From: Flavobacterium sp. H122
GTDB lineage: Bacteria; Bacteroidota; Bacteroidia; Flavobacteriales; Flavobacteriaceae
Direction of reading: 5' to 3'
Assembly (NCBI RefSeq): GCF_004959765.1
Contig: NZ_SJZD01000005.1
Span: 113,543-177,542 of the forward strand
Length of the DNA stretch: 64,000 bases
Each line of letters begins with the position of its first letter. Position 1 is the stretch's first letter. Under the pieces are notes generated by a model. The model searched no databases, was not told where the DNA came from, and worked only from the letters and a program-made list of their open reading frames with translations. The translations under genes and the position numbers were made by a program. Shown here in pieces: positions 1 to 64,000 of this stretch.

Positions 1-705
1 AAATCCAAAATCTCCATTTTTTTTCGCCACAGTCCAACCCTGTCCGTCAAAATCGAAAATTTTATCTACACCTTCCAAAACTTTAAAAACGCCATCTTTA
101 ACAACTCCAAACTGCTTTCCGTTTCTTGCCCAGGTTACATTCGTTGAATAATCGCCTATTTCATCATAATCAACAGGAACTATCTCTTCACCTTTCGTAT
201 TTATTATTCCCCATTTTTCGCCAATTTTCACTTTGGCAAATCCCTGATAAAAAGAGCGGATCACATCATATTTTGGTGTTACAATTACTTCCATATTAGT
301 GTTGATAAGACCTATTTTAGCATTTTGTCTTATAAAAGCCACACCTTCTTCAAAATCAAAAACTTTTTCCGAAGGCGGCACACCTATTCTTTCGCCTTTT
401 GAATTGATATAAAACCACTCTTTATTCACCAAAACAACACAAATGCCGTTGTTAAAATATTTGACTCTGTCAAACTGAGGTTTTATCTCCAGTTCTCCCT
501 TCAAATTTATAAAACCCCATTTATTATCTATCAATACACCTGCATAGCCTTCTGAAAAGCTTCTGGCATCTTCAAACTGAATTTCTTTAAAAAAATTTCC
601 TTCCCGATCTAAAAAACCTGCTTTACCTTTATCCCTGACCAATGCAAATTCCTGTGCAAAAAATGAGCCGTTAAATAAAACAAATAAGAAAAATATATTT
701 TTCAT
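1..705 (-). CDS. WG-repeat secreted protein, C-terminus beyond the window edge
   Basis: The frame is open from ATG at 705 to base 1, giving 235 codons, and continues outside the window. The N-terminus is a signal peptide (MKNIFFLFVLFNGSFFAQ). The rest is a string of WG (KWG) repeats of about 45-50 residues. Each has a core such as NKWGFIN, EKWGIIN or KEWFYIN followed by KG(E/K) and then a (K/Q)(F/Y)D segment. WG repeats are predicted beta-rich modules in exported or surface bacterial proteins, and no enzymatic role is known. It lies 16 bp downstream of the tyrosine ammonia-lyase gene on the same strand, so the two may be co-transcribed. The family call is secure; the function is unknown. Confidence 0.85.
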   Translation of the reverse strand, partial: MKNIFFLFVLFNGSFFAQEFALVRDKGKAGFLDREGNFFKEIQFEDARSFSEGYAGVLIDNKWGFINLKGELEIKPQFDRVKYFNNGICVVLVNKEWFYINSKGERIGVPPSEKVFDFEEGVAFIRQNAKIGLINTNMEVIVTPKYDVIRSFYQGFAKVKIGEKWGIINTKGEEIVPVDYDEIGDYSTNVTWARNGKQFGVVKDGVFKVLEGVDKIFDFDGQGWTVAKKNGDFGF

Positions 706-721
706 TTTAAACAATCAAAAA

Positions 722-2239
722 TTAAGCCATCAAATAATCTTTCACTTTCTGTACAAAAGGGTACATCACCATATCTTCTTTAAATTCAGGTACAATTTTT
801 CGAACTTCATCATAAATTGATTTTGTTGTCGAAGACACTTCATTTTTAAATCCTAATGCATCTATAGCCTGAACAACAGTGATTAATTCAATAGCCAAAA
901 CCTCAAAAGCGTTTTCAACCACTTTTCCGGCCATAACCGCAGCATTCGTTCCCATACTGACGATATCCTGATTATCATTATTATTAGGAATACTATGCAC
1001 ATACATAGGATTAGACAAAGTTTGTGACTCCGCAGTTGTTGAAACAGCTGTAAACTGAACTCCCTGCATACCGAAATTAAATCCTAAAGTTCCTAAATTT
1101 ACAAAAGGAGGCAAAATTTCATTAATTTTAGAATTCAACAAATAATTCAACTGTCTTTCAGCAAGCATTGTCAGTTTAGCCACAACAATTTTCAATTTGT
1201 CCATTTCTAAAGAAATGTAATCTCCATGAAAATTACCACCATGATACACATGCTTGTTTTTCACATCAATAATAGGATTATCATTAGCAGAATTAATCTC
1301 GTTCTCCAAGACTTTTGCAACTCCGTTTATGGTATCCAAAACAGGGCCTAAAATTTGAGGCACACATCGTAATGAATAATACTCCTGAACTTTTTCTTTA
1401 AAAACATCTTCAGTATTATCTCCTGAATACAAATGATCTTCTCTTTTTCTTACCAAAGAACTATCGGCTAGGTGATTTCTCATTTTTCTGGCAATCTCCT
1501 GCTGCCCGAAATGATGCTTGACACCGTTTAATTCTTCTGATAAATGATCGTCATATGCCTGTACCAGTTCATTTATGGCACACGATATTTTAACTGACCA
1601 ATCCAAGACCTTTTCTGCATTATATACATTAACTATACCGATACCTGTCATTACAGAAGTACCGTTCATTAATGCAAGTCCTTCTCTTATTTCTACATTT
1701 ATAGGCTGAAGACCTTCAATTTCAAAAACTTCTTTAGTGCTTCTCCTTTCTCCTTTATAAAAAACTTCCCCTTCACCAATCAAAGTAAGCGCTAAATGTG
1801 CCAGCTGCACCAAATCACCACTTGCCCCAACACCACCGTGCTCAAAGATTAATGGAGTAATATCACGGTTTATAAATTCTTTCATTAAATGGATCAATGA
1901 AGGATGCACACCGGAATTACCCAATGACAATGTATTTAATCTGGCTAAAATTGCCGATTTAACATATATCGGACTTAAAGGTTTCCCTGTTCCTGACGAG
2001 TGACTTCTTATTAAGTTATACTGTAACTGCAATCTGTCTTCATCCTTAATACGGTACTGGGCCATAGGACCAAAACCGGTATTAACTCCATAAATAACTT
2101 TATTTCCCGAAAATTCTTTAAGGAAATTAAAGCTTTCTTCAACTCTATTAATTACCGCATCACTTACATCAACTTTATTGTTATCAAAAACTATTGATGT
2201 AAAATCTTTTAAACTTAAAAATTCGTTAATCGTACTCAT
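722..2239 (-). CDS. tal: Tyrosine ammonia-lyase (HAL/PAL/TAL family)
   Basis: This 505-residue aromatic amino acid ammonia-lyase forms 4-coumarate and ammonia from tyrosine using a self-made MIO cofactor. The cofactor triad Ala139-Ser140-Gly141 lies in GGVGASGDL, and the catalytic Tyr50 lies in YGVNTGFG. His80 in RSHSSGTG occupies the selectivity position that is His in tyrosine or histidine lyases and Phe in phenylalanine lyases. From memory the sequence closely resembles the characterised F. johnsoniae tyrosine ammonia-lyase, which makes the starter acid for flexirubin-type aryl polyenes. It is divergent from a flavin halogenase-like gene, which fits a pigment cluster. Histidine ammonia-lyase is the alternative, but no other hut gene is nearby. 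Confidence 0.88.
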   Translation of the reverse strand: MSTINEFLSLKDFTSIVFDNNKVDVSDAVINRVEESFNFLKEFSGNKVIYGVNTGFGPMAQYRIKDEDRLQLQYNLIRSHSSGTGKPLSPIYVKSAILARLNTLSLGNSGVHPSLIHLMKEFINRDITPLIFEHGGVGASGDLVQLAHLALTLIGEGEVFYKGERRSTKEVFEIEGLQPINVEIREGLALMNGTSVMTGIGIVNVYNAEKVLDWSVKISCAINELVQAYDDHLSEELNGVKHHFGQQEIARKMRNHLADSSLVRKREDHLYSGDNTEDVFKEKVQEYYSLRCVPQILGPVLDTINGVAKVLENEINSANDNPIIDVKNKHVYHGGNFHGDYISLEMDKLKIVVAKLTMLAERQLNYLLNSKINEILPPFVNLGTLGFNFGMQGVQFTAVSTTAESQTLSNPMYVHSIPNNNDNQDIVSMGTNAAVMAGKVVENAFEVLAIELITVVQAIDALGFKNEVSSTTKSIYDEVRKIVPEFKEDMVMYPFVQKVKDYLMA

Positions 2240-2308
2240 TAATTTAATGTTTTTACCTACAAGAATATTAAATAGGCAATTTTATTTTAATTTCAAAAAA
2301 TATGTATT

Positions 2309-2316
2309 TATTTTTG
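2309..2316 (+). promoter_or_regulatory. Bacteroidota -7 promoter element for the halogenase-like gene
   Basis: TATTTTTG matches the TAnnTTTG element used by the primary sigma factor of flavobacteria. It lies 45 bp before the ATG at 2361. Transcription from here excludes the longer reading frame that begins at 2178 inside the lyase gene. Confidence 0.5.
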
Positions 2317-2360
2317 GTGGCTCCAAAGGTAATACATTCTTAAGAAGAAAAAAGAAAAAT

Positions 2361-3623
2361 ATGACACAAGAATTTATAGATGTTTTAGTAATAGGCGCCG
2401 GTCCTTCAGGATGCGTTTCAGCTTCTTATCTCCATAACAACAACGTAAAAGTCAAGGTGGTTGAAAAAACTAAATTCCCCCGTCTTGTTGTAGGTGAAAG
2501 CCTTATTCCCAGAGTTATGGACCATTTTTACGAAGCAGGCCTGTTTCATGCTTTGGACGCAATGAATTTTGAGAAAAAATTAGGGGCCCGTTTTATCCGT
2601 GGCGAGGAAATTTGTGTTTTTGATTTCAGCAATAAATTTTCGGAAGGCTGGGACTGGACATGGCAGGTACCCAGAGCAGATTTTGACAATACTTTGGCTC
2701 AGGAAGTAATCAGAAAAGGAATTGATCTGGAATTTGAAAGTGAAGTTCTTGCTGTAGAATTCAATGGAAGTGATTCTATCACTACGGTAAAAGACAAAGA
2801 CGGCAATCTGAAAGAAATCCATGCCAAATTTATTATAGACTCAAGCGGCTACGGCAGGGTTTTACCAAGATTACTTGATTTAGACACTCCTTCGAAATTA
2901 GACCCCCATTCTTCAATATTTACACATGTAAAAGATATTAACAGACCGGAAGGAGAAGAAGGCACACTTATTTCATTCGACATATTAGAAACCGAAGTAT
3001 GGCTATGGGTTATTCCTTTCTCAAACGGAAATACCAGCTTAGGAGTTGTAGGCCCAACTAGTTTTATAAATTCACTGTCCACAAACAAGGACAACGCTGA
3101 GGCTTTAAAAAATGCAATTCAGCTTTCTGATTATTATATTAAGCGTTTTGGAGGGGTTGAATTTCTGTTTGAACCGGTAAAACTGGAAAACTATTCACGT
3201 TCAGTTAAAAAAATGTACGGTGACGGATTTGCATTAACGGGAAACAGCTCAGAATTTTTGGATCCTGTTTTTTCCTCAGGAGTTGCTTTTGCTACTGAAT
3301 CAGGAATGCTTTCGGCTAAATTAATACACCGTCAGTTACAGGGAGAAAAAATTGACTGGGAAGTTGAATTTACTGAATACATGCGCAGCGGTATAGGTGT
3401 GTTTACAACTTATGTTAAAGAGTGGTACACCGGAAACTTACAGACTTTATTCTTCCACCAGCCGGAAAACCCGGATGTAAAAAGAAAAATTTGTGCTGTG
3501 TTAGCAGGTTATGTTTGGGATCAGGAAAATCCTTTTGTCAAAAAACATGACAATGTGATTAGAAATATGGCCCACATGCTGAATATGGAAAAAGAGCAGA
3601 CAATAAAAAACCCATCTTTTTAA
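2361..3623 (+). CDS. FAD-dependent oxidoreductase, flavin halogenase-like
   Basis: The protein has 420 residues if translation starts at the ATG at 2361, which follows an A-rich stretch and a TAnnTTTG promoter. A Rossmann GAGPSG (residues 12-17) binds FAD. VGESLIP follows near residue 45, and WLWVIP (214-219) matches the WxWxIP signature of FADH2-dependent halogenases. Lys73 in KKLGA could be the catalytic lysine. A second FAD motif with LDPVFSSGV lies near residue 300. Flexirubins are often chlorinated on the aryl ring, and related genes occur in flexirubin clusters, so it may halogenate or oxidise the aryl head group; that role is inferred. It ends in a terminator whose loop contains its stop codon. 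Confidence 0.75.
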   Translation: MTQEFIDVLVIGAGPSGCVSASYLHNNNVKVKVVEKTKFPRLVVGESLIPRVMDHFYEAGLFHALDAMNFEKKLGARFIRGEEICVFDFSNKFSEGWDWTWQVPRADFDNTLAQEVIRKGIDLEFESEVLAVEFNGSDSITTVKDKDGNLKEIHAKFIIDSSGYGRVLPRLLDLDTPSKLDPHSSIFTHVKDINRPEGEEGTLISFDILETEVWLWVIPFSNGNTSLGVVGPTSFINSLSTNKDNAEALKNAIQLSDYYIKRFGGVEFLFEPVKLENYSRSVKKMYGDGFALTGNSSEFLDPVFSSGVAFATESGMLSAKLIHRQLQGEKIDWEVEFTEYMRSGIGVFTTYVKEWYTGNLQTLFFHQPENPDVKRKICAVLAGYVWDQENPFVKKHDNVIRNMAHMLNMEKEQTIKNPSF

Positions 3624-3640
3624 GATGGGTTTTTTATTGT
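3602..3640. terminator. Bidirectional intrinsic terminator
   Basis: AAAAAACCCATCTT pairs with AAGATGGGTTTTTT around a 3-nt loop, and the flanking bases extend the pairing. A-rich and T-rich sides make it work both ways between convergent genes. The stop codon of the halogenase-like gene (3621-3623) lies at the loop. Confidence 0.85.
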
Positions 3641-3656
3641 AAATACATCAAAAGTA

Positions 3657-4268
3657 TTACTTAACGTCTTTAGCTACAATTTTAGCCACAAAAGTCTTTG
3701 CAGTTTTAGCAAAACCTTCCCCAATTCTTGATTCGTTGCTAAAATTACTTCCCCATTGATCTCCGGGTGCATTTTCACTGAAAACTTCACCAAGAACATT
3801 CCCTTTATTTGCTGTTTCAACTAATTTAATACGGGTTGTAACTTTTGCCGGTTGTTTCATCATCGCAACATCCCATCCCGGGTAAATCCAAACAGCTTCC
3901 ACAATTATTGTATATTTTGCGGAATTTAAACCTTCCTGAAATGAAATTCCGGTTTTTTCTTTTGTTGAAACTACATTTGCAATTTCCAAAAACTTAGGAC
4001 TCCAGATTCCATCTTTAGCACCACTCCATTTCTTTTTCCAAACTTCACCGTTTCCTTTATTTTTTTCGTTAAGTTCTTTAGCTCTGTTTTCAATATACTG
4101 GGCTTCAGTCAAATTTTCTTTCATAAGTTGTAATTTACTGTAATCAAATACAACATTTACTTCGGTCTGACCTTTTAATGCTTTAAAGTCTCCTTTCTCA
4201 ACTTTAATTTTTTGAGCAAAAGCAAAAGATGTTACAAACAGTAACGCTAAAACTGCAATTTTCTTCAT
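3657..4268 (-). CDS. Conserved secreted protein of unknown function
   Basis: The protein has 203 residues with a clear signal peptide, MKKIAVLALLFVTSFAFAQ, cleaved after FAFA or AQ. The mature part is soluble, lysine-rich and mixed alpha/beta, with no catalytic motif that I recognise. It has an aromatic stretch, VWIYPGWDVAMMKQP, near residue 130. Proteins like this are common single genes in Flavobacteriaceae. It is convergent with the halogenase-like gene and shares its terminator. No function is assigned. Confidence 0.8.
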   Translation of the reverse strand: MKKIAVLALLFVTSFAFAQKIKVEKGDFKALKGQTEVNVVFDYSKLQLMKENLTEAQYIENRAKELNEKNKGNGEVWKKKWSGAKDGIWSPKFLEIANVVSTKEKTGISFQEGLNSAKYTIIVEAVWIYPGWDVAMMKQPAKVTTRIKLVETANKGNVLGEVFSENAPGDQWGSNFSNESRIGEGFAKTAKTFVAKIVAKDVK

Positions 4269-4356
4269 TTTTTAATATTTAGTTAGTTCAAGTAATAAAA
4301 GTATTATTTTTTTTATGAATAATTAACAGCACTACAAAAAATAAATCCATAATGCC

Positions 4357-4364
4357 TATTTTTG
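4357..4364 (+). promoter_or_regulatory. -7 promoter element of udk
   Basis: TATTTTTG fits TAnnTTTG and sits 20 bp before the ATG at 4385. This gives a short 5' leader and rules out the in-frame ATG at 4352, which lies upstream of the promoter element. Confidence 0.6.
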
Positions 4365-4384
4365 CAGTCATAAATAATTCAATT

Positions 4385-4993
4385 ATGTTAATTATAGGCA
4401 TTGCAGGAGGAACAGGATCTGGCAAAACAACTGTTGTTCATCAAATAATGAACGAATTACCAGAAACTGAGGTAGGTATCATTTCACAGGATCATTATTA
4501 CAAACAAACTAATGATTTAAGTTTGGACGAACGTACAAAAATCAATTTTGACCATCCCCGTTCTATTGATTTCGAACTTCTTGTACAGCATTTAAAAGAT
4601 TTAAAAGAAGGAAAAGCTATCGATCAGCCTGTTTATTCATTTGTAAAACACAACCGTACCGGAGACACCATTCATACCTTACCACGTAAAGTAATGATAG
4701 TAGAAGGGATCTTGATTTTAACAAATCCTGAGCTTCGCGACATGTTTGATATTAAAATTTTTGTTCATGCCGATTCTGACGAAAGACTTATCCGTCGCTT
4801 AAAACGTGACATTGCTGAACGTGGACGTGACATGGAAGAAGTTTTAAACCGTTATCAAACTACTTTAAAACCTATGCACGAGCAATTTATCGAACCTTCA
4901 AAAGCACACGCAGATATTATCATTCCAAATGACAAATACAATACTGTGGCAATTGATGTGGTACGTGCCGTAATTAATCAGCGTATATCATAA
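4385..4993 (+). CDS. udk: Uridine kinase
   Basis: The protein has 202 residues and phosphorylates uridine and cytidine to UMP and CMP in pyrimidine salvage. The Walker A motif GGTGSGKT is at residues 8-15. The family's SQDHYYK and FDHPRSIDFELL nucleoside-site motifs follow, then the lid region with RRLKRDIAERGRD. The chosen start gives MLIIGIAGG at the N-terminus, as in other family members; an upstream in-frame ATG overlaps the promoter. The following DivIC-like gene is 75 bp downstream on the same strand, so the two may form an operon. Confidence 0.95.
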   Translation: MLIIGIAGGTGSGKTTVVHQIMNELPETEVGIISQDHYYKQTNDLSLDERTKINFDHPRSIDFELLVQHLKDLKEGKAIDQPVYSFVKHNRTGDTIHTLPRKVMIVEGILILTNPELRDMFDIKIFVHADSDERLIRRLKRDIAERGRDMEEVLNRYQTTLKPMHEQFIEPSKAHADIIIPNDKYNTVAIDVVRAVINQRIS

Positions 4994-5068
4994 ATATTTA
5001 TTATTTTTAAAAGCCTATTTCATTTTTAACAGGCAATTCCAAATAAGTACATGTAATTTTTAGTTTAA

Positions 5069-5398
5069 ATGGTAAATCCACTCAAAAAAATAATTCAGGG
5101 AAAATCCTGGTTTCAAATTGTAAGTGACAAGTACTTTCTGGTTACTGCTTTTTTTATTGTTTGGATGTTATTTTTAGACAACTATTCTTATCTGGACCAT
5201 CGTCTTTTAAACAAAGAGATAGAAGAATTGGAGGATAATAAGGAATATTACAAAGAAGAAATTGAAAAGGACAAAGAGCAGATCAAAAAACTCAAAAATC
5301 CTGCAGAAACAGAAAAATACGCGCGTGAAAAATATTATATGAAACGCGAAAACGAAGATATTTACATCATCGAATTTGAAGGAGATACTATACAATAG
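5069..5398 (+). CDS. FtsB/DivIC-family septum formation initiator
   Basis: The protein has 109 residues. A short cytoplasmic N-terminus and one membrane segment (about residues 22-38) are followed by a strongly charged coiled coil (about 45-78). A C-terminal YAREKYYMKRENEDIYII motif matches the DivIC family. Such proteins join the FtsL/FtsQ-type subcomplex of the divisome on the periplasmic side of the inner membrane. It sits between udk and the methylmalonyl-CoA mutase small subunit gene. Confidence 0.85.
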   Translation: MVNPLKKIIQGKSWFQIVSDKYFLVTAFFIVWMLFLDNYSYLDHRLLNKEIEELEDNKEYYKEEIEKDKEQIKKLKNPAETEKYAREKYYMKRENEDIYIIEFEGDTIQ

Positions 5399-5402
5399 TA
5401 TT

Positions 5403-5428
5403 CAGTTTACAGTTACAGTAAACAGTTT
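5403..5428. repeat. Short interspersed CAGTTTACAG-type intergenic repeat
   Basis: CAGTTTACAGTTACAGTAAA lies between divIC and mutA and contains the inverted pair GTTTAC/GTAAAC. Similar CAGT(T/C)NACAGT words occur near 17540, 38520 and 46465, always between genes. Confidence 0.45.
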
Positions 5429-5436
5429 TACCAGCT

Positions 5437-6768
5437 ATGAAAGACAAACTATTTAACGAATTCAACGCAGTGACTTCCAAGCAATGGAAGCAGCAAATTC
5501 AATACGAACTTAAAGGAGCCGATTACAACGAAACTTTAGTCTGGGAAAGTCCGGAAGGAATCAAAGTAAAGCCATTTTATCATATCGATGAAACAATTAC
5601 TCCTTACAATGTTCCTTCAACGACACATGGTTTTAAAATAGTTCAAAACATCTTTGTTCATGATGTGGAGAAATCCATCAAAAGAGCATTGGAAACTTTA
5701 AACCGAGGCGCTGAAAGCATTCGTTTTACTATTGAAAACGAAGCTTTAGATGTTGAAAAACTTTTATCATCTATTCCTTCTGACGTTCAGGTATACATCA
5801 AACCTGTATTTTTAAAATCGGAGTTTGTTAAAAAAATTCAAACTGTCCGACCCGATACTATTATTGAATTAGATCCGATAGGTCAGTTGGTTAAAGACGG
5901 AAACTGGTTTTCAAATTTAGAATCAGATTTTAGTATTTTAAACCAATTGAACACTACAATAAGTGTAAATACCGAAACCTATCAAAATGCGGGTGCCAAT
6001 ATCGTACAACAATTAGCTTATACACTGGCTCATGTGAACGAATATTTCAACCGAGTTCAAAATATCAATTCACCCATAACCATAAATGCAGCTGTAGGCA
6101 GTAACTATTTCTTTGAAATAGCTAAGCTTCGTGCATTAAGGTTATTATTCAATATCTTAGCCAAAGAATACAATCACAATATTGATTGTCACATTATTGC
6201 TACACCTACTAAGCGTAATAAAACTTTATATGATTATAATGTAAACATGCTTCGTACCACAACCGAATGCATGAGTGCTGTTTTAGGAGGTGCTGATGCG
6301 GTTGCCAATTTAGCTTATGATGCCATTTACCACAAAGACAATGAATTTGGCGACCGTATTTCGCGTAACCAATTATTGGTTTTAAAAAATGAAAGCTATT
6401 TTGACAAGGTAAACAATCCTTCCGATGGTGCTTACTACATTGAAGAATTAACGCAGCAGTTAGCCGATAAAGCTTTGGCATTATTCAAAGACATTGAAAA
6501 CAACGGAGGATTGATTACACAGTTAATTGAAGGCACAATTCAAAGAAAAATAAAAGAAAGCGCCGATAAAGAGCAGGAATTGTTTGACTCAGGCAAAGAA
6601 ATTTTATTAGGAACCAACAAGTATCCCAATAAAAATGACCAAATGAAAAACGACTTGGAATTATATCCTTTTGTGAAGCAAAATCCGAGAAAAACTTTAA
6701 TCACTCCAATAATAGAGAAACGTTTAGCAGAAAAAATGGAACAGGAAAGACTGCAAAATGAAATATAA
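5437..6768 (+). CDS. mutA: Methylmalonyl-CoA mutase small (beta) subunit
   Basis: The protein has 443 residues and is homologous to the TIM-barrel part of the mutase, but lacks the C-terminal B12-binding domain and its DxHxxG motif, as is normal for the small subunit. The C-terminal part has the family block GDRISRNQLLVL and then NPSDGAYYIEELTQQLA. With ScpA/MutB it forms the heterodimer that interconverts succinyl-CoA and (R)-methylmalonyl-CoA. The large-subunit gene normally follows directly, but here it is 2.2 kb away, beyond three unrelated genes. Confidence 0.93.
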   Translation: MKDKLFNEFNAVTSKQWKQQIQYELKGADYNETLVWESPEGIKVKPFYHIDETITPYNVPSTTHGFKIVQNIFVHDVEKSIKRALETLNRGAESIRFTIENEALDVEKLLSSIPSDVQVYIKPVFLKSEFVKKIQTVRPDTIIELDPIGQLVKDGNWFSNLESDFSILNQLNTTISVNTETYQNAGANIVQQLAYTLAHVNEYFNRVQNINSPITINAAVGSNYFFEIAKLRALRLLFNILAKEYNHNIDCHIIATPTKRNKTLYDYNVNMLRTTTECMSAVLGGADAVANLAYDAIYHKDNEFGDRISRNQLLVLKNESYFDKVNNPSDGAYYIEELTQQLADKALALFKDIENNGGLITQLIEGTIQRKIKESADKEQELFDSGKEILLGTNKYPNKNDQMKNDLELYPFVKQNPRKTLITPIIEKRLAEKMEQERLQNEI

Positions 6769-6772
6769 CATT

Positions 6773-7330
6773 ATGAATAAAATAATTCTTATCGGTTGTT
6801 TTCTTGTCACTCAGTTTATGATGGGGCAAGTCTCACATATAACAAAAAATATTCTTTCTTATACTAAGGATGTTTTTCCTTATCAGGGAACCAGAATTAT
6901 AAGTATTGATGAAGTTCATTCTCCGGACAAAGAAGAAAACGTGTATATTTTTTCTAAAATTGAAGCAAATAAGCAACCTGATTCTCTTTATTTTCAGCAT
7001 TACAAGAATAAAAGCGGAAATTGGAAAAAAATTAAAAGCATCTCATTTTCTCATGATGGCTTTTTGAGTATTTGGAAAAGCAGAAAAGCTTTCATGGACA
7101 GCGATAAAAATAAAAGCATAGATGCATTGTTTATTTTTTCAAAACACAATAAAGACAAAGAGCAGGAATCTGTTCATTTATTACTCTGCAGTAATGAAGA
7201 GCTTTACTTTATTTCTGCCAAAAAAGAAGATAACTACCAAGAATTTACTTATTCGGATAATTTCAAAAATTTAAAAGAATCAATAAAATCAGATGTTATT
7301 AAGTATTGGAATGAGCTAGACAAGAAATAA
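6773..7330 (+). CDS. Secreted hypothetical protein
   Basis: The protein has about 185 residues with signal peptide MNKIILIGCFLVTQFMMGQ. An alternative in-frame ATG at 6758 overlaps the end of mutA by 11 bp; the start at 6773 gives a cleaner signal peptide. The mature protein is hydrophilic and rich in Lys and Ser, with no recognised domain. It is the first of three genes that separate the two mutase subunit genes. Function unknown. Confidence 0.7.
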   Translation: MNKIILIGCFLVTQFMMGQVSHITKNILSYTKDVFPYQGTRIISIDEVHSPDKEENVYIFSKIEANKQPDSLYFQHYKNKSGNWKKIKSISFSHDGFLSIWKSRKAFMDSDKNKSIDALFIFSKHNKDKEQESVHLLLCSNEELYFISAKKEDNYQEFTYSDNFKNLKESIKSDVIKYWNELDKK

Positions 7331-7397
7331 TGACAATCAATTATTTAAGAAACTCAATCAATTAAAACTTATCATTTTTGATAAAAACCAACCCCTT

Positions 7398-7847
7398 ATG
7401 AAAAAACTGTTAACCATTCTATTGCTTACCTTATCTGTCAGTCTTTTTGCTCAAAAAAAGTTTGAAGCCACAAACAACCAGACAGGACAGACTACCAGTA
7501 TTGCAGAAGGATCCCGAGTTAAAATAAACACTCTGAACCGTCAAAAGTTTGTAGGTGAGATGACCATCAAAAATGCGGAAACAATTTCTGTCAATGGCAA
7601 TGATATAGCAATTTCAAACATCAGCAGTATTAAAAAATATCCAAAAGGCGGCCGCAAACTAAAAAACATTCTTTACGGAGTAGGTTCCGGACTAATTGTA
7701 GGTTCCGGAGTAGCGGGTTTGGCTAAAAACGGAAGTGCTTTTGCTCTTTTTACCGGTGGTTTGGGAACTGTTATTACAGGAGCATTGGTTAACAATAAAG
7801 ACAAAGCATTGATCTATAGAAATTATACATTTAAAATTACAGAATAA
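7398..7847 (+). CDS. Secreted or membrane-associated hypothetical protein with glycine-rich hydrophobic segment
   Basis: The protein has 149 residues. Signal peptide MKKLLTILLLTLSVSLFAQ is followed by a small beta domain (about residues 25-80, with EGSRVKINTLNRQKFVGEM). A glycine-rich hydrophobic stretch follows, YGVGSGLIVGSGVAGLAK and FTGGLGTVITGAL (about 93-128), that could span or insert into a membrane. The layout resembles small outer-membrane-associated proteins of Bacteroidota, but I do not recognise a family. Function unknown. Confidence 0.7.
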   Translation: MKKLLTILLLTLSVSLFAQKKFEATNNQTGQTTSIAEGSRVKINTLNRQKFVGEMTIKNAETISVNGNDIAISNISSIKKYPKGGRKLKNILYGVGSGLIVGSGVAGLAKNGSAFALFTGGLGTVITGALVNNKDKALIYRNYTFKITE

Positions 7848-7877
7848 TATAAATTTTAAGAAAGTATTTAACTTTAA

Positions 7878-8942
7878 GTGAACTCACAATTTTCAAAATA
7901 TCAAGAGTTGATTGTTGAAATTAAGAACCAGATTCTTAATTCCCAGCAAAAAGCCGTGTTCTCAGTAAATAAAGAATTGATTCTTTTATACTGGAATATC
8001 GGTAAGATGATATTTGAAAATCAGTCACTTTTAGAAGGAAGAAATAATTTTATCGAGCAGCTTTCAAAAGATATTAAAGCAGAATTCCCTTCAATTTCAG
8101 GTTTTTCGAGAAGTAATCTATTCAACATTAGAAAATTCTATAATTTTTACACAGGCAATTCCGTCCAACAAGCTGTTGGAATGGAAAAGCAAATTACAAT
8201 CCAACAAGTTGTTGGACTGGAAGAATTAGTAGTAATTCCGTGGGGACATCATGTACTCATTTTAGAAAAAACAAACTCAAAAGAAGAAGCTTTTTTCTAT
8301 ATAAAAGAAACATGTAAAAATAATTGGAGCAGAGCTGTACTATCAATACAATTAAAACAAAAATTGTTTGAAAGACAAGGCAAAGCAATAACCAACTTTG
8401 ATAAAACACTGGATTTCAATCAGGCACAATTAGCCAGCCAGCTTCTTAAAGATCCATATAATTTTGATTTCCTTACCTTTGAATCAAAAGTTCATGAGTT
8501 ACAAATAGAAAAATCACTTACAGATAATATCACCAAATTTCTATTGGAATTAGGAAAAGGTTTTGCCTATATAGGACGACAATATCCAATTGAAATAAAC
8601 AATAAATCTTATGCTTTAGACCTGCTTTTTTATCATGTAACATTAAGATGTTATGTTGTTATTGAATTAAAAGCGGTTGAATTTGAACCCGAATTTACTG
8701 GAAAACTCAACTTCTATTTATCAGCCGTTGATGATTTAGTAAAGACCGAAACAGACAATCCTTCCATTGGAATTTTGCTTTGCAATGGTAAAAACGGAAT
8801 TGAAGTTGAATATGCATTAAGAGACATTAACAAACCTATAGGAGTCAGCGAATATACATTTACAGAAATATTACCAAAACAATTAGAAAAAAACATTCCC
8901 ACTGTTGATGAATTTGAACAATTGTTAAAGAAAAATTCATGA
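7878..8942 (+). CDS. YhcG-family PDDEXK nuclease domain protein (DUF1016)
   Basis: The protein has 354 residues and starts with GTG. The N-terminal DUF1016 domain has [12 protein letters not shown] and [19 protein letters not shown]. The conserved [10 protein letters not shown] and the C-terminal PDDEXK-type nuclease fold follow, with [22 protein letters not shown] (acidic D and E-x-K). Members often sit near restriction systems or mobile DNA; biochemical roles are poorly known. Its stop overlaps the scpA start as ATGA, so the two are translationally linked although unrelated. Two 17-bp palindromes occur inside the gene just before the WGH motif. Confidence 0.85.
8164..8216. repeat. Two palindromic repeats inside the yhcG-like gene
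   Basis: TCCAACAAGCTGTTGGA (8164-8180) and TCCAACAAGTTGTTGGA (8200-8216) are two near-identical palindromes with 7-bp arms and 3-bp centres, 36 bp apart. Both are read in the same frame as VQQAVG and IQQVVG. Confidence 0.8.
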
Positions 8943-11113
8943 GAAAAAACATTCAACATATTACATTAGAAAATTCCAAAATACAAAACACAAATTCCAA
9001 AGGTCATACTGAGCTTGTCGAAGAAAACTTGGAAATTGGAAATTTGAACTTGGAACCTAAATTCAATACCGCTGAAGGTATCGAAGTAAAATCAAATTAC
9101 TCGAAATCAGATATTGAAGGCTTAGAACATTTAGAATTCGGTGCTGGATTTGCACCTAATTTACGTGGTCCTTATGCTACGATGTATGTCCGTCGCCCGT
9201 GGACAATCCGCCAATATGCAGGTTTCTCAACTGCCGAAGAAAGTAATGCTTTCTATCGCCGTAACCTTGCTGCTGGACAAAAAGGTTTATCCGTTGCATT
9301 TGACTTGGCTACACACCGTGGTTACGATTCAGATCACGAACGTGTGATAGGTGATGTGGGAAAAGCCGGTGTGGCAATCGACTCGGTAGAGGACATGAAA
9401 ATCCTTTTCGATCAAATTCCGTTAGGCGAAATGTCGGTTTCCATGACCATGAACGGAGCCGTATTACCTATTATGGCATTTTACATTGTAGCTGCCGAAG
9501 AACAAGGAGTTTCTCCTAGTTTACTATCAGGAACTATCCAAAACGATATTTTAAAAGAGTTCATGGTACGTAATACGTACATTTACCCACCTACTCCTTC
9601 CATGAAAATTATTGCTGATATCTTTGAATATACGAGTAATTTCATGCCAAAATTCAATTCGATATCTATTTCTGGTTATCACATGCAGGAAGCAGGTGCA
9701 ACCGCTGATATCGAATTAGCGTATACTTTAGCCGATGGATTGGAATACATCCGTACCGGTTTAGCTGCAGGAATGGACGTGGATACTTTTGCTCCTCGCC
9801 TTTCGTTTTTCTGGGCTATTGGAATGAACCATTTTATGGAAATTGCTAAGATGCGTGCAGGTCGTATGCTTTGGGCGAAATTACTAAAACAATTCAATCC
9901 AAAAGACGACAAATCATTAGCTTTACGAACGCACTGTCAAACTTCAGGTTGGAGTTTAACCGAGCAAGATCCTTTTAATAATGTAGCTCGTACAGCTATT
10001 GAAGCTGCTGCTGCTGCTTTTGGCGGAACACAATCGTTACACACCAATGCACTAGATGAAGCCATTGCATTACCAACCGATTTCTCGGCGCGTATTGCCC
10101 GTAATACTCAAATCTTTTTACAGGAAGAAACCAAAATCTGTAAAACGGTTGACCCTTGGGCTGGTAGTTATTATGTAGAAAGTTTGACTGCTGAAATCGC
10201 AGAAAAAGCTTGGGCTTTAATCGAAGAAGTAGAAGAACTGGGTGGAATGACCAAAGCGATTGAAGCGGGAATTCCAAAATTAAGAATTGAAGAAGCTGCA
10301 GCGCGTAAACAAGCCCGTATTGATAGCGGACAAGATATTATTGTTGGGGTTAACAAATACCGTTTAGAAAAAGAAGATCCGTTACATATCCTTGAAGTGG
10401 ACAATCAAACCGTTCGCAAACAACAAATCGAGCGTTTAGACCACATCAAAGCAACCCGTGACAATGCCAAAGTACAGGAATGTTTAGCAAAACTAACCGC
10501 TTGTGCCAAAGGAGAACCGGGGAATTTATTAGATTTAGCAGTGGATGCCGCACGCAACAGAGCCACATTGGGCGAAATTAGTGATGCTTTGGAAACTGTT
10601 TTTGGAAGATACAAAGCACAAATTAGAAGTTTTAGTGGCGTGTATAGTAAAGAAATAAAAAATGACGAAAGCTTTGAAAAAGCCCGTCAATTAGCCGATG
10701 TCTTTGCCAAAAAAGAAGGCCGTCGTCCTCGTATTATGATTGCCAAAATGGGTCAGGACGGACACGATCGTGGCGCTAAAGTGGTTGCCACAGGTTATGC
10801 CGATGTAGGCTTTGACGTAGACATTGGACCTTTGTTCCAAACGCCTCAGGAAGCCGCTAAGCAAGCCGTTGAAAATGACGTACATATTTTAGGAGTTTCC
10901 TCTTTAGCTGCTGGACATAAAACATTGGTTCCTCAGGTAATTGAAGAGCTAAAAAAATACGGTCGTGAGGATATTATGGTGATTGTAGGGGGAGTTATCC
11001 CGGCACAAGATTACCAATTTCTTTTTGATTCAGGAGCTGTAGCGGTTTTTGGCCCTGGAACTAAAATTAGTGATGCGGCGATTACGATATTGGAAGTTTT
11101 ATTGGAAGAATAA
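8939..11113 (+). CDS. scpA: Methylmalonyl-CoA mutase large subunit
   Basis: The protein has 724 residues. The substrate-binding TIM barrel contains [22 protein letters not shown] and [15 protein letters not shown]-terminal cobalamin-binding flavodoxin-like domain has the DGHDRG motif at about residue 607 and GGVIPAQDY beyond. It catalyses the adenosylcobalamin-dependent rearrangement between succinyl-CoA and methylmalonyl-CoA with MutA. Translation starts inside the stop codon of the preceding nuclease gene. Residues about 11-40 are unusual: they are encoded by repeat-type DNA (see 8970-9055) and look like an in-frame insertion in the N-terminal arm. Confidence 0.95.
8970..9055. repeat. Interspersed repeat absorbed into the scpA 5' coding region
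   Basis: AAATTCCAAA and CAAATTCCAA words on the left face TTGGAAATTGGAAATTTG on the right, an imperfect inverted repeat. In the middle (9003-9022) is GTCATACTGAGCTTGTCGAA, a word I know as an intergenic repeat in Bacteroidota. The whole unit is read through in frame. Confidence 0.6.
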
Positions 11114-11151
11114 CAGTTACAAATTATAAAACATTTTAAATTTTCAGAAAT

Positions 11152-11183
11152 AAGGTAGTCTTTTAAAAGTCTACCTTTTTTTT
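11152..11183 (+). terminator. Intrinsic terminator after scpA
   Basis: AAGGTAG and CTACCTT form the base of a long hairpin (TCTTTTAAAAGT between them largely pairs with itself), followed by a run of T. Confidence 0.8.
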
Positions 11184-11252
11184 CACTCCAATTGTTAATT
11201 ATATTTCACTCATTCAAACCAAGAAACAAAAAGGTGCTTTAAAAATACTTAT

Positions 11253-12053
11253 ATGGATTTCGAATTTCATCAACCAAAAGAAACAATTCTAAAAAAGTAC
11301 ATCGATTATTACTACACCGGTAGCATTAATAAGTTTTATTTTGCCTATCCGCATTATAACAATCCGTTGGCTTTTATTAAAAACACAGAAGTTACTTTAT
11401 CAAAATACGGTGTTGATCTCGAGAGCCATGAAAATTCGGTTTCAAAAGTTATTGTAGCCAAAAAAAATGTATTTCCTATCTATATAAATCCTAAAAATGA
11501 CATTGAAGAATTCTGCATTGTCTTCAAACCTTTTGGATTAGCACAATTCACAAATAGCCTTTCAGTTAAAACAGAAACCCCTGTATTTATCTTAAAGGAC
11601 TTCAAAGATTTTTATATCCAAAATCCTTCTTTCTTCGAACAAGAAACAGAAAATAAAATAAACTCAATCGATTCGTATCTGATTCAGAAATTAGCTGAGA
11701 AAAACCATCTCCAACATATTATTTCTAGCATTCATCATTATAACACTGAAAATCCAAAAATAACTGATATACTATCCCATGTACCGTTAAGCCTTAAAAC
11801 GTATAATAGAGCTTTCCATATGAATTGTGGAGTTACCCCTGTTAAGTTCAAAAGAATTATTCAGTTTAGAAATGCCATAGAAAAAATCAAGAATAATGAA
11901 ACAAATAAATTAAAAGAAATAGCAATGGATAGTGGGTATTATGATCAGGCAGCTTTCAATAATGAATTTAAAAAAATGAGTCATTTATTACCTAAAGATT
12001 TTTTCAAAGAAATAAACATCAACTTTCAAAACAACATATATTTCAAATATTAG
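11253..12053 (+). CDS. AraC-family transcriptional regulator
   Basis: The protein has 266 residues. The N-terminal half is a sensor-like domain of the DUF6597 type found with AraC regulators. The C-terminal half has the two helix-turn-helix units: ITDILSHVPLSLKTYNRAF, and LKEIAMDSGYYDQAAFNNEFKK followed by PKDFF, as in the AraC signature. It probably binds DNA in response to an unknown ligand. It is a single gene between scpA and an erythromycin-esterase-like gene, which may be its target by proximity only. Confidence 0.85.
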   Translation: MDFEFHQPKETILKKYIDYYYTGSINKFYFAYPHYNNPLAFIKNTEVTLSKYGVDLESHENSVSKVIVAKKNVFPIYINPKNDIEEFCIVFKPFGLAQFTNSLSVKTETPVFILKDFKDFYIQNPSFFEQETENKINSIDSYLIQKLAEKNHLQHIISSIHHYNTENPKITDILSHVPLSLKTYNRAFHMNCGVTPVKFKRIIQFRNAIEKIKNNETNKLKEIAMDSGYYDQAAFNNEFKKMSHLLPKDFFKEININFQNNIYFKY

Positions 12054-12168
12054 TAATCCTACCAAATTTTTCTTCCTTTTTTAAATTTACTCTCACATCA
12101 TAAAGAATTCAAAAATGTTAACGAATGTTAATGTCTTTTTTTTACAATTCTTTACTCTTTGCAAACTT

Positions 12169-12176
12169 TAGCTTTG
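12169..12176 (+). promoter_or_regulatory. -7 promoter element of the esterase-like gene
   Basis: TAGCTTTG fits TAnnTTTG and lies 27 bp before the ATG at 12203. Confidence 0.45.
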
Positions 12177-12202
12177 ATTCATAATTAATAAAATAAACAG
12201 TT

Positions 12203-13423
12203 ATGAAACAAACTCTTTTAACAATTTGTATAAGCTTATACAATTTGATAGTATTCGCACAAAATATCGAAACTAAAAGCATCCTAAAAGATGTAGGTGA
12301 CAAAAAAATTGTAGCCATTGGGGAAGACACTCATGGCACAAGAGAATTTCAGGTTATAAGACATTATATCTCCAAAGAATTGATTCTTAAAAAAGGATTC
12401 AACATGATTATCCTTGAAAACCCGAGTGATAATATGTTACAATTTAATAAAGATTTGCAAAAGACTTCAAACCTTGATTCTCTCATGAAAAAGCATTTGT
12501 TTTCGATTTATCAAACCAAAGAAATGAAAGATTTCTTTCTTTGGGTTAAACAACACAATGCAAATCATAAAAATAAAATTATTTTAAAAGGGTGTGACGA
12601 CAGTAAACTTATAGCCATAGAAATGCTCAAAGAAAGTATAAAACAATATCAAAAAAATGAAGTAGTAGACAACTTGATCCAAGAACTATTAGATACACAA
12701 TTACTCTCATATAGCGATTATTGTACAAAATACCATAAAACAGAAGACAAATCAAAAAATCGTCAGATATCATTTTTCGCTCAAATTTACGATTTAGTAA
12801 TAAAAACAAAGGCAGTTATTAATTCCTCAAACATCTCAAACAGTACCATAAATGAATTAATAACAGAATTAGAGACAGTCAACTTACCATACAAAAAATG
12901 GTCTCAAGGTATATTTATTTCAAGAGATGAAATCATGGCTAACCGAGTTCTTTTTCATGCAACTGACCCTAAGAATAAAATTATAGTATTAGCCCATAAT
13001 GCACATATTTCAAAAAAAGACATCATTGACAATGAAATAGGACTAATGGGCAAAAAAATTGAAGAAAAAATGTCAAATCAGTATTTTTCTCTTGGCTTAC
13101 TTAGTGCTGATGGAAAATACTCATATATAGAAAATAGATTCATCAATAATGACACAGTTTATGATGATAAACTTTTAAGTGCTGATTTTTTAGATCTAAA
13201 TCAAAACTCTTGGAATAGTGTATTAGCAAACAATGAATTGTATTGCAACAAATATAGCAACAAAGAATCCTTATCAAATTTACCCGAAGAGAAACGAAAA
13301 ATAAGATTAGTAGGCTATGGAAAAGAGGAAAAAGATAAAGACTACTACGAAATTTCAAAACTATCCGATATTTATGATGCTGTCATTTTATTAAAAAACA
13401 CATCGAATTCAAATAGCTTATAG
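12203..13423 (+). CDS. Erythromycin esterase family protein, exported
   Basis: The protein has 406 residues with a signal peptide (MKQTLLTICISLYNLIVFAQ). The family signature GEDTHGT at residues 40-46 carries the putative catalytic acid and His. MIILENPSDN, LKGCDDSKL and VLAHNAHISKK follow, all typical of the EreA/EreB fold. True erythromycin esterases are cytoplasmic or plasmid-borne; exported relatives in Bacteroidota have unknown substrates, so macrolide resistance cannot be assumed. The AraC-type regulator lies 150 bp upstream. Confidence 0.82.
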   Translation: MKQTLLTICISLYNLIVFAQNIETKSILKDVGDKKIVAIGEDTHGTREFQVIRHYISKELILKKGFNMIILENPSDNMLQFNKDLQKTSNLDSLMKKHLFSIYQTKEMKDFFLWVKQHNANHKNKIILKGCDDSKLIAIEMLKESIKQYQKNEVVDNLIQELLDTQLLSYSDYCTKYHKTEDKSKNRQISFFAQIYDLVIKTKAVINSSNISNSTINELITELETVNLPYKKWSQGIFISRDEIMANRVLFHATDPKNKIIVLAHNAHISKKDIIDNEIGLMGKKIEEKMSNQYFSLGLLSADGKYSYIENRFINNDTVYDDKLLSADFLDLNQNSWNSVLANNELYCNKYSNKESLSNLPEEKRKIRLVGYGKEEKDKDYYEISKLSDIYDAVILLKNTSNSNSL

Positions 13424-13438
13424 GCCATTATTTTAATG

Positions 13439-13471
13439 ACACCTGGCAGGTTTTTGAAACCTGTCAGGTGT
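13439..13471. repeat. Palindromic interspersed repeat
   Basis: ACACCTGGCAGG and CCTGTCAGGTGT form the 12-bp arms (one mismatch) of a 33-bp hairpin with loop TTTTTGAAA. CCTGTCAGGTTT-type palindromes are common intergenic elements in flavobacteria. There is no T-run, so it is not a convincing terminator. Confidence 0.7.
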
Positions 13472-13576
13472 AAAACCGAAAAAGAGCATAATAACACCAG
13501 CAGAAATGTTGGTTTTTTTTATTTTTCCAGAATACTTTTGAGTCTTACCAAACAAAGAAGCTATATTAAAATTAAT

Positions 13577-16500
13577 TTAATCTATTACTATTTCTGCTAA
13601 GTTTTCATTTTGTTTTACTTTCCCTAATTGAATGGTTTGCAATTTCTTTTCAATTTTACCATTCTTATTGATATAAACCTCAACCATTACTGTTGTTGGT
13701 CCATTTTCACTTAAACTATTTTCTCCATAAAAATTGGTTTTGATTTGAAATTTGCCCTTTACTGCATTACGAAGTAAATATTGCTCTGGCCCATACCCTT
13801 GCGTAAAATCTTTGGAAAATTTTGCCCCAATTTCGGTACCAGTATGGCCATAATAACATTCTTCATTTGTTGGTTCAATAACATGCAAATCAATATCTGT
13901 ATCCATTAAATTCCAATTCAAAATAATTCTAACCGCAACTGGCATTTTATTCAAATATTTTTTATCCAATTTATTTGTATCAATGGATGGATGTGCTGAA
14001 ATTATCCTGTTTATATCCATCAAAATAATATCTTCCACTCCTTCATATTGACCACTCATATTTCCAAAATAGTTCACCTGAAGCGCTTTCAATAATTCAT
14101 TAAAACCTGCTTGATATTGTTTATTATCTTCTAAACTTAAACCAAGATCACGGTGACTTTGTGGCTCAAATGGTCTCCATTTCACAACTTGGTTTGCAGT
14201 AAAAAGTGCATCTTCATAAGCTTCCCATTGACGTAGCTGATACGTTAATGACTTATATAATTGATGATTTTCCAGACCTAAATCAGCTATATTACTCAAA
14301 ATTAGTAATGCCTTTTGCTTATCTCCAATACTATAAAAATAGTTAGCCACATCAAAATAGAAACTAGGATTATTTAGTTGCTCATCCCTTAACTGCATGT
14401 AAACTGCATATTTTTTATCTATTGGAGCCCCATCAATTGCCTTTAGGTAAATTCTATCTGGATTCCATGAATTGACTTTGATATTTACCATTTGTTCACG
14501 ACCATAATCAAATACTCCACTTAAAGAATCTCTTAAAACTACGCCTGAGGAAACACCAATTGCTGCATTATTTGAAATTTGAATACCCGCTACGCTTCCT
14601 GACAATGGTTGGACAACATTATTGGAATCATTTTCTTCTAGAGATTTAGCAGAAACTGACTCTGTTGAATAACTCACAGACCGCTCTCTTCTAACACCTA
14701 CAGCGGTTACGACAACTTCACTTAATTGAGCGCTATTATCAACTAAACTTACATTATAAACACTGGCATTACCTAAAGTGATCTCTTTAGATTCCATTCC
14801 CATAAAAGAAAACTCTAACTTCTCCCCTACATTTGCGTTTATAGAATATGTTCCGTCAAATGCCGTACTTACTCCTCTGGTTGTCCCCTTTACAACCACA
14901 TTAGCACCTGGCAACGGACCTGAAGAATCAGAAACAACACCCGTAATTGTACCATTAGCCACCCCACTTGAAGTAACACTTCCAACGCCTCTATTTCTAT
15001 CTGTGTTTGTATTGATTACCTTTTTGGGTTTTATAACTTTCTTTGGTTTAGGAATCTCATACTTTATATTTTTATTCCACCATGAAGTAATTGAATTATG
15101 ATATTCTTCAATATTATCCCAATTATCTTTTTGCTCTGCTAATCTATTTTCCCTTTGTTGTTTTATAATTTTATCATATTCATCTCTCAATTCTACTGGA
15201 GGCAAAATATCATATAGAATATAATCGTTGATATCTTCTAAAACGATCAAAGAGGTATTTTGAGTTATGATACCGTATTTTTTGCCCAAATTTTCTATTT
15301 CGTCAGCATTTTCTTTATACTGGATTTCGAGATTGGCAATTTTCTTTTGCGCCCAAAGTTTTTCAATACTAACTTCATTGGATAAATTGTTTTTTGCATC
15401 AATAATTACTTTTTTTTCTAAAACTGGATTACTGTCATAACCAAAAAGTAAAGTCATTTCGTTTTGTGGCTTTAACGAAATTCCGGAAATACTAAAGCTG
15501 CCTGAAACTGGTGAACCAATCATTGGATATATTTCAGTTACTAAATAGTTTTCCTTTATTCCTAAAAATTTTAAATTTTGGTACATCAGTTTTTCTAAAG
15601 CTTTATCAATATCCAACGTATTCAAATTGATAAAACTTCCGGCACTTTTCATTGAATTGTAATTCATAAAAGCATAATCAGCTGATGCCAATGAAGTAAT
15701 TGTATAAACCGGTTTACTTATTTTTCCTAATTCATTACTACTAAGAGATGAAAGTCCATCAGTAAAAAATAAATACTCATCATGAATTGGTAATTTAATT
15801 TTTGAGAAACGTGTTCCCCCGTCATAAACAATATGTTCTAACTTTTCTTTCAATAACTCCCAATTACCGTTCGAAATATCATAAGTTCCTGCTTTTTCAA
15901 AATCATAAGACAATAAATATAAAGTCACTTTTGTATTTTGCAATTTTTTAAAATAATTATCCAAAAGATTCAATTCTTTTTTCAAATCACGATTCTTACA
16001 ACTTAATGAATTGTCCCAGATTAAACCTATCGTATTAGCATTCTTTTTAAGCCTTTTCTCATTCTCCACAACCATATTGGAATAAAAATAATGCTGATTG
16101 TTAACAGACTGCACTACCACACTTGGAATTTCCTGTTGAATGGGAATTTTAATGATAAATTTTTCAGATGGCTGATAATTTTCTTTTTTAATCGATGTTT
16201 GATAGGATTGATTCCAACTTATTTCGTTAGATTTTTCAATACTATTATCATTAATTGTTGGAACTGAAACCGCTCCGACTATAGTAATATTCAATTCAAA
16301 TTTTTCCAATTTTCTGGAATAACTACTTACCAATTGATATGCTAAATTAGTTTTATCAAAACTTGCCAGTTCCTCTTCATAACCAATAATCACAATTCTT
16401 TCTTTATTAGGAAGTATAGGGTAAATTCTTGTTTTAAAATTATTCCCTTCTACTTTTTCAAGTAATCCTGGATCAACTCGGCGATGAATTACAGCCTCAA

Positions 16501-16813
16501 AAACTTGTTTCCCTTTATTTTTATTTACAGGAACTGCTTCTCTCATTTTATTGTTAATATCAATTGCATAACGGGAAACAGAAACACCTTCAGGTAACGG
16601 GAACAATAATTCTGCTTCCATTTGTCTATTACTACTATTTGTAAAATGCATTTCTGCGGTTGTATAGGCAATATTTCCAACAATCTTGACATTAACCAAT
16701 AATTGGCTCATCTTTACTTGAAGTGAATCTCCTTCTTTTATATGTAATTGTGGACTTTGTGCTTTGGTAATGAAACCAGATAAAAACAACAAAATAAATA
16801 GCGCTTTTTTCAT
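13577..16813 (-). CDS. VIT/vWA protein fused to carboxypeptidase-like, plug-like and DUF2135 domains
   Basis: The protein has 1078 residues with signal peptide MKKALFILLFLSGFITKAQ. A VIT domain covers about 25-135 (AELLFPLPEGVSVSRYAIDIN, then VFEAVIHRRVDPGLLE). A vWA-like domain lies at about 260-420 (GLIWDNSLSC, LFFTDGLSSL), without a perfect metal-site DxSxS. A carboxypeptidase-D regulatory-like beta domain (about 618-700, TITGVVSDSSGPLPGANVVV) is followed by VVVTAVG and a short TonB-plug-like stretch (about 705-770). Helical repeats (about 795-930) precede a C-terminal DUF2135 domain (about 955-1060, NWNLMDTDIDLHVIEP). It is probably an exported adhesion or envelope protein; function unknown. 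A fragment of a paralogue lies at 25400-25471. Confidence 0.88.
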   Translation of the reverse strand: MKKALFILLFLSGFITKAQSPQLHIKEGDSLQVKMSQLLVNVKIVGNIAYTTAEMHFTNSSNRQMEAELLFPLPEGVSVSRYAIDINNKMREAVPVNKNKGKQVFEAVIHRRVDPGLLEKVEGNNFKTRIYPILPNKERIVIIGYEEELASFDKTNLAYQLVSSYSRKLEKFELNITIVGAVSVPTINDNSIEKSNEISWNQSYQTSIKKENYQPSEKFIIKIPIQQEIPSVVVQSVNNQHYFYSNMVVENEKRLKKNANTIGLIWDNSLSCKNRDLKKELNLLDNYFKKLQNTKVTLYLLSYDFEKAGTYDISNGNWELLKEKLEHIVYDGGTRFSKIKLPIHDEYLFFTDGLSSLSSNELGKISKPVYTITSLASADYAFMNYNSMKSAGSFINLNTLDIDKALEKLMYQNLKFLGIKENYLVTEIYPMIGSPVSGSFSISGISLKPQNEMTLLFGYDSNPVLEKKVIIDAKNNLSNEVSIEKLWAQKKIANLEIQYKENADEIENLGKKYGIITQNTSLIVLEDINDYILYDILPPVELRDEYDKIIKQQRENRLAEQKDNWDNIEEYHNSITSWWNKNIKYEIPKPKKVIKPKKVINTNTDRNRGVGSVTSSGVANGTITGVVSDSSGPLPGANVVVKGTTRGVSTAFDGTYSINANVGEKLEFSFMGMESKEITLGNASVYNVSLVDNSAQLSEVVVTAVGVRRERSVSYSTESVSAKSLEENDSNNVVQPLSGSVAGIQISNNAAIGVSSGVVLRDSLSGVFDYGREQMVNIKVNSWNPDRIYLKAIDGAPIDKKYAVYMQLRDEQLNNPSFYFDVANYFYSIGDKQKALLILSNIADLGLENHQLYKSLTYQLRQWEAYEDALFTANQVVKWRPFEPQSHRDLGLSLEDNKQYQAGFNELLKALQVNYFGNMSGQYEGVEDIILMDINRIISAHPSIDTNKLDKKYLNKMPVAVRIILNWNLMDTDIDLHVIEPTNEECYYGHTGTEIGAKFSKDFTQGYGPEQYLLRNAVKGKFQIKTNFYGENSLSENGPTTVMVEVYINKNGKIEKKLQTIQLGKVKQNENLAEIVID

Positions 16814-16892
16814 ATTATTAAATTTTGGGCGTTACAAATAAACTCCTTTTCTTATATAGAGGGAAATTTTTATTAAAAAGTTGGGACGATTT

Positions 16893-16922
16893 AAAAAAAA
16901 AACCAGCCTCACAGCTGGTTTT
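16893..16922 (-). terminator. Intrinsic terminator after the exonuclease gene
   Basis: On the minus strand AAAACCAGC pairs with GCTGGTTTT around TGTGAG, followed by a run of T. It begins immediately after the stop codon of the exonuclease gene. Confidence 0.85.
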
Positions 16923-16923
16923 A

Positions 16924-17469
16924 TCATTTCAAAATCTCCCTTAAAATCTTTGCGATATTTTTAGCATCATCTACACCTCTATGATGTGTACCTTCTAATG
17001 GGATGTCTAAAAATTTTAGTGCGCTATCCATACCTAATTCATGACCTAATTTGTTTTTGAGTGCAAACAAAGTTTTCACGTTGATGTGTGAAGGACTAAA
17101 GGGATACCCTTTACCCAAATCCTGACATTGCCTTTGAAATTGCTTCAAATCATAAGCGCCAAAACTTGCCCAAGCCCTGCTTTGACTCATATAGTCTTTT
17201 TTTAAGATACGTAAAGCTTCTTCAAAGGAAACGGCTTCTTGTGCTATCAATTCGGGAGTTATTGTTGTTAACTCGGTACAAAACGGACTTATCGTTGAGC
17301 GTTCTGGTTTTACTAAAATACCTTTATTATCGGTTATTTCACCAGTTTCGACATCCAGCAAACAAACGCCTACTTCAATAATATCATTAGTCATACCTTC
17401 AGGTAACTTGCCTTCCCAACACGTGGCTTCAATATCGACCACGAGTATTTTATCTAATAATTTTGCCAT
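16924..17469 (-). CDS. DEDD-type 3'-5' exonuclease
   Basis: The protein has 181 residues. Exo I motif VVDIEATCW carries the first Asp-x-Glu, SFGAYDLKQFQRQC is Exo II, and HHRGVDDAKNIAKIL is Exo III with the final His and Asp (DEDDh). The closest named relatives are KapD/ERI-1-like exonucleases, which act on RNA or DNA 3' ends. It is a single gene with its own terminator. The substrate is not predictable from sequence. Confidence 0.88.
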   Translation of the reverse strand: MAKLLDKILVVDIEATCWEGKLPEGMTNDIIEVGVCLLDVETGEITDNKGILVKPERSTISPFCTELTTITPELIAQEAVSFEEALRILKKDYMSQSRAWASFGAYDLKQFQRQCQDLGKGYPFSPSHINVKTLFALKNKLGHELGMDSALKFLDIPLEGTHHRGVDDAKNIAKILREILK

Positions 17470-17484
17470 AATTTTTATCTTTTG

Positions 17485-17531
17485 TTAACAGAGTTTCACA
17501 AAGTTTAACACAAAGTCACACGAAGTTTTTT
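17485..17531. repeat. Interspersed CACAAAGTTT-type repeat, copy 1
   Basis: The stretch ACAGAGTTTCACAAAGTTTA followed by ACACAAAGTCACACGAAGTT has a near-copy at 18128-18174. The two copies flank the TPR gene in direct orientation. Adjacent bases 17535-17565 carry the CACTGTGACTGCAAACTGAA-type repeat seen elsewhere in the window. Confidence 0.6.
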
Positions 17532-17568
17532 TAGAACCACAACACTGTGACTGCAAACTGAACACTGA

Positions 17569-18111
17569 TTACTTCTTATCTTTTTTATCTTTCTTTTTTT
17601 CCGATTTTTTCTTATTCGGTTTTTTCTTTTCTTTTAAAAGGTCTTTTTTGTTTTTAATCCTTTTTTCAATTTCTTCTATTGCGTGCAAATGAGTTGAGTT
17701 ATCAAGGATTTTAGCCTCTTTGATTAATTTGGAAGCTTCTTTCCAATTGCGTTGGATTTCTAAAAGACGAATCTTTTTCAGCAACATAAGCGGTTTGTCA
17801 ATTCCTTTGATGGTCAAGGCAAATTCAATCAGCTTCAACGCTTCCTCATAATCTTCATTCTGCAACAGGACATCGGCATAATAAGGATATACGGCTAAGG
17901 CATGAATATCCGCAGCTAATGCTTCCGCATAATATTGTTTCGCAGTTTCATAATCCTGCAATTGCTCGGTATGAAACCTGCCGTAAAGCCATAAGGCCGT
18001 GACGTTTTTATTGTCATACGCCAAGGCATAGCCCAGCGATTCCAACGTCCCTTCAAGCCAATACGGATAATTATCCAAGGCTTGCACTACATATTTATCT
18101 ATTGATTGCAT
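17569..18111 (-). CDS. TPR-like protein with lysine-rich tail
   Basis: The protein has 180 residues from ATG at 18111; a longer frame would need a TTG at 18144 inside repeat DNA. It holds tetratricopeptide-like helical pairs (about residues 30-130, for example YETAKQYYAEALAAD and YEEALKLIEFALTI). It ends in an extremely basic tail of Lys with Glu and Asp (last 25 residues), which could bind nucleic acid. It probably mediates protein contacts in the cytoplasm; no specific role is known. Direct repeats flank it on both sides. Confidence 0.75.
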   Translation of the reverse strand: MQSIDKYVVQALDNYPYWLEGTLESLGYALAYDNKNVTALWLYGRFHTEQLQDYETAKQYYAEALAADIHALAVYPYYADVLLQNEDYEEALKLIEFALTIKGIDKPLMLLKKIRLLEIQRNWKEASKLIKEAKILDNSTHLHAIEEIEKRIKNKKDLLKEKKKPNKKKSEKKKDKKDKK

Positions 18112-18127
18112 ATTTTTATTATTTAGT

Positions 18128-18174
18128 TTCACAGAGTTGGACAAAGTTTAAACACAAAGTCTCACAAAGTTTTT
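18128..18174. repeat. Interspersed CACAAAGTTT-type repeat, copy 2
   Basis: CACAGAGTTGGACAAAGTTT followed by AAACACAAAGTCTCACAAAG resembles 17485-17531 in the same orientation. Confidence 0.6.
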
Positions 18175-18219
18175 CACTATTCATTCTTTACTTTTTAAAC
18201 CTTATCCTTCTGTTTATTT

Positions 18220-18328
18220 AACCGCAAGGTTCGCAAACCCGATAGCTATCGGAATACGCTAAGTTCGCTAAGAACTTTACTAATTTTTACTTTGCGCTCA
18301 TTGCAATTTCTTTGCGTACTTTGCGGTT
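18220..18328. repeat. 109-bp inverted-repeat element with inner palindrome
   Basis: The left arm AACCGCAAGGTTCGCAAA (18220-18237) is the reverse complement of the right arm TTTGCGTACTTTGCGGTT (18311-18328) at 16 of 18 positions. Next to the left arm is the perfect palindrome CCGATAGCTATCGG (18239-18252). The right arm overlaps the stop codon of prfH. It looks like a REP-like or miniature element, and its transcript would fold strongly at the 3' end of the operon. Confidence 0.75.
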
Positions 18329-19022
18329 ATTCATTCCACAACTGACTTTTCAAATTACTCTTAAGTTGCTGTCTTTCTTTTTTAAAATTTTTAATTCTTC
18401 TATCACTTTTAAAATCGGTTCCTTCAAAAATCCGGATAGGATTACCACGTTCAATTTGCATTTGGTTCATCCAAACATCTTGAAACTGTTGTTGCATTTG
18501 AACTTTTTCATATTCCAGTAACTTTTGAAATAAGCGTTCGGTTGCCAGTTTTTTATTTTGATGTTGTGAACGCGAATCCATGCTCACCACAGCGACTCCC
18601 GTAGGAATGTGCGTCGCACGAATAGCCGAACTCACTTTGTTCACGTGTTGTCCTCCAGCTCCGGAACTTCGCATCGCTTGATACTGAATGTCTTTTTCAT
18701 CAATCGCTACTTTATTTCCTGAATGAATTTCAAAAATTCCTATGAACCAATTTTTTCTTTTGTGAAATTTTCTGATTGTACTTTGCCCAATCCATTGAAT
18801 AGTTCCTATCCAACTGGTCACAAAATCATCAGCCTTTTTCCCTTTAATGGAAACGATAGCCGAAACCACCGTTCCATTTTCCTGTCCTCCTTCGCGATGG
18901 AGCACTTCGGTTTCCAACTTCATTTCTTCCGCTTCAACCAGCAGACGTTTTAATACTTGAGCCACTACCCAATCGCATTCTGCAGGACCTCTACCTGAGG
19001 TTATTTGTATCATCTTTTCCAT
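18327..19022 (-). CDS. prfH: Peptide chain release factor homologue PrfH
   Basis: The protein has 231 residues. The catalytic GGQ motif (residues 123-125, [11 protein letters not shown]) releases nascent peptides by hydrolysing peptidyl-tRNA. It lacks the long codon-recognition domains of RF1 and RF2. A basic C-terminal tail ([18 protein letters not shown]) resembles rescue factors that enter the mRNA channel. PrfH is known from other bacteria to act with RtcB2, releasing peptides from ribosomes cut at the decoding centre so that the 16S rRNA can be resealed. Here it follows rtcB with a single base between them. Confidence 0.9.
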
Positions 19023-19023
19023 A

Positions 19024-20415
19024 CTACCTGTCCATTCTTACAATTTTAGGTGTAAAAGTTCCTAATACATCCACCAATTCCGTTTGCAAACTCATCACTT
19101 TGTTAATGTCTTTGTAGGCCATAGGCGCCTCGTCGATATTGCCGCCAATTAAAGTCACCTCATTGTCTGCCAAAACTTTTTTAATTTGGCTTTGTGTAAA
19201 AGATGCTTTACACTTTGCTCTCGAAAACAATCGGCCTGCACCATGAGAAGCAGAATTTAAACTTTCGGCATTGCCTTTACCCATTACAATGAATCCTGGA
19301 GCGGTCATTGAACCTGGAATTATTCCCAGTTGTCCCTCACCCGCTGGCGTAGCGCCTTTGCGATGCACGATACATTCTTTTCCGTCGACCATTTCTTTCC
19401 ATGCAAAATTGTGATGGTTTTCGATGGTCACTACAATACGCTTACCTAAGGCTTTAGCGATTCGGCGGTGAATGTCTTCGTGACACGCTTTAGCATAATC
19501 GCCTGCTAAATTCATTGCCATCCAATATTCTTGTCCGTCATGAGTATTCAGATCTAACCAAGCTAGATGTTGCACATTTTTAGGCAACGGACATTGTTTT
19601 GTAGCCAAATACGTGTAATGTTTTGCAATATTGGCCCCTAATCCGCGTGAACCGCTGTGCGACAAAACTGCCAGATATTCTTTGGGTTCCAGTTTCCATT
19701 CTGGAAGTGGATTATCCAGCTTTACCACTCCAAATTCCACAAAGTGATTACCACCACCCGACGTTCCTAATTGCTTGTATGCCTTGTCCAGCAACTGCTT
19801 TACCACTGGAATATCTTTGAATTCGCTTCGGTAAAAAACCTCATGATCTGCTTTGATTTTGTGGATTTCGGTCATACCAAATTTCGTATTGTCTTTCAAA
19901 ATTGCCTGCAACTGATGGTCTTTCCCTTTTAGAAATGTCGCTGGCAAATCGAAAATTGACAAACTCATTCGGCATCCAATATCAACTCCTACTCCGTAAG
20001 GAATTACCGCGTTATCTGTTGCCAATACTCCGCCAATTGGTAATCCATACCCTGAATGTGCATCAGGCATTAAAGCACCTTTTACTGCAATTGGCAATTT
20101 TAAAGCATCGTACAATTGGAATTTAGCTTGTTCTGCTATTTCATTCTCTCCAAAGATTGAAAAAGGAGCTCGAGTGTTCATCAACTGATTGAATTTTACC
20201 TGAACTGGGTTTACTAAACCTTCTGCAACTTTCCCCCAAGTGCCGTGTCCTTTGAATTTTTCAGGATCTAACAATACTTCTTTTGCTTCTGTAAGTATTG
20301 CTTCCTTTTTTTCTCTTTTTCTATATCTATTGATTTGCCCTAAAGCAATATTGATAGCATTGTTCTTAGGGAAACCTATTTTAATTAGGTCTTTCCCTGA
20401 TAATTTATTTCCCAT
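19024..20415 (-). CDS. rtcB: RtcB-family RNA ligase (RtcB2 type, ribosome repair)
   Basis: The protein has 463 residues. RtcB seals RNA ends bearing 2',3'-cyclic phosphate or 3'-phosphate to 5'-OH using GTP and Mn2+. Metal-site motifs [23 protein letters not shown] and [10 protein letters not shown] are present, along with ENHHNFAW. The guanylylated His lies in [14 protein letters not shown] (about residue 392). Pairing with prfH points to repair of 16S rRNA rather than tRNA splicing. No good promoter is visible in the 100 bp before the start. Transcription probably enters from upstream, through the leader ORF and terminator at 20507-20660. Confidence 0.93.
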
Positions 20416-20506
20416 AAATTTAAAATTGAATAATACACTGTCCTTTCAAAAGCGATGGCTCTTGATTGGATTTCTGATTTATCAGTCTCGGGAAAGTTTA
20501 ATGCAT

Positions 20507-20539
20507 AAAAAAACCCGAAACTAGATGTCTTCGGGTTTT
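20507..20539 (-). terminator. Intrinsic terminator between leader ORF and rtcB
   Basis: On the minus strand AAAACCCGAAG (20539-20529) pairs with TTTCGGGTTTT (20520-20510) around an 8-nt loop, followed directly by more T. It lies 23 bp after the leader ORF stop and 91 bp before the rtcB start, so it would stop transcription before rtcB unless prevented. Confidence 0.88.
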
Positions 20540-20561
20540 ATCATATAGTGAAGTTTTTTAT

Positions 20562-20645
20562 CTAACTTAAAGTAAAACCACGAAGAGTAGCTACACCAGC
20601 TCCCGCTGATTGGTAACCATAATTTGTTAGATTGAATACAAACAT
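20562..20645 (-). CDS. 27-residue putative leader peptide of rtcB-prfH
   Basis: ATG at 20645 follows the purine-rich AAAACGAAGAAAAAA and the frame ends in TAG at 20564-20562. The peptide begins MFVFNLTNYGYQSAG and ends ATLRGFTLS. It has no signal peptide, membrane segment or run of a single amino acid like those in classical biosynthetic leaders. Codons for Leu-Arg-Gly-Phe overlap the antiterminator strand. It is likely to matter as a translated sensor rather than as a protein. It is not similar to anything I recognise. Confidence 0.6.
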   Translation of the reverse strand: MFVFNLTNYGYQSAGAGVATLRGFTLS

Positions 20646-20682
20646 TTTTTTCTTCGTTTTAATTGTTATTAATTTTCGGAGA

Positions 20683-20714
20683 CAAATTTTCTAAATTATT
20701 TCTTTAATATCCAA
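20683..20714 (-). promoter_or_regulatory. Possible promoter for the leader and rtcB-prfH
   Basis: On the minus strand TTG (20714-20712) is 21 nt from AAAATTTG (20690-20683), which matches TAnnTTTG except at the first base. Spacing fits the TTG-N17-23-TAnnTTTG rule for flavobacteria. The remaining stretch up to 20968 shows no gene or strong structure. Confidence 0.35.
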
Positions 20715-20968
20715 ATGGTTACTGAAATTTTTATTCAGTCTAAAGAAACTGTTTTGTTTTTCAGTTAATAATTAATCATTTTCAAGCCATTGAAATTTAG
20801 TCGCAAACTCATTAATTTACCGTTACTCCAACTTTTCAAAAAAACTTTTAATTATTCGTTTTTTAATACAAAAAGAATTAAAACTTAAGTTTTATGTATT
20901 CTAATTCATACAATTTTGTAACAAAAAAGACTTTTTGCGTCTACTTACAAATCATTAATCAAACTTTC

Positions 20969-22078
20969 ATGAAAAAACTAATGACCTCTGGGTCAAAAAT
21001 TTCAAGGTTCAGTAAAATATTCCAAATTGCTTTACTGTTTCTTATCACCTTTTCTACAAAATCCCAATCTCAAAAAAACAGCCAATCGATTGAAATCAAT
21101 GCAAAAAAAGACAGGATTGAGGAAGAACGTTTCATCACCATTAACGGAATAGAGCAATGGGTAACCATCAAAGGTAATCCTTCAAAACCAGCGATATTAT
21201 TTCTTCATGGTGGACCGGGAAGCCCTATCAGTCCTTATTCCCATATTTTATATGGACCATTAGAAAAAGATTTCATCATCATACAATGGGACCAGCGAGG
21301 AGCAGGCAAAACCTTTGGCCGTATTGCACCTCCTGAATTATCACCCGAATATTTGAAAGCAAACCCTTTAACAGTGGATCAAATCTCAAACGATGGGATT
21401 GCGCTTACTGAATACTTAGCCAAATACCTTGGGAAGCAAAAAATAACACTTTTTGGAACTTCATGGGGTTCCGTATTAGGTGTAAGAATGGCTTCAAAAC
21501 GTCCTGACCTATTCAACGCTTACGTAGGACATTCACAAGTTGTAAATGAAACAGACAATGAAGGCAAAACGTATCAAAAAATAACTGATATGGCACAAAA
21601 AGCTAATGATCAGCAATCGTTGGAAATCTTAAAGACTATTGGCACTCCACCTTACAGTCAGGCAAGAAATACAGGTAAATTTTACCGAGTTATTAAAAAA
21701 TACGAACGAAAAAATTCTATTCCTGCACCCGATTCATGGTTTGTATTGGCTCCAGCTTACAACAATGATACTGACATAAAAAACAGTGCCGATGGAGACG
21801 ATTATTCTTTTGTGAATTTTGTTGGAGACAGTAAACTTGGTGTCAAGCCAATGACAGCTAACATTGATAATCTTAGGGATTATACAGAATTTAAAATACC
21901 AATTTATTTTATTCAGGGAGAAGAAGACATTTTAACTCCTGCCGAAAGTACCAAAGCTTATTTTGAAAAAATAAAAGCTCCTTCGAAAAAATATATTCCG
22001 CTCGCTAAAACTGCTCATGGTTTTAATCAGGCTGTACTTGATACACAATATAAATTGTTCAGAGAAATAAACAATTAA
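20969..22078 (+). CDS. Alpha/beta hydrolase, proline iminopeptidase-like (S33), exported
   Basis: The protein has 369 residues from ATG at 20969, which gives a basic N-terminus and a hydrophobic segment (IFQIALLFLITFSTKSQSQ) as a signal peptide or anchor. An upstream in-frame ATG at 20894 would bury this segment. The oxyanion motif is HGGPGSP, the nucleophile elbow is GTSWGS, the acid is probably in GEEDILTP, and the His is in KTAHGFNQ. This matches prolyl aminopeptidase-type S33 hydrolases. The substrate is uncertain. It is followed by a strong bidirectional terminator. Confidence 0.85.
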   Translation: MKKLMTSGSKISRFSKIFQIALLFLITFSTKSQSQKNSQSIEINAKKDRIEEERFITINGIEQWVTIKGNPSKPAILFLHGGPGSPISPYSHILYGPLEKDFIIIQWDQRGAGKTFGRIAPPELSPEYLKANPLTVDQISNDGIALTEYLAKYLGKQKITLFGTSWGSVLGVRMASKRPDLFNAYVGHSQVVNETDNEGKTYQKITDMAQKANDQQSLEILKTIGTPPYSQARNTGKFYRVIKKYERKNSIPAPDSWFVLAPAYNNDTDIKNSADGDDYSFVNFVGDSKLGVKPMTANIDNLRDYTEFKIPIYFIQGEEDILTPAESTKAYFEKIKAPSKKYIPLAKTAHGFNQAVLDTQYKLFREINN

Positions 22079-22100
22079 AAAAATCTGTTTTAAAAATAAT

Positions 22101-22131
22101 AAAAAAGACCAACTTATCAGTTGGTCTTTTT
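22101..22131. terminator. Bidirectional intrinsic terminator
   Basis: AAAAAGACCAACT pairs with AGTTGGTCTTTTT around a 4-nt loop. It lies between the convergent hydrolase gene and the gene ending at 22168. Confidence 0.85.
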
Positions 22132-22167
22132 ACTATAAACGGTTTAACATGATACGCTGTTCTGCAT

Positions 22168-22497
22168 TTAATTATGATGAAAAACGGGAACATCATGCCA
22201 TTTTTCGGCAAGTTGGGCAATATTTGCTTTCATTAAATCTTCAGCTGTCATTGCGATTCTGAATTCACAATGTGCTTCAAAAATCAAAAACCAAGGTTCA
22301 GCAATGGAAGGGATTGAAGACGCATCCTTAACATCAACAATCATTACTGCTCCACGATTACCATCTTGTTCAGAAAAATAAATACTTTCTGGTTTAATTT
22401 CTTCAATAATTCTATTAAGTAGTTCACCTACAGAACCGTTTCTCACCATCGAATTAAAAGGTTCAATTGGTAAAACAACATTGACTAACATTTTCAT
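22168..22497 (-). CDS. Small conserved hypothetical protein
   Basis: The protein has 109 residues from ATG at 22497; an upstream in-frame ATG at 22548 would add an unusual 17-residue extension. It starts MKMLVNVVLPIEPFNSMVRNG, followed by beta-alpha-beta segments (IYFSEQDGNRGAVMIVDVKD, then PWFLIFEAHCEFRIAMT). This suggests a ferredoxin-like fold as in small dimeric isomerase- or monooxygenase-like proteins. No catalytic assignment can be made. Confidence 0.7.
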   Translation of the reverse strand: MKMLVNVVLPIEPFNSMVRNGSVGELLNRIIEEIKPESIYFSEQDGNRGAVMIVDVKDASSIPSIAEPWFLIFEAHCEFRIAMTAEDLMKANIAQLAEKWHDVPVFHHN

Positions 22498-22584
22498 AAC
22501 AATTGATTTTAAATTAATTCTTAAAGTTACAAAAACATACTGAGCCAACCATAAATAAATACCTAAATATCAGTTAATTAAAAA

Positions 22585-23145
22585 TCAAAACAACACTTCA
22601 ACAGCTTCTATCGCCAATAAAAATGAAATAGGTGCTACTTCTTCAAAAAAATCAATTTCTATTTCGTGAGGTAAAAAATCAGAGATTATTCGGACAATAA
22701 GATCTTGCGGTTTTTTCAGATACATAAAAGTGTAATCTTCCATATTTACTACCGTTTGGACAGCAAGATCAGTAGTTCTAACAAATTTATCTGAAGTTAA
22801 AGAATGTAAACTCGGCAGATTAGTTTTTGAGTTGACCTCTATTGGCTTACCATTTTCAAATAAACCTCCTTCATAACCATATAATGATGCATTTGTTATT
22901 TCAATAGGCTTCCCCATTCCTAAATGTGATGGCAATTCTCTTTCTTTTCCTACAACTGCCGCAAACCCCATCAAAATACAAACGTCGTGTGGGGGTAATT
23001 GCATCATTGATTTAGCAGTACTTTCCCTTCCTATTCCAGAAACGACAATTTGGTAAGAATGTTTTAAATCAGAAATTTGAGATAAAGCGGCAATTACTTT
23101 CTCTTTTTCAATCTCCATTGGAGTCAAAATAATTATTTTCTTCAT
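22585..23145 (-). CDS. Nucleosidase/phosphorylase-superfamily-like protein
   Basis: The protein has 186 residues. The start MKKIIILTPMEIEKEKVIAAL and the segments VVSGIGRESTAKSMM and CILMGFAAVVG resemble the opening strands of MTA/SAH nucleosidases and nucleoside phosphorylases. It is about 40 residues shorter than usual. The C-terminal NMEDYTFMYL resembles the substrate-binding M-E segment, but the usual final S-D-x-A is not evident, so activity is uncertain. It may be a divergent or accessory member. It is followed 87 bp later on the same strand by the gene starting at 22497. Confidence 0.65.
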   Translation of the reverse strand: MKKIIILTPMEIEKEKVIAALSQISDLKHSYQIVVSGIGRESTAKSMMQLPPHDVCILMGFAAVVGKERELPSHLGMGKPIEITNASLYGYEGGLFENGKPIEVNSKTNLPSLHSLTSDKFVRTTDLAVQTVVNMEDYTFMYLKKPQDLIVRIISDFLPHEIEIDFFEEVAPISFLLAIEAVEVLF

Positions 23146-23218
23146 TTTTAAAAAAGCTATAAAGCCAACAAAGATAAATGTGTTTGCAAAATACTATTCA
23201 AAAAAAGAAAGTTATATT

Positions 23219-24127
23219 TTAAATCCATTTTTCCTGCTCTTTATACCCTTCTCTAAAGTAAGTAAGATATTGAACCATTCGAGGTTTACTTCCATTGTTA
23301 GCCGTAGCACAATGTGGCAATGCCTGATTCCAAATAACCATATCTCCAGTGTTCCCAATAATAGGAATTGGCTTCAACATTTCTAAAGCGTAATCTCTGG
23401 GATGTTTATCAGTTGGTACATTTGACATCCACTCATTTATATCACGATGAAAACCTGGCACACAATGAAAAGCGCCTTCTAGAGGTCCACAATCAGAAAG
23501 GTAAATAAGTCCTTGCAAACGGAAAGGAATAGGCAATTGCAAGCTCACATCCCAATGCAGATTACTTCCTTTAAAAGAATATTTAGAAGTAACGGGTGGA
23601 TTAAAACTAACTTTATCTATAGTCTTGTAGATTTGTTCCGATTGATACAGTTGTTCGTAGGCTTTTTTTATACGGGCAGAAGCTCTGTTTTTTTCCAAAA
23701 CAGGGTGATCAAAAAAATTGACCATTAATCCCTTTTGTTCAGGATGATCTTTATACCAAGACGCACTATCATCTGGATCCATCTCTAAAAAATCCCAAAT
23801 TATATTTTGTGTTGCCATACAATCCTCTTTAGAAATTGCATTTTTAAGCACAAAATATCCATTGGTTTCAAAAAAATGTAAATCACTTTCAGTCAACACT
23901 AATTTCTCATCTTCATTACAAACCATTAACTTGGCTGCTTTTTCTTCAATCCAAGTCTCGAATTCGATTACTGAAGGCTTTTCAAAATACAAATACTGCA
24001 AAGCTTCATCCAATCCAATACCATTCTTATACAATTGTTCTAATTCTTCTGACCAACTGACTGTTGCATATGATTCTCCTTCTAAAATTCTGTTCCTCAG
24101 TGAAGTCAAAACTGGATTTGCTGCCAT
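23219..24127 (-). CDS. Phytanoyl-CoA dioxygenase (PhyH) family protein
   Basis: The protein has 302 residues. The N-terminal 80 residues are helical and of unknown role. The double-stranded beta-helix core starts at NGYFVLKNAISKEDC. The iron-binding His-x-Asp is in LHWDVSLQLP (about residue 188-190), and the distal His is in LPHCATANNGSKPRMVQYL with a following Arg for 2-oxoglutarate. GAFHCVPGFHRDINEW is typical of the family. It is an Fe(II)/2-oxoglutarate oxygenase with unknown substrate. A second, unrelated-looking PhyH protein lies at 43359. Confidence 0.85.
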   Translation of the reverse strand: MAANPVLTSLRNRILEGESYATVSWSEELEQLYKNGIGLDEALQYLYFEKPSVIEFETWIEEKAAKLMVCNEDEKLVLTESDLHFFETNGYFVLKNAISKEDCMATQNIIWDFLEMDPDDSASWYKDHPEQKGLMVNFFDHPVLEKNRASARIKKAYEQLYQSEQIYKTIDKVSFNPPVTSKYSFKGSNLHWDVSLQLPIPFRLQGLIYLSDCGPLEGAFHCVPGFHRDINEWMSNVPTDKHPRDYALEMLKPIPIIGNTGDMVIWNQALPHCATANNGSKPRMVQYLTYFREGYKEQEKWI

Positions 24128-24181
24128 TTTATATAATGTTAAGTGCTATTCAAAAATATGAAATCCTAATTATGTTTTTCC

Positions 24182-24189
24182 TATTTTTG
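24182..24189 (+). promoter_or_regulatory. -7 promoter element immediately before the aminotransferase start
   Basis: TATTTTTG lies only 4 bp before the ATG at 24194. With usual spacing, transcription would begin at or next to the start codon, implying a leaderless mRNA. Confidence 0.55.
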
Positions 24190-24193
24190 CATC

Positions 24194-25321
24194 ATGTCAA
24201 AATTACCCAATATCACAACCAGTATTTTCTCTGTAATGTCGCAATTAGCGAACCAACACGGAGCTATAAATCTATCACAAGGTTTTCCTAATTTTCCTGA
24301 AGATGAGCGTTTGCTGCAAATCTCACAACGCCTTATCCAAGAAAACATCCATCAATATACTCCTATGGCAGGTTTACCTTCACTAATGGAAAAAATTGCA
24401 CAGCAAACAGCGAAGCAATATGTCAGAAATGTTGACATTGCTACTGAAATGTTAATCACTGCGGGAGCTACACAAGGTGTTTTTACCACTATTAATACTT
24501 TTGTTTCTGCCGGTGATGAAGTTATTATATTGGATCCAAGTTATGACAGTTATGAGCCATCGGTTTTAGTGGCTGGTGGAAAACCTGTTAGAGTATCATT
24601 AAATAATGATTACACCCCTAATTTTAACAAAATAGAGGATGCTATCACTTCAAAAACAAAGATGATAGTAATCAACAACCCTCATAATCCTACGGGACGA
24701 ATTTGGACTGAAAGTGATTTTGTAGCATTAGAAGATATTTTAGAAAAACATCCTCAAATTCTAATCTTAGGAGATGAAGTTTACGAATATATTACTTTCA
24801 CACAACCTCATATTTCATTCAATACAAGAGAAAAGTTGAAACATAGAACAATTGTCGCTTCTTCTTTTGGAAAATCATTGCATGTAACGGGCTGGAAAGT
24901 TGGTTACTTAATTGCTCCGGAAAATTTAATGTACGAAATGAAAAAAGTACATCAATTTTTAGTTTTCAGCGTAAACAGTTTTTCACAACATGCCATTGCT
25001 GAATACCTAGATGTTGTTGACTTCAGTGAAGTTTCAAGAATGTACCAACGTAAACGCGATTTATTTCAGTCGTTATTAAAGGATAGCCGATTTGAATTAA
25101 TGCCTTGTGACGGAACGTATTTCCAGGTGGTCAATTACAGTGGAATTTCTACACAAAATGATGTGGACTTTGCTAAAGAATTAATCACTACTCATGGCGT
25201 GGCAGCAATTCCAATTTCGGTTTTTTACAATGATGCTACAGACAGACACATGCTTCGTTTTTGTTTTGCCAAAACTGATGAAACCTTAATTGCAGCTGCT
25301 GAAAAACTAATTAAAATCTAA
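24194..25321 (+). CDS. Methionine aminotransferase (YbdL/KAT-like)
   Basis: The protein has 375 residues and belongs to the class I/II PLP aminotransferases. INLSQGFPNFPED and HQYTPMAGLPSLMEKIA are hallmarks of the methionine/kynurenine aminotransferase subgroup. NNPHNPTGRIW, GDEVYEYITF and the PLP lysine in SFGKSLHVTGWK complete the active site. It probably transaminates 2-oxo-4-methylthiobutanoate to methionine, the last step of methylthio salvage, though glutamine or aromatic donors are possible. The N-terminus MSKLPNITTSIFSVM is conserved, so the start next to the promoter is probably real. Confidence 0.9.
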   Translation: MSKLPNITTSIFSVMSQLANQHGAINLSQGFPNFPEDERLLQISQRLIQENIHQYTPMAGLPSLMEKIAQQTAKQYVRNVDIATEMLITAGATQGVFTTINTFVSAGDEVIILDPSYDSYEPSVLVAGGKPVRVSLNNDYTPNFNKIEDAITSKTKMIVINNPHNPTGRIWTESDFVALEDILEKHPQILILGDEVYEYITFTQPHISFNTREKLKHRTIVASSFGKSLHVTGWKVGYLIAPENLMYEMKKVHQFLVFSVNSFSQHAIAEYLDVVDFSEVSRMYQRKRDLFQSLLKDSRFELMPCDGTYFQVVNYSGISTQNDVDFAKELITTHGVAAIPISVFYNDATDRHMLRFCFAKTDETLIAAAEKLIKI

Positions 25322-25332
25322 CATTCAACCAT

Positions 25333-25363
25333 AAAAAAACACCAACAAATTGTTGGTGTTTTT
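25333..25363 (+). terminator. Intrinsic terminator after the aminotransferase
   Basis: AAAACACCAACAA pairs with TTGTTGGTGTTTTT around a minimal loop, ending in T5. The A-rich left side could make it bidirectional. Confidence 0.85.
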
Positions 25364-25399
25364 CCGCTAAAATCACAATGGTAATGAGTATAATGATGG

Positions 25400-25471
25400 T
25401 TAGTTTAAAGTGATTTCAGCTAGATTTTGATTTTCTTTTACTGTTCCCAATTGAGATAGAAATATTTTCAT
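25400..25471 (-). pseudogene. Remnant of a VIT/DUF2135 gene C-terminus
   Basis: The minus strand encodes KIFLSQLGTVKENQNLAEITLN then stop in two parts: KIFLSQLGTVKENQ and NLAEITLN. The end of the gene at 13577 reads KKLQTIQLGKVKQNENLAE then IVID. They align from the KxQxxQLG-like start to the stop. The upstream bases 25534-25546 (reverse complement GTCCCAACCTTTT) also resemble GTCCCAACTTTTT at 16876-16888, upstream of the large gene. This looks like a paralogue with its middle deleted. The rest of 25364-25659 holds no gene. Confidence 0.7.
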
Positions 25472-25659
25472 AGACATTCTAACAATTATCAAAAAACTCA
25501 ACCTTTTACTTACTTAAGAGTGCAATTTCACACAAAAGGTTGGGACACTATATTTTTTTTTATTTTTTTTCTTCAAATTGAATCGTACACTTCCTAAATC
25601 ATTCAATTCTTACATAATAATTTTAGTAAATTTACTTCTCATTCAAAAAACTAAAAACT

Positions 25660-26541
25660 ATGGATTTAGCAGCAAAAATGCTTAGAGATAATGCTTTAGC
25701 AGACAAAGTCATTGTTGTAACCGGCGGTGGCAGCGGTTTGGGAAAAGCGATGACCAAATATTTTATGGAACTTGGTGCGAAAGTAGCCATAACATCCCGT
25801 GATTTAGAGAAACTAAAAGCTACCGCCCAAGAATTAGAGACTGAAACCAAAGGAAAATGTCTAGCATTGCAATGTGATGTGCGTTATTATGATCAGGTAG
25901 AAACCATGCTTGACAATGTTTTGAAAGAATACGGAAAAGTAGATGTATTACTGAACAATGCAGCAGGTAATTTCATATCACCAACTGAAAGATTATCGGC
26001 CAATGCCTGGGACACCATTATAGATATTGTTTTAAAAGGTTCCAAAAACTGCACATTGGCATTTGGAAAACATTGGATTGACAAAAAACAGACCAATACA
26101 AATATCCTAAACATTGTAACCACTTATGCCTGGACAGGTTCTGCTTATGTAGTTCCAAGTGCTACGGCAAAAGCAGGTGTGCTGGCCATGACACGCAGTT
26201 TAGCAGTGGAATGGGCAAAATACGGTATCCGAACCAACGCAATTGCACCGGGACCATTTCCTACCAAAGGAGCTTGGGACCGATTACTACCGGGTGATTT
26301 AAAAGAGAAATTCGATCTGGCAAAGAAAGTCCCTTTAAAACGTGTGGGTGAACATCAGGAATTAGCTAATTTAGCTGCTTATTTAGTTTCAGATTTCTCT
26401 GCTTATGTTAATGGAGAAGTCATTACCATTGATGGCGGCGAATGGCTTCAGGGAGCTGGACAATTCAATCTTCTGGAAGCCATACCAACAGAACTTTGGG
26501 ACATGCTTGAAGCAATGATTAAATCCAAAGGAAATAAATAA
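25660..26541 (+). CDS. SDR oxidoreductase, 2,4-dienoyl-CoA reductase-like
   Basis: The protein has 293 residues. TGGGSGLGKAM binds NADP(H), with SRD after the second strand favouring NADPH, and LLNNAAGNF is the NNAG-type motif. The catalytic Tyr-x-x-x-Lys of classical SDRs is replaced by SATAKAGV, as in mitochondrial-type 2,4-dienoyl-CoA reductases that use a different Tyr. NAIAPGPFPTKGAWDRL follows. It probably reduces 2,4-dienoyl-CoA during degradation of unsaturated fatty acids. It is a single gene. Confidence 0.87.
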   Translation: MDLAAKMLRDNALADKVIVVTGGGSGLGKAMTKYFMELGAKVAITSRDLEKLKATAQELETETKGKCLALQCDVRYYDQVETMLDNVLKEYGKVDVLLNNAAGNFISPTERLSANAWDTIIDIVLKGSKNCTLAFGKHWIDKKQTNTNILNIVTTYAWTGSAYVVPSATAKAGVLAMTRSLAVEWAKYGIRTNAIAPGPFPTKGAWDRLLPGDLKEKFDLAKKVPLKRVGEHQELANLAAYLVSDFSAYVNGEVITIDGGEWLQGAGQFNLLEAIPTELWDMLEAMIKSKGNK

Positions 26542-26702
26542 AAAAAAAGCAGTTTACCATTCACACTAATTAAAAGGCTGTAAACATTGATAAAATATGA
26601 ACCTGCAATCAAGAGGTTCAAACTTTGTTAAATTGTTAACAAAATAGATTTTCAAAACCCATAAATAATTGTATTTTTACGGCTCAAAATTTCAAAAATC
26701 AA

Positions 26703-27467
26703 ATGGGTAAAATCATTGCAATAGCTAATCAAAAAGGTGGCGTTGGAAAAACAACCACTTCTATCAATTTAGCGGCCGCTTTAGGGGCTTTAGAAAAAAA
26801 AGTTTTACTTATCGATGCGGATCCTCAGGCAAATGCCACTTCCGGATTAGGTATTGATGTAGAAAGTGTCGAGGCTGGTACTTACCAAATTCTTGAACAC
26901 AGCAGCACTCCTGAAGAAACCATCATCACAAGTTCGGCACCTAATGTAGATGTGATTCCGGCACACATTGACTTAGTCGCAATTGAAATCGAATTGGTTG
27001 ACAAAGAAAACCGTGAATACATGCTTAAAAAAGCATTACAATCGGTTGTTGACAAATACGATTACATCATCATTGATTGCGCTCCTTCTTTAGGATTACT
27101 TACCTTGAATGCTTTAACAGCAGCAAATTCTGTTGTTATTCCTATTCAATGTGAATATTTTGCTTTGGAAGGTCTTGGAAAATTACTAAACACTATCAAG
27201 AGCGTACAAAAAATCCACAATCCTGATTTAGATATCGAAGGGTTACTGTTAACAATGTACGACTCGCGTTTACGTTTATCTAACCAAGTGGTGGAAGAAG
27301 TACAAAAACACTTTAACAACATGGTGTTTGAAACGGTAATTCAACGTAACATTAAGCTAAGTGAAGCGCCTAGTTATGGTGAAAGTATTATCAACTACGA
27401 TGCAACCAGCAAAGGAGCAACCAACTATTTACACTTAGCAGAAGAAATCATCAAGAAAAATAGTTAA
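26703..27467 (+). CDS. parA: Chromosome partitioning ATPase ParA (Soj)
   Basis: The protein has 254 residues with a deviant Walker A motif KGGVGKTT (11-18), LIDADPQANATSGLG and IIDCAPSLGLLTLNAL. ParA binds DNA non-specifically when ATP-bound and moves ParB-parS complexes. It is the first gene of the parA-parB-DUF5683-dapB-lepB run, with 28 bp to parB. TATTTTTA near 26672 may be its -7 element. I looked for a parS-like palindrome around the pair and found none. Confidence 0.95.
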   Translation: MGKIIAIANQKGGVGKTTTSINLAAALGALEKKVLLIDADPQANATSGLGIDVESVEAGTYQILEHSSTPEETIITSSAPNVDVIPAHIDLVAIEIELVDKENREYMLKKALQSVVDKYDYIIIDCAPSLGLLTLNALTAANSVVIPIQCEYFALEGLGKLLNTIKSVQKIHNPDLDIEGLLLTMYDSRLRLSNQVVEEVQKHFNNMVFETVIQRNIKLSEAPSYGESIINYDATSKGATNYLHLAEEIIKKNS

Positions 27468-27495
27468 ACAAGTAAATAAGTATTAGGAGGATTAT

Positions 27496-28395
27496 ATGGC
27501 ATTGGCAAAAAAACAAGCAATGGGTAGAGGATTATCGGCATTATTGAAAGATCCTGAAAACGATATCAAATCAGTAACCGATAAAAATGCAGATAAAGTA
27601 GTAGGCAACATCATTGAATTAGAGATTGAATCTATTGAAATCAATCCGTTTCAACCGCGTACCAACTTCAACGAAGAAGCTTTACAAGAGCTGGCAACCT
27701 CTATTCGCGAATTAGGAGTTATCCAACCTATTACTGTCCGTAAAACTGATTTTAACAAATACCAGTTAATTTCAGGAGAACGTCGTTTACGTGCTTCTAA
27801 ATTAGTAGGTTTAAAAACGGTTCCGGCATACATCCGTTTGGCAGATGACAACGAATCACTGACAATGGCATTAGTTGAAAACATTCAGCGTCATGACTTG
27901 GATTCAATTGAAATTGCATTGTCATACCAGCGTTTAATGGATGAAATCCAGCTTACACAGGAACAAGTGAGTGACCGTGTGGGCAAAAAACGTTCTACCG
28001 TTGCAAACTATTTGCGTTTATTGAAATTAGACCCAATCATTCAAACAGGAATCAGAGATGGTTTCATTTCAATGGGTCACGGCCGTGCCATCATTACAAT
28101 TGATGATCACGATGCTCAGACTGAAATTTACCAAAAAATCGTAAGTCAGAATCTTTCTGTCCGTGAAACCGAAGCTTTAGTAAAAGCTTATCATGAAGGA
28201 GGCACAGTAAAAGAAGTGCCTGCTGTTAAAACAACTGCTCCTTTTGACGTTGAGGATGAAGAGAAAAGAGCCTTCAAGGATTATTTTGGTGCTAAAGTAG
28301 ACATCAAAGTAGCCGGCAACGGAAAAGGAAAAATCACCATTCCGTTTCATTCAGAAGAAGACTTCAACCGTATTTTAAAATTGATTAAATCTTAG
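27496..28395 (+). CDS. parB: Chromosome partitioning protein ParB
   Basis: The protein has 299 residues. It begins MALAKKQAMGRGLSALL and has the CTP-binding ParB/Srx domain with ISGERRLRASKLVG and VENIQRHDLD. A helix-turn-helix follows (LTQEQVSDRVGKKRSTVANYLRLL), then a C-terminal dimerisation region. It loads on parS and slides as a clamp. An unusually good Shine-Dalgarno-like AGGAGG (27485-27490) precedes the start, rare in this window. Its stop codon shares its last base with the next gene's GTG start. Confidence 0.95.
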   Translation: MALAKKQAMGRGLSALLKDPENDIKSVTDKNADKVVGNIIELEIESIEINPFQPRTNFNEEALQELATSIRELGVIQPITVRKTDFNKYQLISGERRLRASKLVGLKTVPAYIRLADDNESLTMALVENIQRHDLDSIEIALSYQRLMDEIQLTQEQVSDRVGKKRSTVANYLRLLKLDPIIQTGIRDGFISMGHGRAIITIDDHDAQTEIYQKIVSQNLSVRETEALVKAYHEGGTVKEVPAVKTTAPFDVEDEEKRAFKDYFGAKVDIKVAGNGKGKITIPFHSEEDFNRILKLIKS

Positions 28396-28952
28396 TGAAA
28401 TATTGGATATACATAGTATTCGTTAGCTTTAGTTTGGGAAATTTTTCGGCATTTGGCCAGGAAGAAGTCAAACTGATTGCTAACGATACTGTTACTACAA
28501 CCATTGACCCGTTACGCCCTTCAAAAGCTGCTTTTTTTTCAGCTTTACTTCCCGGCGCCGGGCAGGCTTACAACAAAAGTTACTGGAAAATTCCTCTTGT
28601 CTACGCAGCTATGGGTACAAGTACTTATGCCTACATTTGGAATCAAAAAAAATACAACAGCTATCGTACTGAATACAAAAAACGTCTTGCGAACGAAACA
28701 GATTTAAACCCTGACTACTCAAGTCTGAGCAAAGACCAGCTTATTCAGGCGCAAAAATTCCATCAAAAAAACAGAGACTTATCTTTACTTGTCACTGTTG
28801 CTTTTTATGCTTTAAACATTATTGACGCCAATGTTGATGCACATTTACAGCAATTTAACGTGAATGGCAAATTAACTGTCCGCCCTGAAATGCAGCAGAA
28901 CGATTTCAACAATAAGCAAAATATAGGTTTAGCACTTAATTTCAAATTTTAA
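28395..28952 (+). CDS. DUF5683 membrane protein
   Basis: The protein has 185 residues and starts with GTG that overlaps the parB stop (TAGTG). A signal peptide ends near FSAFGQ. The SKAAFFSALLPGAGQAYNKSYWKIPLVYA motif in the middle marks the DUF5683 family, and a second hydrophobic segment is LLVTVAFYALNIIDANVDAHL. It is found next to parB and dapB in many Bacteroidota. Function unknown. Confidence 0.85.
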   Translation: MKYWIYIVFVSFSLGNFSAFGQEEVKLIANDTVTTTIDPLRPSKAAFFSALLPGAGQAYNKSYWKIPLVYAAMGTSTYAYIWNQKKYNSYRTEYKKRLANETDLNPDYSSLSKDQLIQAQKFHQKNRDLSLLVTVAFYALNIIDANVDAHLQQFNVNGKLTVRPEMQQNDFNNKQNIGLALNFKF

Positions 28953-28964
28953 TCCAGCAAAAAA

Positions 28965-29675
28965 ATGAAAATAGCACTTTTAGGTTACGGAAAAATGGGA
29001 AAAGTAATTGAAATAATTGCTTTGGAACGTGGTCATGAAATTGTGTTAAAAAAATCCAGTCAGGATACCTTCGAAGGACTTTCCAATGCTGATGCTGCCA
29101 TCGATTTCAGTGTTCCTGACAGTGCAGTGCGTAACATTTCTGAATGTTTTGCTACTAATATACCGGTAGTGAGCGGCACAACAGGCTGGCTGGAAAAATA
29201 CGATGAAATTACAGCTCTTTGTACAGAAAAAAACGGAGCATTTATATATGGTTCGAATTTTAGTTTGGGCGTAAATATTTTCTTTGAATTGAATGATTAT
29301 CTGGCAAAGATGATGGCCAATCTGGAGCAATACAAAGTTTCAATGGAAGAAATCCACCATACGCAAAAGTTGGATGCACCAAGCGGTACAGCTATTTCAT
29401 TAGCCGATGGAATTATTAAAAATTCCAACTATGAATCATGGACTTTAGACACACCAAAAGAAAACCAAATTCATATTGAGGCAAAACGAATTGAAAACAT
29501 TCCCGGAACACACAGTATTTTCTATGATAGCACAGTAGATCAAATTGAAATCAAGCACACAGCCCACAATCGTGAAGGTTTTGCACTAGGTGCTGTGATA
29601 GCTGCTGAATGGTTAGCGGATAAAAAAGGAATTTTCACTATGAAAGATGTTCTTTTCAATAACAATAAGCAATAA
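28965..29675 (+). CDS. dapB: 4-hydroxy-tetrahydrodipicolinate reductase
   Basis: The protein has 236 residues and catalyses a step of the diaminopimelate/lysine pathway. The nucleotide motif GYGKMGK is at residues 7-13, VSGTTGW and GSNFSLGVNIF follow, and the catalytic motif HHTQKLDAPSGTA contains the His-His and Lys. The length is at the short end for the family, as in other Bacteroidota. It is 12 bp after the DUF5683 gene. Confidence 0.95.
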   Translation: MKIALLGYGKMGKVIEIIALERGHEIVLKKSSQDTFEGLSNADAAIDFSVPDSAVRNISECFATNIPVVSGTTGWLEKYDEITALCTEKNGAFIYGSNFSLGVNIFFELNDYLAKMMANLEQYKVSMEEIHHTQKLDAPSGTAISLADGIIKNSNYESWTLDTPKENQIHIEAKRIENIPGTHSIFYDSTVDQIEIKHTAHNREGFALGAVIAAEWLADKKGIFTMKDVLFNNNKQ

Positions 29676-29745
29676 GCTTTATGCTCAAAGCAAAAAACTA
29701 TTATTAATAATTCAGCTTAAGGCTTATTGCCTAAAGCATATAGCA
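29666..29745. repeat. Intergenic inverted-repeat element
   Basis: GCAATAAGC (29669-29677) and GCTTATTGC (29722-29730) are exact inverted repeats. The adjoining TTTATGCT and AAAGCATA also pair after a shift. It lies between dapB and lepB and overlaps the end of dapB. Confidence 0.55.
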
Positions 29746-29758
29746 AACAAACAACAAA

Positions 29759-31321
29759 ATGACAGCATTACAGTGGTTGATATTTTTCTTAGCCGTACAG
29801 GTAATTCACGGACTGGGAACTTGGAAATTATATGAAAAAGCAGGTAGAAAATCATGGGAAGCCTTTATCCCTGTGTACAATTCTATCATATTAATGAAAA
29901 TCATTAATCGCCCTACATGGTGGACTGCTTTACTTTTTATTCCCATTGTAAACCTGATTATGTTTATTGTAGTTTGGGTAGAAACTTTAAGAAGCTTTGG
30001 TAAAAACAAAGAAAAAGACACCTTATTAGGGGTGATTACTTTGGGTTTTTACATTTACTATGTAAACTATTTTGAAAACGTAGAATACAAAAGAGACAGA
30101 AGCCTTGTTCCTACAACAAAAACAGGAGACACTGTTGCTTCATTATTGTATGCGATAGTTGTGGCAACGCTGGTACATACGTATATAATGCAGCCTTTCA
30201 ATATCCCGACATCTTCTTTGGAAAAATCATTATTGGTAGGTGACTTCCTGTTTGTGAGCAAATTTCACTATGGCGCCCGCACACCCTCTACAGCTATAGC
30301 AATGCCCATGGTACATGACAGTTTAATAGTTGTGAAGGCCAAATCCTATTTAAGCAAACCGCAATTACCTTCATTCCGTTTGCCTGGTTTACAGAAAATC
30401 AAACACAATGATATTGTATGTTTTAATTGGCCTGCAGATACTGTTTATCAATTTTTCGACACCTCTGGCAGACACATTGACAAACCTAAAGACAAACGTT
30501 CCAATTACGTAAAAAGATGCGTTGGTTTACCTGGTGACAATCTTTCTATAAAAGGCGGCTTCGTATATATAAACAATAAAAAATTAATATTACCTGAAAG
30601 AGCTAAACCTCAATATTCATATTTAGTTACCACTGATGGCTCTCCATTGGATACTTATGCAGAATATCTAATCAATGAATTAAAAATCACCGATGGTATT
30701 CTTGCAACCGGCAAACCAAATGAGTATTATTTTGGAGCAGTAACTGATGAAAATGTTGAAAAAATAAAAAGTATTCCCATTATAAAATCGGTTATTAAAA
30801 ACCTAACACCAGCACCAGCACAGGTTGATAGAAGTATTTTTCCTCGTAATCAAAAATGGTCTTTAGACAACTTTGGCCCTATTTATATTCCTGAAGCTAA
30901 TAAAACTGTAATCCTAAATAAAGAAACATTACCTTTTTACCGCAGACTTATTACAGTGTATGAAGGTAATAAACTGGAAGAAAAAGGTGGCAAAATCTAT
31001 ATCAATGATAGAGAAGCCACAAACTACACTTTCAAACAGGATTATTATTGGATGATGGGTGACAACAGACACCGTTCTGAAGACAGCCGTTACTGGGGAT
31101 TTGTACCTATGGATCATGTGGTAGGAAAGCCAGTGTTCATCTGGTGGAGTATTGATCCTAATATTCCTTGGGCTAAAGCTATAGATAAAATACGTTGGGA
31201 CAGATTATTCTGTACAGTGGGCGGCGACGGTCAGCCAGTATCTTACTTCAAATATTTCTTAATAGCATTGGTAGCTTGGTTTGGATTTGATTGGTATAGA
31301 AACAAGAAGAAAAAAGCTTAA
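29759..31321 (+). CDS. lepB: Signal peptidase I with N-terminal DUF5684 domain
   Basis: The protein has 520 residues, much longer than proteobacterial LepB. The N-terminal 110 residues form a membrane domain of the DUF5684 type (SWEAFIPVYNSIILMKII). The S26 domain starts around residue 125 with a membrane segment. The catalytic Ser is in IPTSSLEKSL (about residue 152), the general-base Lys is in YVKRCVGLPGD (about 252), and MMGDNRHRSEDSRYWGFVP follows near 435. A large insertion separates the Lys box from the C-terminal box, as in other Bacteroidota. It cleaves signal peptides outside the inner membrane. Its last base is the first base of an inverted-repeat element. Confidence 0.95.
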   Translation: MTALQWLIFFLAVQVIHGLGTWKLYEKAGRKSWEAFIPVYNSIILMKIINRPTWWTALLFIPIVNLIMFIVVWVETLRSFGKNKEKDTLLGVITLGFYIYYVNYFENVEYKRDRSLVPTTKTGDTVASLLYAIVVATLVHTYIMQPFNIPTSSLEKSLLVGDFLFVSKFHYGARTPSTAIAMPMVHDSLIVVKAKSYLSKPQLPSFRLPGLQKIKHNDIVCFNWPADTVYQFFDTSGRHIDKPKDKRSNYVKRCVGLPGDNLSIKGGFVYINNKKLILPERAKPQYSYLVTTDGSPLDTYAEYLINELKITDGILATGKPNEYYFGAVTDENVEKIKSIPIIKSVIKNLTPAPAQVDRSIFPRNQKWSLDNFGPIYIPEANKTVILNKETLPFYRRLITVYEGNKLEEKGGKIYINDREATNYTFKQDYYWMMGDNRHRSEDSRYWGFVPMDHVVGKPVFIWWSIDPNIPWAKAIDKIRWDRLFCTVGGDGQPVSYFKYFLIALVAWFGFDWYRNKKKKA

Positions 31322-31349
31322 TTTGGTTATTTGTGGATTTGGTTATTTG
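31321..31349. repeat. Left terminal inverted repeat
   Basis: It begins ATTTGGTTATTTGTGGATTT and pairs with 31733-31761, differing at two positions. Confidence 0.85.
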
Positions 31350-31358
31350 ACTTAAACT

Positions 31359-31739
31359 ATGTATACCTATTCATTTGAAAAATTAGAAGTTTGGATTGAA
31401 TCTAAAGAATTTTCAAAGGCAATATACTTAACTACAGAAAAATTTCCAGATAGTGAAAAATTTGGCTTAATCTCACAATTAAGAAGGGCTTCAGTTTCTA
31501 TTTGTTCAAATATAGCCGAAGGTTCAGCAAGGAAATCGTATAAAGACAAAGCTCATTTCACTACAATGGCATTTGGTTCTTCTGTAGAAGTACTAAATCA
31601 ATTAATTTTGTCATATGAATTAAATTTTCTTAATGAAGAAAGCTATTTCTTTTTAAGACAACAATTAGAAAGCATTACTAATAAATTAAATGGTTTAAGA
31701 AATTATCAAATTGAAAAATCAGTTGATGTTTCCAAATAA
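31359..31739 (+). CDS. Four-helix bundle protein (23S rRNA intervening-sequence family)
   Basis: The protein has 126 residues and is all-helical. The family blocks are YSFEKLEVWIESKEFS, FGLISQLRRASVSICSNIAEG, FTTMAFGSSVEVLNQLILS and a C-terminal LESITNKLNGLRNY. Members are encoded in intervening sequences of 23S rRNA and as stand-alone genes, and relatives (Avd) bind RNA in diversity-generating retroelements. No biochemical role is established for stand-alone copies. It lies inside a pair of 29-bp inverted repeats, and its stop codon is within the right repeat. Confidence 0.88.
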   Translation: MYTYSFEKLEVWIESKEFSKAIYLTTEKFPDSEKFGLISQLRRASVSICSNIAEGSARKSYKDKAHFTTMAFGSSVEVLNQLILSYELNFLNEESYFFLRQQLESITNKLNGLRNYQIEKSVDVSK

Positions 31740-31761
31740 CCAAATCAACAAATTACCAAAT
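31733..31761. repeat. Right terminal inverted repeat
   Basis: It ends CAACAAATTACCAAAT and is the reverse complement of 31321-31349 except at two positions. It overlaps both the stop codon of the helix-bundle gene and the start codon of wbqC. Confidence 0.85.
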
Positions 31762-32374
31762 GAACAGCATTTTAATACACCCTACATATTTTCCTTCTAT
31801 CAGTCATTTCGCAGCAATTGCGCAGGCTGAAAAAGTTACTTTTGAAGTAGACGATAATTTTCAAAAGCAAACTAACAGAAACCGAATGTATATTTACAGC
31901 CCTAACGGAATTCAGCTTTTGAACATTCCTGTTAAGCACAGTAAGGAAGCACATCAAAAAACAAAAAATGTCCGCCTGGAAACTGCTTTCGACTGGCAAA
32001 AGCAGCATTTTAAATCATTAGAAGCGGCTTATAGAACTTCTCCGTTTTTTGAATATTACGAAGATGCTATCGCTCCTATTTTTGAAAAAAAACATACTTT
32101 TTTGATGGATTTAAACTTTGAAACGATTGAAATTGTTTCAAAATGTCTCGGTTTGAATTTTGAACATCATAAAACAACAGAATATTTTCACGATGCACCT
32201 GAATTCAACGACTTACGAATTTTGGCTAATGGCAAAAAAGACAACACTATTACCGCTCCTTATACACAGGTTTTTGAGGAAAAACATGGCTTTATAAACA
32301 ATTTGAGCATCTTGGATTTATTGTTTAACGAAGGACGCTACGCTAAAGAATATTTATTACAGCAAAAGCTATAA
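31760..32374 (+). CDS. WbqC family protein
   Basis: The protein has 204 residues. IHPTYFPSISHFAAI at the start, NRMYIYSPNGIQLLNIPVK, and YRTSPFFEYYEDAI followed by FDW-type aromatic motifs define the WbqC family. WbqC-type proteins are found with O-antigen genes and in this conserved flavobacterial block; the activity is unproven. The start codon sits in the right inverted repeat. It is convergent with the next gene, with only two bases between them. Confidence 0.87.
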   Translation: MNSILIHPTYFPSISHFAAIAQAEKVTFEVDDNFQKQTNRNRMYIYSPNGIQLLNIPVKHSKEAHQKTKNVRLETAFDWQKQHFKSLEAAYRTSPFFEYYEDAIAPIFEKKHTFLMDLNFETIEIVSKCLGLNFEHHKTTEYFHDAPEFNDLRILANGKKDNTITAPYTQVFEEKHGFINNLSILDLLFNEGRYAKEYLLQQKL

Positions 32375-32376
32375 AA

Positions 32377-33426
32377 CTACAACGATACTCTTGTCATCAC
32401 TGGCAAATGATCTGAATTGACAAAATTAGGGAAGTTGGTAAAGCTTTTCACAGTCATGCGTGGGTCTGCAAAAATATAATCAATTCTTGCAGGATAATAT
32501 TTGAAGTTGTACGTCTGTCCAAAGCCTTTTCCGGCTTCTTCAAAGGCATCCTGCAGATTTCCTTTTACAATTCGGTACACATAAGAAAAAGCACTGTTAT
32601 TCATATCTCCGCAAACCACAACAGGATACTTGCACTCACGCTTATGCTCCACAAAAATTTCCGCTTGACGCTGCTGTTTTTGAAACGCCTCACCTATCCG
32701 TTTAAAAATCATTTCAGACTTTGCCTGACTGAATCCTTCCACATTTTCAGACATTTCGTTTACGTCAGGAGAAATCTTGATGGATTCCAAATGCAGATTG
32801 TAAACCCTTACAATATCCTTTCCTATTTTCACATCGGCAAAAGAGGCTATATTGTTCGATTCAGGGAATGTTATTTCACCTTCGTTCACGATGGGAAATT
32901 TTGAAAAGATAGCATTGCCGGTCTTAATCAAGTTCCCTTTCATAAAAATAGCCTGATAAGGATATAATTTAAAATCAACATTTGCCGTAGCCGAAGTAGA
33001 ATACTCCTGAATGCATAATACATCGGGATTATTTTCATTCACAAAGCTTAAAATATCATTTGGGACATCTTCTCTTGGAATCCATTTAAAAAGATTAAAC
33101 AAACGAACATTATAACTCATAACCACAAAATCCTTATCCGATTGTTCCCTGTCTTTAGAAGAAAATTTATAAAACTTATTAATGAAAGTGATTCCCATTA
33201 AAAGAACCAAGCCGGATAGAACCATTTGTCTTTTTAACTGGGTTACCCAGTAAAAGAAAAACAATGCGTTTACTATCAAAAAAAACGGCAGTATTAATGT
33301 AAGTACAGATAAAAATGTAAACCATTTAGGGGCTAAAAACGGCAGTACATATGCTAAAAAAGTCAGCACTGTCAGCAGGATGTTAACAAAAAAAACAATT
33401 TTATTAAACCAGGAAAGGTTCTTCAT
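32377..33426 (-). CDS. Endonuclease/exonuclease/phosphatase family membrane protein
   Basis: The protein has 349 residues. Three membrane segments occupy about residues 8-90. The catalytic EEP domain follows: VMSYNVRLFN, then the acidic IQEY, YNLHLESI, CGDMNNSAFSYVY, and the terminal NSDHLPVM with the essential Asp-His. The active site would face the periplasm. The substrate may be phosphodiesters of lipids or nucleic acid. It is the last gene of a minus-strand run with two rhomboids and mutL. Confidence 0.88.
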   Translation of the reverse strand: MKNLSWFNKIVFFVNILLTVLTFLAYVLPFLAPKWFTFLSVLTLILPFFLIVNALFFFYWVTQLKRQMVLSGLVLLMGITFINKFYKFSSKDREQSDKDFVVMSYNVRLFNLFKWIPREDVPNDILSFVNENNPDVLCIQEYSTSATANVDFKLYPYQAIFMKGNLIKTGNAIFSKFPIVNEGEITFPESNNIASFADVKIGKDIVRVYNLHLESIKISPDVNEMSENVEGFSQAKSEMIFKRIGEAFQKQQRQAEIFVEHKRECKYPVVVCGDMNNSAFSYVYRIVKGNLQDAFEEAGKGFGQTYNFKYYPARIDYIFADPRMTVKSFTNFPNFVNSDHLPVMTRVSL

Positions 33427-33484
33427 TTTATATCAAATGATTGAAAACTACTACAAATAAACGATTTTTAGCTGATTCAGACAA

Positions 33485-34366
33485 TTATTTACCCGCTTTA
33501 AACAAAAACTCTTTTTCTTCTTTAGTCAGACTATCGTATCCCGATTGGCTTATTTTATCCAGAATTTCATCTATTTGCTGCTGTGTCTTATCTTTAGTCA
33601 CTACTCTGGTTGTTCGTGTCTGAGGCTGCGGTTTTGCATTTTTATGAACTGTTTTGAATGGAGTAGATTTTTTCTCTGAAAACAAATTTGAAATGGAATC
33701 CAAAACCCAATTTAATCCAGAACCTAAATCAGTTCCTTTTTTAAGCGCTTTGATATAAATAAAACCAAATAATGCTCCTCCTAAATGCGATAAATGGCCA
33801 CCCGTATTTTCTAAAGGCAATTGAAGCAAATCCAAAATTAAAAAGACCAAGGCTATATGCCATAATTGTACTTTACCTATCAAGGCCAAACGCAGATTCA
33901 TATGTGGCTGATAAGTAGTGGTCGCAAAAACAATAGCCATAATAGAAGCAGAAGCCCCTACAAGTAAAACTTTTTGATTAGCCAGCATAGGCAAAAACAT
34001 ATAGCTCACCATATAGATTATTCCTGCAAAAACTCCACCTAACACATACACACTTACTAATTGCTTTTGGGTAAAATAAGTTGAGAAAATACGGCCTGCA
34101 AAATGGAGCATAATCATGTTAAAAACCAAATGCAACAAATTGCTGTGAAAAAAATTATACGTAATAATAGTCCACGGCTTATACAAAAAATCTTGAATAT
34201 TTTCAGGAAGCGCAATCCATGTCAAATAATTTATCTGAACAAGAAACAACGTTAACAAACTAAAAATTAGTGTCGGAATAATGAAAAGTAAAATGTTCCA
34301 AAAAATCAATTTGGTTGCGATATCCCCTATTCTATACTGTTGCTTTAAGTCCTGTAAAATATTCAT
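33485..34366 (-). CDS. Rhomboid family intramembrane serine protease (first copy)
   Basis: The protein has 293 residues with six membrane segments. FHSNLLHLVFNMIMLHFAG is the rhomboid loop region. The catalytic Ser is in VGASASIMAI (about residue 137) and the catalytic His is in GGHLSHLGGALFGF (about residue 190). The cytoplasmic C-terminal tail (residues 220-293) is basic and then acidic, and contains KISQSGYDSLTKEEKEFLFK, a flavobacterial rhomboid tail. It cleaves membrane proteins within the bilayer. A second rhomboid gene is directly upstream. Confidence 0.9.
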   Translation of the reverse strand: MNILQDLKQQYRIGDIATKLIFWNILLFIIPTLIFSLLTLFLVQINYLTWIALPENIQDFLYKPWTIITYNFFHSNLLHLVFNMIMLHFAGRIFSTYFTQKQLVSVYVLGGVFAGIIYMVSYMFLPMLANQKVLLVGASASIMAIVFATTTYQPHMNLRLALIGKVQLWHIALVFLILDLLQLPLENTGGHLSHLGGALFGFIYIKALKKGTDLGSGLNWVLDSISNLFSEKKSTPFKTVHKNAKPQPQTRTTRVVTKDKTQQQIDEILDKISQSGYDSLTKEEKEFLFKAGK

Positions 34367-34393
34367 CTTTTAAAAATTAAAAGTTATCAAATA

Positions 34394-35224
34394 TTAATTC
34401 CAACGCTTATTATTAAACGAGTTTTTCTTCCAATACCACATCATTAAAAAACCTATTAATGCGCCACCTATGTGAGCAAAATGAGCAATTCCAGTTCCTC
34501 CACTTCCAAAAATAGAACTTCCTTTAAGCCCTAAAAACAAATCAATTGCTAACAATCCCGGAACAAAATACTTAGCTTTAATAGGAACTGGTATAAACAT
34601 TAAGCCTAATTGAGCATTAGGAAACATAAATGCAAATGCCACTAATAAACCATAGACTGCACCTGACGCTCCAATCATTGTACCTTTATTGATATAAATT
34701 GCCTCGCTAATTACATTAAACTGCTCTTGTGTACAATGAGCATTTTCTAATATTGTTTTCACAGGACCGGCTATCAACTTTCCATTATTATCAAAAAGGC
34801 TTCTATAATCAGAATTCAAGATAAGCTGCCATTCAGATTTCGTAAAATTAAGACTTGCGACTTCATCCATCAACGAATGAATTTGAATATAGTTAATTCC
34901 AATATGCAATGCCAAAGCACCTAATCCACATGAAACATAAAAGAAAAGAAACTTTTTTGATCCCCAAAATTGCTCCAAAACTGCACCAAAGGAAACTAAG
35001 GCAAACATATTGAAAACAATATGCATTAGATTTCCAGCTATTCCTTTATATACCGGAGCATGCATAAACATGTAAGTCAATGGCTGCCAAAATTTAAAAT
35101 CCTTATTTTCTATGTAATGCATAGATAATAATTGATAGGCAAAATCTCCGACAAAATTGGCTCCAACAAAGAAAATAATATTAATTATCAGCAACTGCTT
35201 AACAGCTTCGGTCATATTCATCAT
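34394..35224 (-). CDS. Rhomboid family intramembrane serine protease (second copy)
   Basis: The protein has 276 residues with six membrane segments. GNLMHIVFNMFALVSFGAVLE, the Ser motif MIGASGAVYGLLVAF and the His motif IAHFAHIGGALIGFLMM make it catalytically complete. It has a periplasmic insertion of about 60 residues between the first half and the Ser helix. Its start overlaps the mutL stop by 4 bp, so it is translationally coupled to mutL. The paired rhomboids next to mutL are a conserved arrangement in flavobacteria. Confidence 0.9.
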   Translation of the reverse strand: MMNMTEAVKQLLIINIIFFVGANFVGDFAYQLLSMHYIENKDFKFWQPLTYMFMHAPVYKGIAGNLMHIVFNMFALVSFGAVLEQFWGSKKFLFFYVSCGLGALALHIGINYIQIHSLMDEVASLNFTKSEWQLILNSDYRSLFDNNGKLIAGPVKTILENAHCTQEQFNVISEAIYINKGTMIGASGAVYGLLVAFAFMFPNAQLGLMFIPVPIKAKYFVPGLLAIDLFLGLKGSSIFGSGGTGIAHFAHIGGALIGFLMMWYWKKNSFNNKRWN

Positions 35225-37083
35225 ATACTAAATTTTTTATCAATATCTTCCACACTTAACGTAATGAAAGTTGGTTTATTAAATGGTGAAACAGATTGTT
35301 CCTTGCAGGCAAACAAATTATTAACGATGCTTTCCTGCTCCGTTTCGGTTAAATACGTTCCGGTTTTTACCGCCATACTCTTGGCCATACTTTTTGCCAT
35401 ACTGTCCATTTGACTGAAACTGCTTTCAGGAATTTCATCCTGCAAATCGGCTATCAATTCTTCCAGAACTATAGATACTTCACTTTCTGTCATCGTAACA
35501 GGAATACCGGAAATAACAACTGATTCAGAATTAAAAGTATCAAAAACAAAACCGGTGCTTTCCAGTGAAGGCTTTAATTCAGTTAGTAATCCTAATTCGT
35601 TTCCTGAAAAATACATGGTAAGCGGAAACAACAACTGCTGGCTGCTGGCCTGCAAAACGGTGATATTCTTTAAAAATTGTTCGTACAAAATACGCTGGTG
35701 TGCTCTTTGCTGGTCTATAATCAGCATTCCTGATTTAATAGGACTGACAATATATTTTTTATGAATCTGATAGGTCGCCGTTTTAGCCTTTTCAACTTCG
35801 CTATCTGAAAATAATGAACTAGTAACCGTTTCCGATTCAAACTGCATTTCCTGAGGCTCAAAAGCATCTTTTAGACCTACATACAAACTTTCCCAGCTCT
35901 GAGTTTCTTTCTTTGGTTTAAAGCTAAAAGAAGAACTTACAGATGTTGTTTCCTTTTTGGCTGACACGTCATCAGCAGCAAATGGATTGAAAGTTGCATC
36001 TACCTGTATTAAAGGCATATCTGCACTTTTATTCAAATAATCATAAGGTGTATCAAGATTGGCATCTCTCTCAAAATCCAAAACCGGAGCCACATTAAAC
36101 TGCCCTAAACTGTGTTTAATAGCTGAGCGTAGAATGGCATATAAGGCATGCTCGTCATCAAACTTGATTTCCGTTTTAGTCGGGTGGATATTTATATCAA
36201 TAGTATGTGGCGGAACTTCTAAATATAAAAAATAACTTGGCTGTGAACCATCTTTCAATAAGCCTTCATAAGCCGCCATGATTGCATGGTGAAGATAACC
36301 GCTCTTTATGAATCTGTCATTTACAAAAAAGAACTGCTCTCCACGGTTTTTCTTTGCAAATTCAGGTTTACCAACAAATCCGGTCAGTTTTACAATTTCA
36401 GTATCTTCTGAAACCGGAACCAACTTTTCATTAGTTTTTCCAGAAAAAACATTTACAATACGCTGGCGAAAATTAGACTGCGGTAAATTAAACAATTCGC
36501 TGCCGTTATGATACAATGTAAAATGTATATTGGCATGTGCCAAGGCCACACGTTGAAACTCATCAATAATATGCTTTAATTCAACCGTATCTGATTTCAG
36601 GAAATTTCTTCTCGCAGGAATATTAAAAAACAAGTTTTTAACTGAAAAAGAAGTCCCTTTGGGCAAAACGGAAGGTTCCTGCGAAACAAATTTACTCCCT
36701 TCAATGATAAGATGCGAGCCTAATTCCTCCTGATCCTGCTTGGTTTTCAATTCCACATGGGCAATTGCGGCAATAGAAGCCAAAGCCTCGCCACGAAATC
36801 CTTTGGTGTGCAAATCGAATAAATCCTCTGCTTTACGGATTTTTGAAGTGGCATGACGCTCAAAACACAAACGGGCATCGGTCACACTCATTCCTTTACC
36901 GTTATCGATAACCTGAATAAGTGTTTTACCTGCGTCTTTACAAATAAGTTTGATATCAGTAGCTCCTGCATCAATAGCATTTTCAACCAATTCTTTAACT
37001 ACTGAAGCAGGCCGCTGTACGACTTCTCCGGCAGCAATCTGGTTCGCTACGTGATCAGGAAGTAATTGTATTATACTTGACAT
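35221..37083 (-). CDS. mutL: DNA mismatch repair protein MutL
   Basis: The protein has 620 residues. The GHKL ATPase motifs ANQIAAGEVVQRPASVVKEL, DNGKGM and TKGFRGEALASI are intact. The C-terminal dimerisation domain carries IIDQQRAHQRILYEQF where endonuclease-type MutL has DQHAxxExxxxE. Both the metal-binding His and the first Glu are changed, so nicking activity is not assured. It couples MutS recognition to repair. It is the first gene of the minus-strand run mutL-rhomboid-rhomboid-EEP. Confidence 0.95.
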   Translation of the reverse strand: MSSIIQLLPDHVANQIAAGEVVQRPASVVKELVENAIDAGATDIKLICKDAGKTLIQVIDNGKGMSVTDARLCFERHATSKIRKAEDLFDLHTKGFRGEALASIAAIAHVELKTKQDQEELGSHLIIEGSKFVSQEPSVLPKGTSFSVKNLFFNIPARRNFLKSDTVELKHIIDEFQRVALAHANIHFTLYHNGSELFNLPQSNFRQRIVNVFSGKTNEKLVPVSEDTEIVKLTGFVGKPEFAKKNRGEQFFFVNDRFIKSGYLHHAIMAAYEGLLKDGSQPSYFLYLEVPPHTIDINIHPTKTEIKFDDEHALYAILRSAIKHSLGQFNVAPVLDFERDANLDTPYDYLNKSADMPLIQVDATFNPFAADDVSAKKETTSVSSSFSFKPKKETQSWESLYVGLKDAFEPQEMQFESETVTSSLFSDSEVEKAKTATYQIHKKYIVSPIKSGMLIIDQQRAHQRILYEQFLKNITVLQASSQQLLFPLTMYFSGNELGLLTELKPSLESTGFVFDTFNSESVVISGIPVTMTESEVSIVLEELIADLQDEIPESSFSQMDSMAKSMAKSMAVKTGTYLTETEQESIVNNLFACKEQSVSPFNKPTFITLSVEDIDKKFSI

Positions 37084-37165
37084 TAAATGAATTATAATTT
37101 GAATCCAAAAAAATCGTTGGAAAACAAATTTAAAGAAAAGTAATGGGTTTTTAAAGGAAAGAATT

Positions 37166-37816
37166 TTAATGTTTAAAAGTAGTCACCAACTTTAATTTTT
37201 TAAAATCTTTCATCGTAAATAATGAATAAGGAATCTCTAAACTTTTTGCATAATCTTCAATCGTTCCATTAAAACCTACTTTTTTTCTAAGCTCATTAAC
37301 TTTTGCAGGATTTTGTATCGGCCAAATAAAATTGAAAAAAACTTGATTCCCTTTTTCATCGTATATCATTCTTCCAGCTCCCTGAGTTCCATAAATCTGC
37401 TCTTTACCTTCATACATAAGCATTCTATCCTCCATAGTTGCCACCAAAGTCATTGGTATCTCATTCTTTTCACCGGAAAGTTTTATTAACTCAAAATATT
37501 CAGGTATTTTTTTTGAATGCTGAATAACATACCAAACTGCTTTATTTGTTGGCTCTCCTACTAAAGTTTTACCGGGATAGCCATATTCTTTTATGATTTT
37601 CTCAACCTTTACAAGGTTAATGGAGTCATTTTTATTAACAATTGACCAGAGATTTTTATCCAATTCTTCTTTAGTACAGCCAACAATTTTTAAAATTTCT
37701 TTTTTTCTGGATTCAGATATGTTAGAATTCGAGTATTCTCTTAATATCTGGTCCGATTTAAGAATTTCGTCCAATTTATTTTTTAATTCAATGTTTACCG
37801 GACTCTGTGAAAACAT
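37166..37816 (-). CDS. Exported hypothetical protein (DUF6624-like), signal peptide split by a poly-T frameshift
   Basis: From ATG at 37816 the frame encodes 216 residues beginning MFSQSPVN, which is only the tail of a signal peptide. An upstream ATG at 37868 starts MLKHTIIFFF and runs into an 11-T tract (37839-37849). With 10 T it would read on as FILFQGIMFSQSPVN in the main frame, a complete signal peptide. The body has LVGEPTNKAVWYVIQHS, VATMEDRMLMYEG and GTQGAGRMIYD, resembling DUF6624 proteins. Function unknown. Either the gene is switched off in this sequence or the tract length is misread. Confidence 0.75.
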   Translation of the reverse strand: MFSQSPVNIELKNKLDEILKSDQILREYSNSNISESRKKEILKIVGCTKEELDKNLWSIVNKNDSINLVKVEKIIKEYGYPGKTLVGEPTNKAVWYVIQHSKKIPEYFELIKLSGEKNEIPMTLVATMEDRMLMYEGKEQIYGTQGAGRMIYDEKGNQVFFNFIWPIQNPAKVNELRKKVGFNGTIEDYAKSLEIPYSLFTMKDFKKLKLVTTFKH

Positions 37817-37838
37817 TATCCCCTGAAATAAAATAAAG

Positions 37839-37849
37839 AAAAAAAAAAA
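37839..37849 (-). other. 11-base homopolymer causing an apparent frameshift
   Basis: This is a run of 11 A on the plus strand (T on the coding strand) inside the signal-peptide region of the preceding entry. One base fewer joins the ATG at 37868 to the main frame. Confidence 0.75.
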
Positions 37850-37952
37850 TAATAGTGTGTTTCAGCATTTTTGGTTTTTATTCAAATTTAAAAAAAGGAA
37901 TGGGTTTAATAGTCAAAGAAGTATTGAGCATTTAGAAAAAAATGCCATTCTC

Positions 37953-37997
37953 AAACAAAGAAAGAGTCTATAATTTCATGAGACTTTTTCTTTGTTT
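37953..37997 (-). terminator. Intrinsic terminator after ribH
   Basis: AAACAAAGAAAGAGTCT pairs with AGACTTTTTCTTTGTTT (one mismatch) around 11 nt. It lies just downstream of the ribH stop on the minus strand. The rest of 37850-38022 holds nothing recognisable. Confidence 0.7.
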
Positions 37998-38022
37998 CAA
38001 AATGACACTTATCAATATTTTT

Positions 38023-38511
38023 TTATGCTTTTTTTCTTAGGTCAGCCATTTTGATTGCTGCAATTGCTGCTTCGGTTCCTTTATTTCCATGAACCCCGCC
38101 GCTTCTGTCAATTGACTGCTGTTCGTTGTTGTCTGTCAGCAAACAAAAGATCACAGGCACATCTGTCTGTACGTTTAAATCTTTGATTCCCTGAGTAACA
38201 CCTTCACAAACAAACTCAAAATGCATCGTTTCCCCTTTGATTACACAACCAATGGTAATAACACAATCGACATTTTGTGTTTCAATCATTTTTTTTGCAC
38301 CGTAAATCAGTTCAAAACTTCCCGGAACATTCCAGCGGATGATATTTTCAGGCAAGGTGCCACAGTCTAAAAGCGCCGCTTCTGCCCCGTTAAAAAGTCC
38401 TTCTGTTATCTTGTCGTTCCATTCAGAAACAACAATCCCAAACCGAAAATCTTTCGCGTTTGGGATAGTATTCTTATCGTAATTTGATAAATTTTTATTT
38501 GCTGTAGCCAT
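38023..38511 (-). CDS. ribH: 6,7-dimethyl-8-ribityllumazine synthase
   Basis: The protein has 162 residues and performs the penultimate step of riboflavin synthesis. FGIVVSEWNDKITEGL binds substrate, PGSFELIYGAKKM follows, then IGCVIKGETMHFEFVCEGV with the catalytic His region. PVIFCLLTDNNEQQSIDRSG is the conserved closing motif. It follows the TPR membrane protein gene by 72 bp, within which a CAGTTTACAGTCTTCAG-type repeat sits. No FMN riboswitch is recognisable upstream. Confidence 0.95.
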   Translation of the reverse strand: MATANKNLSNYDKNTIPNAKDFRFGIVVSEWNDKITEGLFNGAEAALLDCGTLPENIIRWNVPGSFELIYGAKKMIETQNVDCVITIGCVIKGETMHFEFVCEGVTQGIKDLNVQTDVPVIFCLLTDNNEQQSIDRSGGVHGNKGTEAAIAAIKMADLRKKA

Positions 38512-38519
38512 TTTTGCCA

Positions 38520-38578
38520 GTTTACAGTCTTCAGCTTTCAGTGCTCAGACTGCTCACTGAACACTGGTTTACTGAATA
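38520..38578. repeat. Interspersed CAGTTTACAG-type intergenic repeat
   Basis: AGTTTACAGTCTTCAGCTTT and CACTGAACACTGGTTTACTG face each other between ribH and the TPR gene. Related words are at 5403, 17540 and 46465. Confidence 0.45.
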
Positions 38579-38583
38579 CTAAT

Positions 38584-39384
38584 TTATTGAGCCATTCCAA
38601 TTAAAGCATCGATGTTTTGTGCTTCCGGAGCGTCTTCATATTTTTCTTTGATTTCTGTAAAATATTTTAAAGCATCGGCTTTTTTGCCATCAGCATAAGC
38701 TAACTGACCAGCTTTTAACAGGAAACGAGGAGCTGTTAATTCATTCGCACTGCTTTCAGCAGCTTTAACATAGTATTCTAAAGCTTCTTCGTTTTTGTTT
38801 AATTCAGCATTTGCATCTCCAATTGCACCTAAAGCCAAAGCATTAGTATAAGCATCATCAGATTTGTATTCGCTTAAATATTCAATTGCTTTTTGGAATT
38901 GTTTTGTATGTAAAAAAGACATACCTGCATAGTAATTTGCTAATTTACCAGCATCTGTACCAGAGTGGTTTTTAGCAATATCAACAAAACCTTGTTTACC
39001 TTCACCTCCGTTTAAAGCCAACTTAAACAATGAATCATTTGCCTGAGGCGCATCAACTGCCTGCTGGAAATATTTCTGTGCCTGGTACATATCACTTGCA
39101 GCTTCATTTTCTGCAGGCGTAGAAACAAATTTATTATAAGCTAAGTACCCTACAACCACTAATGCAATACCACCTAAAACTGATAAAATAATGTTTTGGT
39201 TTTTAGCAACAAACTCTTCCGTTTTATTAGCAGTTTCGTCTAAAGTATTAAATACATTAGCCGTAGCACTATCTTTCTCATCTATTGCAATGTTTTGCTC
39301 TAAATCTGCTACGTTATCTAAATTTTCAGTCTTTTCCGCTTCCGGTTTTGGAGCTTTATATCCTCTTTTATTATATGTTGCCAT
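38584..39384 (-). CDS. TPR membrane protein (YfgM-like)
   Basis: The protein has 266 residues. An acidic cytoplasmic N-terminus (1-60) leads to one membrane segment (NIILSVLGGIALVVVGYLAYN, about 62-84). Tetratricopeptide repeats follow in the periplasm (about 100-260, for example AGMSFLHTKQFQKAIEYLSEY and NEEALEYYVKAAESS). The layout matches YfgM-type proteins associated with the Sec translocon or with periplasmic chaperones. It lies upstream of ribH and is divergent from recF. Confidence 0.82.
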   Translation of the reverse strand: MATYNKRGYKAPKPEAEKTENLDNVADLEQNIAIDEKDSATANVFNTLDETANKTEEFVAKNQNIILSVLGGIALVVVGYLAYNKFVSTPAENEAASDMYQAQKYFQQAVDAPQANDSLFKLALNGGEGKQGFVDIAKNHSGTDAGKLANYYAGMSFLHTKQFQKAIEYLSEYKSDDAYTNALALGAIGDANAELNKNEEALEYYVKAAESSANELTAPRFLLKAGQLAYADGKKADALKYFTEIKEKYEDAPEAQNIDALIGMAQ

Positions 39385-39513
39385 TTAATTAAAAATTAGT
39401 GAGGTGCAAAAATAAAATTTTTATTGAAAAACAAAATAAGTTTTCGCTTTATTTTTAATAATTTGCGAGCGTTTTAACAACTATCCTTAAAATCAAACAA
39501 TCATCAGTATTTT

Positions 39514-40593
39514 ATGCACTTAAAAAAGATTTCGTTATTCAATTTTAAAAATTTTGAAGAAGCTAATTTCGAATTTGAGCATAAAATCAATTGCTTTGTA
39601 GGAAAAAACGGCATTGGAAAAACAAATGCACTTGATGCAATTTATCATTTGGCATTTGGAAAAAGTTACTTCAATTCATTATCCGTCCAAAACATCAAAC
39701 ACGGTACCGATTTTTTTGTAATTGACGGTGAATTTGTCAAACAGGACCGATTGGAAAATATTGTCTGCAGTTTAAAAAAAGGACAAAAAAAAATCCTGAA
39801 ACGAAATGGAAAGCTGTATGAAAAGTTTTCTGACCATTTAGGGTTGATTCCGCTTGTGATTATCTCCCCCACTGACGCCGATTTAATCCGTGAAGGCAGT
39901 GAAACCAGACGGAAATTCATTGACAGTGTTATTTCACAGTTGGACAATAATTATCTGCATCAGTTGATTCAGTACCAAAAAGTCGTGACCCAACGCAATG
40001 CTTTACTTAAATATTTCGCTTTAAACAGAGTTTTTGAAGCAGATACTTTAGATATATATAATGAGCAGCTTTCAGATTTAGGAACTGAAATCTTTAAAAA
40101 GAGACAACAGTTTTTAGCTGATTTCATCCCAATTTTTGATCACTATTACAAACTTATTTCAAATTCTGCCGAAAACGTAAATTTAGAATATGAAAGTCAG
40201 TTAAAAGACTCATCTTTGGCACAACTATTGCAAGAAAACATAAACAAAGACAGAGCTTTACAATATACAAGTGTTGGTATACACAAAGATGATCTGGCTT
40301 TTTTGATTGAAGGTCATCCTATAAAAAAGTTTGGTTCACAAGGTCAGCAAAAATCTTTTTTAATTGCATTAAAATTAGCGCAATTTGAATTTGTAAAGAA
40401 ACAGAGTGGCGAAAAACCAATTTTATTATTTGATGATATTTTTGATAAATTAGACGAGACAAGAGTGAGCCAAATTGTTTCCATGGTAAACAACGATGAA
40501 TTTGGTCAATTATTCATCTCTGACACACATGCTGAAAGAACAGAAAACATTGTAAAACAAACACATCAATCGTATAAAATATTTAATTTTTAA
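39514..40593 (+). CDS. recF: DNA replication and repair protein RecF
   Basis: The protein has 359 residues. Walker A is GKNGIGKT (30-37), and [12 protein letters not shown] follows. The ABC-type signature is in [19 protein letters not shown], and Walker B is [16 protein letters not shown]. RecF helps load RecA at single-strand gaps with RecO and RecR. It is a stand-alone gene divergent from the TPR gene and followed by a lipoprotein gene. Confidence 0.95.
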
Positions 40594-40615
40594 CCTACAT
40601 ATTAATTCAAATACA

Positions 40616-41308
40616 ATGAAAAATCTTTTATTAAGTGCCATTTGCATTACAACGATAGCATTTACAAGTTGCAAAGGACAAAACAACAACATTTCAGAAA
40701 CTATTGCTCCAAAAGTTTTTGCTGAAAAAATAAATAATGCCGACATAACCCTGATTGATGTCCGTACTCCGGAAGAATACGCTTCGCAGCACATTGGCAA
40801 CGCAGCAAACATCAATATAAATGGAGATGATTTTGAGTCAAAGATTAAGAATCTGGACAAAAACAAACCTGTTTATGTATATTGTTTAAGTGGCGGAAGA
40901 AGCTCAAAAGCTATGAATAAATTGAGCGATTTAGGTTTCAAGGAAGTATACAATCTTGAAGGTGGCATCATGAAATGGAACGCAGAAGGCTTATCAAAAC
41001 CAAAAGCAGTTGAAGGAATGACTTTAGCCGAGTTTCAAAAACTGGCTCAATCTGACAAAAAAGTCTTGATTGATTTTTATGCTGAATGGTGCGGTCCTTG
41101 TAAAAAAATGGCTCCGTATCTTGAAAAAATGAAAACTGAGATGAAAGGACAGATTAAGATTGTAAAAATCGACGCTGACAAAAACCAAAAACTGGCTCAG
41201 GAATTAGGAATTGAAGGTCTGCCTACATTGATTTTATTCAAAGACGGAAAAGAAAACTGGAAAAACTTAGGTTATATAACTGAAGAAGACCTGAAAAAGA
41301 AATTATAA
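40616..41308 (+). CDS. Rhodanese-thioredoxin fusion lipoprotein
   Basis: The protein has 230 residues. A lipoprotein signal peptide ends at FTSC, with Cys19 as lipidation site. The rhodanese domain (about 32-125) has LIDVRTPEEYASQHI and the active loop YCLSGGRSSK with Cys90. The thioredoxin domain (about 135-230) has AEWCGPCKKM (Cys159 and Cys162) and GLPTLILFKDG. It is anchored in the periplasm-facing envelope, so it probably handles sulfur or disulfide chemistry there. The fusion of the two catalytic domains is notable. Confidence 0.88.
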   Translation: MKNLLLSAICITTIAFTSCKGQNNNISETIAPKVFAEKINNADITLIDVRTPEEYASQHIGNAANININGDDFESKIKNLDKNKPVYVYCLSGGRSSKAMNKLSDLGFKEVYNLEGGIMKWNAEGLSKPKAVEGMTLAEFQKLAQSDKKVLIDFYAEWCGPCKKMAPYLEKMKTEMKGQIKIVKIDADKNQKLAQELGIEGLPTLILFKDGKENWKNLGYITEEDLKKKL

Positions 41309-41330
41309 ATTAAAGAATAAAACATACAGG

Positions 41331-41359
41331 GCACGGAGATTTTTCTTCGTGCTTTTTTT
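41331..41359 (+). terminator. Intrinsic terminator after the rhodanese-thioredoxin gene
   Basis: GCACGGAG pairs with CTTCGTGC around ATTTTT, followed by a run of T. Confidence 0.85.
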
Positions 41360-41388
41360 ATTTGCAGTAATTTATTCTTAGCCAAAAT

Positions 41389-41475
41389 CTATTTCTCTAT
41401 TTCTCTATTTCTCTATTCTCTATTTCTCTATTCTCTATTTCTCTATTCTCTATTCTCTATTCTCTATTCTCTATC
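41389..41475. repeat. Microsatellite of CTATTTCT/CTATTCT units
   Basis: About eleven tandem units, an alternation of 8-bp CTATTTCT and 7-bp CTATTCT forms, lie between the terminator and the DUF2461 gene. The variable unit lengths suggest slippage. The remaining bases up to 41547 hold no gene. Confidence 0.9.
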
Positions 41476-41547
41476 AGTCTATCTTCTACCTTTCTACATT
41501 TAAATTATCTTCCTATATTTATATTTCAAATTCACAATCAAAAAACT

Positions 41548-42222
41548 ATGCTGACAAAAGAAGCAATCGCTTTCCTTAACGATTTAACTGCAAACAACAA
41601 TACAGAGTGGATGCATGCCAACAAGAAACGTTATGAGCAATATAAAAAAGACTACCATAATTTAATTGCTTCCGTACTTACTGAAATCAAACCTCTTGAC
41701 AGCAATTTAGAACCTCTCGAAATCAAAAACTGTACTTTCAGAATAAATCGTGACATCCGTTTTTCCAAAGACAAATCACCTTACAAGACCAATTTAGGTA
41801 TTTGGATGACTACCAACAAAAACAGAAAAAACAGTCCTGGTTATTATATTCATTTTGAAAAAGGAAAATGTTTTGTTGCCGGCGGTGTATGGTGTCCTGA
41901 AGCTGAAGAGCTAAAAAAAATACGTCGGGAAATTGCTTTTTTTCATGACGATCTGGAAAAAATTGTCAGTGAGCAGACATTCAAAAAAGAATTTGGCACA
42001 CTTGACATAGAAGAAGGAAATGTACTTAAATCAGCTCCAAAAGGATACGATGCCAATCATCCTGCCATTGAATTTTTAAAACTCAAAAGCTTCACCGTTT
42101 CACATTCTATTGACGAAAAATGGTTTACCGAAAAAGATTTTGAAAAAAAAGTAGCCCAAAAACTTATTTTGATAAAACCCTTAAATGATTTCTTAAACCG
42201 TGCCTTAGAAACCGAAGAATAA
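41548..42222 (+). CDS. DUF2461 domain-containing protein
   Basis: The protein has 224 residues. The family features are FLNDLTANNNTEWMHANKKRY near the start, FRINRDIRFSKDKSPYKTN in the middle and GYYIHFEKGKCFVAGGVWCP beyond. The family is widespread and uncharacterised and probably cytoplasmic. The microsatellite lies 70 bp upstream and could affect its promoter. Confidence 0.88.
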   Translation: MLTKEAIAFLNDLTANNNTEWMHANKKRYEQYKKDYHNLIASVLTEIKPLDSNLEPLEIKNCTFRINRDIRFSKDKSPYKTNLGIWMTTNKNRKNSPGYYIHFEKGKCFVAGGVWCPEAEELKKIRREIAFFHDDLEKIVSEQTFKKEFGTLDIEEGNVLKSAPKGYDANHPAIEFLKLKSFTVSHSIDEKWFTEKDFEKKVAQKLILIKPLNDFLNRALETEE

Positions 42223-42298
42223 TTAAGCAATTATTACTTGTGAACTTTGCAAAATGTTTGCGTACTTTGCATTGCTAAATTTTGATATTTAAATCCAA

Positions 42299-43312
42299 AT
42301 GACCATTCAATATAATTTCTCATTAAAAAATTACAACACCTTTGGTATCGATGCTAAAGCCAATGAATTTATAGCAGTTCATTCGACTGATGAATTAAAA
42401 AAAGTTTTACAGGAAAACGCAAACAAAAAGAAATTCATTCTTGGCGGAGGAAGCAATATGCTTTTAACACAAGACATTGATGCTCTGGTAATTCATATTG
42501 ACTTAAAAGGTAAAAAAGTAATCAAAGAAGACGAGAATCATGTTTGGGTAGAAGCGCAAGCTGGTGAAAACTGGCACGAATTTGTATTATGGAATATCGA
42601 GCAAAATTATGGAGGCATTGAAAACATGTCACTAATTCCTGGCAATGTTGGCACTACTCCCGTACAAAATATTGGAGCCTATGGTGCAGAAATAAAAGAC
42701 ACCTTTATTTCGTGTAAAGCAATGCAAATCACCACACAAGAAATAAAGACTTTTAATAATGGGGAATGTAAATTCGGTTACCGTGAAAGTATTTTCAAAC
42801 AAGAGGCAAAGGACCAATACATCATCACCTCAGTCGTTTTTAAACTCACCAAGAACAACCATAAAATCAACACTGGTTATGGTGATATTCAAAAAGAATT
42901 GGAATCAAAAGGAATTACTCAGCCAACAATTAAAGATGTAAGCGATGCAGTAATTGCTATCCGTCAAAGTAAGCTACCAGATCCAAAAGAATTAGGAAAC
43001 AGCGGAAGTTTCTTTAAAAACCCAATCATTTCGAGAGAACAGTTTAACAAAACCAAAACACAACATCCAGAGATTAAACATTATGATGTTTCTGAAACCG
43101 AAGTTAAAGTCCCTGCTGGCTGGATGATTGAGCAAGCAGGTTTAAAAGGTTATCGCGATGGTGACGCCGGAGTACATGCACGTCAAGCCTTAGTTCTTGT
43201 AAATTATGGAAATGCAACCGGTCAGGACATATTAAATTTATCAAAATTAGTTCAAAAAAAGGTTTTGGATAAATTCGGAATTGCTATTGAGGCAGAAGTG
43301 AATGTGATTTAA
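42299..43312 (+). CDS. murB: UDP-N-acetylmuramate dehydrogenase
   Basis: The protein has 337 residues. It starts NFSLKNYNTFGIDAKA, the FAD site contains FILGGGSNMLLT, and NMSLIPGNVGTTPVQNIGAYGAEI follows. FGYRESIFK carries the Tyr-Arg of type I MurB, and the catalytic Ser is in GNSGSFFKNP. It reduces UDP-GlcNAc-enolpyruvate to UDP-MurNAc for peptidoglycan synthesis. It is cytoplasmic. Confidence 0.95.
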   Translation: MTIQYNFSLKNYNTFGIDAKANEFIAVHSTDELKKVLQENANKKKFILGGGSNMLLTQDIDALVIHIDLKGKKVIKEDENHVWVEAQAGENWHEFVLWNIEQNYGGIENMSLIPGNVGTTPVQNIGAYGAEIKDTFISCKAMQITTQEIKTFNNGECKFGYRESIFKQEAKDQYIITSVVFKLTKNNHKINTGYGDIQKELESKGITQPTIKDVSDAVIAIRQSKLPDPKELGNSGSFFKNPIISREQFNKTKTQHPEIKHYDVSETEVKVPAGWMIEQAGLKGYRDGDAGVHARQALVLVNYGNATGQDILNLSKLVQKKVLDKFGIAIEAEVNVI

Positions 43313-43358
43313 AAATAACAATTATACTTCTTATAATTTCAAAGGAACTTGAAATAAA

Positions 43359-44087
43359 ATGAATTCAACACTAGAACTTTCTCAAACTATTGATTCATTT
43401 TGTAAAAATGGATACGGTATCATTGAAAACATATATACAGAGAAGGAAGTTTCTGAAATTCTTCAACAAATCGAAGAAAATGAAAAAGCAAATGCTAATT
43501 TTAGAAAAAGTAATGATGTATTTGCAATAAGGCAGGTTATAAAAGAAATTCCTGAGCTTAAAAATCTAATTTTCAATAAAAGGTTAAAAAGAATTATCAA
43601 TGAAATTGGTGGTTCTGACTATTTTTTAGTGAAATCAATTTATTTTGACAAGCCTGAAACTTCAAATTGGGTTGTTCCTTATCACCAAGACCTCACCATT
43701 GCACTAGAAGAAAAAATAGAAACTGAAAATTATATCAATTGGACTTCTAAACATAATCAGGTAGCGGTTCAGCCCCCACTTCCAATTTTAGAAAATATAT
43801 TTACTGTCCGCGTTCATCTCGACGATACAACTAAACACAATGGAGCCGTAAAAGTCATTACCAGTTCACATAAGAACGGAATAATTCTGATGAACAATTT
43901 ACTTCTTGACAAAAAAGAAGAAGTCGAATGTGAAGTTTCAAAAGGAGGTATAATGCTTATGAAACCATTAACACTGCATGCATCAACAAAAACTACAAAC
44001 AATAAACGAAGACGTGTTATTCATATTGAGTTTTCAAATCAAACTCTGCCAAATAATTTAAAATGGTCTGAATATTCAGAATTCTAA
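43359..44087 (+). CDS. Phytanoyl-CoA dioxygenase (PhyH) family protein
   Basis: The protein has 242 residues. The first half holds the helical lead-in and KSIYFDKPETSNWVVPYHQDLTI, in which His-Gln-Asp is the His-x-Asp iron motif. VRVHLDDTTKHNGAVKVITSSH follows. The distal His is in LTLHASTKTTNNKRRRVIHIEF with a 2-oxoglutarate-binding Arg. It is probably an Fe(II)/2-oxoglutarate oxygenase with unknown substrate. It is 13 bp upstream of the PaiB-like gene, so the two may be co-transcribed. Confidence 0.85.
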   Translation: MNSTLELSQTIDSFCKNGYGIIENIYTEKEVSEILQQIEENEKANANFRKSNDVFAIRQVIKEIPELKNLIFNKRLKRIINEIGGSDYFLVKSIYFDKPETSNWVVPYHQDLTIALEEKIETENYINWTSKHNQVAVQPPLPILENIFTVRVHLDDTTKHNGAVKVITSSHKNGIILMNNLLLDKKEEVECEVSKGGIMLMKPLTLHASTKTTNNKRRRVIHIEFSNQTLPNNLKWSEYSEF

Positions 44088-44100
44088 AATCTAAATTCAT

Positions 44101-44712
44101 ATGTACATCCCTGACCTTTATAAAAACGAAAATCCAAAGGAAATAGAGCAATTCCTTCAGGAAAATGCATTTGCCATTCTAATCAACACCACAAATGATA
44201 AACCTTGGGGAACGCATACACCCCTGTTTTTTGAAAAGGTTGATGACAAACTGATTTTAAGCGGACATATTTCCAGAGAAAATCCACAGGCAGAAAGTTT
44301 ACAAAACGAAGAAGAAGTCTTGGCAATTTTCAACGGGCCCCACACTTATATATCATCTTCCTGGTACGATCATGAAAATGTGCCGACATGGAATTATATT
44401 GCAGTGCATGTTTATGGAAAAATCCGGTTATTGGATTACGAAGAAACGATTTTATCCTTAAAAAAACTGGTAGACAAATTCGAAAAGAAACAAGAAAATC
44501 CACTTCGAGTTGAAAATCTTTCCGAGAAAACCATGCGTCAGGCAAAAGGCATACTTGCTTTTGAAATAACCATCACTGAAATTCAAGCAAAGAAAAAGCT
44601 TTCTCAAAATCGTGACGACAAAAACTATAAAAGCATTATTAGCCATCTGGAAAAATCCAATGATAACAATGACTTGGAAATTGCAAAAGAAATGCAAAAA
44701 AACAGACAATAA
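44101..44712 (+). CDS. PaiB-like FMN-binding protein
   Basis: The protein has 203 residues. The start MYIPDLYKNENPKEIEQFL, LINTTNDKPWGTHTPLFFE, LSGHISRENPQ and YISSSWYDHENVPTWNYIAVHVYG are the PaiB family blocks. PaiB in Bacillus is described as a negative regulator, but the fold is an FMN-binding split barrel and many members may be enzymes. Name and role should therefore be treated with care. Confidence 0.88.
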   Translation: MYIPDLYKNENPKEIEQFLQENAFAILINTTNDKPWGTHTPLFFEKVDDKLILSGHISRENPQAESLQNEEEVLAIFNGPHTYISSSWYDHENVPTWNYIAVHVYGKIRLLDYEETILSLKKLVDKFEKKQENPLRVENLSEKTMRQAKGILAFEITITEIQAKKKLSQNRDDKNYKSIISHLEKSNDNNDLEIAKEMQKNRQ

Positions 44713-44773
44713 AATTCCTTTTTTCTTACTGCAAATTTGAAATTTGTTTTTTGGGATTTGAATTTTAAACTTC

Positions 44774-44781
44774 TACCTTTG
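44774..44781 (+). promoter_or_regulatory. Promoter of the glycosyltransferase-sigma factor pair
   Basis: TACCTTTG fits TAnnTTTG, with a TTG at 44751-44753 giving a 20-bp spacer. The start codon follows 22 bp later. Confidence 0.6.
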
Positions 44782-44803
44782 CACAGCAATTTCAAAAGGA
44801 TTT

Positions 44804-45916
44804 ATGGAGCTATTTTTACTCATTTTATTTTACTTTTTTATAGCAATAGTAACTATCCAAGTAGTTTACTATTTGTTTATTTTTGGTAAGTTTTCTTTCG
44901 CTAAGCCTCAGGAAAGCAAAGAAAAACACATCTCTATATCAGTTGTTGTATGTGCTAAAAATGAGGAGGAAAATTTAAAAACACTTATTCCTATTTTAGC
45001 AAAACAAAACTATCCCAATTATGAAATTATAATCATTGACGATGCCTCTTCAGATGATACCAGATACTTAGTTGAAGATTTTCAAAAAGAAATCCCTAAC
45101 TTAAAGTTGGTTAAAGTTGAAAACAACGAAGCTTTTTGGGGAAATAAAAAATTCGCCCTTACCTTAGGTATTAAAACAGCATCAAAAGATTACTTATTAC
45201 TTACAGATGCTGACTGTTTTCCAAATTCTGAAAATTGGATAAAAGAAATGGCGTCTCATTTCACCATGCATAAAACAATTGTTTTAGGTTATGGAGCTTA
45301 TGAAAAAGAAGAAGGTCTTCTAAATAAATTGATTCGTTTTGAAACTTTATTAACGGCTACACAATACTTTGCATGGGCAAAATTAGGCAGGCCATATATG
45401 GGTGTAGGTCGTAATTTAGCTTACAAGCGCGATGAATTTTTCAAAACCAATGGTTTTATCAATCATATGAAAATCCGTTCTGGTGATGATGATTTATTCA
45501 TAAACGAAGCTTCAGATTCAGAGAATACTGCTATTTGCTATAATCCGGAAAGTTTTACTTATTCAGTACCAAAACAAACTTTTAAAGAATGGTTTATGCA
45601 AAAGAGACGTCATGTCTCAACAGCTAAACATTACAAAGCTTTTGATCGCTCGCAATTAGCTTTATTTTACATTTCGCAATTATTATTCTTCTTAACACCT
45701 ATCACCTTGTTAGCGTTTCAGTTCCAATGGATAATTGTACTAAGCCTAATTGTTTTCCGTTATTTAACAGCTTGGATTTCATTAGGATTTTCAGCAGGAA
45801 AATTAGAAGAAAAAGATGTAATGTACTGGTATCCGGTTTTAGAAATTATTCTTATCTTCACACAACTGAACGTGTTTTTTAAAAATATGACCTCAAAACC
45901 AGTTACTTGGAAATAA
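44804..45916 (+). CDS. Membrane-bound family 2 glycosyltransferase
   Basis: The protein has 370 residues. An N-terminal membrane segment (2-25) is followed by the GT-A domain with SVVVCAKNEEENLKTLIP and IIIDDASSDDT. The metal-binding DAD is in LLTDADCFPNS, the acceptor acid is in GDDDLFINEAS, and QKRRHVSTAKHY stands where the QxxRW motif is expected. C-terminal membrane helices follow. It adds sugar to a lipid- or envelope-bound acceptor. Its end overlaps the start of a sigma factor gene by 10 bp. Confidence 0.88.
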   Translation: MELFLLILFYFFIAIVTIQVVYYLFIFGKFSFAKPQESKEKHISISVVVCAKNEEENLKTLIPILAKQNYPNYEIIIIDDASSDDTRYLVEDFQKEIPNLKLVKVENNEAFWGNKKFALTLGIKTASKDYLLLTDADCFPNSENWIKEMASHFTMHKTIVLGYGAYEKEEGLLNKLIRFETLLTATQYFAWAKLGRPYMGVGRNLAYKRDEFFKTNGFINHMKIRSGDDDLFINEASDSENTAICYNPESFTYSVPKQTFKEWFMQKRRHVSTAKHYKAFDRSQLALFYISQLLFFLTPITLLAFQFQWIIVLSLIVFRYLTAWISLGFSAGKLEEKDVMYWYPVLEIILIFTQLNVFFKNMTSKPVTWK

Positions 45917-46455
45917 AAAATTATATTGACAAAGCAATCAAAGGTGATCAGGTAGCTTTTACCTATTTACTTGATAAGTACTGGAATGAAGTGTATGCCT
46001 TCATGTTACAACGCACAGAAAACGAAACTGATGCTGAAGACATTACTATTGAAACTTTTTCAAAAGCATTTGACAAAATTGCCACTTACAATCCCGAATT
46101 TCAGTTTAACACTTGGTTAATCGCTATTGCCAAGAATGTACATATCGATTTGTTGCGTAAGAAAAAATCAACACTATTCATTGATATTACTGATGAAGAA
46201 GATGATATTGCTTACGGGATAGCTGATGACTCACCATCTGCCGAAGATCAAATTATCACGGAACAAAACCTTAATAGATTACTTCAATTCATAAAGCAGT
46301 TAAAACCCGCTTATCAGGAAGTGATACAAATGCGCTATTTTCAGGAAATGAGCTATCAGGAAATAGCTGACGAACTTAACGAACCTTTAAACAACGTAAA
46401 AATAAAACTGCTTCGCGCTAAGAAATTATTGGCAGAGATTATTGAAAAAGCATAA
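45907..46455 (+). CDS. ECF-type RNA polymerase sigma factor
   Basis: The protein has 182 residues and starts with TTG inside the end of the glycosyltransferase gene. Region 2 spans LLDKYWNEVYAFMLQRTENETDAEDITIETFSKAF. Region 4 is LKPAYQEVIQMRYFQEMSYQEIADEL followed by NNVKIKLLRAKK. No anti-sigma factor gene is adjacent. Coupling to a glycosyltransferase suggests an envelope stress role, by inference. A CAGTCACAGTTCACAGTAAA-type repeat follows it at 46464-46483. Confidence 0.87.
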   Translation: MEIKNYIDKAIKGDQVAFTYLLDKYWNEVYAFMLQRTENETDAEDITIETFSKAFDKIATYNPEFQFNTWLIAIAKNVHIDLLRKKKSTLFIDITDEEDDIAYGIADDSPSAEDQIITEQNLNRLLQFIKQLKPAYQEVIQMRYFQEMSYQEIADELNEPLNNVKIKLLRAKKLLAEIIEKA

Positions 46456-46463
46456 TTTAGTTT

Positions 46464-46483
46464 GCAGTCACAGTTCACAGTAA
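46464..46483. repeat. Interspersed CAGTCACAG-type intergenic repeat
   Basis: GCAGTCACAGTTCACAGTAA belongs to the same loose family as the copies near 5403, 17540 and 38520. Confidence 0.4.
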
Positions 46484-46519
46484 ACACAAAAAACCGTTAA
46501 CTGGAACTGAATAAAATTA

Positions 46520-46527
46520 TATCTTTG
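46520..46527 (+). promoter_or_regulatory. -7 promoter element of the MFS transporter
   Basis: TATCTTTG fits TAnnTTTG. A possible TTG start at 46525 lies within it, so translation more likely begins at ATG 46546. Confidence 0.6.
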
Positions 46528-46545
46528 GCGAAAACCAAAAAACCA

Positions 46546-47790
46546 ATGCAAACCTTCACCCGAGAAGAAAAACTAAAACATTTATTTTCTTTACCTGTAA
46601 TCGTAGCTTCCTTAGGCTATTTTGTTGACATTTACGATTTATTACTATTTGGTATTGTTCGTGTGCCAAGTTTAAAGGATTTAGGATTAAATCCGGATAC
46701 TTCAGGGACATTAATCATGAATTTCCAAATGACAGGCTTGCTTATTGGAGGAATTCTTTGGGGAATTTTAGGAGATAAAAAAGGAAGGCTATCTGTTCTT
46801 TTTGGTTCAATCATTGTTTATTCATTAGCCAATATTGCCTGCGGATTTTTACCACACTATCCGTTTGCAGACAAAACAATGACTTACGCCCTACTCCGCT
46901 TTATTGCCGGTATAGGATTGGCAGGAGAACTTGGAGCGGGAATCACACTGGTTGCCGAATCTCTGCCCAAACAATTACGGGCTATAGGAACCTCTATCGT
47001 AGCCGGATTTGGTTTATTTGGAGCTGTCGTAGCCAACTTAACCGTTGAATTATCAGGAGACTGGACAACCGCCTATTTTATTGGAGGCGGATTAGGGCTA
47101 TTACTCTTATTCTTACGTGTAGGTGTAGTAGAATCAGGAATATATAAAGACATCAAACATTCAGAATCTGTTTCAAAAGGAAATTTTCTTTCTTTTTTCA
47201 CAAATTGGAACCGGTTTGTCCGTTATATAAAATGTATTTTCATTGGTTTGCCAACCTGGTTCTGTATCGGTATTTTAGCCGTAATGGCAAACCAGTTTGC
47301 ACCGGATTTAGGCATAAACAGCATCACTCCCGGAAAAGCAATTATGTGGGCTTATGTTGGAATATCTATAGGTGATTTTGCCAGCGGATTTATTTCACAC
47401 GCGCTTCATTCTCGAAAAAAAGCCATTCTTTACATGATGCTTTTCACTATTCTAGGGGTTGTTTTAATGCTGTACAGTGGTAAAATGACCGAAAACATGT
47501 ATTATTTCTACTGTGTCTGGCTAGGATTAGGAACAGGTTATTGGGCAATGTTTGTAACTGTAGCTTCGGAGCAATTTGGCACTAACATTCGCAGTACAGC
47601 CACCACAACAGTTCCCAATATGGTTCGTGGAATTTTACCTTTAATGCTTATAGGTTTTGATTTTTTCAAAGTTAATCAAGGTGTAATCACTTCAGCAACT
47701 ATAATAGGAATAATGGCTTTTGGCCTAGGAATTTACGCTACTGTGACCATTCGGGAAACACATAATTCCGACTTAGATTTTACCGAATAA
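46546..47790 (+). CDS. MFS transporter (metabolite:H+ symporter-like)
   Basis: The protein has 414 residues with about twelve membrane segments. GYFVDIYDLLLFGIV in helix 1 and GILGDKKGRLSVLFGS in the loop 2-3 region are the major facilitator signature. GIGLAGELGAGITLVAESLP resembles the sugar/organic-acid (MHS, MFS_1) branch. It probably imports a small organic acid or sugar. The start at 46546 was chosen because an earlier TTG overlaps the promoter. Confidence 0.88.
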   Translation: MQTFTREEKLKHLFSLPVIVASLGYFVDIYDLLLFGIVRVPSLKDLGLNPDTSGTLIMNFQMTGLLIGGILWGILGDKKGRLSVLFGSIIVYSLANIACGFLPHYPFADKTMTYALLRFIAGIGLAGELGAGITLVAESLPKQLRAIGTSIVAGFGLFGAVVANLTVELSGDWTTAYFIGGGLGLLLLFLRVGVVESGIYKDIKHSESVSKGNFLSFFTNWNRFVRYIKCIFIGLPTWFCIGILAVMANQFAPDLGINSITPGKAIMWAYVGISIGDFASGFISHALHSRKKAILYMMLFTILGVVLMLYSGKMTENMYYFYCVWLGLGTGYWAMFVTVASEQFGTNIRSTATTTVPNMVRGILPLMLIGFDFFKVNQGVITSATIIGIMAFGLGIYATVTIRETHNSDLDFTE

Positions 47791-47838
47791 TTAAAGTTTT
47801 AAGAGAAATTTTATCATTTTATCTGTTTTAACAAAATT

Positions 47839-47856
47839 TTGGCACAATTTTTTCAT
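47839..47856 (+). promoter_or_regulatory. Possible sigma-54-like -24 element before tonB-type gene
   Basis: TTGGCACAATTTTTTCATGC has a perfect TTGGCAC -24 box, but at the -12 position it reads TTTC where TTGC is expected. It lies 55-72 bp before the ATG at 47911. Confidence 0.25.
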
Positions 47857-47910
47857 GCAGTTAATTACATCAGTAAAAGATTATTAATTAACTATAAAAA
47901 CCGAAAAATT

Positions 47911-48732
47911 ATGTCTAAGTTAAACATCAACAAAACAGAGTGGTTAGAACTTGTTTTTGAAGGAAAAAACAAAGCGTACGGAGCGTACCAATTACGTCAG
48001 GAAGACGGAACAACAACCACTAAAGCATTTTTAAGCGCCTTGATAACACTAACAGGATTAGCTTTATTACCTGTATTATTAAGTTCTTTTGCTGATAAAT
48101 CAGTAACAATTGATAAACCTGAATTTGACGACCCATTAGTGGTTACAGAAGTAATCCTTCCTAAAAAAGAAGAACAAAAGAAAATAGAACAACAAATTAA
48201 AAAAGCGGAATTTATAGCTCCCAAAACTGAAAATTTGGTTAATCCAAATGTAGTTGATGCCGTAAAAGCACCGGAAACAGAATTTACAAAACCACAAGAT
48301 GTAGGCAAACCAATTTCTGACAATCCATTGGCTTTAAATGGAAGTACTACCGGAAGCTCAACAGGGACAACAACAGAGCCAACTCCAAAAATTGAAACGC
48401 CTAAAGCACCTGAAGGACCTGTATCAATGGCTGTTTTAGAAAAAAACCCAATGTTTCCAGGTGGTGTTGATGCGTTTTTAAGAATTGTAGGCAACCGTTT
48501 TCAGGCACCTGAAATGGAAGAAAGCAATACTGTAAAAATCATTGTATTCTTTGTAGTAGAAACAGATGGGACAATTTCTAACATAACCGTTCCAAGAAGC
48601 CCTGGATATGGTTTGGATAAAGAAGCTATTCGAGTTTTAAAATCTATCAAAACAAAATGGGAACCGGGTATTTTTCAAGGACAGCCTGTAAGAACACAAT
48701 ATTCACTTCCAATCACTGTACAGGTGAATTAA
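47911..48732 (+). CDS. tonB: Energy transducer TonB
   Basis: The protein has 273 residues from ATG 47911; a TTG at 47839 is less likely. The N-terminus NKTEWLELVFEGKNKAYGAYQLR precedes a membrane anchor (about 36-55), as in Bacteroidota TonB. A Lys/Glu/Pro-rich periplasmic linker follows, and the TonB C-terminal domain (about 180-273) has FFVVETDGTISNITVPRSPG and KTKWEPGIFQGQPVRTQYSLPI. It would transmit proton-motive force to outer-membrane receptors. No exbB or exbD is adjacent. Confidence 0.92.
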   Translation: MSKLNINKTEWLELVFEGKNKAYGAYQLRQEDGTTTTKAFLSALITLTGLALLPVLLSSFADKSVTIDKPEFDDPLVVTEVILPKKEEQKKIEQQIKKAEFIAPKTENLVNPNVVDAVKAPETEFTKPQDVGKPISDNPLALNGSTTGSSTGTTTEPTPKIETPKAPEGPVSMAVLEKNPMFPGGVDAFLRIVGNRFQAPEMEESNTVKIIVFFVVETDGTISNITVPRSPGYGLDKEAIRVLKSIKTKWEPGIFQGQPVRTQYSLPITVQVN

Positions 48733-48755
48733 AATCTAAACACCAAACCAAGAAG

Positions 48756-48786
48756 CCATCACAAAGTAAAGTTTGTGGTGGTTTTT
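48756..48786 (+). terminator. Intrinsic terminator after tonB
   Basis: CCATCACAAA pairs with TTTGTGGTGG (one G-T pair) around GTAAAG, followed by T5. Confidence 0.85.
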
Positions 48787-48809
48787 CTTTAAAAAACAGT
48801 ATGCCTTTT

Positions 48810-49427
48810 TTATTTAACAGTCCATTTACCATTAATCTTTTTTCCAATTACCATATTCAAATACCCGCATTTAGAACCACAATAATATTCATATAAAAAA
48901 ATTGCTTCTGTAAAATCACCATTAAATACAATGTTTGAAAAAATTACATTTGCATAATATTTATCATCTCTATTTGAATTTAAAATTTCATCAGATATTT
49001 TTTCTTTTAGTCTGACCAAATTACTTTTCTTAATGGTTAGATTTTTAAGATTTACAACTTTAGTTTCGCTAAATTCTTTTGGTATTTTTTTAAAAAGTGA
49101 ATTTGAAACATCTTTTTTGAAATATTTTTTTTCATGAAACAAAAGATTTGAATTTACTAATGTATCTTCAACATAAATATTCAAGACACAAGTACCCTTT
49201 TCATAACATCTCTCATTACTTCTCAAACTATCATTAAATCTTATATCATATTCAAAATTATTTTCTGACTCTTTTCTTTCCAAAACAGGAAAAGATAAGA
49301 TTGGTTTAAGATCATTAATTACTAGTTGAAACAATTCTAACGAATTAACCTCGTTTTTTTCCTTTTCATTTTCACATGAAATCAAAAGAAAACACAATAA
49401 TAGAAAAAATAACTTAACAATTTTCAT
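48810..49427 (-). CDS. Hypothetical lipoprotein
   Basis: The protein has 205 residues. The signal MKIVKLFFLLLCFLLISC ends in a lipobox with Cys18, followed by a Glu/Lys/Asn-rich linker. A paired CYEKGTC and, near the C-terminus, YYCGSKCGYLNMV could form disulfides or bind metal. No family is recognised. It is convergent with tonB and divergent from lipA. Confidence 0.78.
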   Translation of the reverse strand: MKIVKLFFLLLCFLLISCENEKEKNEVNSLELFQLVINDLKPILSFPVLERKESENNFEYDIRFNDSLRSNERCYEKGTCVLNIYVEDTLVNSNLLFHEKKYFKKDVSNSLFKKIPKEFSETKVVNLKNLTIKKSNLVRLKEKISDEILNSNRDDKYYANVIFSNIVFNGDFTEAIFLYEYYCGSKCGYLNMVIGKKINGKWTVK

Positions 49428-49484
49428 AAACCTATTTTAATCAAATATAACAAATAAACAAATCCACGTATCAACAACAATGCT

Positions 49485-49492
49485 TATCTTTG
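49485..49492 (+). promoter_or_regulatory. -7 promoter element of lipA
   Basis: TATCTTTG fits TAnnTTTG, 18 bp before the ATG at 49511. Confidence 0.6.
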
Positions 49493-49510
49493 CAGTGAAA
49501 TTAATGCAAT

Positions 49511-50383
49511 ATGGAAACAGCAACAGCTTCAAATATATTACCTACCGGAAAACCTAAATGGTTAAAAGTAAAATTACCTATTGGTGAAAAATATACCGAA
49601 TTACGTGGTTTAGTTGACAAGTACAAGCTTAACACCATCTGTACTTCAGGAAGTTGCCCTAATATGGGAGAATGCTGGGGTGAAGGCACAGCTACTTTTA
49701 TGATTTTAGGAAATGTATGTACACGCTCTTGCGGGTTTTGTGGAGTAAAAACGGGTCGCCCAGAAGATGTAGAATGGGATGAACCTGAAAAAGTAGCGCG
49801 TTCCATTAAAATAATGAAAATCAAACATGCGGTAATCACCAGTGTTGACCGTGATGATTTAAAAGACATGGGGTCTATCATTTGGGCTGAAACAATTAAA
49901 GCAATCCGCAGAATGAATCCTCAAACCACACTTGAAACGCTTATCCCAGATTTTCAAGGCGTGGAACGGATTATTGACCGAATTGTAGAAGCTAATCCTG
50001 AAGTGGTTTCCCACAACATGGAGACTGTGCGTCGATTAACTAGAGAAGTACGTATCCAAGCAAAATACGACCGTAGTTTAGCTGTTTTAAAATACTTAAA
50101 AGACCAAGGTATTCGTCGTACAAAATCAGGAATCATGCTGGGTCTTGGTGAAACTCAAGAAGAAGTATATGAAACCATACGTGATATCCGCAATCAAAAT
50201 GTAGATATCATCACTATTGGCCAATACTTACAACCAAGTAAAAAACACTTACCTGTTAAACGTTACGTTACTCCTGAAGAATTTGCAGATTATGAGAAAT
50301 TCGCAAAAGATTTAGGATTCCGTCATGTTGAAAGCGGCGCATTGGTTCGTTCAAGCTATCACGCAGAAAAACATATTCTTTAA
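49511..50383 (+). CDS. lipA: Lipoyl synthase
   Basis: The protein has 290 residues and is a radical SAM enzyme that inserts two sulfurs into octanoyl groups. The auxiliary cluster Cys44, Cys49 and Cys55 lie in CTSGSCPNMGEC, and the radical SAM cluster Cys70, Cys74 and Cys77 lie in CTRSCGFC. The C-terminal RSSYHAE supplies the conserved Ser ligand. It is cytoplasmic. A hairpin-type repeat (50390-50431) separates it from gap. Confidence 0.96.
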   Translation: METATASNILPTGKPKWLKVKLPIGEKYTELRGLVDKYKLNTICTSGSCPNMGECWGEGTATFMILGNVCTRSCGFCGVKTGRPEDVEWDEPEKVARSIKIMKIKHAVITSVDRDDLKDMGSIIWAETIKAIRRMNPQTTLETLIPDFQGVERIIDRIVEANPEVVSHNMETVRRLTREVRIQAKYDRSLAVLKYLKDQGIRRTKSGIMLGLGETQEEVYETIRDIRNQNVDIITIGQYLQPSKKHLPVKRYVTPEEFADYEKFAKDLGFRHVESGALVRSSYHAEKHIL

Positions 50384-50389
50384 TATAGT

Positions 50390-50431
50390 TTTGAAGTTTA
50401 AGGTTCAAAGTTCTTAACTTTAAACTTCAAA
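50390..50431. repeat. Inverted repeat between lipA and gap
   Basis: TTTGAAGTTTAAGGTT (50390-50405) and AACTTTAAACTTCAAA (50416-50431) are inverted repeats with one mismatch around a 10-bp centre. There is no T-run, so it is probably an interspersed element or an mRNA-stabilising structure. Confidence 0.75.
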
Positions 50432-50450
50432 CTATTAAACCATAAGCAAA

Positions 50451-51449
50451 TTGAAAATTAGAATTGCCATTAACGGATTTGGTCGTATTGGAAGAAACCT
50501 TTTCCGATTATTAGTAAACCATCCGCATATTGAAATTGTTGCAATAAATGATATTGCCGACAATAAAACAATGGCACATCTTTTAAAATACGACAGCATT
50601 CACGGTATTTTACCAAGTGACGTTTCACATAACGAAAAAGCAATAGTAATTGACGGAAAGGAATATCTTTTCTTTCATGAAAGAGAAATCAACAATCTCA
50701 ATTGGACTGATCATGCTATAGATTTTGTTATTGAAAGTACTGGAAAGTACAAGACTTACGAAGATATCCACAAACATATTGAAGCTGGTGCTAAAAAAGT
50801 AATACTTTCCGCTCCTGCTGAAGTTGACACTATCAAAACCGTAGTTCTGGGGGTAAATGAAAGTATTATTGACGGTACGGAACTTATAATTTCGAATGCC
50901 AGCTGTACAACAAACAACGCCGCTCCTATGATTAAAGTCATTCAGGAATTATGCGGTATTGAACAGGCTTACATAACCACTGTTCACTCTTACACTACCG
51001 ACCAGAGCCTGCATGACCAGCCGCACAAGGATCTCCGCAGAGCACGTGCTGCAGCACAGTCTATCGTACCTACAACAACCGGAGCGGCCAAGGCCTTGAC
51101 AAAGATTTTTCCAGAACTTGACGGAAAAATAGGAGGATGCGGCATTCGTGTACCGGTTCCGGATGGATCACTTACCGATATAACTTTTAATGTCAAACGT
51201 GAAGTTACTATAGAAGAAATCAATCATGCATTCAAAAAAGCTTCTGAAAATCATTTAAAGGGTATTTTAGCATATACAGAAGACCCTATAGTTTCTGTTG
51301 ACATTCAAGGAAATAGAAACTCCTGCTTATTTGATGCACAACTTACTTCTGTAATTGACAAGATGGTAAAAGTAGTTGGATGGTACGATAACGAGATAGG
51401 CTATTCTTCAAGAATTATTGACTTAATTAATCATTTAACCAAAAAATAG
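50451..51449 (+). CDS. gap: Glyceraldehyde-3-phosphate dehydrogenase, type I
   Basis: The protein has 332 residues. INGFGRIGRNLFR binds NAD, AINDI at the end of strand 2 favours NAD(H), and the catalytic Cys152 is in SNASCTTNNAAPM. The phosphate-site motif RAAAQSIVPTTTGAAKA and the final WYDNEIGYSSR are intact. The start is TTG: the in-frame codons upstream run into TAA at 50436. It performs the oxidative step of glycolysis, or its reverse. It ends only 29 bp before the histidine kinase gene. Confidence 0.95.
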   Translation: MKIRIAINGFGRIGRNLFRLLVNHPHIEIVAINDIADNKTMAHLLKYDSIHGILPSDVSHNEKAIVIDGKEYLFFHEREINNLNWTDHAIDFVIESTGKYKTYEDIHKHIEAGAKKVILSAPAEVDTIKTVVLGVNESIIDGTELIISNASCTTNNAAPMIKVIQELCGIEQAYITTVHSYTTDQSLHDQPHKDLRRARAAAQSIVPTTTGAAKALTKIFPELDGKIGGCGIRVPVPDGSLTDITFNVKREVTIEEINHAFKKASENHLKGILAYTEDPIVSVDIQGNRNSCLFDAQLTSVIDKMVKVVGWYDNEIGYSSRIIDLINHLTKK

Positions 51450-51478
51450 TTATATTTAAGGAATTTTTGAAGCTCCCT

Positions 51479-53677
51479 ATGCAAAAAAGAATACTCTTTT
51501 TACTACTTTTCTACATAAATCTATTTGCTGTTGAAAAGAAAACCGAGACTCCGGTTTTAGCCATCGACAGTTCCTATTACTATGCAGAAACAGCAATGCG
51601 CTTCAAAGATTTGAAAGTATATGAAAAAGCGCTCGAAAACGCCAACAAATCAATAGATTTCGCTAAAAAAAACACCAATAACGCTTCTCTCGCAAACGGC
51701 TACTACACCCTTGGCTTAATCTATTCGGATTTAAAAAAATACGATAATGCAATTGAAAAATTCATCCGTGCAGTTTCAGTTTACAACACCATAGAACCAA
51801 GTACTAAATTAGCTTTATCGTATTACAATTTAGGCGTTTGCTACATTCAAAAAAACAATTACGAACGAGCAGAGTCCTATTTCAGTAAAGCAAATTCGGT
51901 TTATGACAATATTGATTTAAGCAGTGCCAAAGACATGGTCAACTTGCAGAAAGCAATATTCTATATTGAAAAAAACCAAATTCAAAAAGCCGAAACTGCA
52001 CTGCAAAGCATTATCGATCAAAAAAATTCGGATTATAAATTAACCGATAAAATATTATCAGAAGTTAATTATCAGTTTGGAAATGTAAAACACAAAGAGC
52101 AAAAATACACCGAGGCAATAGTATATTTAAACAAAGCCTACGAATTAAGCAAAAAAGAATCAATCTTAGACTTACAGATAAAAACGACTAAACTTTTAAG
52201 CAAAGTTTATGACGAAATGGCCCTGACAAACAACTCATTGGCTTTTTTAAAAATTCACCTTAAACTAAAGGATTCACTGGAAAAAATCAATTCCAAGAAA
52301 AATCAGAACATAATTTCCCAGCAGGTAAACATTGACGAATTAATGCGTTCAATGGAAAAACTGGACAAAGACAAAAAAGAACAGGAAAAAGCCGGTAAAT
52401 TTTCGAAATTAATCAACATCCTAAGTATTGCTTTGATTACGATTTTATCGCTTTTGAGTTTATCACTATACAAGAACAACATTATCCGTAACAAATCCAA
52501 TGAGCTTTTAAAGGAAAAAAACAACGAACTGGAAGAAGCTAAAGCAAGAATAGAAAAAGCATCGCAGGCCCGTGCTGATTTCCTTTCAACTGTCAGCCAT
52601 GAATTACGGACTCCGTTAAACGCAATAAATGGTATTTCCCATATTTTACTGGAAGAAAATCCAAAAGAGAGTCAGATTGAGTATCTAAAATCATTAAAAT
52701 TTTCAGGAAATTATTTGTTGACCTACATTAATGAAATCCTTGAAATCAACCGTATTGAATCAGACAACATTGAACTCGAAAACATTTCTTTCAATTTCAG
52801 AGAACTGCTCAATAATATCTACAATACGTTAAAAGAATTAGCCGGCCAAAACAATAATCACTTCAAAATAATAATCGATCCTGAAATACCCCAAAATTTA
52901 ATTGGTGACCCTACAAAACTTTCACAGGTAGTTATAAATTTGATTAACAACGCTCTAAAATTCACACATAAAGGAGAAGTGATTATGATTGCCAACTTGA
53001 TTAAAAATGAAAATGATAAATGCAAGATTCATTTTGAAATCAATGATACAGGTATAGGAATCCCGGAAAATAAGCAGGAAGAGATTTTTGAAAGTTTCTC
53101 ACAGGGTTCTGTAGAAATTAACCGAAAATACGGCGGAACCGGTCTTGGATTAACAATCGTAAAAAAATTGGTGAGCTTAATGGGAGGTGAAATAAAAGTA
53201 GAGAGTAAAGTAAATCTGGGGTCTAAATTCTTTTTTGATTTAGAGTTTAAAAACAGCACTTCACAAACGAGCATATTTGAAGAAAAAGAGCTTGATGACA
53301 AAGTATTCATCAACAAGAAAGTATTATTGGTTGAAGACAATAAAATCAACCAAATGATCACTAAAAAAATGCTGGAGAAAAAAGCAATGAATGTTGCTAT
53401 TTGTGAAACCGGTGAAGATGCTATAGACATGGCACGCAACTTCAAATACGACTTAGTATTAATGGATGTGCACCTGCCGGGTATCAACGGGACTCATGCC
53501 ACAGAGGAAATAAGAAAATTCAACGACTCAACTCCAATTATAGCATTAACGGCAATTTCATTAAACGAAAACAGGGAAATGCTTATGTCATACGGCATGA
53601 CAGATGTTATTACCAAACCGTTTAATCCCGATAACTTTTATAAAATTATCGAGACTAACTTATTGGCGGCAACTTAA
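51479..53677 (+). CDS. Hybrid sensor histidine kinase with periplasmic TPR sensor
   Basis: The protein has 732 residues. A signal or anchor segment (4-18) leads to TPR repeats (about 30-270, for example ALSYYNLGVCYIQKNNYERAE). A membrane helix follows (LINILSIALITILSLLSLSLY, about 315-336) and then a coiled coil. HisKA holds SHELRTPLNAINGISH (His about 372), and the ATPase has NALKFTHKG, INDTGIGIP and GTGLGLTIVKKL. A receiver domain (about 615-730) has LVEDNKINQM, the phospho-Asp in LMDVHLPG and ITKPF. A TTG at 51467 could add four residues. No separate response regulator is nearby; the receiver may relay phosphate or close the circuit. Confidence 0.92.
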   Translation: MQKRILFLLLFYINLFAVEKKTETPVLAIDSSYYYAETAMRFKDLKVYEKALENANKSIDFAKKNTNNASLANGYYTLGLIYSDLKKYDNAIEKFIRAVSVYNTIEPSTKLALSYYNLGVCYIQKNNYERAESYFSKANSVYDNIDLSSAKDMVNLQKAIFYIEKNQIQKAETALQSIIDQKNSDYKLTDKILSEVNYQFGNVKHKEQKYTEAIVYLNKAYELSKKESILDLQIKTTKLLSKVYDEMALTNNSLAFLKIHLKLKDSLEKINSKKNQNIISQQVNIDELMRSMEKLDKDKKEQEKAGKFSKLINILSIALITILSLLSLSLYKNNIIRNKSNELLKEKNNELEEAKARIEKASQARADFLSTVSHELRTPLNAINGISHILLEENPKESQIEYLKSLKFSGNYLLTYINEILEINRIESDNIELENISFNFRELLNNIYNTLKELAGQNNNHFKIIIDPEIPQNLIGDPTKLSQVVINLINNALKFTHKGEVIMIANLIKNENDKCKIHFEINDTGIGIPENKQEEIFESFSQGSVEINRKYGGTGLGLTIVKKLVSLMGGEIKVESKVNLGSKFFFDLEFKNSTSQTSIFEEKELDDKVFINKKVLLVEDNKINQMITKKMLEKKAMNVAICETGEDAIDMARNFKYDLVLMDVHLPGINGTHATEEIRKFNDSTPIIALTAISLNENREMLMSYGMTDVITKPFNPDNFYKIIETNLLAAT

Positions 53678-54486
53678 TATTGCGTAATTAATTCTTTGAT
53701 TAATTTTCTTACGTGCGGTTCAGCCTCTCTGGCCGCTTCCAAGACTTCTTCATGAGTAATTGTATCAATACTTTCAGCATCTCCCATATCAGTAATTACA
53801 GAAATACCAAACGTTTCCAATTCCATGTGACGCGCCACTATAACTTCAGGAACCGTACTCATTCCCACACAATCACAACCTAAAGCTTTAACCATTTTGT
53901 ATTCAGCCAAAGTTTCAAAAGTCGGCCCCTGTAATCCTAAATATACTCCATCCTGAACTGTAATTCCTAAATCCGAAGCAATTTCTTTAGCTTTTGCCAT
54001 CATTTTTCTACTGTAAGGCTCACTCATGTTTACAAAACGGGGACCAAAACGTTCATCATTTTTCCCGCGAAGCGGATGCTCAGGCATCATATTCACATGA
54101 TCTTTAATAATTACAATTGAACCTACCTTGTAATTTGGATTCACCCCTCCCGAAGCGTTCGAAACAATAAGTTTTTCAACCCCTAAATGTTTCATCACTC
54201 TTACAGGAAACGTAACTTCTTTCATATTATATCCTTCATAAAAATGAAAGCGTCCCTGCATTGCAACGACTTTTTTTCCATGAATATGTCCAAAAACCAA
54301 AGCTCCTTTATGCCCTTCTACAGTTGATACAGGAAAATTAGGAATTTCATTATAAGATAAAATATAATCTATCTCGATATCATCTGTAAATCCGCCTAAA
54401 CCGGAGCCTAAAATCACTCCATACTCAGGATTGAAATTGGTTTTATTTAAAATGTAATCAACGGTTTCTTGTACTTGCTCCCACAT
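53674..54486 (-). CDS. Purine-nucleoside phosphorylase
   Basis: The protein has 270 residues of the trimeric PNP family. VILGSGLGGF is the phosphate site, VEGHKGALVFG contains the conserved His, and MQGRFHFYEGY and VSNASGGVNPNYK follow. CVGMSTVPEVIVARHM is the purine-pocket segment with the Met-Ser-Thr. It cleaves purine nucleosides to base and ribose 1-phosphate. It overlaps lpxK upstream by 29 bp and the kinase gene downstream by 4 bp on opposite strands. Confidence 0.93.
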   Translation of the reverse strand: MWEQVQETVDYILNKTNFNPEYGVILGSGLGGFTDDIEIDYILSYNEIPNFPVSTVEGHKGALVFGHIHGKKVVAMQGRFHFYEGYNMKEVTFPVRVMKHLGVEKLIVSNASGGVNPNYKVGSIVIIKDHVNMMPEHPLRGKNDERFGPRFVNMSEPYSRKMMAKAKEIASDLGITVQDGVYLGLQGPTFETLAEYKMVKALGCDCVGMSTVPEVIVARHMELETFGISVITDMGDAESIDTITHEEVLEAAREAEPHVRKLIKELITQY

Positions 54487-55489
54487 AATCTAAAATCTTT
54501 TTATCAAATTCATTTTTACCATTCACAAACGAACTCCTTATAGGCAAATAAAACAGTTGCCCTGCAGGCAATTTCCCTTTTAGACGCACATAATCTTTTT
54601 CGGTTGTAATAATTTTCTCATCGCCCGCCTTTTCAAGAATTGATTGAATGTCTTTATCATTAAAATTATGATGATCTGGAAAAACCATCGTTCTTTTTTG
54701 GCCAGCCTGCAAATATGCAAAAAAAGGTTCGGGTTTTGCAATGCCAGCAACCACTAAGTTATCAACAATCACTGAAGAATCCAACTTAATCTTTTCATTT
54801 TCAGAAAATAACATTTCATCATATTCTATAAAACTAAAGAAAACAAGAACCTCTGTTTGCGCGTAGCTTCTTACTTTATGTTTTATTTTTTCTTGGGCAA
54901 TTTCAGAAATATCTCTTGGACATTTTGTGATAATTATCATATCCGCCCTATCGGCTCCGCTTCTACTCTCCCGCAAGTTACCAGTTGGTAATATAAAATC
55001 GTTAAAGAACAAATCGTCGTACGATGAAAGCATTATATAAAATCCTGCTTTTACTTTTCTATGCTGAAAAGCATCATCTAACAAAATAATATCAGGTTTA
55101 TTTGTTTGCGATAATAATTGTTCAATTCCGTTTTTCCTGTCAGCATCAACAGCTACTTGTATTTCAGGAAATTTTTGAAAAAACTGATAGGGTTCATCCC
55201 CCAAAATTTCAGCGGTTGCATTTCCATCAGCCAACACAAATCCTTCCGATTTACGCTTGTAGCCTCTGCTTAATGTTACTATCTTATAGTTATCTGATAA
55301 TAACCGGATCAAATATTCAATCTGTGGTGTTTTCCCGGTTCCGCCAACACTAAGATTACCTACTGCAATTACTGGAACATCAAAAGAATACGATTTAAAA
55401 ATGCCATTATCATATAATAGATTTCGGATGGAAGTGATAAATCCGTAAATAATAGAGAACGGAAAAAGGATTTTTCGTAATAAATTCAT
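54458..55489 (-). CDS. lpxK: Tetraacyldisaccharide 4'-kinase
   Basis: The protein has 343 residues and performs the sixth step of lipid A synthesis. An N-terminal membrane-associated helix (about 5-20) is followed by the P-loop GGTGKT (49-54) in AVGNLSVGGTGKTPQ. TLSRGYKRKSEGF, the catalytic DDAFQHRKV and LPTGNLRES follow. It acts at the inner face of the inner membrane. Its last 29 bp overlap the purine nucleoside phosphorylase gene, so the two are translationally linked. Confidence 0.94.
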   Translation of the reverse strand: MNLLRKILFPFSIIYGFITSIRNLLYDNGIFKSYSFDVPVIAVGNLSVGGTGKTPQIEYLIRLLSDNYKIVTLSRGYKRKSEGFVLADGNATAEILGDEPYQFFQKFPEIQVAVDADRKNGIEQLLSQTNKPDIILLDDAFQHRKVKAGFYIMLSSYDDLFFNDFILPTGNLRESRSGADRADMIIITKCPRDISEIAQEKIKHKVRSYAQTEVLVFFSFIEYDEMLFSENEKIKLDSSVIVDNLVVAGIAKPEPFFAYLQAGQKRTMVFPDHHNFNDKDIQSILEKAGDEKIITTEKDYVRLKGKLPAGQLFYLPIRSSFVNGKNEFDKKILDYVGASTRNR

Positions 55490-55547
55490 ATTACGAAAGT
55501 AGGATTTTTTATTTTTATGTTGATTTGTTTATTCGTTAATTTGTTAT

Positions 55548-56663
55548 ATGAAAATCAAAGAAATACTTTCTATACTCGAAGAAATGGCTCCGCTAGCCTA
55601 TGCTGAAGATTTTGATAACGTAGGTTTATTAGTAGGTGACAATGAAGCAAAAGCAACAGGAGTTTTAGTTTGCCATGATGCTTTGGAAGCAGTAATTGAT
55701 GAAGCCATCAATAAAGAATATAACCTTGTGGTTTGTTTTCATCCTATTTTATTTTCAGGCATCAAAAAGATTACGGGTAAAAACTATGTAGAGCGTGCTA
55801 TTTTAAAAGCTATTAAAAACGACATTGCCATATATGCCGTCCATACTGCCTTGGACAATCATCAACATGGTGTAAACAAAATTTTTTGTGATGCTTTGGA
55901 TTTAGTAAACACAAAGGTTTTAATCCCAAAACAAAATTTTATTCAAAAGCTTGTCACTTATACTATTCCTGAAAATGTTGAAAAATTACGCAATGCATTA
56001 TTTGATGCAGGTGCAGGTCAAATTGGCAACTACGAGGACTGTAGTTTCAATTCGAAAGGAATTGGAACATACATGGGTAACGAAAACAGCAATCCTGAAA
56101 TAGGCGAACGATTTGAATTTGTAGAAGCTGAGGAAATTAAAATAGAAGTTACTTTTGAAAAACATTTGCAAAGTAAAATACTAAAAGCGCTATTCAAAAA
56201 CCATGTGTATGAAGAAGCAGCCTATGAAATTTACAACGTTGAAAATGTTCATCAAAATATAGGTTTAGGAATGACAGGCGAGCTAAAAACTGAAATGAGC
56301 GAAATCGATTTTCTAAAAATGGTTAAAGAAAAAATGCTTTGCGGTGGCATAAGACATACCGAATTTTTAAACAAACCTATTAAAAAAGTAGCTGTTTTAG
56401 GAGGTTCCGGTGCTTTTGCCATTAAAAATGCCATTCAGGCCGAAGCAGATATTTATTTGACGGCCGACTTGAAATACCACAACTTTTATGAAGCTGAAAG
56501 CAAAATTGTTTTGGCCGACATTGGACATTTTGAAAGTGAAAGATTTACAAAAAATTATATTGTTGATTATCTTACGAAAAAAATTGCTAATTTTGCAGAC
56601 TCTTTGTCTTTAGACAAGATAATTTTATCGGAAATAAATACAAATCCAGTTAAGTACTTATAA
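55548..56663 (+). CDS. Nif3-like dinuclear metal centre protein
   Basis: The protein has 371 residues. The N-terminal Nif3 half has APLAYAEDFDNVGLLVGD, and VCFHPILFSG with its His is a metal ligand. AVHTALDNHQHGVNKIF follows. An inserted PII-like domain (about 130-240) precedes the C-terminal half with KKVAVLGGSGAFAI, LTADLKYHNFYEA and ADIGHFESE. It may act as a GTP cyclohydrolase I type 2-like hydrolase, but the true substrate is uncertain. It is followed 3 bp later by the zinc-ribbon-family gene, a conserved pair. Confidence 0.9.
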   Translation: MKIKEILSILEEMAPLAYAEDFDNVGLLVGDNEAKATGVLVCHDALEAVIDEAINKEYNLVVCFHPILFSGIKKITGKNYVERAILKAIKNDIAIYAVHTALDNHQHGVNKIFCDALDLVNTKVLIPKQNFIQKLVTYTIPENVEKLRNALFDAGAGQIGNYEDCSFNSKGIGTYMGNENSNPEIGERFEFVEAEEIKIEVTFEKHLQSKILKALFKNHVYEEAAYEIYNVENVHQNIGLGMTGELKTEMSEIDFLKMVKEKMLCGGIRHTEFLNKPIKKVAVLGGSGAFAIKNAIQAEADIYLTADLKYHNFYEAESKIVLADIGHFESERFTKNYIVDYLTKKIANFADSLSLDKIILSEINTNPVKYL

Positions 56664-56666
56664 AAT

Positions 56667-57443
56667 ATGGCAACAAAAGAATTGAACGTTGAAGAAAAGT
56701 TAAGAGCGTTGTATGATTTACAATTAATAGATTCAAGAATCGACGAAATTAGAAACGTAAGAGGTGAATTACCTCTTGAAGTAGAAGATTTAGAAGATGA
56801 AGTTGCTGGTTTAACTACACGTTTAGAAAAGCTTAAAGCTGATTTAGAAACTATCGAAGACCAAATTAAAGGTAAAAAAGTTTCTATTGAAGAGCATAAA
56901 GAAGCTATCAAAAAATACACTACGCAACAAAAAGAAGTTCGCAACAACCGCGAATTCAACTCTTTAACAAAAGAAGTTGAATTCCAGGAACTTGAAATTC
57001 AATTAGCTGAAAAACACATTCGTGAAATGAAAGCTTCTATCGAACATAAAAAAGAAGCTGTTGCGCAAACTAAAGAAAAATTAGACGCAAAATCAACTCA
57101 CTTAAAGCATAAAAAATCAGAATTAGACGAAATCATGTCTGAAACTGAAAAAGAAGAAACATTCTTAGTAGGAAAATCTGAAGAATACCAATCACAAATT
57201 GAAGACCGTTTATTAAAAGCTTACAAACGTATCCGTGGTAGTGTACGTAATGGTTTGGCTGTGGTTTCTATTGAGCGTGGTGCTTCTGCAGGTTCATTCT
57301 TTACAATTCCGCCACAAACTCAAATGGAAATTGCTTCCCGCAAGAAAATCATCACTGATGAGCATAGTGGAAGAATCTTAGTTGACAACGCACTTGCCAA
57401 CGAAGAAAAAGAAAAAATGGAGCAATTATTTGCAAAATTATAA
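56667..57443 (+). CDS. DUF164-family coiled-coil protein (annotated zinc ribbon) without cysteines
   Basis: The protein has 258 residues. Residues 10-185 form a long, highly charged coiled coil. The C-terminal segment aligns with the C4 zinc ribbon of the family: RNGLAVVSIERGASAGSFFTIPPQTQMEI, then TDEHSGRILV. All four Cys positions are replaced, and the protein contains no Cys at all. It cannot bind zinc in the usual way. The helical hairpin may bind nucleic acid or act as scaffold; no function is established. It is paired with the Nif3-like gene. Confidence 0.85.
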   Translation: MATKELNVEEKLRALYDLQLIDSRIDEIRNVRGELPLEVEDLEDEVAGLTTRLEKLKADLETIEDQIKGKKVSIEEHKEAIKKYTTQQKEVRNNREFNSLTKEVEFQELEIQLAEKHIREMKASIEHKKEAVAQTKEKLDAKSTHLKHKKSELDEIMSETEKEETFLVGKSEEYQSQIEDRLLKAYKRIRGSVRNGLAVVSIERGASAGSFFTIPPQTQMEIASRKKIITDEHSGRILVDNALANEEKEKMEQLFAKL

Positions 57444-57450
57444 GTAACTT

Positions 57451-57476
57451 AAACCCTGAGAAATCAGGGTTTTTTT
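57451..57476 (+). terminator. Intrinsic terminator abutting the next start codon
   Basis: AAACCCTGA pairs with TCAGGGTTT around GAAA, followed by T. The T-run ends directly at the ATG of the following gene (57477). Confidence 0.88.
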
Positions 57477-58322
57477 ATGAATAAAATTATCTACTTTTTA
57501 TTTACAAAATCGCTTGGGTTATACCTTAACCTGCTGAGTTTCCTGTACCCTAAAAAAGCCAGTCAGCTAACCTTTATGTACTTCAGCAATCCCCGGGAAG
57601 GAAAACTGCAAAAAGGAAAATTGCCTTTGGTACTGCAGGAAGCAAAGGCAGAAACTTTTCAATTCAACGAACATTCTTTCCAAACCTATATCTGGGAAGG
57701 CAACGATACTAAAATCTTATTGGTTCACGGCTGGGAAAGCAACGCAGCGCGATGGGAAAATTTAATTCCCTATTTAAAAAAATCAGGAAGTACAATTATT
57801 GCCATTGATGCTCCGGCTCACGGTTTATCCAGCGGAAAAGAATTCAGCATACCTCAATATGCCGAATTCATTCATAAAACAGCTGAAATACATCAGCCGC
57901 AATACATCATAGGGCATTCAATTGGCGGAAAAACGTGTCTATATTACCATTACACCTATCCCAATGATTCTATCAAAAAAATGGTTATTCTGGGTGCTCC
58001 CTGCGACTTCAAGATTATTTTAAGTAACTATGTCAATATTTTAAATCTGAATTCCAAATTGGCTAAAGATTTAGAAAACCAATACATCAATAACTTCAAA
58101 CAAAAGTTAGAAGAATTTTCGGCACAACGGTTTGTTTCCAACAGCAAAATTGAAGGCTTGATTGCACATGACAGCGAAGACACTGTAGTTTCTGTAAATG
58201 AAGGAAAAAAAATTGCCCAGGCCTGGCAGAATTCCCATTTTATAGAAACCAAAGGCTTAGGACATTCCTTACATGATGATAAACTGTATCAGGAAGTCTA
58301 TGCGTTTTTGTTTAATGGATAG
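57477..58322 (+). CDS. Alpha/beta hydrolase
   Basis: The protein has 281 residues. The hydrophobic N-terminus (about 3-20) may associate with membrane. LLVHGWESNAARWENL is the oxyanion region, IIGHSIGGKTCLYY is the nucleophile elbow (Ser in GHSIGG), HDSEDTVVSV supplies the acid and LGHSLHDD the catalytic His. The substrate is unknown. A strong terminator sits immediately before its ATG, so expression may require readthrough or an internal start. A later in-frame ATG is not favoured because it would remove the N-terminal helix. Confidence 0.85.
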   Translation: MNKIIYFLFTKSLGLYLNLLSFLYPKKASQLTFMYFSNPREGKLQKGKLPLVLQEAKAETFQFNEHSFQTYIWEGNDTKILLVHGWESNAARWENLIPYLKKSGSTIIAIDAPAHGLSSGKEFSIPQYAEFIHKTAEIHQPQYIIGHSIGGKTCLYYHYTYPNDSIKKMVILGAPCDFKIILSNYVNILNLNSKLAKDLENQYINNFKQKLEEFSAQRFVSNSKIEGLIAHDSEDTVVSVNEGKKIAQAWQNSHFIETKGLGHSLHDDKLYQEVYAFLFNG

Positions 58323-58420
58323 CTTCGGGAGCCTCAGCTACCATTCGAGAGCCTCAGCTACCATTCGGGAACTTCTGCTACCATTCGGAAACCTCAGTTA
58401 TAATTAAGAAACCTTTGTAT
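58322..58420. repeat. 20-bp tandem repeat, about five units
   Basis: Units GCTTCGGGAGCCTCAGCTAC, CATTCGAGAGCCTCAGCTAC, CATTCGGGAACTTCTGCTAC and CATTCGGAAACCTCAGTTAT, plus a decayed fifth, follow one another without spacers. The first unit begins at the stop codon of the hydrolase gene. Divergence increases to the right. Confidence 0.9.
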
Positions 58421-58488
58421 GCATTTTAAGTTTCTAAACCGAAAAATAAAAATACTTCTACTGCCATTAAAAACTAAAAACGGAATAG

Positions 58489-58496
58489 TATCTTTG
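58489..58496 (+). promoter_or_regulatory. -7 promoter element immediately before rluF
   Basis: TATCTTTG lies 4 bp before the ATG at 58501, implying a leaderless or nearly leaderless transcript. Confidence 0.6.
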
Positions 58497-58500
58497 CAGC

Positions 58501-59274
58501 ATGGAAGAAAATAAAACACGAATCAATAAATTTTTATCTGAAACCGGTTATTGTTCGCGTCGTGAAGCCGACAAACTTTTAGAACAAGGCCGAATCACCA
58601 TTAACGGTAAAGTTCCTGAATTGGGAACCAAAGTTTCAGTAGAAGACGAAATTCGTGTTGACGGAAAACTAATCCGTGAAAAAACATCCAAACCTGTTTA
58701 TCTTGCTTTCCACAAACCGGCGGGTATTGAATGTACCACAAACCTATCGGTTAAAAATAACATTGTTGATTATATCAATTATCCTAAGCGAATCTTCCCT
58801 ATTGGAAGATTGGACAAAGCCAGTGAAGGATTAATTTTCATGACTGATGATGGTGACATTGTAAACAAGATACTCCGTGCCCGCAATAATCACGAAAAAG
58901 AATACATCGTTACTGTAGACAAACCCATTACAGAACGTTTTATACAACGCATGAGCAACGGAATTCCTATTTTGGATACCGTTACCAGAAAATGTAAAGT
59001 AGAACAGGTAAGCAAATTTGTTTTCAAAATCATACTAACGCAAGGATTAAACAGACAAATCCGCCGTATGTGTGAATATTTAGACTATGAAGTCACCCGC
59101 TTGAAACGCGTTAGAATCATCAATATCGAACTCGATGTTCCACTGGGGCGTTATCGTGATTTGACAGATGCCGAAATTAAAGAATTAAACCAGCTTATTG
59201 CTCCCTCGAGCAAAACCGAAGAAGCCAGTTTACCCAAAGCTACACCCAACCCAATTTCCAGAAAGAGAAAATAA
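58501..59274 (+). CDS. rluF: 23S rRNA pseudouridine synthase RluF
   Basis: The protein has 257 residues. An S4 RNA-binding domain (1-60, INKFLSETGYCSRREADKLL) precedes the RsuA-type catalytic domain. The active Asp is in PIGRLDKASEGLIF (about residue 105). LTQGLNRQIRRMCEYLDYEV and RLKRVRI are family motifs that favour RluF, which makes pseudouridine 2604, over RluB. The basic C-terminal tail is variable. The gene appears to be transcribed as a leaderless mRNA. Confidence 0.9.
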   Translation: MEENKTRINKFLSETGYCSRREADKLLEQGRITINGKVPELGTKVSVEDEIRVDGKLIREKTSKPVYLAFHKPAGIECTTNLSVKNNIVDYINYPKRIFPIGRLDKASEGLIFMTDDGDIVNKILRARNNHEKEYIVTVDKPITERFIQRMSNGIPILDTVTRKCKVEQVSKFVFKIILTQGLNRQIRRMCEYLDYEVTRLKRVRIINIELDVPLGRYRDLTDAEIKELNQLIAPSSKTEEASLPKATPNPISRKRK

Positions 59275-59496
59275 CGGCTTGTGATTTTCAATTTCTATGC
59301 ATCATCTCGTAAAGTGGTTAACTATTTTATGATGTGATTTAAAAGCTGTTTGCGGTTTATAATCTTTTCTATATATTCGTAAAAAGGTACTTTACGATAT
59401 AAAGCCTGGTTTTTGGTATTGAAAGGATTACTTTATGGCGTATATATAAAGTTAGTGGCAAGCTAACCGCAGAATACAGAGCTCAACATTAAAACA

Positions 59497-60051
59497 TTGA
59501 AAAATATGAAATATTATATCACTTTAATTGCAGTTCTATTTTCAATCTTTTCTTATTCACAAAAAGAAAATGAAGAGTCTTCAACAAGAAAATTTATTGA
59601 TAAAGCTCAATTCACTAGAATTAATAAAGATTGGACTACTATTGCAGAATTTAAATCCGGAATTGGAGAATATGTTAATTTTTATCCGATAGAAGTCATT
59701 GATCTTAAAACTGGTGAAAAAGTAAATGCTTTACAACTTGATATGTATATTAAAAATCCTGACATTTTAAAAACTGCTTGGGTCGGTATTGATGAAGTTG
59801 AAGAGTTTATAACATTTGTTGAAAATAATGTTATTCCAAACTTAGATCTAAAATTTAAAGATAAATCTGCTGAGTTTATTTTTAAAGCTAAAGAAATGAC
59901 TTTCTCATATTTTGTTTATGAAAAAGTCAGAAAGATAACTATTAAACTCAATAGCTATGATAATGATAAAATTCTAAATTATACTTTTTGGACAGAAACA
60001 CAAGTGGATAAAATACCTAGATTATTGACAGTGTTGAAAAAAATAAAATAA
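59497..60051 (+). CDS. Secreted hypothetical protein
   Basis: The protein has 184 residues with signal peptide MKYYITLIAVLFSIFSYSQ. The mature part is hydrophilic, with WTTIAEFKSGIGEYVNF, EVIDLKTGEKVNALQ and AWVGIDEVEEFITFVEN, and no recognised family. It is the first of several unrelated small genes between rluF and the window end. The 222 bp before it hold a GTTAG/CTAAC inverted pair near 59450-59470 and nothing else recognisable. Confidence 0.72.
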   Translation: MKNMKYYITLIAVLFSIFSYSQKENEESSTRKFIDKAQFTRINKDWTTIAEFKSGIGEYVNFYPIEVIDLKTGEKVNALQLDMYIKNPDILKTAWVGIDEVEEFITFVENNVIPNLDLKFKDKSAEFIFKAKEMTFSYFVYEKVRKITIKLNSYDNDKILNYTFWTETQVDKIPRLLTVLKKIK

Positions 60052-60065
60052 GATTAAAATAGCCA

Positions 60066-60183
60066 GCCACTAACAGCGTTTTGTGACATTGTCAGACTTG
60101 ATTGGTACCACCTATTTTCTCCGCAAATCAGCTTTGTTTTGTACTTGCAAACTATTGTGATATATTTACGTAACGGTGACAAA
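60066..60183. repeat. 118-bp direct repeat, copy A
   Basis: It begins GCCACTAACAGCG and ends GTAACGGTGACAAA. It is about 90 per cent identical to copy B at 60750-60867 by eye; the longest exact block is about 50 bp around TTTGTTTTGTACTTGCAAAC. The two ends are imperfectly complementary, so single-stranded DNA could fold. Confidence 0.9.
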
Positions 60184-60215
60184 GCCAAAAAACGTTAGCA
60201 ATAAGCTTACATGAA

Positions 60216-60458
60216 ATGACGAACGAACAGATAAAACATTCAATTGAAACAGATGAAATAAAACTTGGAATTTGGAAAAAATTCAGTCATTATGAAATAG
60301 TGGGTTTTCTATTTATAATCCCTATTACACTCATCTTTATAAATTTAAAAGACTACTTCCAAGGAAATCCAAAACCATTTCGAGAAGGTGAAATTTTATT
60401 TATTATAATCCCTTCTATACTCGGACTATTATTTTACTTACTTCAAAAAACAGACTAA
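60216..60458 (+). CDS. Hypothetical membrane protein, N-terminal part of a likely frameshifted gene
   Basis: The frame encodes 80 residues with two membrane segments (EIVGFLFIIPITLIFINL and EILFIIIPSILGLLFYLL). It stops just after LLQKTD. If the A6 run at 60445-60450 had one more base, the frame would pass through QKNRLKFKSIKTR into the next ORF, giving one protein of about 180 residues. It lies between direct repeats A and B. No family is recognised. Confidence 0.65.
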   Translation: MTNEQIKHSIETDEIKLGIWKKFSHYEIVGFLFIIPITLIFINLKDYFQGNPKPFREGEILFIIIPSILGLLFYLLQKTD

Positions 60459-60481
60459 AATTCAAAAGCATTAAAACAAGA

Positions 60482-60757
60482 TTGACTCGAGAAGAACTTG
60501 ACCCAATAATAGAAAAAGTAGCTAAAGAACTTGAATGGACATCTTATGTAGTAAACAAAAAAATGATAATCGCTAAAACACATCCAAATTTCTTTTCAGG
60601 AAGTTGGGGTGAACAAATAACAATATTGTTTGACAAAAATCAAGTTTTAGTGAATAGTATTTGTGATCCAGACAAACGAAGCTCCGTTGTGTCAATGGGA
60701 CGAAACACAAAGAACATGAATAGATTAATCGAAGAAATAATAAAAGTCAGCCACTAA
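60482..60757 (+). CDS. Hypothetical protein, C-terminal part of the same likely frameshifted gene
   Basis: The frame encodes 91 residues if started at TTG 60482, although it probably has no independent start. It begins LTREELDPIIEKVAKEL, followed by THPNFFSGSWGEQITILFDKNQVLVNSICDPDKR, split here as two adjoining strands of a small alpha/beta domain. Its final codons and TAA are contributed by repeat copy B. See the previous entry for the frameshift reading. Confidence 0.6.
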   Translation: MTREELDPIIEKVAKELEWTSYVVNKKMIIAKTHPNFFSGSWGEQITILFDKNQVLVNSICDPDKRSSVVSMGRNTKNMNRLIEEIIKVSH

Positions 60758-60867
60758 CTGCGGTTTGTGCCATTGCCAGACTTGATTGTACCACCTAATT
60801 TTATCCGAAAATCGGCTTTGTTTTGTACTTGCAAACTATTGTGATATATTTACGCAACGGCGACAAA
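60750..60867. repeat. 118-bp direct repeat, copy B
   Basis: It begins GCCACTAACTGCGG and ends GCAACGGCGACAAA. The 5' TTTGTGCCATTGC is nearly the reverse complement of the 3' GCAACGGCGACAAA (one mismatch, one bulge), so the unit is an imperfect palindrome. Two of its differences from copy A improve this pairing. Confidence 0.9.
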
Positions 60868-60916
60868 TACGGCGAAAAGTTGCAAAAACCATTAAATAAC
60901 GCAACTAAAAAAAGCC

Positions 60917-61579
60917 ATGGGAATCGGGAGACGGAATTTTTTAAAACTAACTGGCTTAGCAGTTGCCGGTCTTGCTATCAATCCATTACAATCAGTAATC
61001 ACAAATAACAATATCTACATAAATAAAAAATTAGGAATTCTTTTCTATAAACCAAATGATTGGGGATTCATAAATATTAAAGATTTTGGCAAACTTAAAA
61101 ATGAACAAATTTTAGGCAATGGCTGGGAAGATTATAAAGAAGAAGTCTGGGAAGATTTAGGAGATCCAATCTGTATAATAACAAAGTATTATCAAGATCT
61201 TGAAGAAAACAAAGGTATTTTTTCACCAACAATAACCCTAAACATAACTCCTAAGGAGGAACTGGAATCGTATGGTTTCAATAGTTTTGAAGAATTGATG
61301 GAATTGTCGGAAAAAGGAGTAGCACAAATTCTTAGAGATTTTAAAGTTGTGAAACGTTATGAACCATTTTTAATTAGTGGTAACAAGTTTTATGAATGTG
61401 ACTCTGAATACCTGTTTGAACATATTGAAATAAATGAGCCATTAAAAGTTGAGCTTAAAACTTTAAAAACAGAACACAATGGTTTTTATTACGATTTTAA
61501 CTTTCATCAATCAAAAGCTCAAAATCAAATCGCATCTATAGAGTTTGAAAATTTCAAAAAAACTATTAAGTTGCTATAA
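60917..61579 (+). CDS. Tat-exported hypothetical protein
   Basis: The protein has 220 residues. The start MGIGRRNFLKLTGLAVAGLA is a twin-arginine signal (RRNFLK) followed by a moderately hydrophobic stretch. The mature protein has paired aromatic and acidic segments (GILFYKPNDWGFINIKDFG, then GNGWEDYKEEVWEDLGDP) and no recognised catalytic motif. Tat export suggests folding or a cofactor before export. Function unknown. The 259 bp after it hold no gene and no strong structure. Confidence 0.75.
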   Translation: MGIGRRNFLKLTGLAVAGLAINPLQSVITNNNIYINKKLGILFYKPNDWGFINIKDFGKLKNEQILGNGWEDYKEEVWEDLGDPICIITKYYQDLEENKGIFSPTITLNITPKEELESYGFNSFEELMELSEKGVAQILRDFKVVKRYEPFLISGNKFYECDSEYLFEHIEINEPLKVELKTLKTEHNGFYYDFNFHQSKAQNQIASIEFENFKKTIKLL

Positions 61580-61838
61580 CTGCTCACAACATCAGAATAG
61601 AATTTTGTTTAAAAACTTTAGTTTTTTGTGAACAAAATACCTTTTTTTGATTTCATACATAGAAAAAAATATCTTTCTTCTCAACACAAGCAACTTTACG
61701 AATTTTCATACATTTGAATTATACAACTGAAACTTCGGTTTTATAAAAAAGATGCCTTGGATTAAATTGAATTAGCGGTTGACAAATTTTCACCGGCATA
61801 AATCAACAAACCGTATCAGTAATAATTTTACCATATAA

Positions 61839-62255
61839 ATGAAAAAGTACCTATTGAAAACATTTTTCAGGATTATCGGATACAGTGTGCTGCTGACTTT
61901 CATTTTCACTCTTATTATACAGATTTTTATTGTGGAGCATGGAGAAAAAATGAGGAACTGTTATATGCCATTATTTACAGAAATAATATTTTCGGGATTT
62001 TCACTTTTTATTTCGTTGGCTTCCATCACCATATTTCTTACTTTTTTTAAAAAAATAATTCATAATGATATATTCTCTCTTTTATCATTCGTCTTATTAC
62101 CTTTAATAGCTTCCTATATAATACTGCTTTTTTTAGCAGATGAAGAGGGAAACTACATTTTGCTGTTTATCTGTGCGCTACTATTCCCTGTCTGGGTTTT
62201 AATTATTTGGGAATATTATAAATTCAATAAAATAAAAAAGAATTTCGAGAAGTAA
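61839..62255 (+). CDS. Small hypothetical membrane protein
   Basis: The protein has 138 residues with four hydrophobic segments (about 8-30, 45-68, 76-98 and 103-125) and a basic C-terminus (YYKFNKIKKNFEK). No family is recognised. It is a single gene in the accessory run. Confidence 0.7.
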   Translation: MKKYLLKTFFRIIGYSVLLTFIFTLIIQIFIVEHGEKMRNCYMPLFTEIIFSGFSLFISLASITIFLTFFKKIIHNDIFSLLSFVLLPLIASYIILLFLADEEGNYILLFICALLFPVWVLIIWEYYKFNKIKKNFEK

Positions 62256-62351
62256 AAAACTACCGTTGCAAGTTGTTTTTGAATATCACAAGTAAAGGAT
62301 TACCACTACAGGCAAAACATCAAAACATTTCACGGACAATCTGAATCAACA

Positions 62352-63305
62352 ATGAAAAAACTGATTTTAATAATTATACTATTCATATTCAAACTGAGTT
62401 TTGGACAAACAGAATTTGCAGCTCCATTTGAATTATCAAAAAACAGAAAATTATCAGTCGATGCATTTACAGTTTTCGAAACTAATAAATATCTGGATTT
62501 CAAAGAAAAAGACTCATTGGTAGAAATAATAAATGATTCCGTTTACAAAAAAACTGATCTGAACAATTATTTCGGATACAAAAAAAATTGGATTGAAATA
62601 GAAAATGAAACCTTTGAAACATATAAACTTGGTGATGAAAAATACAACTATTCTTTTCATGACAACACAATGACCCAAACGTATACGAAATTTGGAAGTT
62701 ATGGTGTGAGAAGAGAAATAAAAACAGTTTATAATTTGAAAGGATTTATCATCAATCGGGAGGAGAAAGTATTTGTTGGTGCTAATTATAATGAAACTAG
62801 AATAATCATAAACCAATTTGATGATAAAAACAGAGTTTTGAAAATAACTCAAAAAACAGAATATGAAAATAAAAAACAAAATACCGAATCTGTAATAGAT
62901 GTTGTTTACAACAAAAACAGCATAAAAATATCAAGTGCTGATGGAACTATTGTCTGCCGGTTTATAAAAGACAAAAACTCAATCGGGTTTATCTCCAAAT
63001 TAAGTCCCAGAGCAACAGCAGATGCTTTTATGTATGCAATCGGCCGGAATCGTCCTGACCAAGCCAAAGAATTCTGCACTGAGAAAATGGCGAAAAAGGT
63101 TCAGGAAATTTCAGATTTAAAAAAACAGATTGTGAGCGTGAGTTTTAAAGAAGGAACTGATAAATATTCACAATACAACGTAAAAATAAATGATATCTGG
63201 GAAATAAAATTTTCTACAAACGAAACAGAAAAATACAAAGTGAATCTAACGATAATCAAACAGCCCAATGGCTGGAAAATTGATGAGTGTAAAATTGAAA
63301 AATAA
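62352..63305 (+). CDS. Secreted hypothetical protein
   Basis: The protein has 317 residues with signal peptide MKKLILIIILFIFKLSFGQ. The middle is a beta-rich repeat-like region (TQTYTKFGSYGVRREIKTVYN, then NQFDDKNRVLKITQKTEY), reminiscent of RHS/YD-type exported proteins but without clear repeats. The C-terminal 100 residues (SPRATADAFMYAIGRNRPDQAKEFC) resemble a DUF4878/NTF2-like lipoprotein domain. No function can be assigned. Confidence 0.72.
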   Translation: MKKLILIIILFIFKLSFGQTEFAAPFELSKNRKLSVDAFTVFETNKYLDFKEKDSLVEIINDSVYKKTDLNNYFGYKKNWIEIENETFETYKLGDEKYNYSFHDNTMTQTYTKFGSYGVRREIKTVYNLKGFIINREEKVFVGANYNETRIIINQFDDKNRVLKITQKTEYENKKQNTESVIDVVYNKNSIKISSADGTIVCRFIKDKNSIGFISKLSPRATADAFMYAIGRNRPDQAKEFCTEKMAKKVQEISDLKKQIVSVSFKEGTDKYSQYNVKINDIWEIKFSTNETEKYKVNLTIIKQPNGWKIDECKIEK

Positions 63306-63336
63306 CAACCAGCAACAAATAAGCAAAAACTAAATA

Positions 63337-64000
63337 ATGACAAGACTATTTTTAGTTGCATTGGCTTCAATCACTTTACTGGCATCCTGTTCAGCCAACA
63401 AAAAACAATCCGGAGAATTTACAATTGAGAATACTGCCGACACGACTTTTTCAAAACAAAGTGTTTTAAAAATCAAAAGTTTAGACAATGCCGTTTTTGA
63501 TGCTGCAACCTTTACCGGTAATGACAAAATAGAAATTAAGTACCGTTTATTTAAACCAAAAAAACAGAAAAACAATAAAAAATATCCTTTAGTAGTGCTT
63601 TTTCATGGTTCAGGAGCGGTTGGGACAGACAATAAATCGCAGCTTGGAATTTTGGCAAAACTTTTTGCAGTTCCTGACATTCAGGAGAAATACCCTGCTT
63701 ATATACTGGCGCCTCAATTTCCCACCCGCTCTTCTGATTATCAAAAAGACACCAAAAGAAATTTACTTTCGTCAACATCAAGACCATGTCTTACTACAGT
63801 ATTTCAACTTATCGATTCTCTTAAGTCGAATTTGAACATTGACCATAAAAGAATTTATGTCATTGGCTTTTCAATGGGAGGTTCAACCGTTATCAATTCG
63901 TTAGCTGCAAAACCGGAATTATTTGCCGCAGGAATCAGTATTTCGGGGATACCGCAGTTTGACAAAACTCAGGAATTGAAAAACACTCCTATTTGGCTGA
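63337..64000 (+). CDS. Lipoprotein esterase/hydrolase of the alpha/beta fold, C-terminus beyond the window
   Basis: The frame runs from ATG 63337 to the window end, giving 221 complete codons. The lipoprotein signal MTRLFLVALASITLLASC ends at Cys18. VVLFHGSGAVGTDN is the oxyanion region and YVIGFSMGGSTVINSL is the nucleophile elbow with the catalytic Ser. YILAPQFPTRSSDYQ before it is typical of exported esterases resembling PHB depolymerases or dienelactone hydrolases. The acid and His would lie beyond the edge. The substrate may be a polymer or polysaccharide ester. Confidence 0.8.
   Translation, partial: MTRLFLVALASITLLASCSANKKQSGEFTIENTADTTFSKQSVLKIKSLDNAVFDAATFTGNDKIEIKYRLFKPKKQKNNKKYPLVVLFHGSGAVGTDNKSQLGILAKLFAVPDIQEKYPAYILAPQFPTRSSDYQKDTKRNLLSSTSRPCLTTVFQLIDSLKSNLNIDHKRIYVIGFSMGGSTVINSLAAKPELFAAGISISGIPQFDKTQELKNTPIWL

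Follow-up and report, generated by a model that had tools for sequence, protein, structure and literature searches.

How do cells sense broken ribosomes before they repair them? The question bears on the rtcB-prfH operon of Flavobacterium sp. H122, which lies behind a short open reading frame (ORF) and a terminator. Repair by PrfH and RtcB has reportedly been described by Tian et al. in 2022. In trp-type amino-acid attenuators, the strands of the leader RNA pair as 1:2, 2:3 and 3:4, and a ribosome at the stop codon blocks strand 2. We consider it likely that the operon is preceded by a ribosome-controlled transcription attenuator of this type, or of the type of PA5471.1 from Pseudomonas aeruginosa, so that expression of rtcB-prfH would depend on ribosomes finishing a leader of about 27 codons; the comparative evidence, drawn from sequence, strongly supports such an attenuator. 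In the window, i.e., the whole stretch of 64,000 nucleotides that was analysed, the following parts were found:

20683–20715, minus strand: probable promoter, with a –33 TTTG (20715–20712) and a –7-like box AAAATTTG (20690–20683), recognised by eye
20652–20657, minus strand: strand 1 (ACGAAG, within AAAACGAAG at 20660–20652), just before the leader ATG, with strand 2 as its pairing partner
20562–20645, minus strand: leader ORF MFVFNLTNYGYQSAGAGVATLRGFTLS, 27 codons plus the stop codon TAG
20574–20585, minus strand: strand 2 CTTCGTGGTTTT, the antiterminator strand within the ORF; covaries with strands 1 and 3
20529–20539, minus strand: strand 3 AAAACCCGAAG, the 5' arm of the terminator; covaries with strand 2
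20507–20539, minus strand: intrinsic terminator predicted from sequence (3:4 plus U-tract; strand 4 at 20520–20510)
20485–20492, minus strand: strand 5 CCCGAGAC, which can pair with strand 4 after readthrough; from the minimum free energy (MFE) fold of the full leader
19024–20415, minus strand: rtcB, PrfH-associated RNA ligase (Pfam PF01139, E=3.7e-83)
18327–19022, minus strand: prfH, peptide chain release factor H (NCBIfam TIGR03072, 238 bits, cut-off 167)
17569–18144, minus strand: TPR-repeat gene (Pfam TPR), probably the third gene of the operon

Direct reading of the minus strand places the leader ORF, the strands, the terminator and the gap of 91 bp between terminator and rtcB ATG (20415) exactly where the preliminary description had put them, and the pairing of AAAACCCGAAG with CTTCGTGGTTTT over 11 bp with one bulged T as well as the competing strand before the ATG are present as it described. 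Strand 5, the probable promoter at 20715–20683 and the occurrence of the leader before other genes go beyond that description. The upstream neighbour gene (20894–22078) lies on the plus strand and runs the opposite way, so that it does not end in this terminator. When positions 15000–26000 of the window were searched against Rfam at E≤5, the leader was overlapped by AgrB alone (23.6 bits vs. a gathering score of 40, E=2.4), and at the gathering score ten loci gave only a tRNA (L151) and a Flavo-1 RNA (L015), both off the leader. The latter (RF01705, 44.9 bits) is located at L015:3038–3117 (+), between leader and rtcB and on the strand opposite to the operon.

With regard to transcription, TAnnTTTG is described as the flavobacterial –7 box (PMC9723704), and our promoter scan covered this type only. 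Of 98 leaders, 49 carry an exact copy in the 90 nt before strand 1 (5.7 expected from mononucleotide shuffles), mostly around –65 or between –35 and –42, and a single one carries it in the 90 nt that follow the terminator (shuffle expectation 5.05). For this box, the counts do not contradict the earlier impression that rtcB has no recognisable promoter of its own. In the window, the –7-like box AAAATTTG differs from the consensus by one mismatch, and transcription probably starts near 20678, about 20 nt upstream of strand 1.

The leader is widespread among relatives. A pattern of strand 1, ATG, CTTCG, CCGAAG...TTCGG and a T-run finds it at 18 of the 22 rtcB loci of the first set. At L032 and L037 the upstream sequence is too short to judge, and L013 and L014, both with no prfH in view, have no leader directly upstream of rtcB; the genome of L013 carries one ahead of a PcfJ gene (L252). 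Where other genes precede rtcB, the leader keeps its position at the front of the operon (L007/L112, L011/L113, L259, L261). Both the short ORF and the complementary strands are hence retained upstream of rtcB-prfH in close relatives, a check that the preliminary description had proposed.

Genome-wide searches tie the leader to PrfH. Covariance model R1, built from 12 aligned leaders with helices 1:2 and 3:4 supplied, gave 28 matches of at least 54 bits in 28 of 397 Flavobacteriaceae genomes, while at E≤0.01 something, mostly background, was matched in 172 of the 397. PrfH, counted as present at E≤1e-40, occurs in 30 of the same genomes, and a same-strand leader lies 126–3770 nt upstream of prfH in all 30. 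Among these leaders R1 reaches at least 54 bits in 25 and scores 50.2, 43.6 and 42.7 bits in G215, G423 and G245, respectively; those of G095 and G440 were found by reading the loci and score 52.3 and 55.5 bits with model R2. Vice versa, PrfH is present in 26 of the 28 genomes with a strong leader, the exceptions being G082 and G127, in which the order is leader, PcfJ-domain gene, rtcB and TPR gene. Across 299 genomes of the window's own genus, a sample scored for the leader only, R2 matches reached 75 bits or more 96 times, in 95 genomes, with a gap below them down to 55 bits. In a 395-genome sample of the phylum, which overlaps the other samples, matches of at least 66 bits and PrfH coincide in 26 of 26 PrfH-positive Flavobacteriales; for G731 and G824, which have PrfH and belong to other orders, no leader match is listed. 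The 49 best-scoring loci (L160–L208, six of them shared with earlier loci) all have rtcB behind the leader; L209–L212 are without rtcB.

Weaker matches were judged by reading 24 regions, a selection that left out L146, L209–L212 and most other weak R1 matches. One dozen contained six leaders (L148, L151–L154, L157) and six non-leaders (L149, L150, L155, L156, L158 and L159, the same as L147); a further dozen at 46–55 bits contained the leaders L249 and L252, and L243–L248, L250, L251, L253 and L254 are without the leader anatomy and resemble ordinary terminators. R1 gave no match at L037, L039 and L042, the last of which (uncultured Bacteroidetes) has rtcB and a partial prfH match. In a survey of other phyla for terminators before PrfH operons (L039–L111), 70 of 73 loci, which are probably those of RF2, had no gene of RtcB size upstream.

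Covariation was analysed in an alignment of 51 leaders (50 distinct) against 500 shuffles, uncorrected for relatedness. Because the alignment was made on 1:2 and 3:4, the tests of these two helices lean towards the model; 2:3 was absent from it. The covariation scores of all three helices were reached by none of the 500 shuffles, and the same holds for the cells with double changes, which number 15 for 1:2 (3.2 in shuffles), 33 for 2:3 (13.5) and 37 for 3:4 (10.9). Paired cells amount to 83.5% over the seven pairs of 1:2, four of which show double changes and the outermost of which is formed in only 5 of 50 leaders, to 92.5% in 2:3 and to 99.2% in 3:4. Less decisive are the number of pairs with double changes, equalled by 3, 42 and 7 of 500 shuffles for 1:2, 2:3 and 3:4, and the number of pair types (80, 104 and 18 of 500). 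Controls with slid registers are lower, with +3 for 1:2 still giving 8 cells and 3 pairs, and the first 12 leaders alone point in the same direction, 1:2 being invariant in five of its six pairs there. By the covariation scores and the double-change cells, the 2:3 and 3:4 stems thus covary, as the preliminary description suggested testing.

A fifth strand follows the terminator in many leaders. Where strand 4 carries CGGG, CCCGA(A/G) follows in 59 of 71 leaders (8 of them also with TCCGA), and where it carries CGGA, TCCGA(A/G) is present in 12 of 27 and CCCGA(A/G) in 2 of 27. By motif, neither type occurs in 25 of 98 leaders, and in the 65 of 98 with exactly one type, this type tracks strand 4 (Fisher 2e-11, relatedness uncorrected). 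For the duplex of strands 4 and 5, p≤0.05 is reached in 34 of the 98 leaders.

Structure prediction agrees with two competing states, the antiterminator 2:3 and the U-tract terminator 3:4 being mutually exclusive by sequence and predicted folds. The 241 nt from 20680 to 20440 fold better than 200 of 200 dinucleotide shuffles (z –4.3); taken by itself, 20655–20506 stands out less (z –2.6, with 3 of 200 shuffles equally good). Folding, as the preliminary description had proposed, recovered both states: the fold ending at the terminator (20655–20506) consists of 1:2 and 3:4, with four strand-1 pairs in the MFE structure (the fold began at 20655), and the longer one (20680–20440) of 2:3 and 4:5, strand 4 pairing with CCCGAGAC at 20492–20485. 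A hairpin within the ORF looked persuasive by eye and was dropped, since it passes p≤0.05 against shuffles in only 22 of 98 leaders.

The effect of translation was modelled by pair probabilities in the 98 leaders, with a ribosome mask of an assumed footprint of about 15 nt on each side of the first base of the P-site codon. When strand 3 has just emerged, 2:3 exceeds a probability of 0.5 in 98 of 98 leaders with the ribosome at the AUG as well as at codon 6, in 89 at codon 10, in 92 with no ribosome and in 1 with the ribosome at the stop codon. Once strand 4 is out, 3:4 does so in all 98 with the ribosome at the stop, where 2:3 exceeds 0.5 in none, in 96 with no ribosome, in 93 at codon 10, in 85 at codon 6 and in 76 at the AUG. 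The window leader has values of 0.99 for 2:3 and 0.01 for 3:4 with the ribosome at the AUG, and of 1.00 and 0.91 for 3:4 with the ribosome at the stop and at codon 6, respectively. In this model, full translation would mean termination in every leader, and an early stall would favour antitermination as strand 3 emerges. As 3:4 is favoured at equilibrium in 76 of 98 leaders even with the ribosome at the AUG, readthrough would have to be kinetically controlled. The logic first proposed for the locus, i.e., readthrough upon an early stall and termination once the stop is reached, thus matches the masked folding, but equilibrium prefers the terminator in most leaders. With no ribosome, 2:3 beats 1:2 at equilibrium once strand 3 emerges (92 of 98), so that the untranslated state may not be fully off; the covarying 1:2 helix, though weaker alone than 2:3, gives a reason why an untranslated leader should end terminated.

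The ORF itself is tied to strand 2 by position. In all 98 leaders it ends 15–30 nt after the start of strand 2 (97 by script, L138 by reading), and the stop codon lies 21 nt past this start in 80 of them, a spacing which, together with the masked folding and its assumed footprint, predicts that the antiterminator strand is hidden while a ribosome occupies the stop. In L138, as read, the ATG overlaps strand 1 and the stop is found at +24, in frame. Stop codons as called are TAG in 75 leaders, TAA in 22 and TGA in 1, and the peptides have 24–30 amino acids. Strand 2 occupies the same frame in 95 leaders as called and in 96 with L138; in L011 and L127 it lies in other frames and the strand is retained, indicating that the RNA and not the peptide is conserved there. 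Constraint on the peptide is weak before strand 2 (pN/pS 0.71 in 43 relatives, 39 of them distinct); for strand 2 itself (0.16) and the part behind it (0.58) the values were discarded as biased, because these relatives were picked by their LRG(L/F)xxS ending.

The demonstrated part of the system comprises its sequence, conservation, covariation, gene linkage and predicted folds. From these we infer leader translation, termination, readthrough, the inducing signal and its link to damage as follows. A ribosome reaching the stop codon would cover much of strand 2, 3:4 would pair and transcription would end before rtcB. If no ribosome is loaded, 1:2 would pair and the terminator would again be favoured. 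A ribosome that initiates and halts early would cover strand 1 and leave strand 2 free for strand 3, so that the polymerase could read through; strand 5 could then pair with strand 4 and keep the terminator from re-forming. RtcB and PrfH would subsequently repair the damaged ribosomes. Ribosomes that start but do not finish the leader would thus probably switch on their own repair genes, in flavobacteria and their relatives. Consistent with the lack of a conserved codon run in the peptides, what is sensed is probably elongation failure in general, e.g., by decoding-centre damage or drug binding; that decoding-centre damage in particular, rather than any elongation failure, acts as the signal is conceivable.

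Other explanations have to be weighed against this attenuator. The ORF and its terminator could form a separate small gene or sRNA, with rtcB being served by its own promoter behind the terminator, and the strength of the terminator and a gap to rtcB of 91 bp in the window and more than 200 bp in some relatives would leave room for that. We hold this to be extremely unlikely, as an exact TAnnTTTG, the one promoter type sought, follows the terminator in 1 of 98 leaders where shuffles lead one to expect 5, as strands 2 and 3 covary, for which a plain terminator would give no reason, and as the leader remains first in the operon where genes precede rtcB (L007/L112, L011/L113, L259, L261). The selection between the folds by a protein or metabolite instead of the ribosome is the least probable reading of all: mutually exclusive folds would suit any selector, but the conserved ORF with its stop at a nearly fixed distance from strand 2 speaks against them, and no Rfam family reaches the gathering score on the leader.

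If a translating ribosome is the selector, it could also report on a specific amino acid or tRNA, as in trp, his or the Gln/Phe codons of PA5471.1, and not on general failure. The strand topology would be the same, the second codon is, by eye, often Phe, Thr or Leu, and codons 3 and 4 of PA5471.1 are described to matter in a cca mutant (PMC13041342). Nevertheless, inspection by eye of the 98 leader peptides revealed no conserved run of one amino acid or regulatory codon, and the weak constraint before strand 2 (pN/pS 0.71, 43 relatives) speaks against such a sensor as well, which we therefore regard as unlikely. In erm-type leaders, the nascent peptide arrests the ribosome with a small-molecule cofactor. 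A comparable arrest by the flavobacterial peptide would fit the recurring MF(V/N/K) starts and the LR(G/D) near the end; however, LR(G/D) stems from the RNA of strand 2, which encodes it, and is gone in the out-of-frame leaders L011 and L127, and an arrest at LRG would presumably cover strand 2 and favour termination, rendering this explanation very unlikely.

A leader-peptide attenuator before such an operon is not without precedent. The preliminary description knew of no such leader for this operon; yet the kind is known from PA5471.1 in front of armZ-prfH of P. aeruginosa (PMC12057347, PMC13041342, PMC3516279), and the principle is not new. PA5471.1 encodes a leader of 13 amino acids about 250 bp upstream of PA5471/armZ (PMC3516279), ArmZ is RtcB-like and PA5470 is prfH (PMC12057347). 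Attenuation relieved by stalled ribosomes was proposed there, with further proof being called for (PMC12057347), ArmZ increases when the leader region is deleted or an amber codon is introduced early (PMC13041342), and armZ is induced by ribosome-targeting antibiotics (PMC12057347, PMC13041342, PMC3516279). Both leaders share a short ORF and a proposed 3:4 terminator before an RtcB-like/PrfH operon, and the flavobacterial one is a widespread variant of this kind in another phylum, with 24–30 instead of 13 amino acids; PA5471.1 is tied to MexXY efflux. Compared with the available descriptions of PA5471.1, it has a covarying strand 1 5' of the ATG and a fifth strand. Judged from sequence, its own features appear to be this strand 1 before the start codon, the fifth strand present in many leaders, a regulon of few genes and, in one genome, its re-use upstream of an AAC(3)-I-like gene; comparative evidence as given here was not seen in the available descriptions of PA5471.1. 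From trp-type leaders it differs by lacking a regulatory codon run, by governing repair genes and by having strand 1 before the start codon.

Further parallels can be drawn. On an E. coli plasmid (NZ_AP023208.1, L294), an RtcB-family/prfH operon follows a leader ORF MTNPLSMTLCRPFQD, the internal CUUUGCAG of which, as read, pairs with CUGCAAGG 5' of the ATG in the same 1:2 topology; by eye, this single leader differs in its sequence, in overlapping a Shine-Dalgarno-like site and in showing no clear U-tract terminator. In vmlR-like resistance genes, leader attenuation is described to set the expression of ribosome-protecting genes, a likeness by description only. For Flavobacterium psychrophilum, a transcriptome study reported signs of leader-peptide attenuation at amino-acid operons and lists 64 structured 5' regions in its supplement (Table S7), among which the present leader may already be included, the term “rtcB” being absent from its main text (PMC9723704). 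RtcB2-PrfH protects E. coli from colicin E3 (PMC9223846), and neither “leader” nor “attenuat” occurs in the available text of that report or of the 2006 paper on the prfH operon (PMC1586002). None of the titles and abstract beginnings returned by searches of open-access literature for a flavobacterial or rtcB/prfH leader describes one outside Pseudomonas. Together with armZ-prfH and single leads elsewhere, the flavobacterial leader suggests that leader-peptide attenuation may be general for RtcB-PrfH operons. Among such leads, all noted by eye, are a different ORF of 10–14 codons with ATATCG(C/T)CCC at PrfH operons of other Bacteroidota (L291 and L292, in both upstream of the operon, and L293 at ~1345–1377), perhaps another leader type, a short ORF MMEFNKHIEKVIGQS about 420–290 nt upstream of rtcB in L042, with a terminator behind it that has a GATTGG/CCAATC alternative, and a short ORF MFVLSVPCRSFLG about 160 nt upstream of rtcB-prfH in L040 (Neisseriaceae).

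The genes behind the leader extend beyond rtcB-prfH. In L143 and L255, prfH follows without an intervening rtcB; homologues of the window's TPR gene (47–55% identity) are the first genes after the leader in L151, L152, L157 and L249, and other loci have PcfJ-domain proteins (PF14284) behind it (L127, L252, L259 and L261 of G127) or a gene of 254–258 amino acids with no Pfam match and no assigned family (L112 and L260). Among 20 genomes from the genus of G082, 16 carry the leader, which is followed by a gene of the latter type in 13 (prfH then in view in 6), by prfH and then rtcB in two (L301, L308) and by a GNAT protein in G082 alone. This protein, a single case, is likely an aminoglycoside acetyltransferase, matching AAC(3)-I (NF033083) with E=1.1e-24 and 87 bits, under the cut-off of 200, and the solved aminoglycoside acetyltransferase meta-AAC0020 with E=9.2e-28. 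G082 has no PrfH match at E≤1e-40, and its leader peptide, as read, resembles those of its congeners' repair operons, so that the leader seems to have been retained while the genes behind it changed. If the AAC(3)-I-like gene acts like its family, one signal would link ribosome repair and aminoglycoside defence. Tentatively, and as a possibility rather than an expectation, the five-strand leader could be an order-wide sensor of ribosomes that initiate without elongating, in which strand 1 would gate on initiation and strand 5 would lock readthrough, and which would command a damage regulon of rtcB, prfH, TPR, PcfJ-domain and other genes, its re-use before the acetyltransferase-like gene reflecting that decoding-centre cleavage and drugs give the same signal. 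Its presence in 30 of 30 and 26 of 26 PrfH-positive genomes and its covarying strands make the leader a firm and mutable test system.

Several neighbouring elements also deserve mention. A protein of about 240–264 amino acids recurs before rtcB/prfH (L112:3596–4372 (–), L260:2401–3165 (–), L292:1871–2590, L039:867–1481, L295–L300, L302–L307); its copy in G311 is 35–41% identical to those of L112, L292 and L039, and it is perhaps an undescribed partner of the repair operon. Between rtcB and prfH, L258:5921–7438 contains a weakly nucleotidyltransferase-like gene and a C45 acyltransferase/hydrolase gene, and L257:4405–5906 is similar by eye (both in reverse strand coordinates). In L152 and in L157 (3986–5000; PF01145, E=2.2e-31 for L157), an SPFH/Band 7 gene follows the leader-TPR gene at a distance of about 1 kb. 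At L037:4593–5921, twelve tRNA genes come after the repair operon, preceded, by eye, by an element of short ORF and terminator. Finally, a second element of short ORF and terminator (L121:1134–1274, L125:1169–1273, L140:1942–2087 (–), L153:3190–3297 (–)) precedes the rtcB leader on its own strand by roughly 230–310 nt; it reads AAAAGCGTCC...GGACGCTTTT or similar, and its ORF contains a GGGCG/GGACGC strand.
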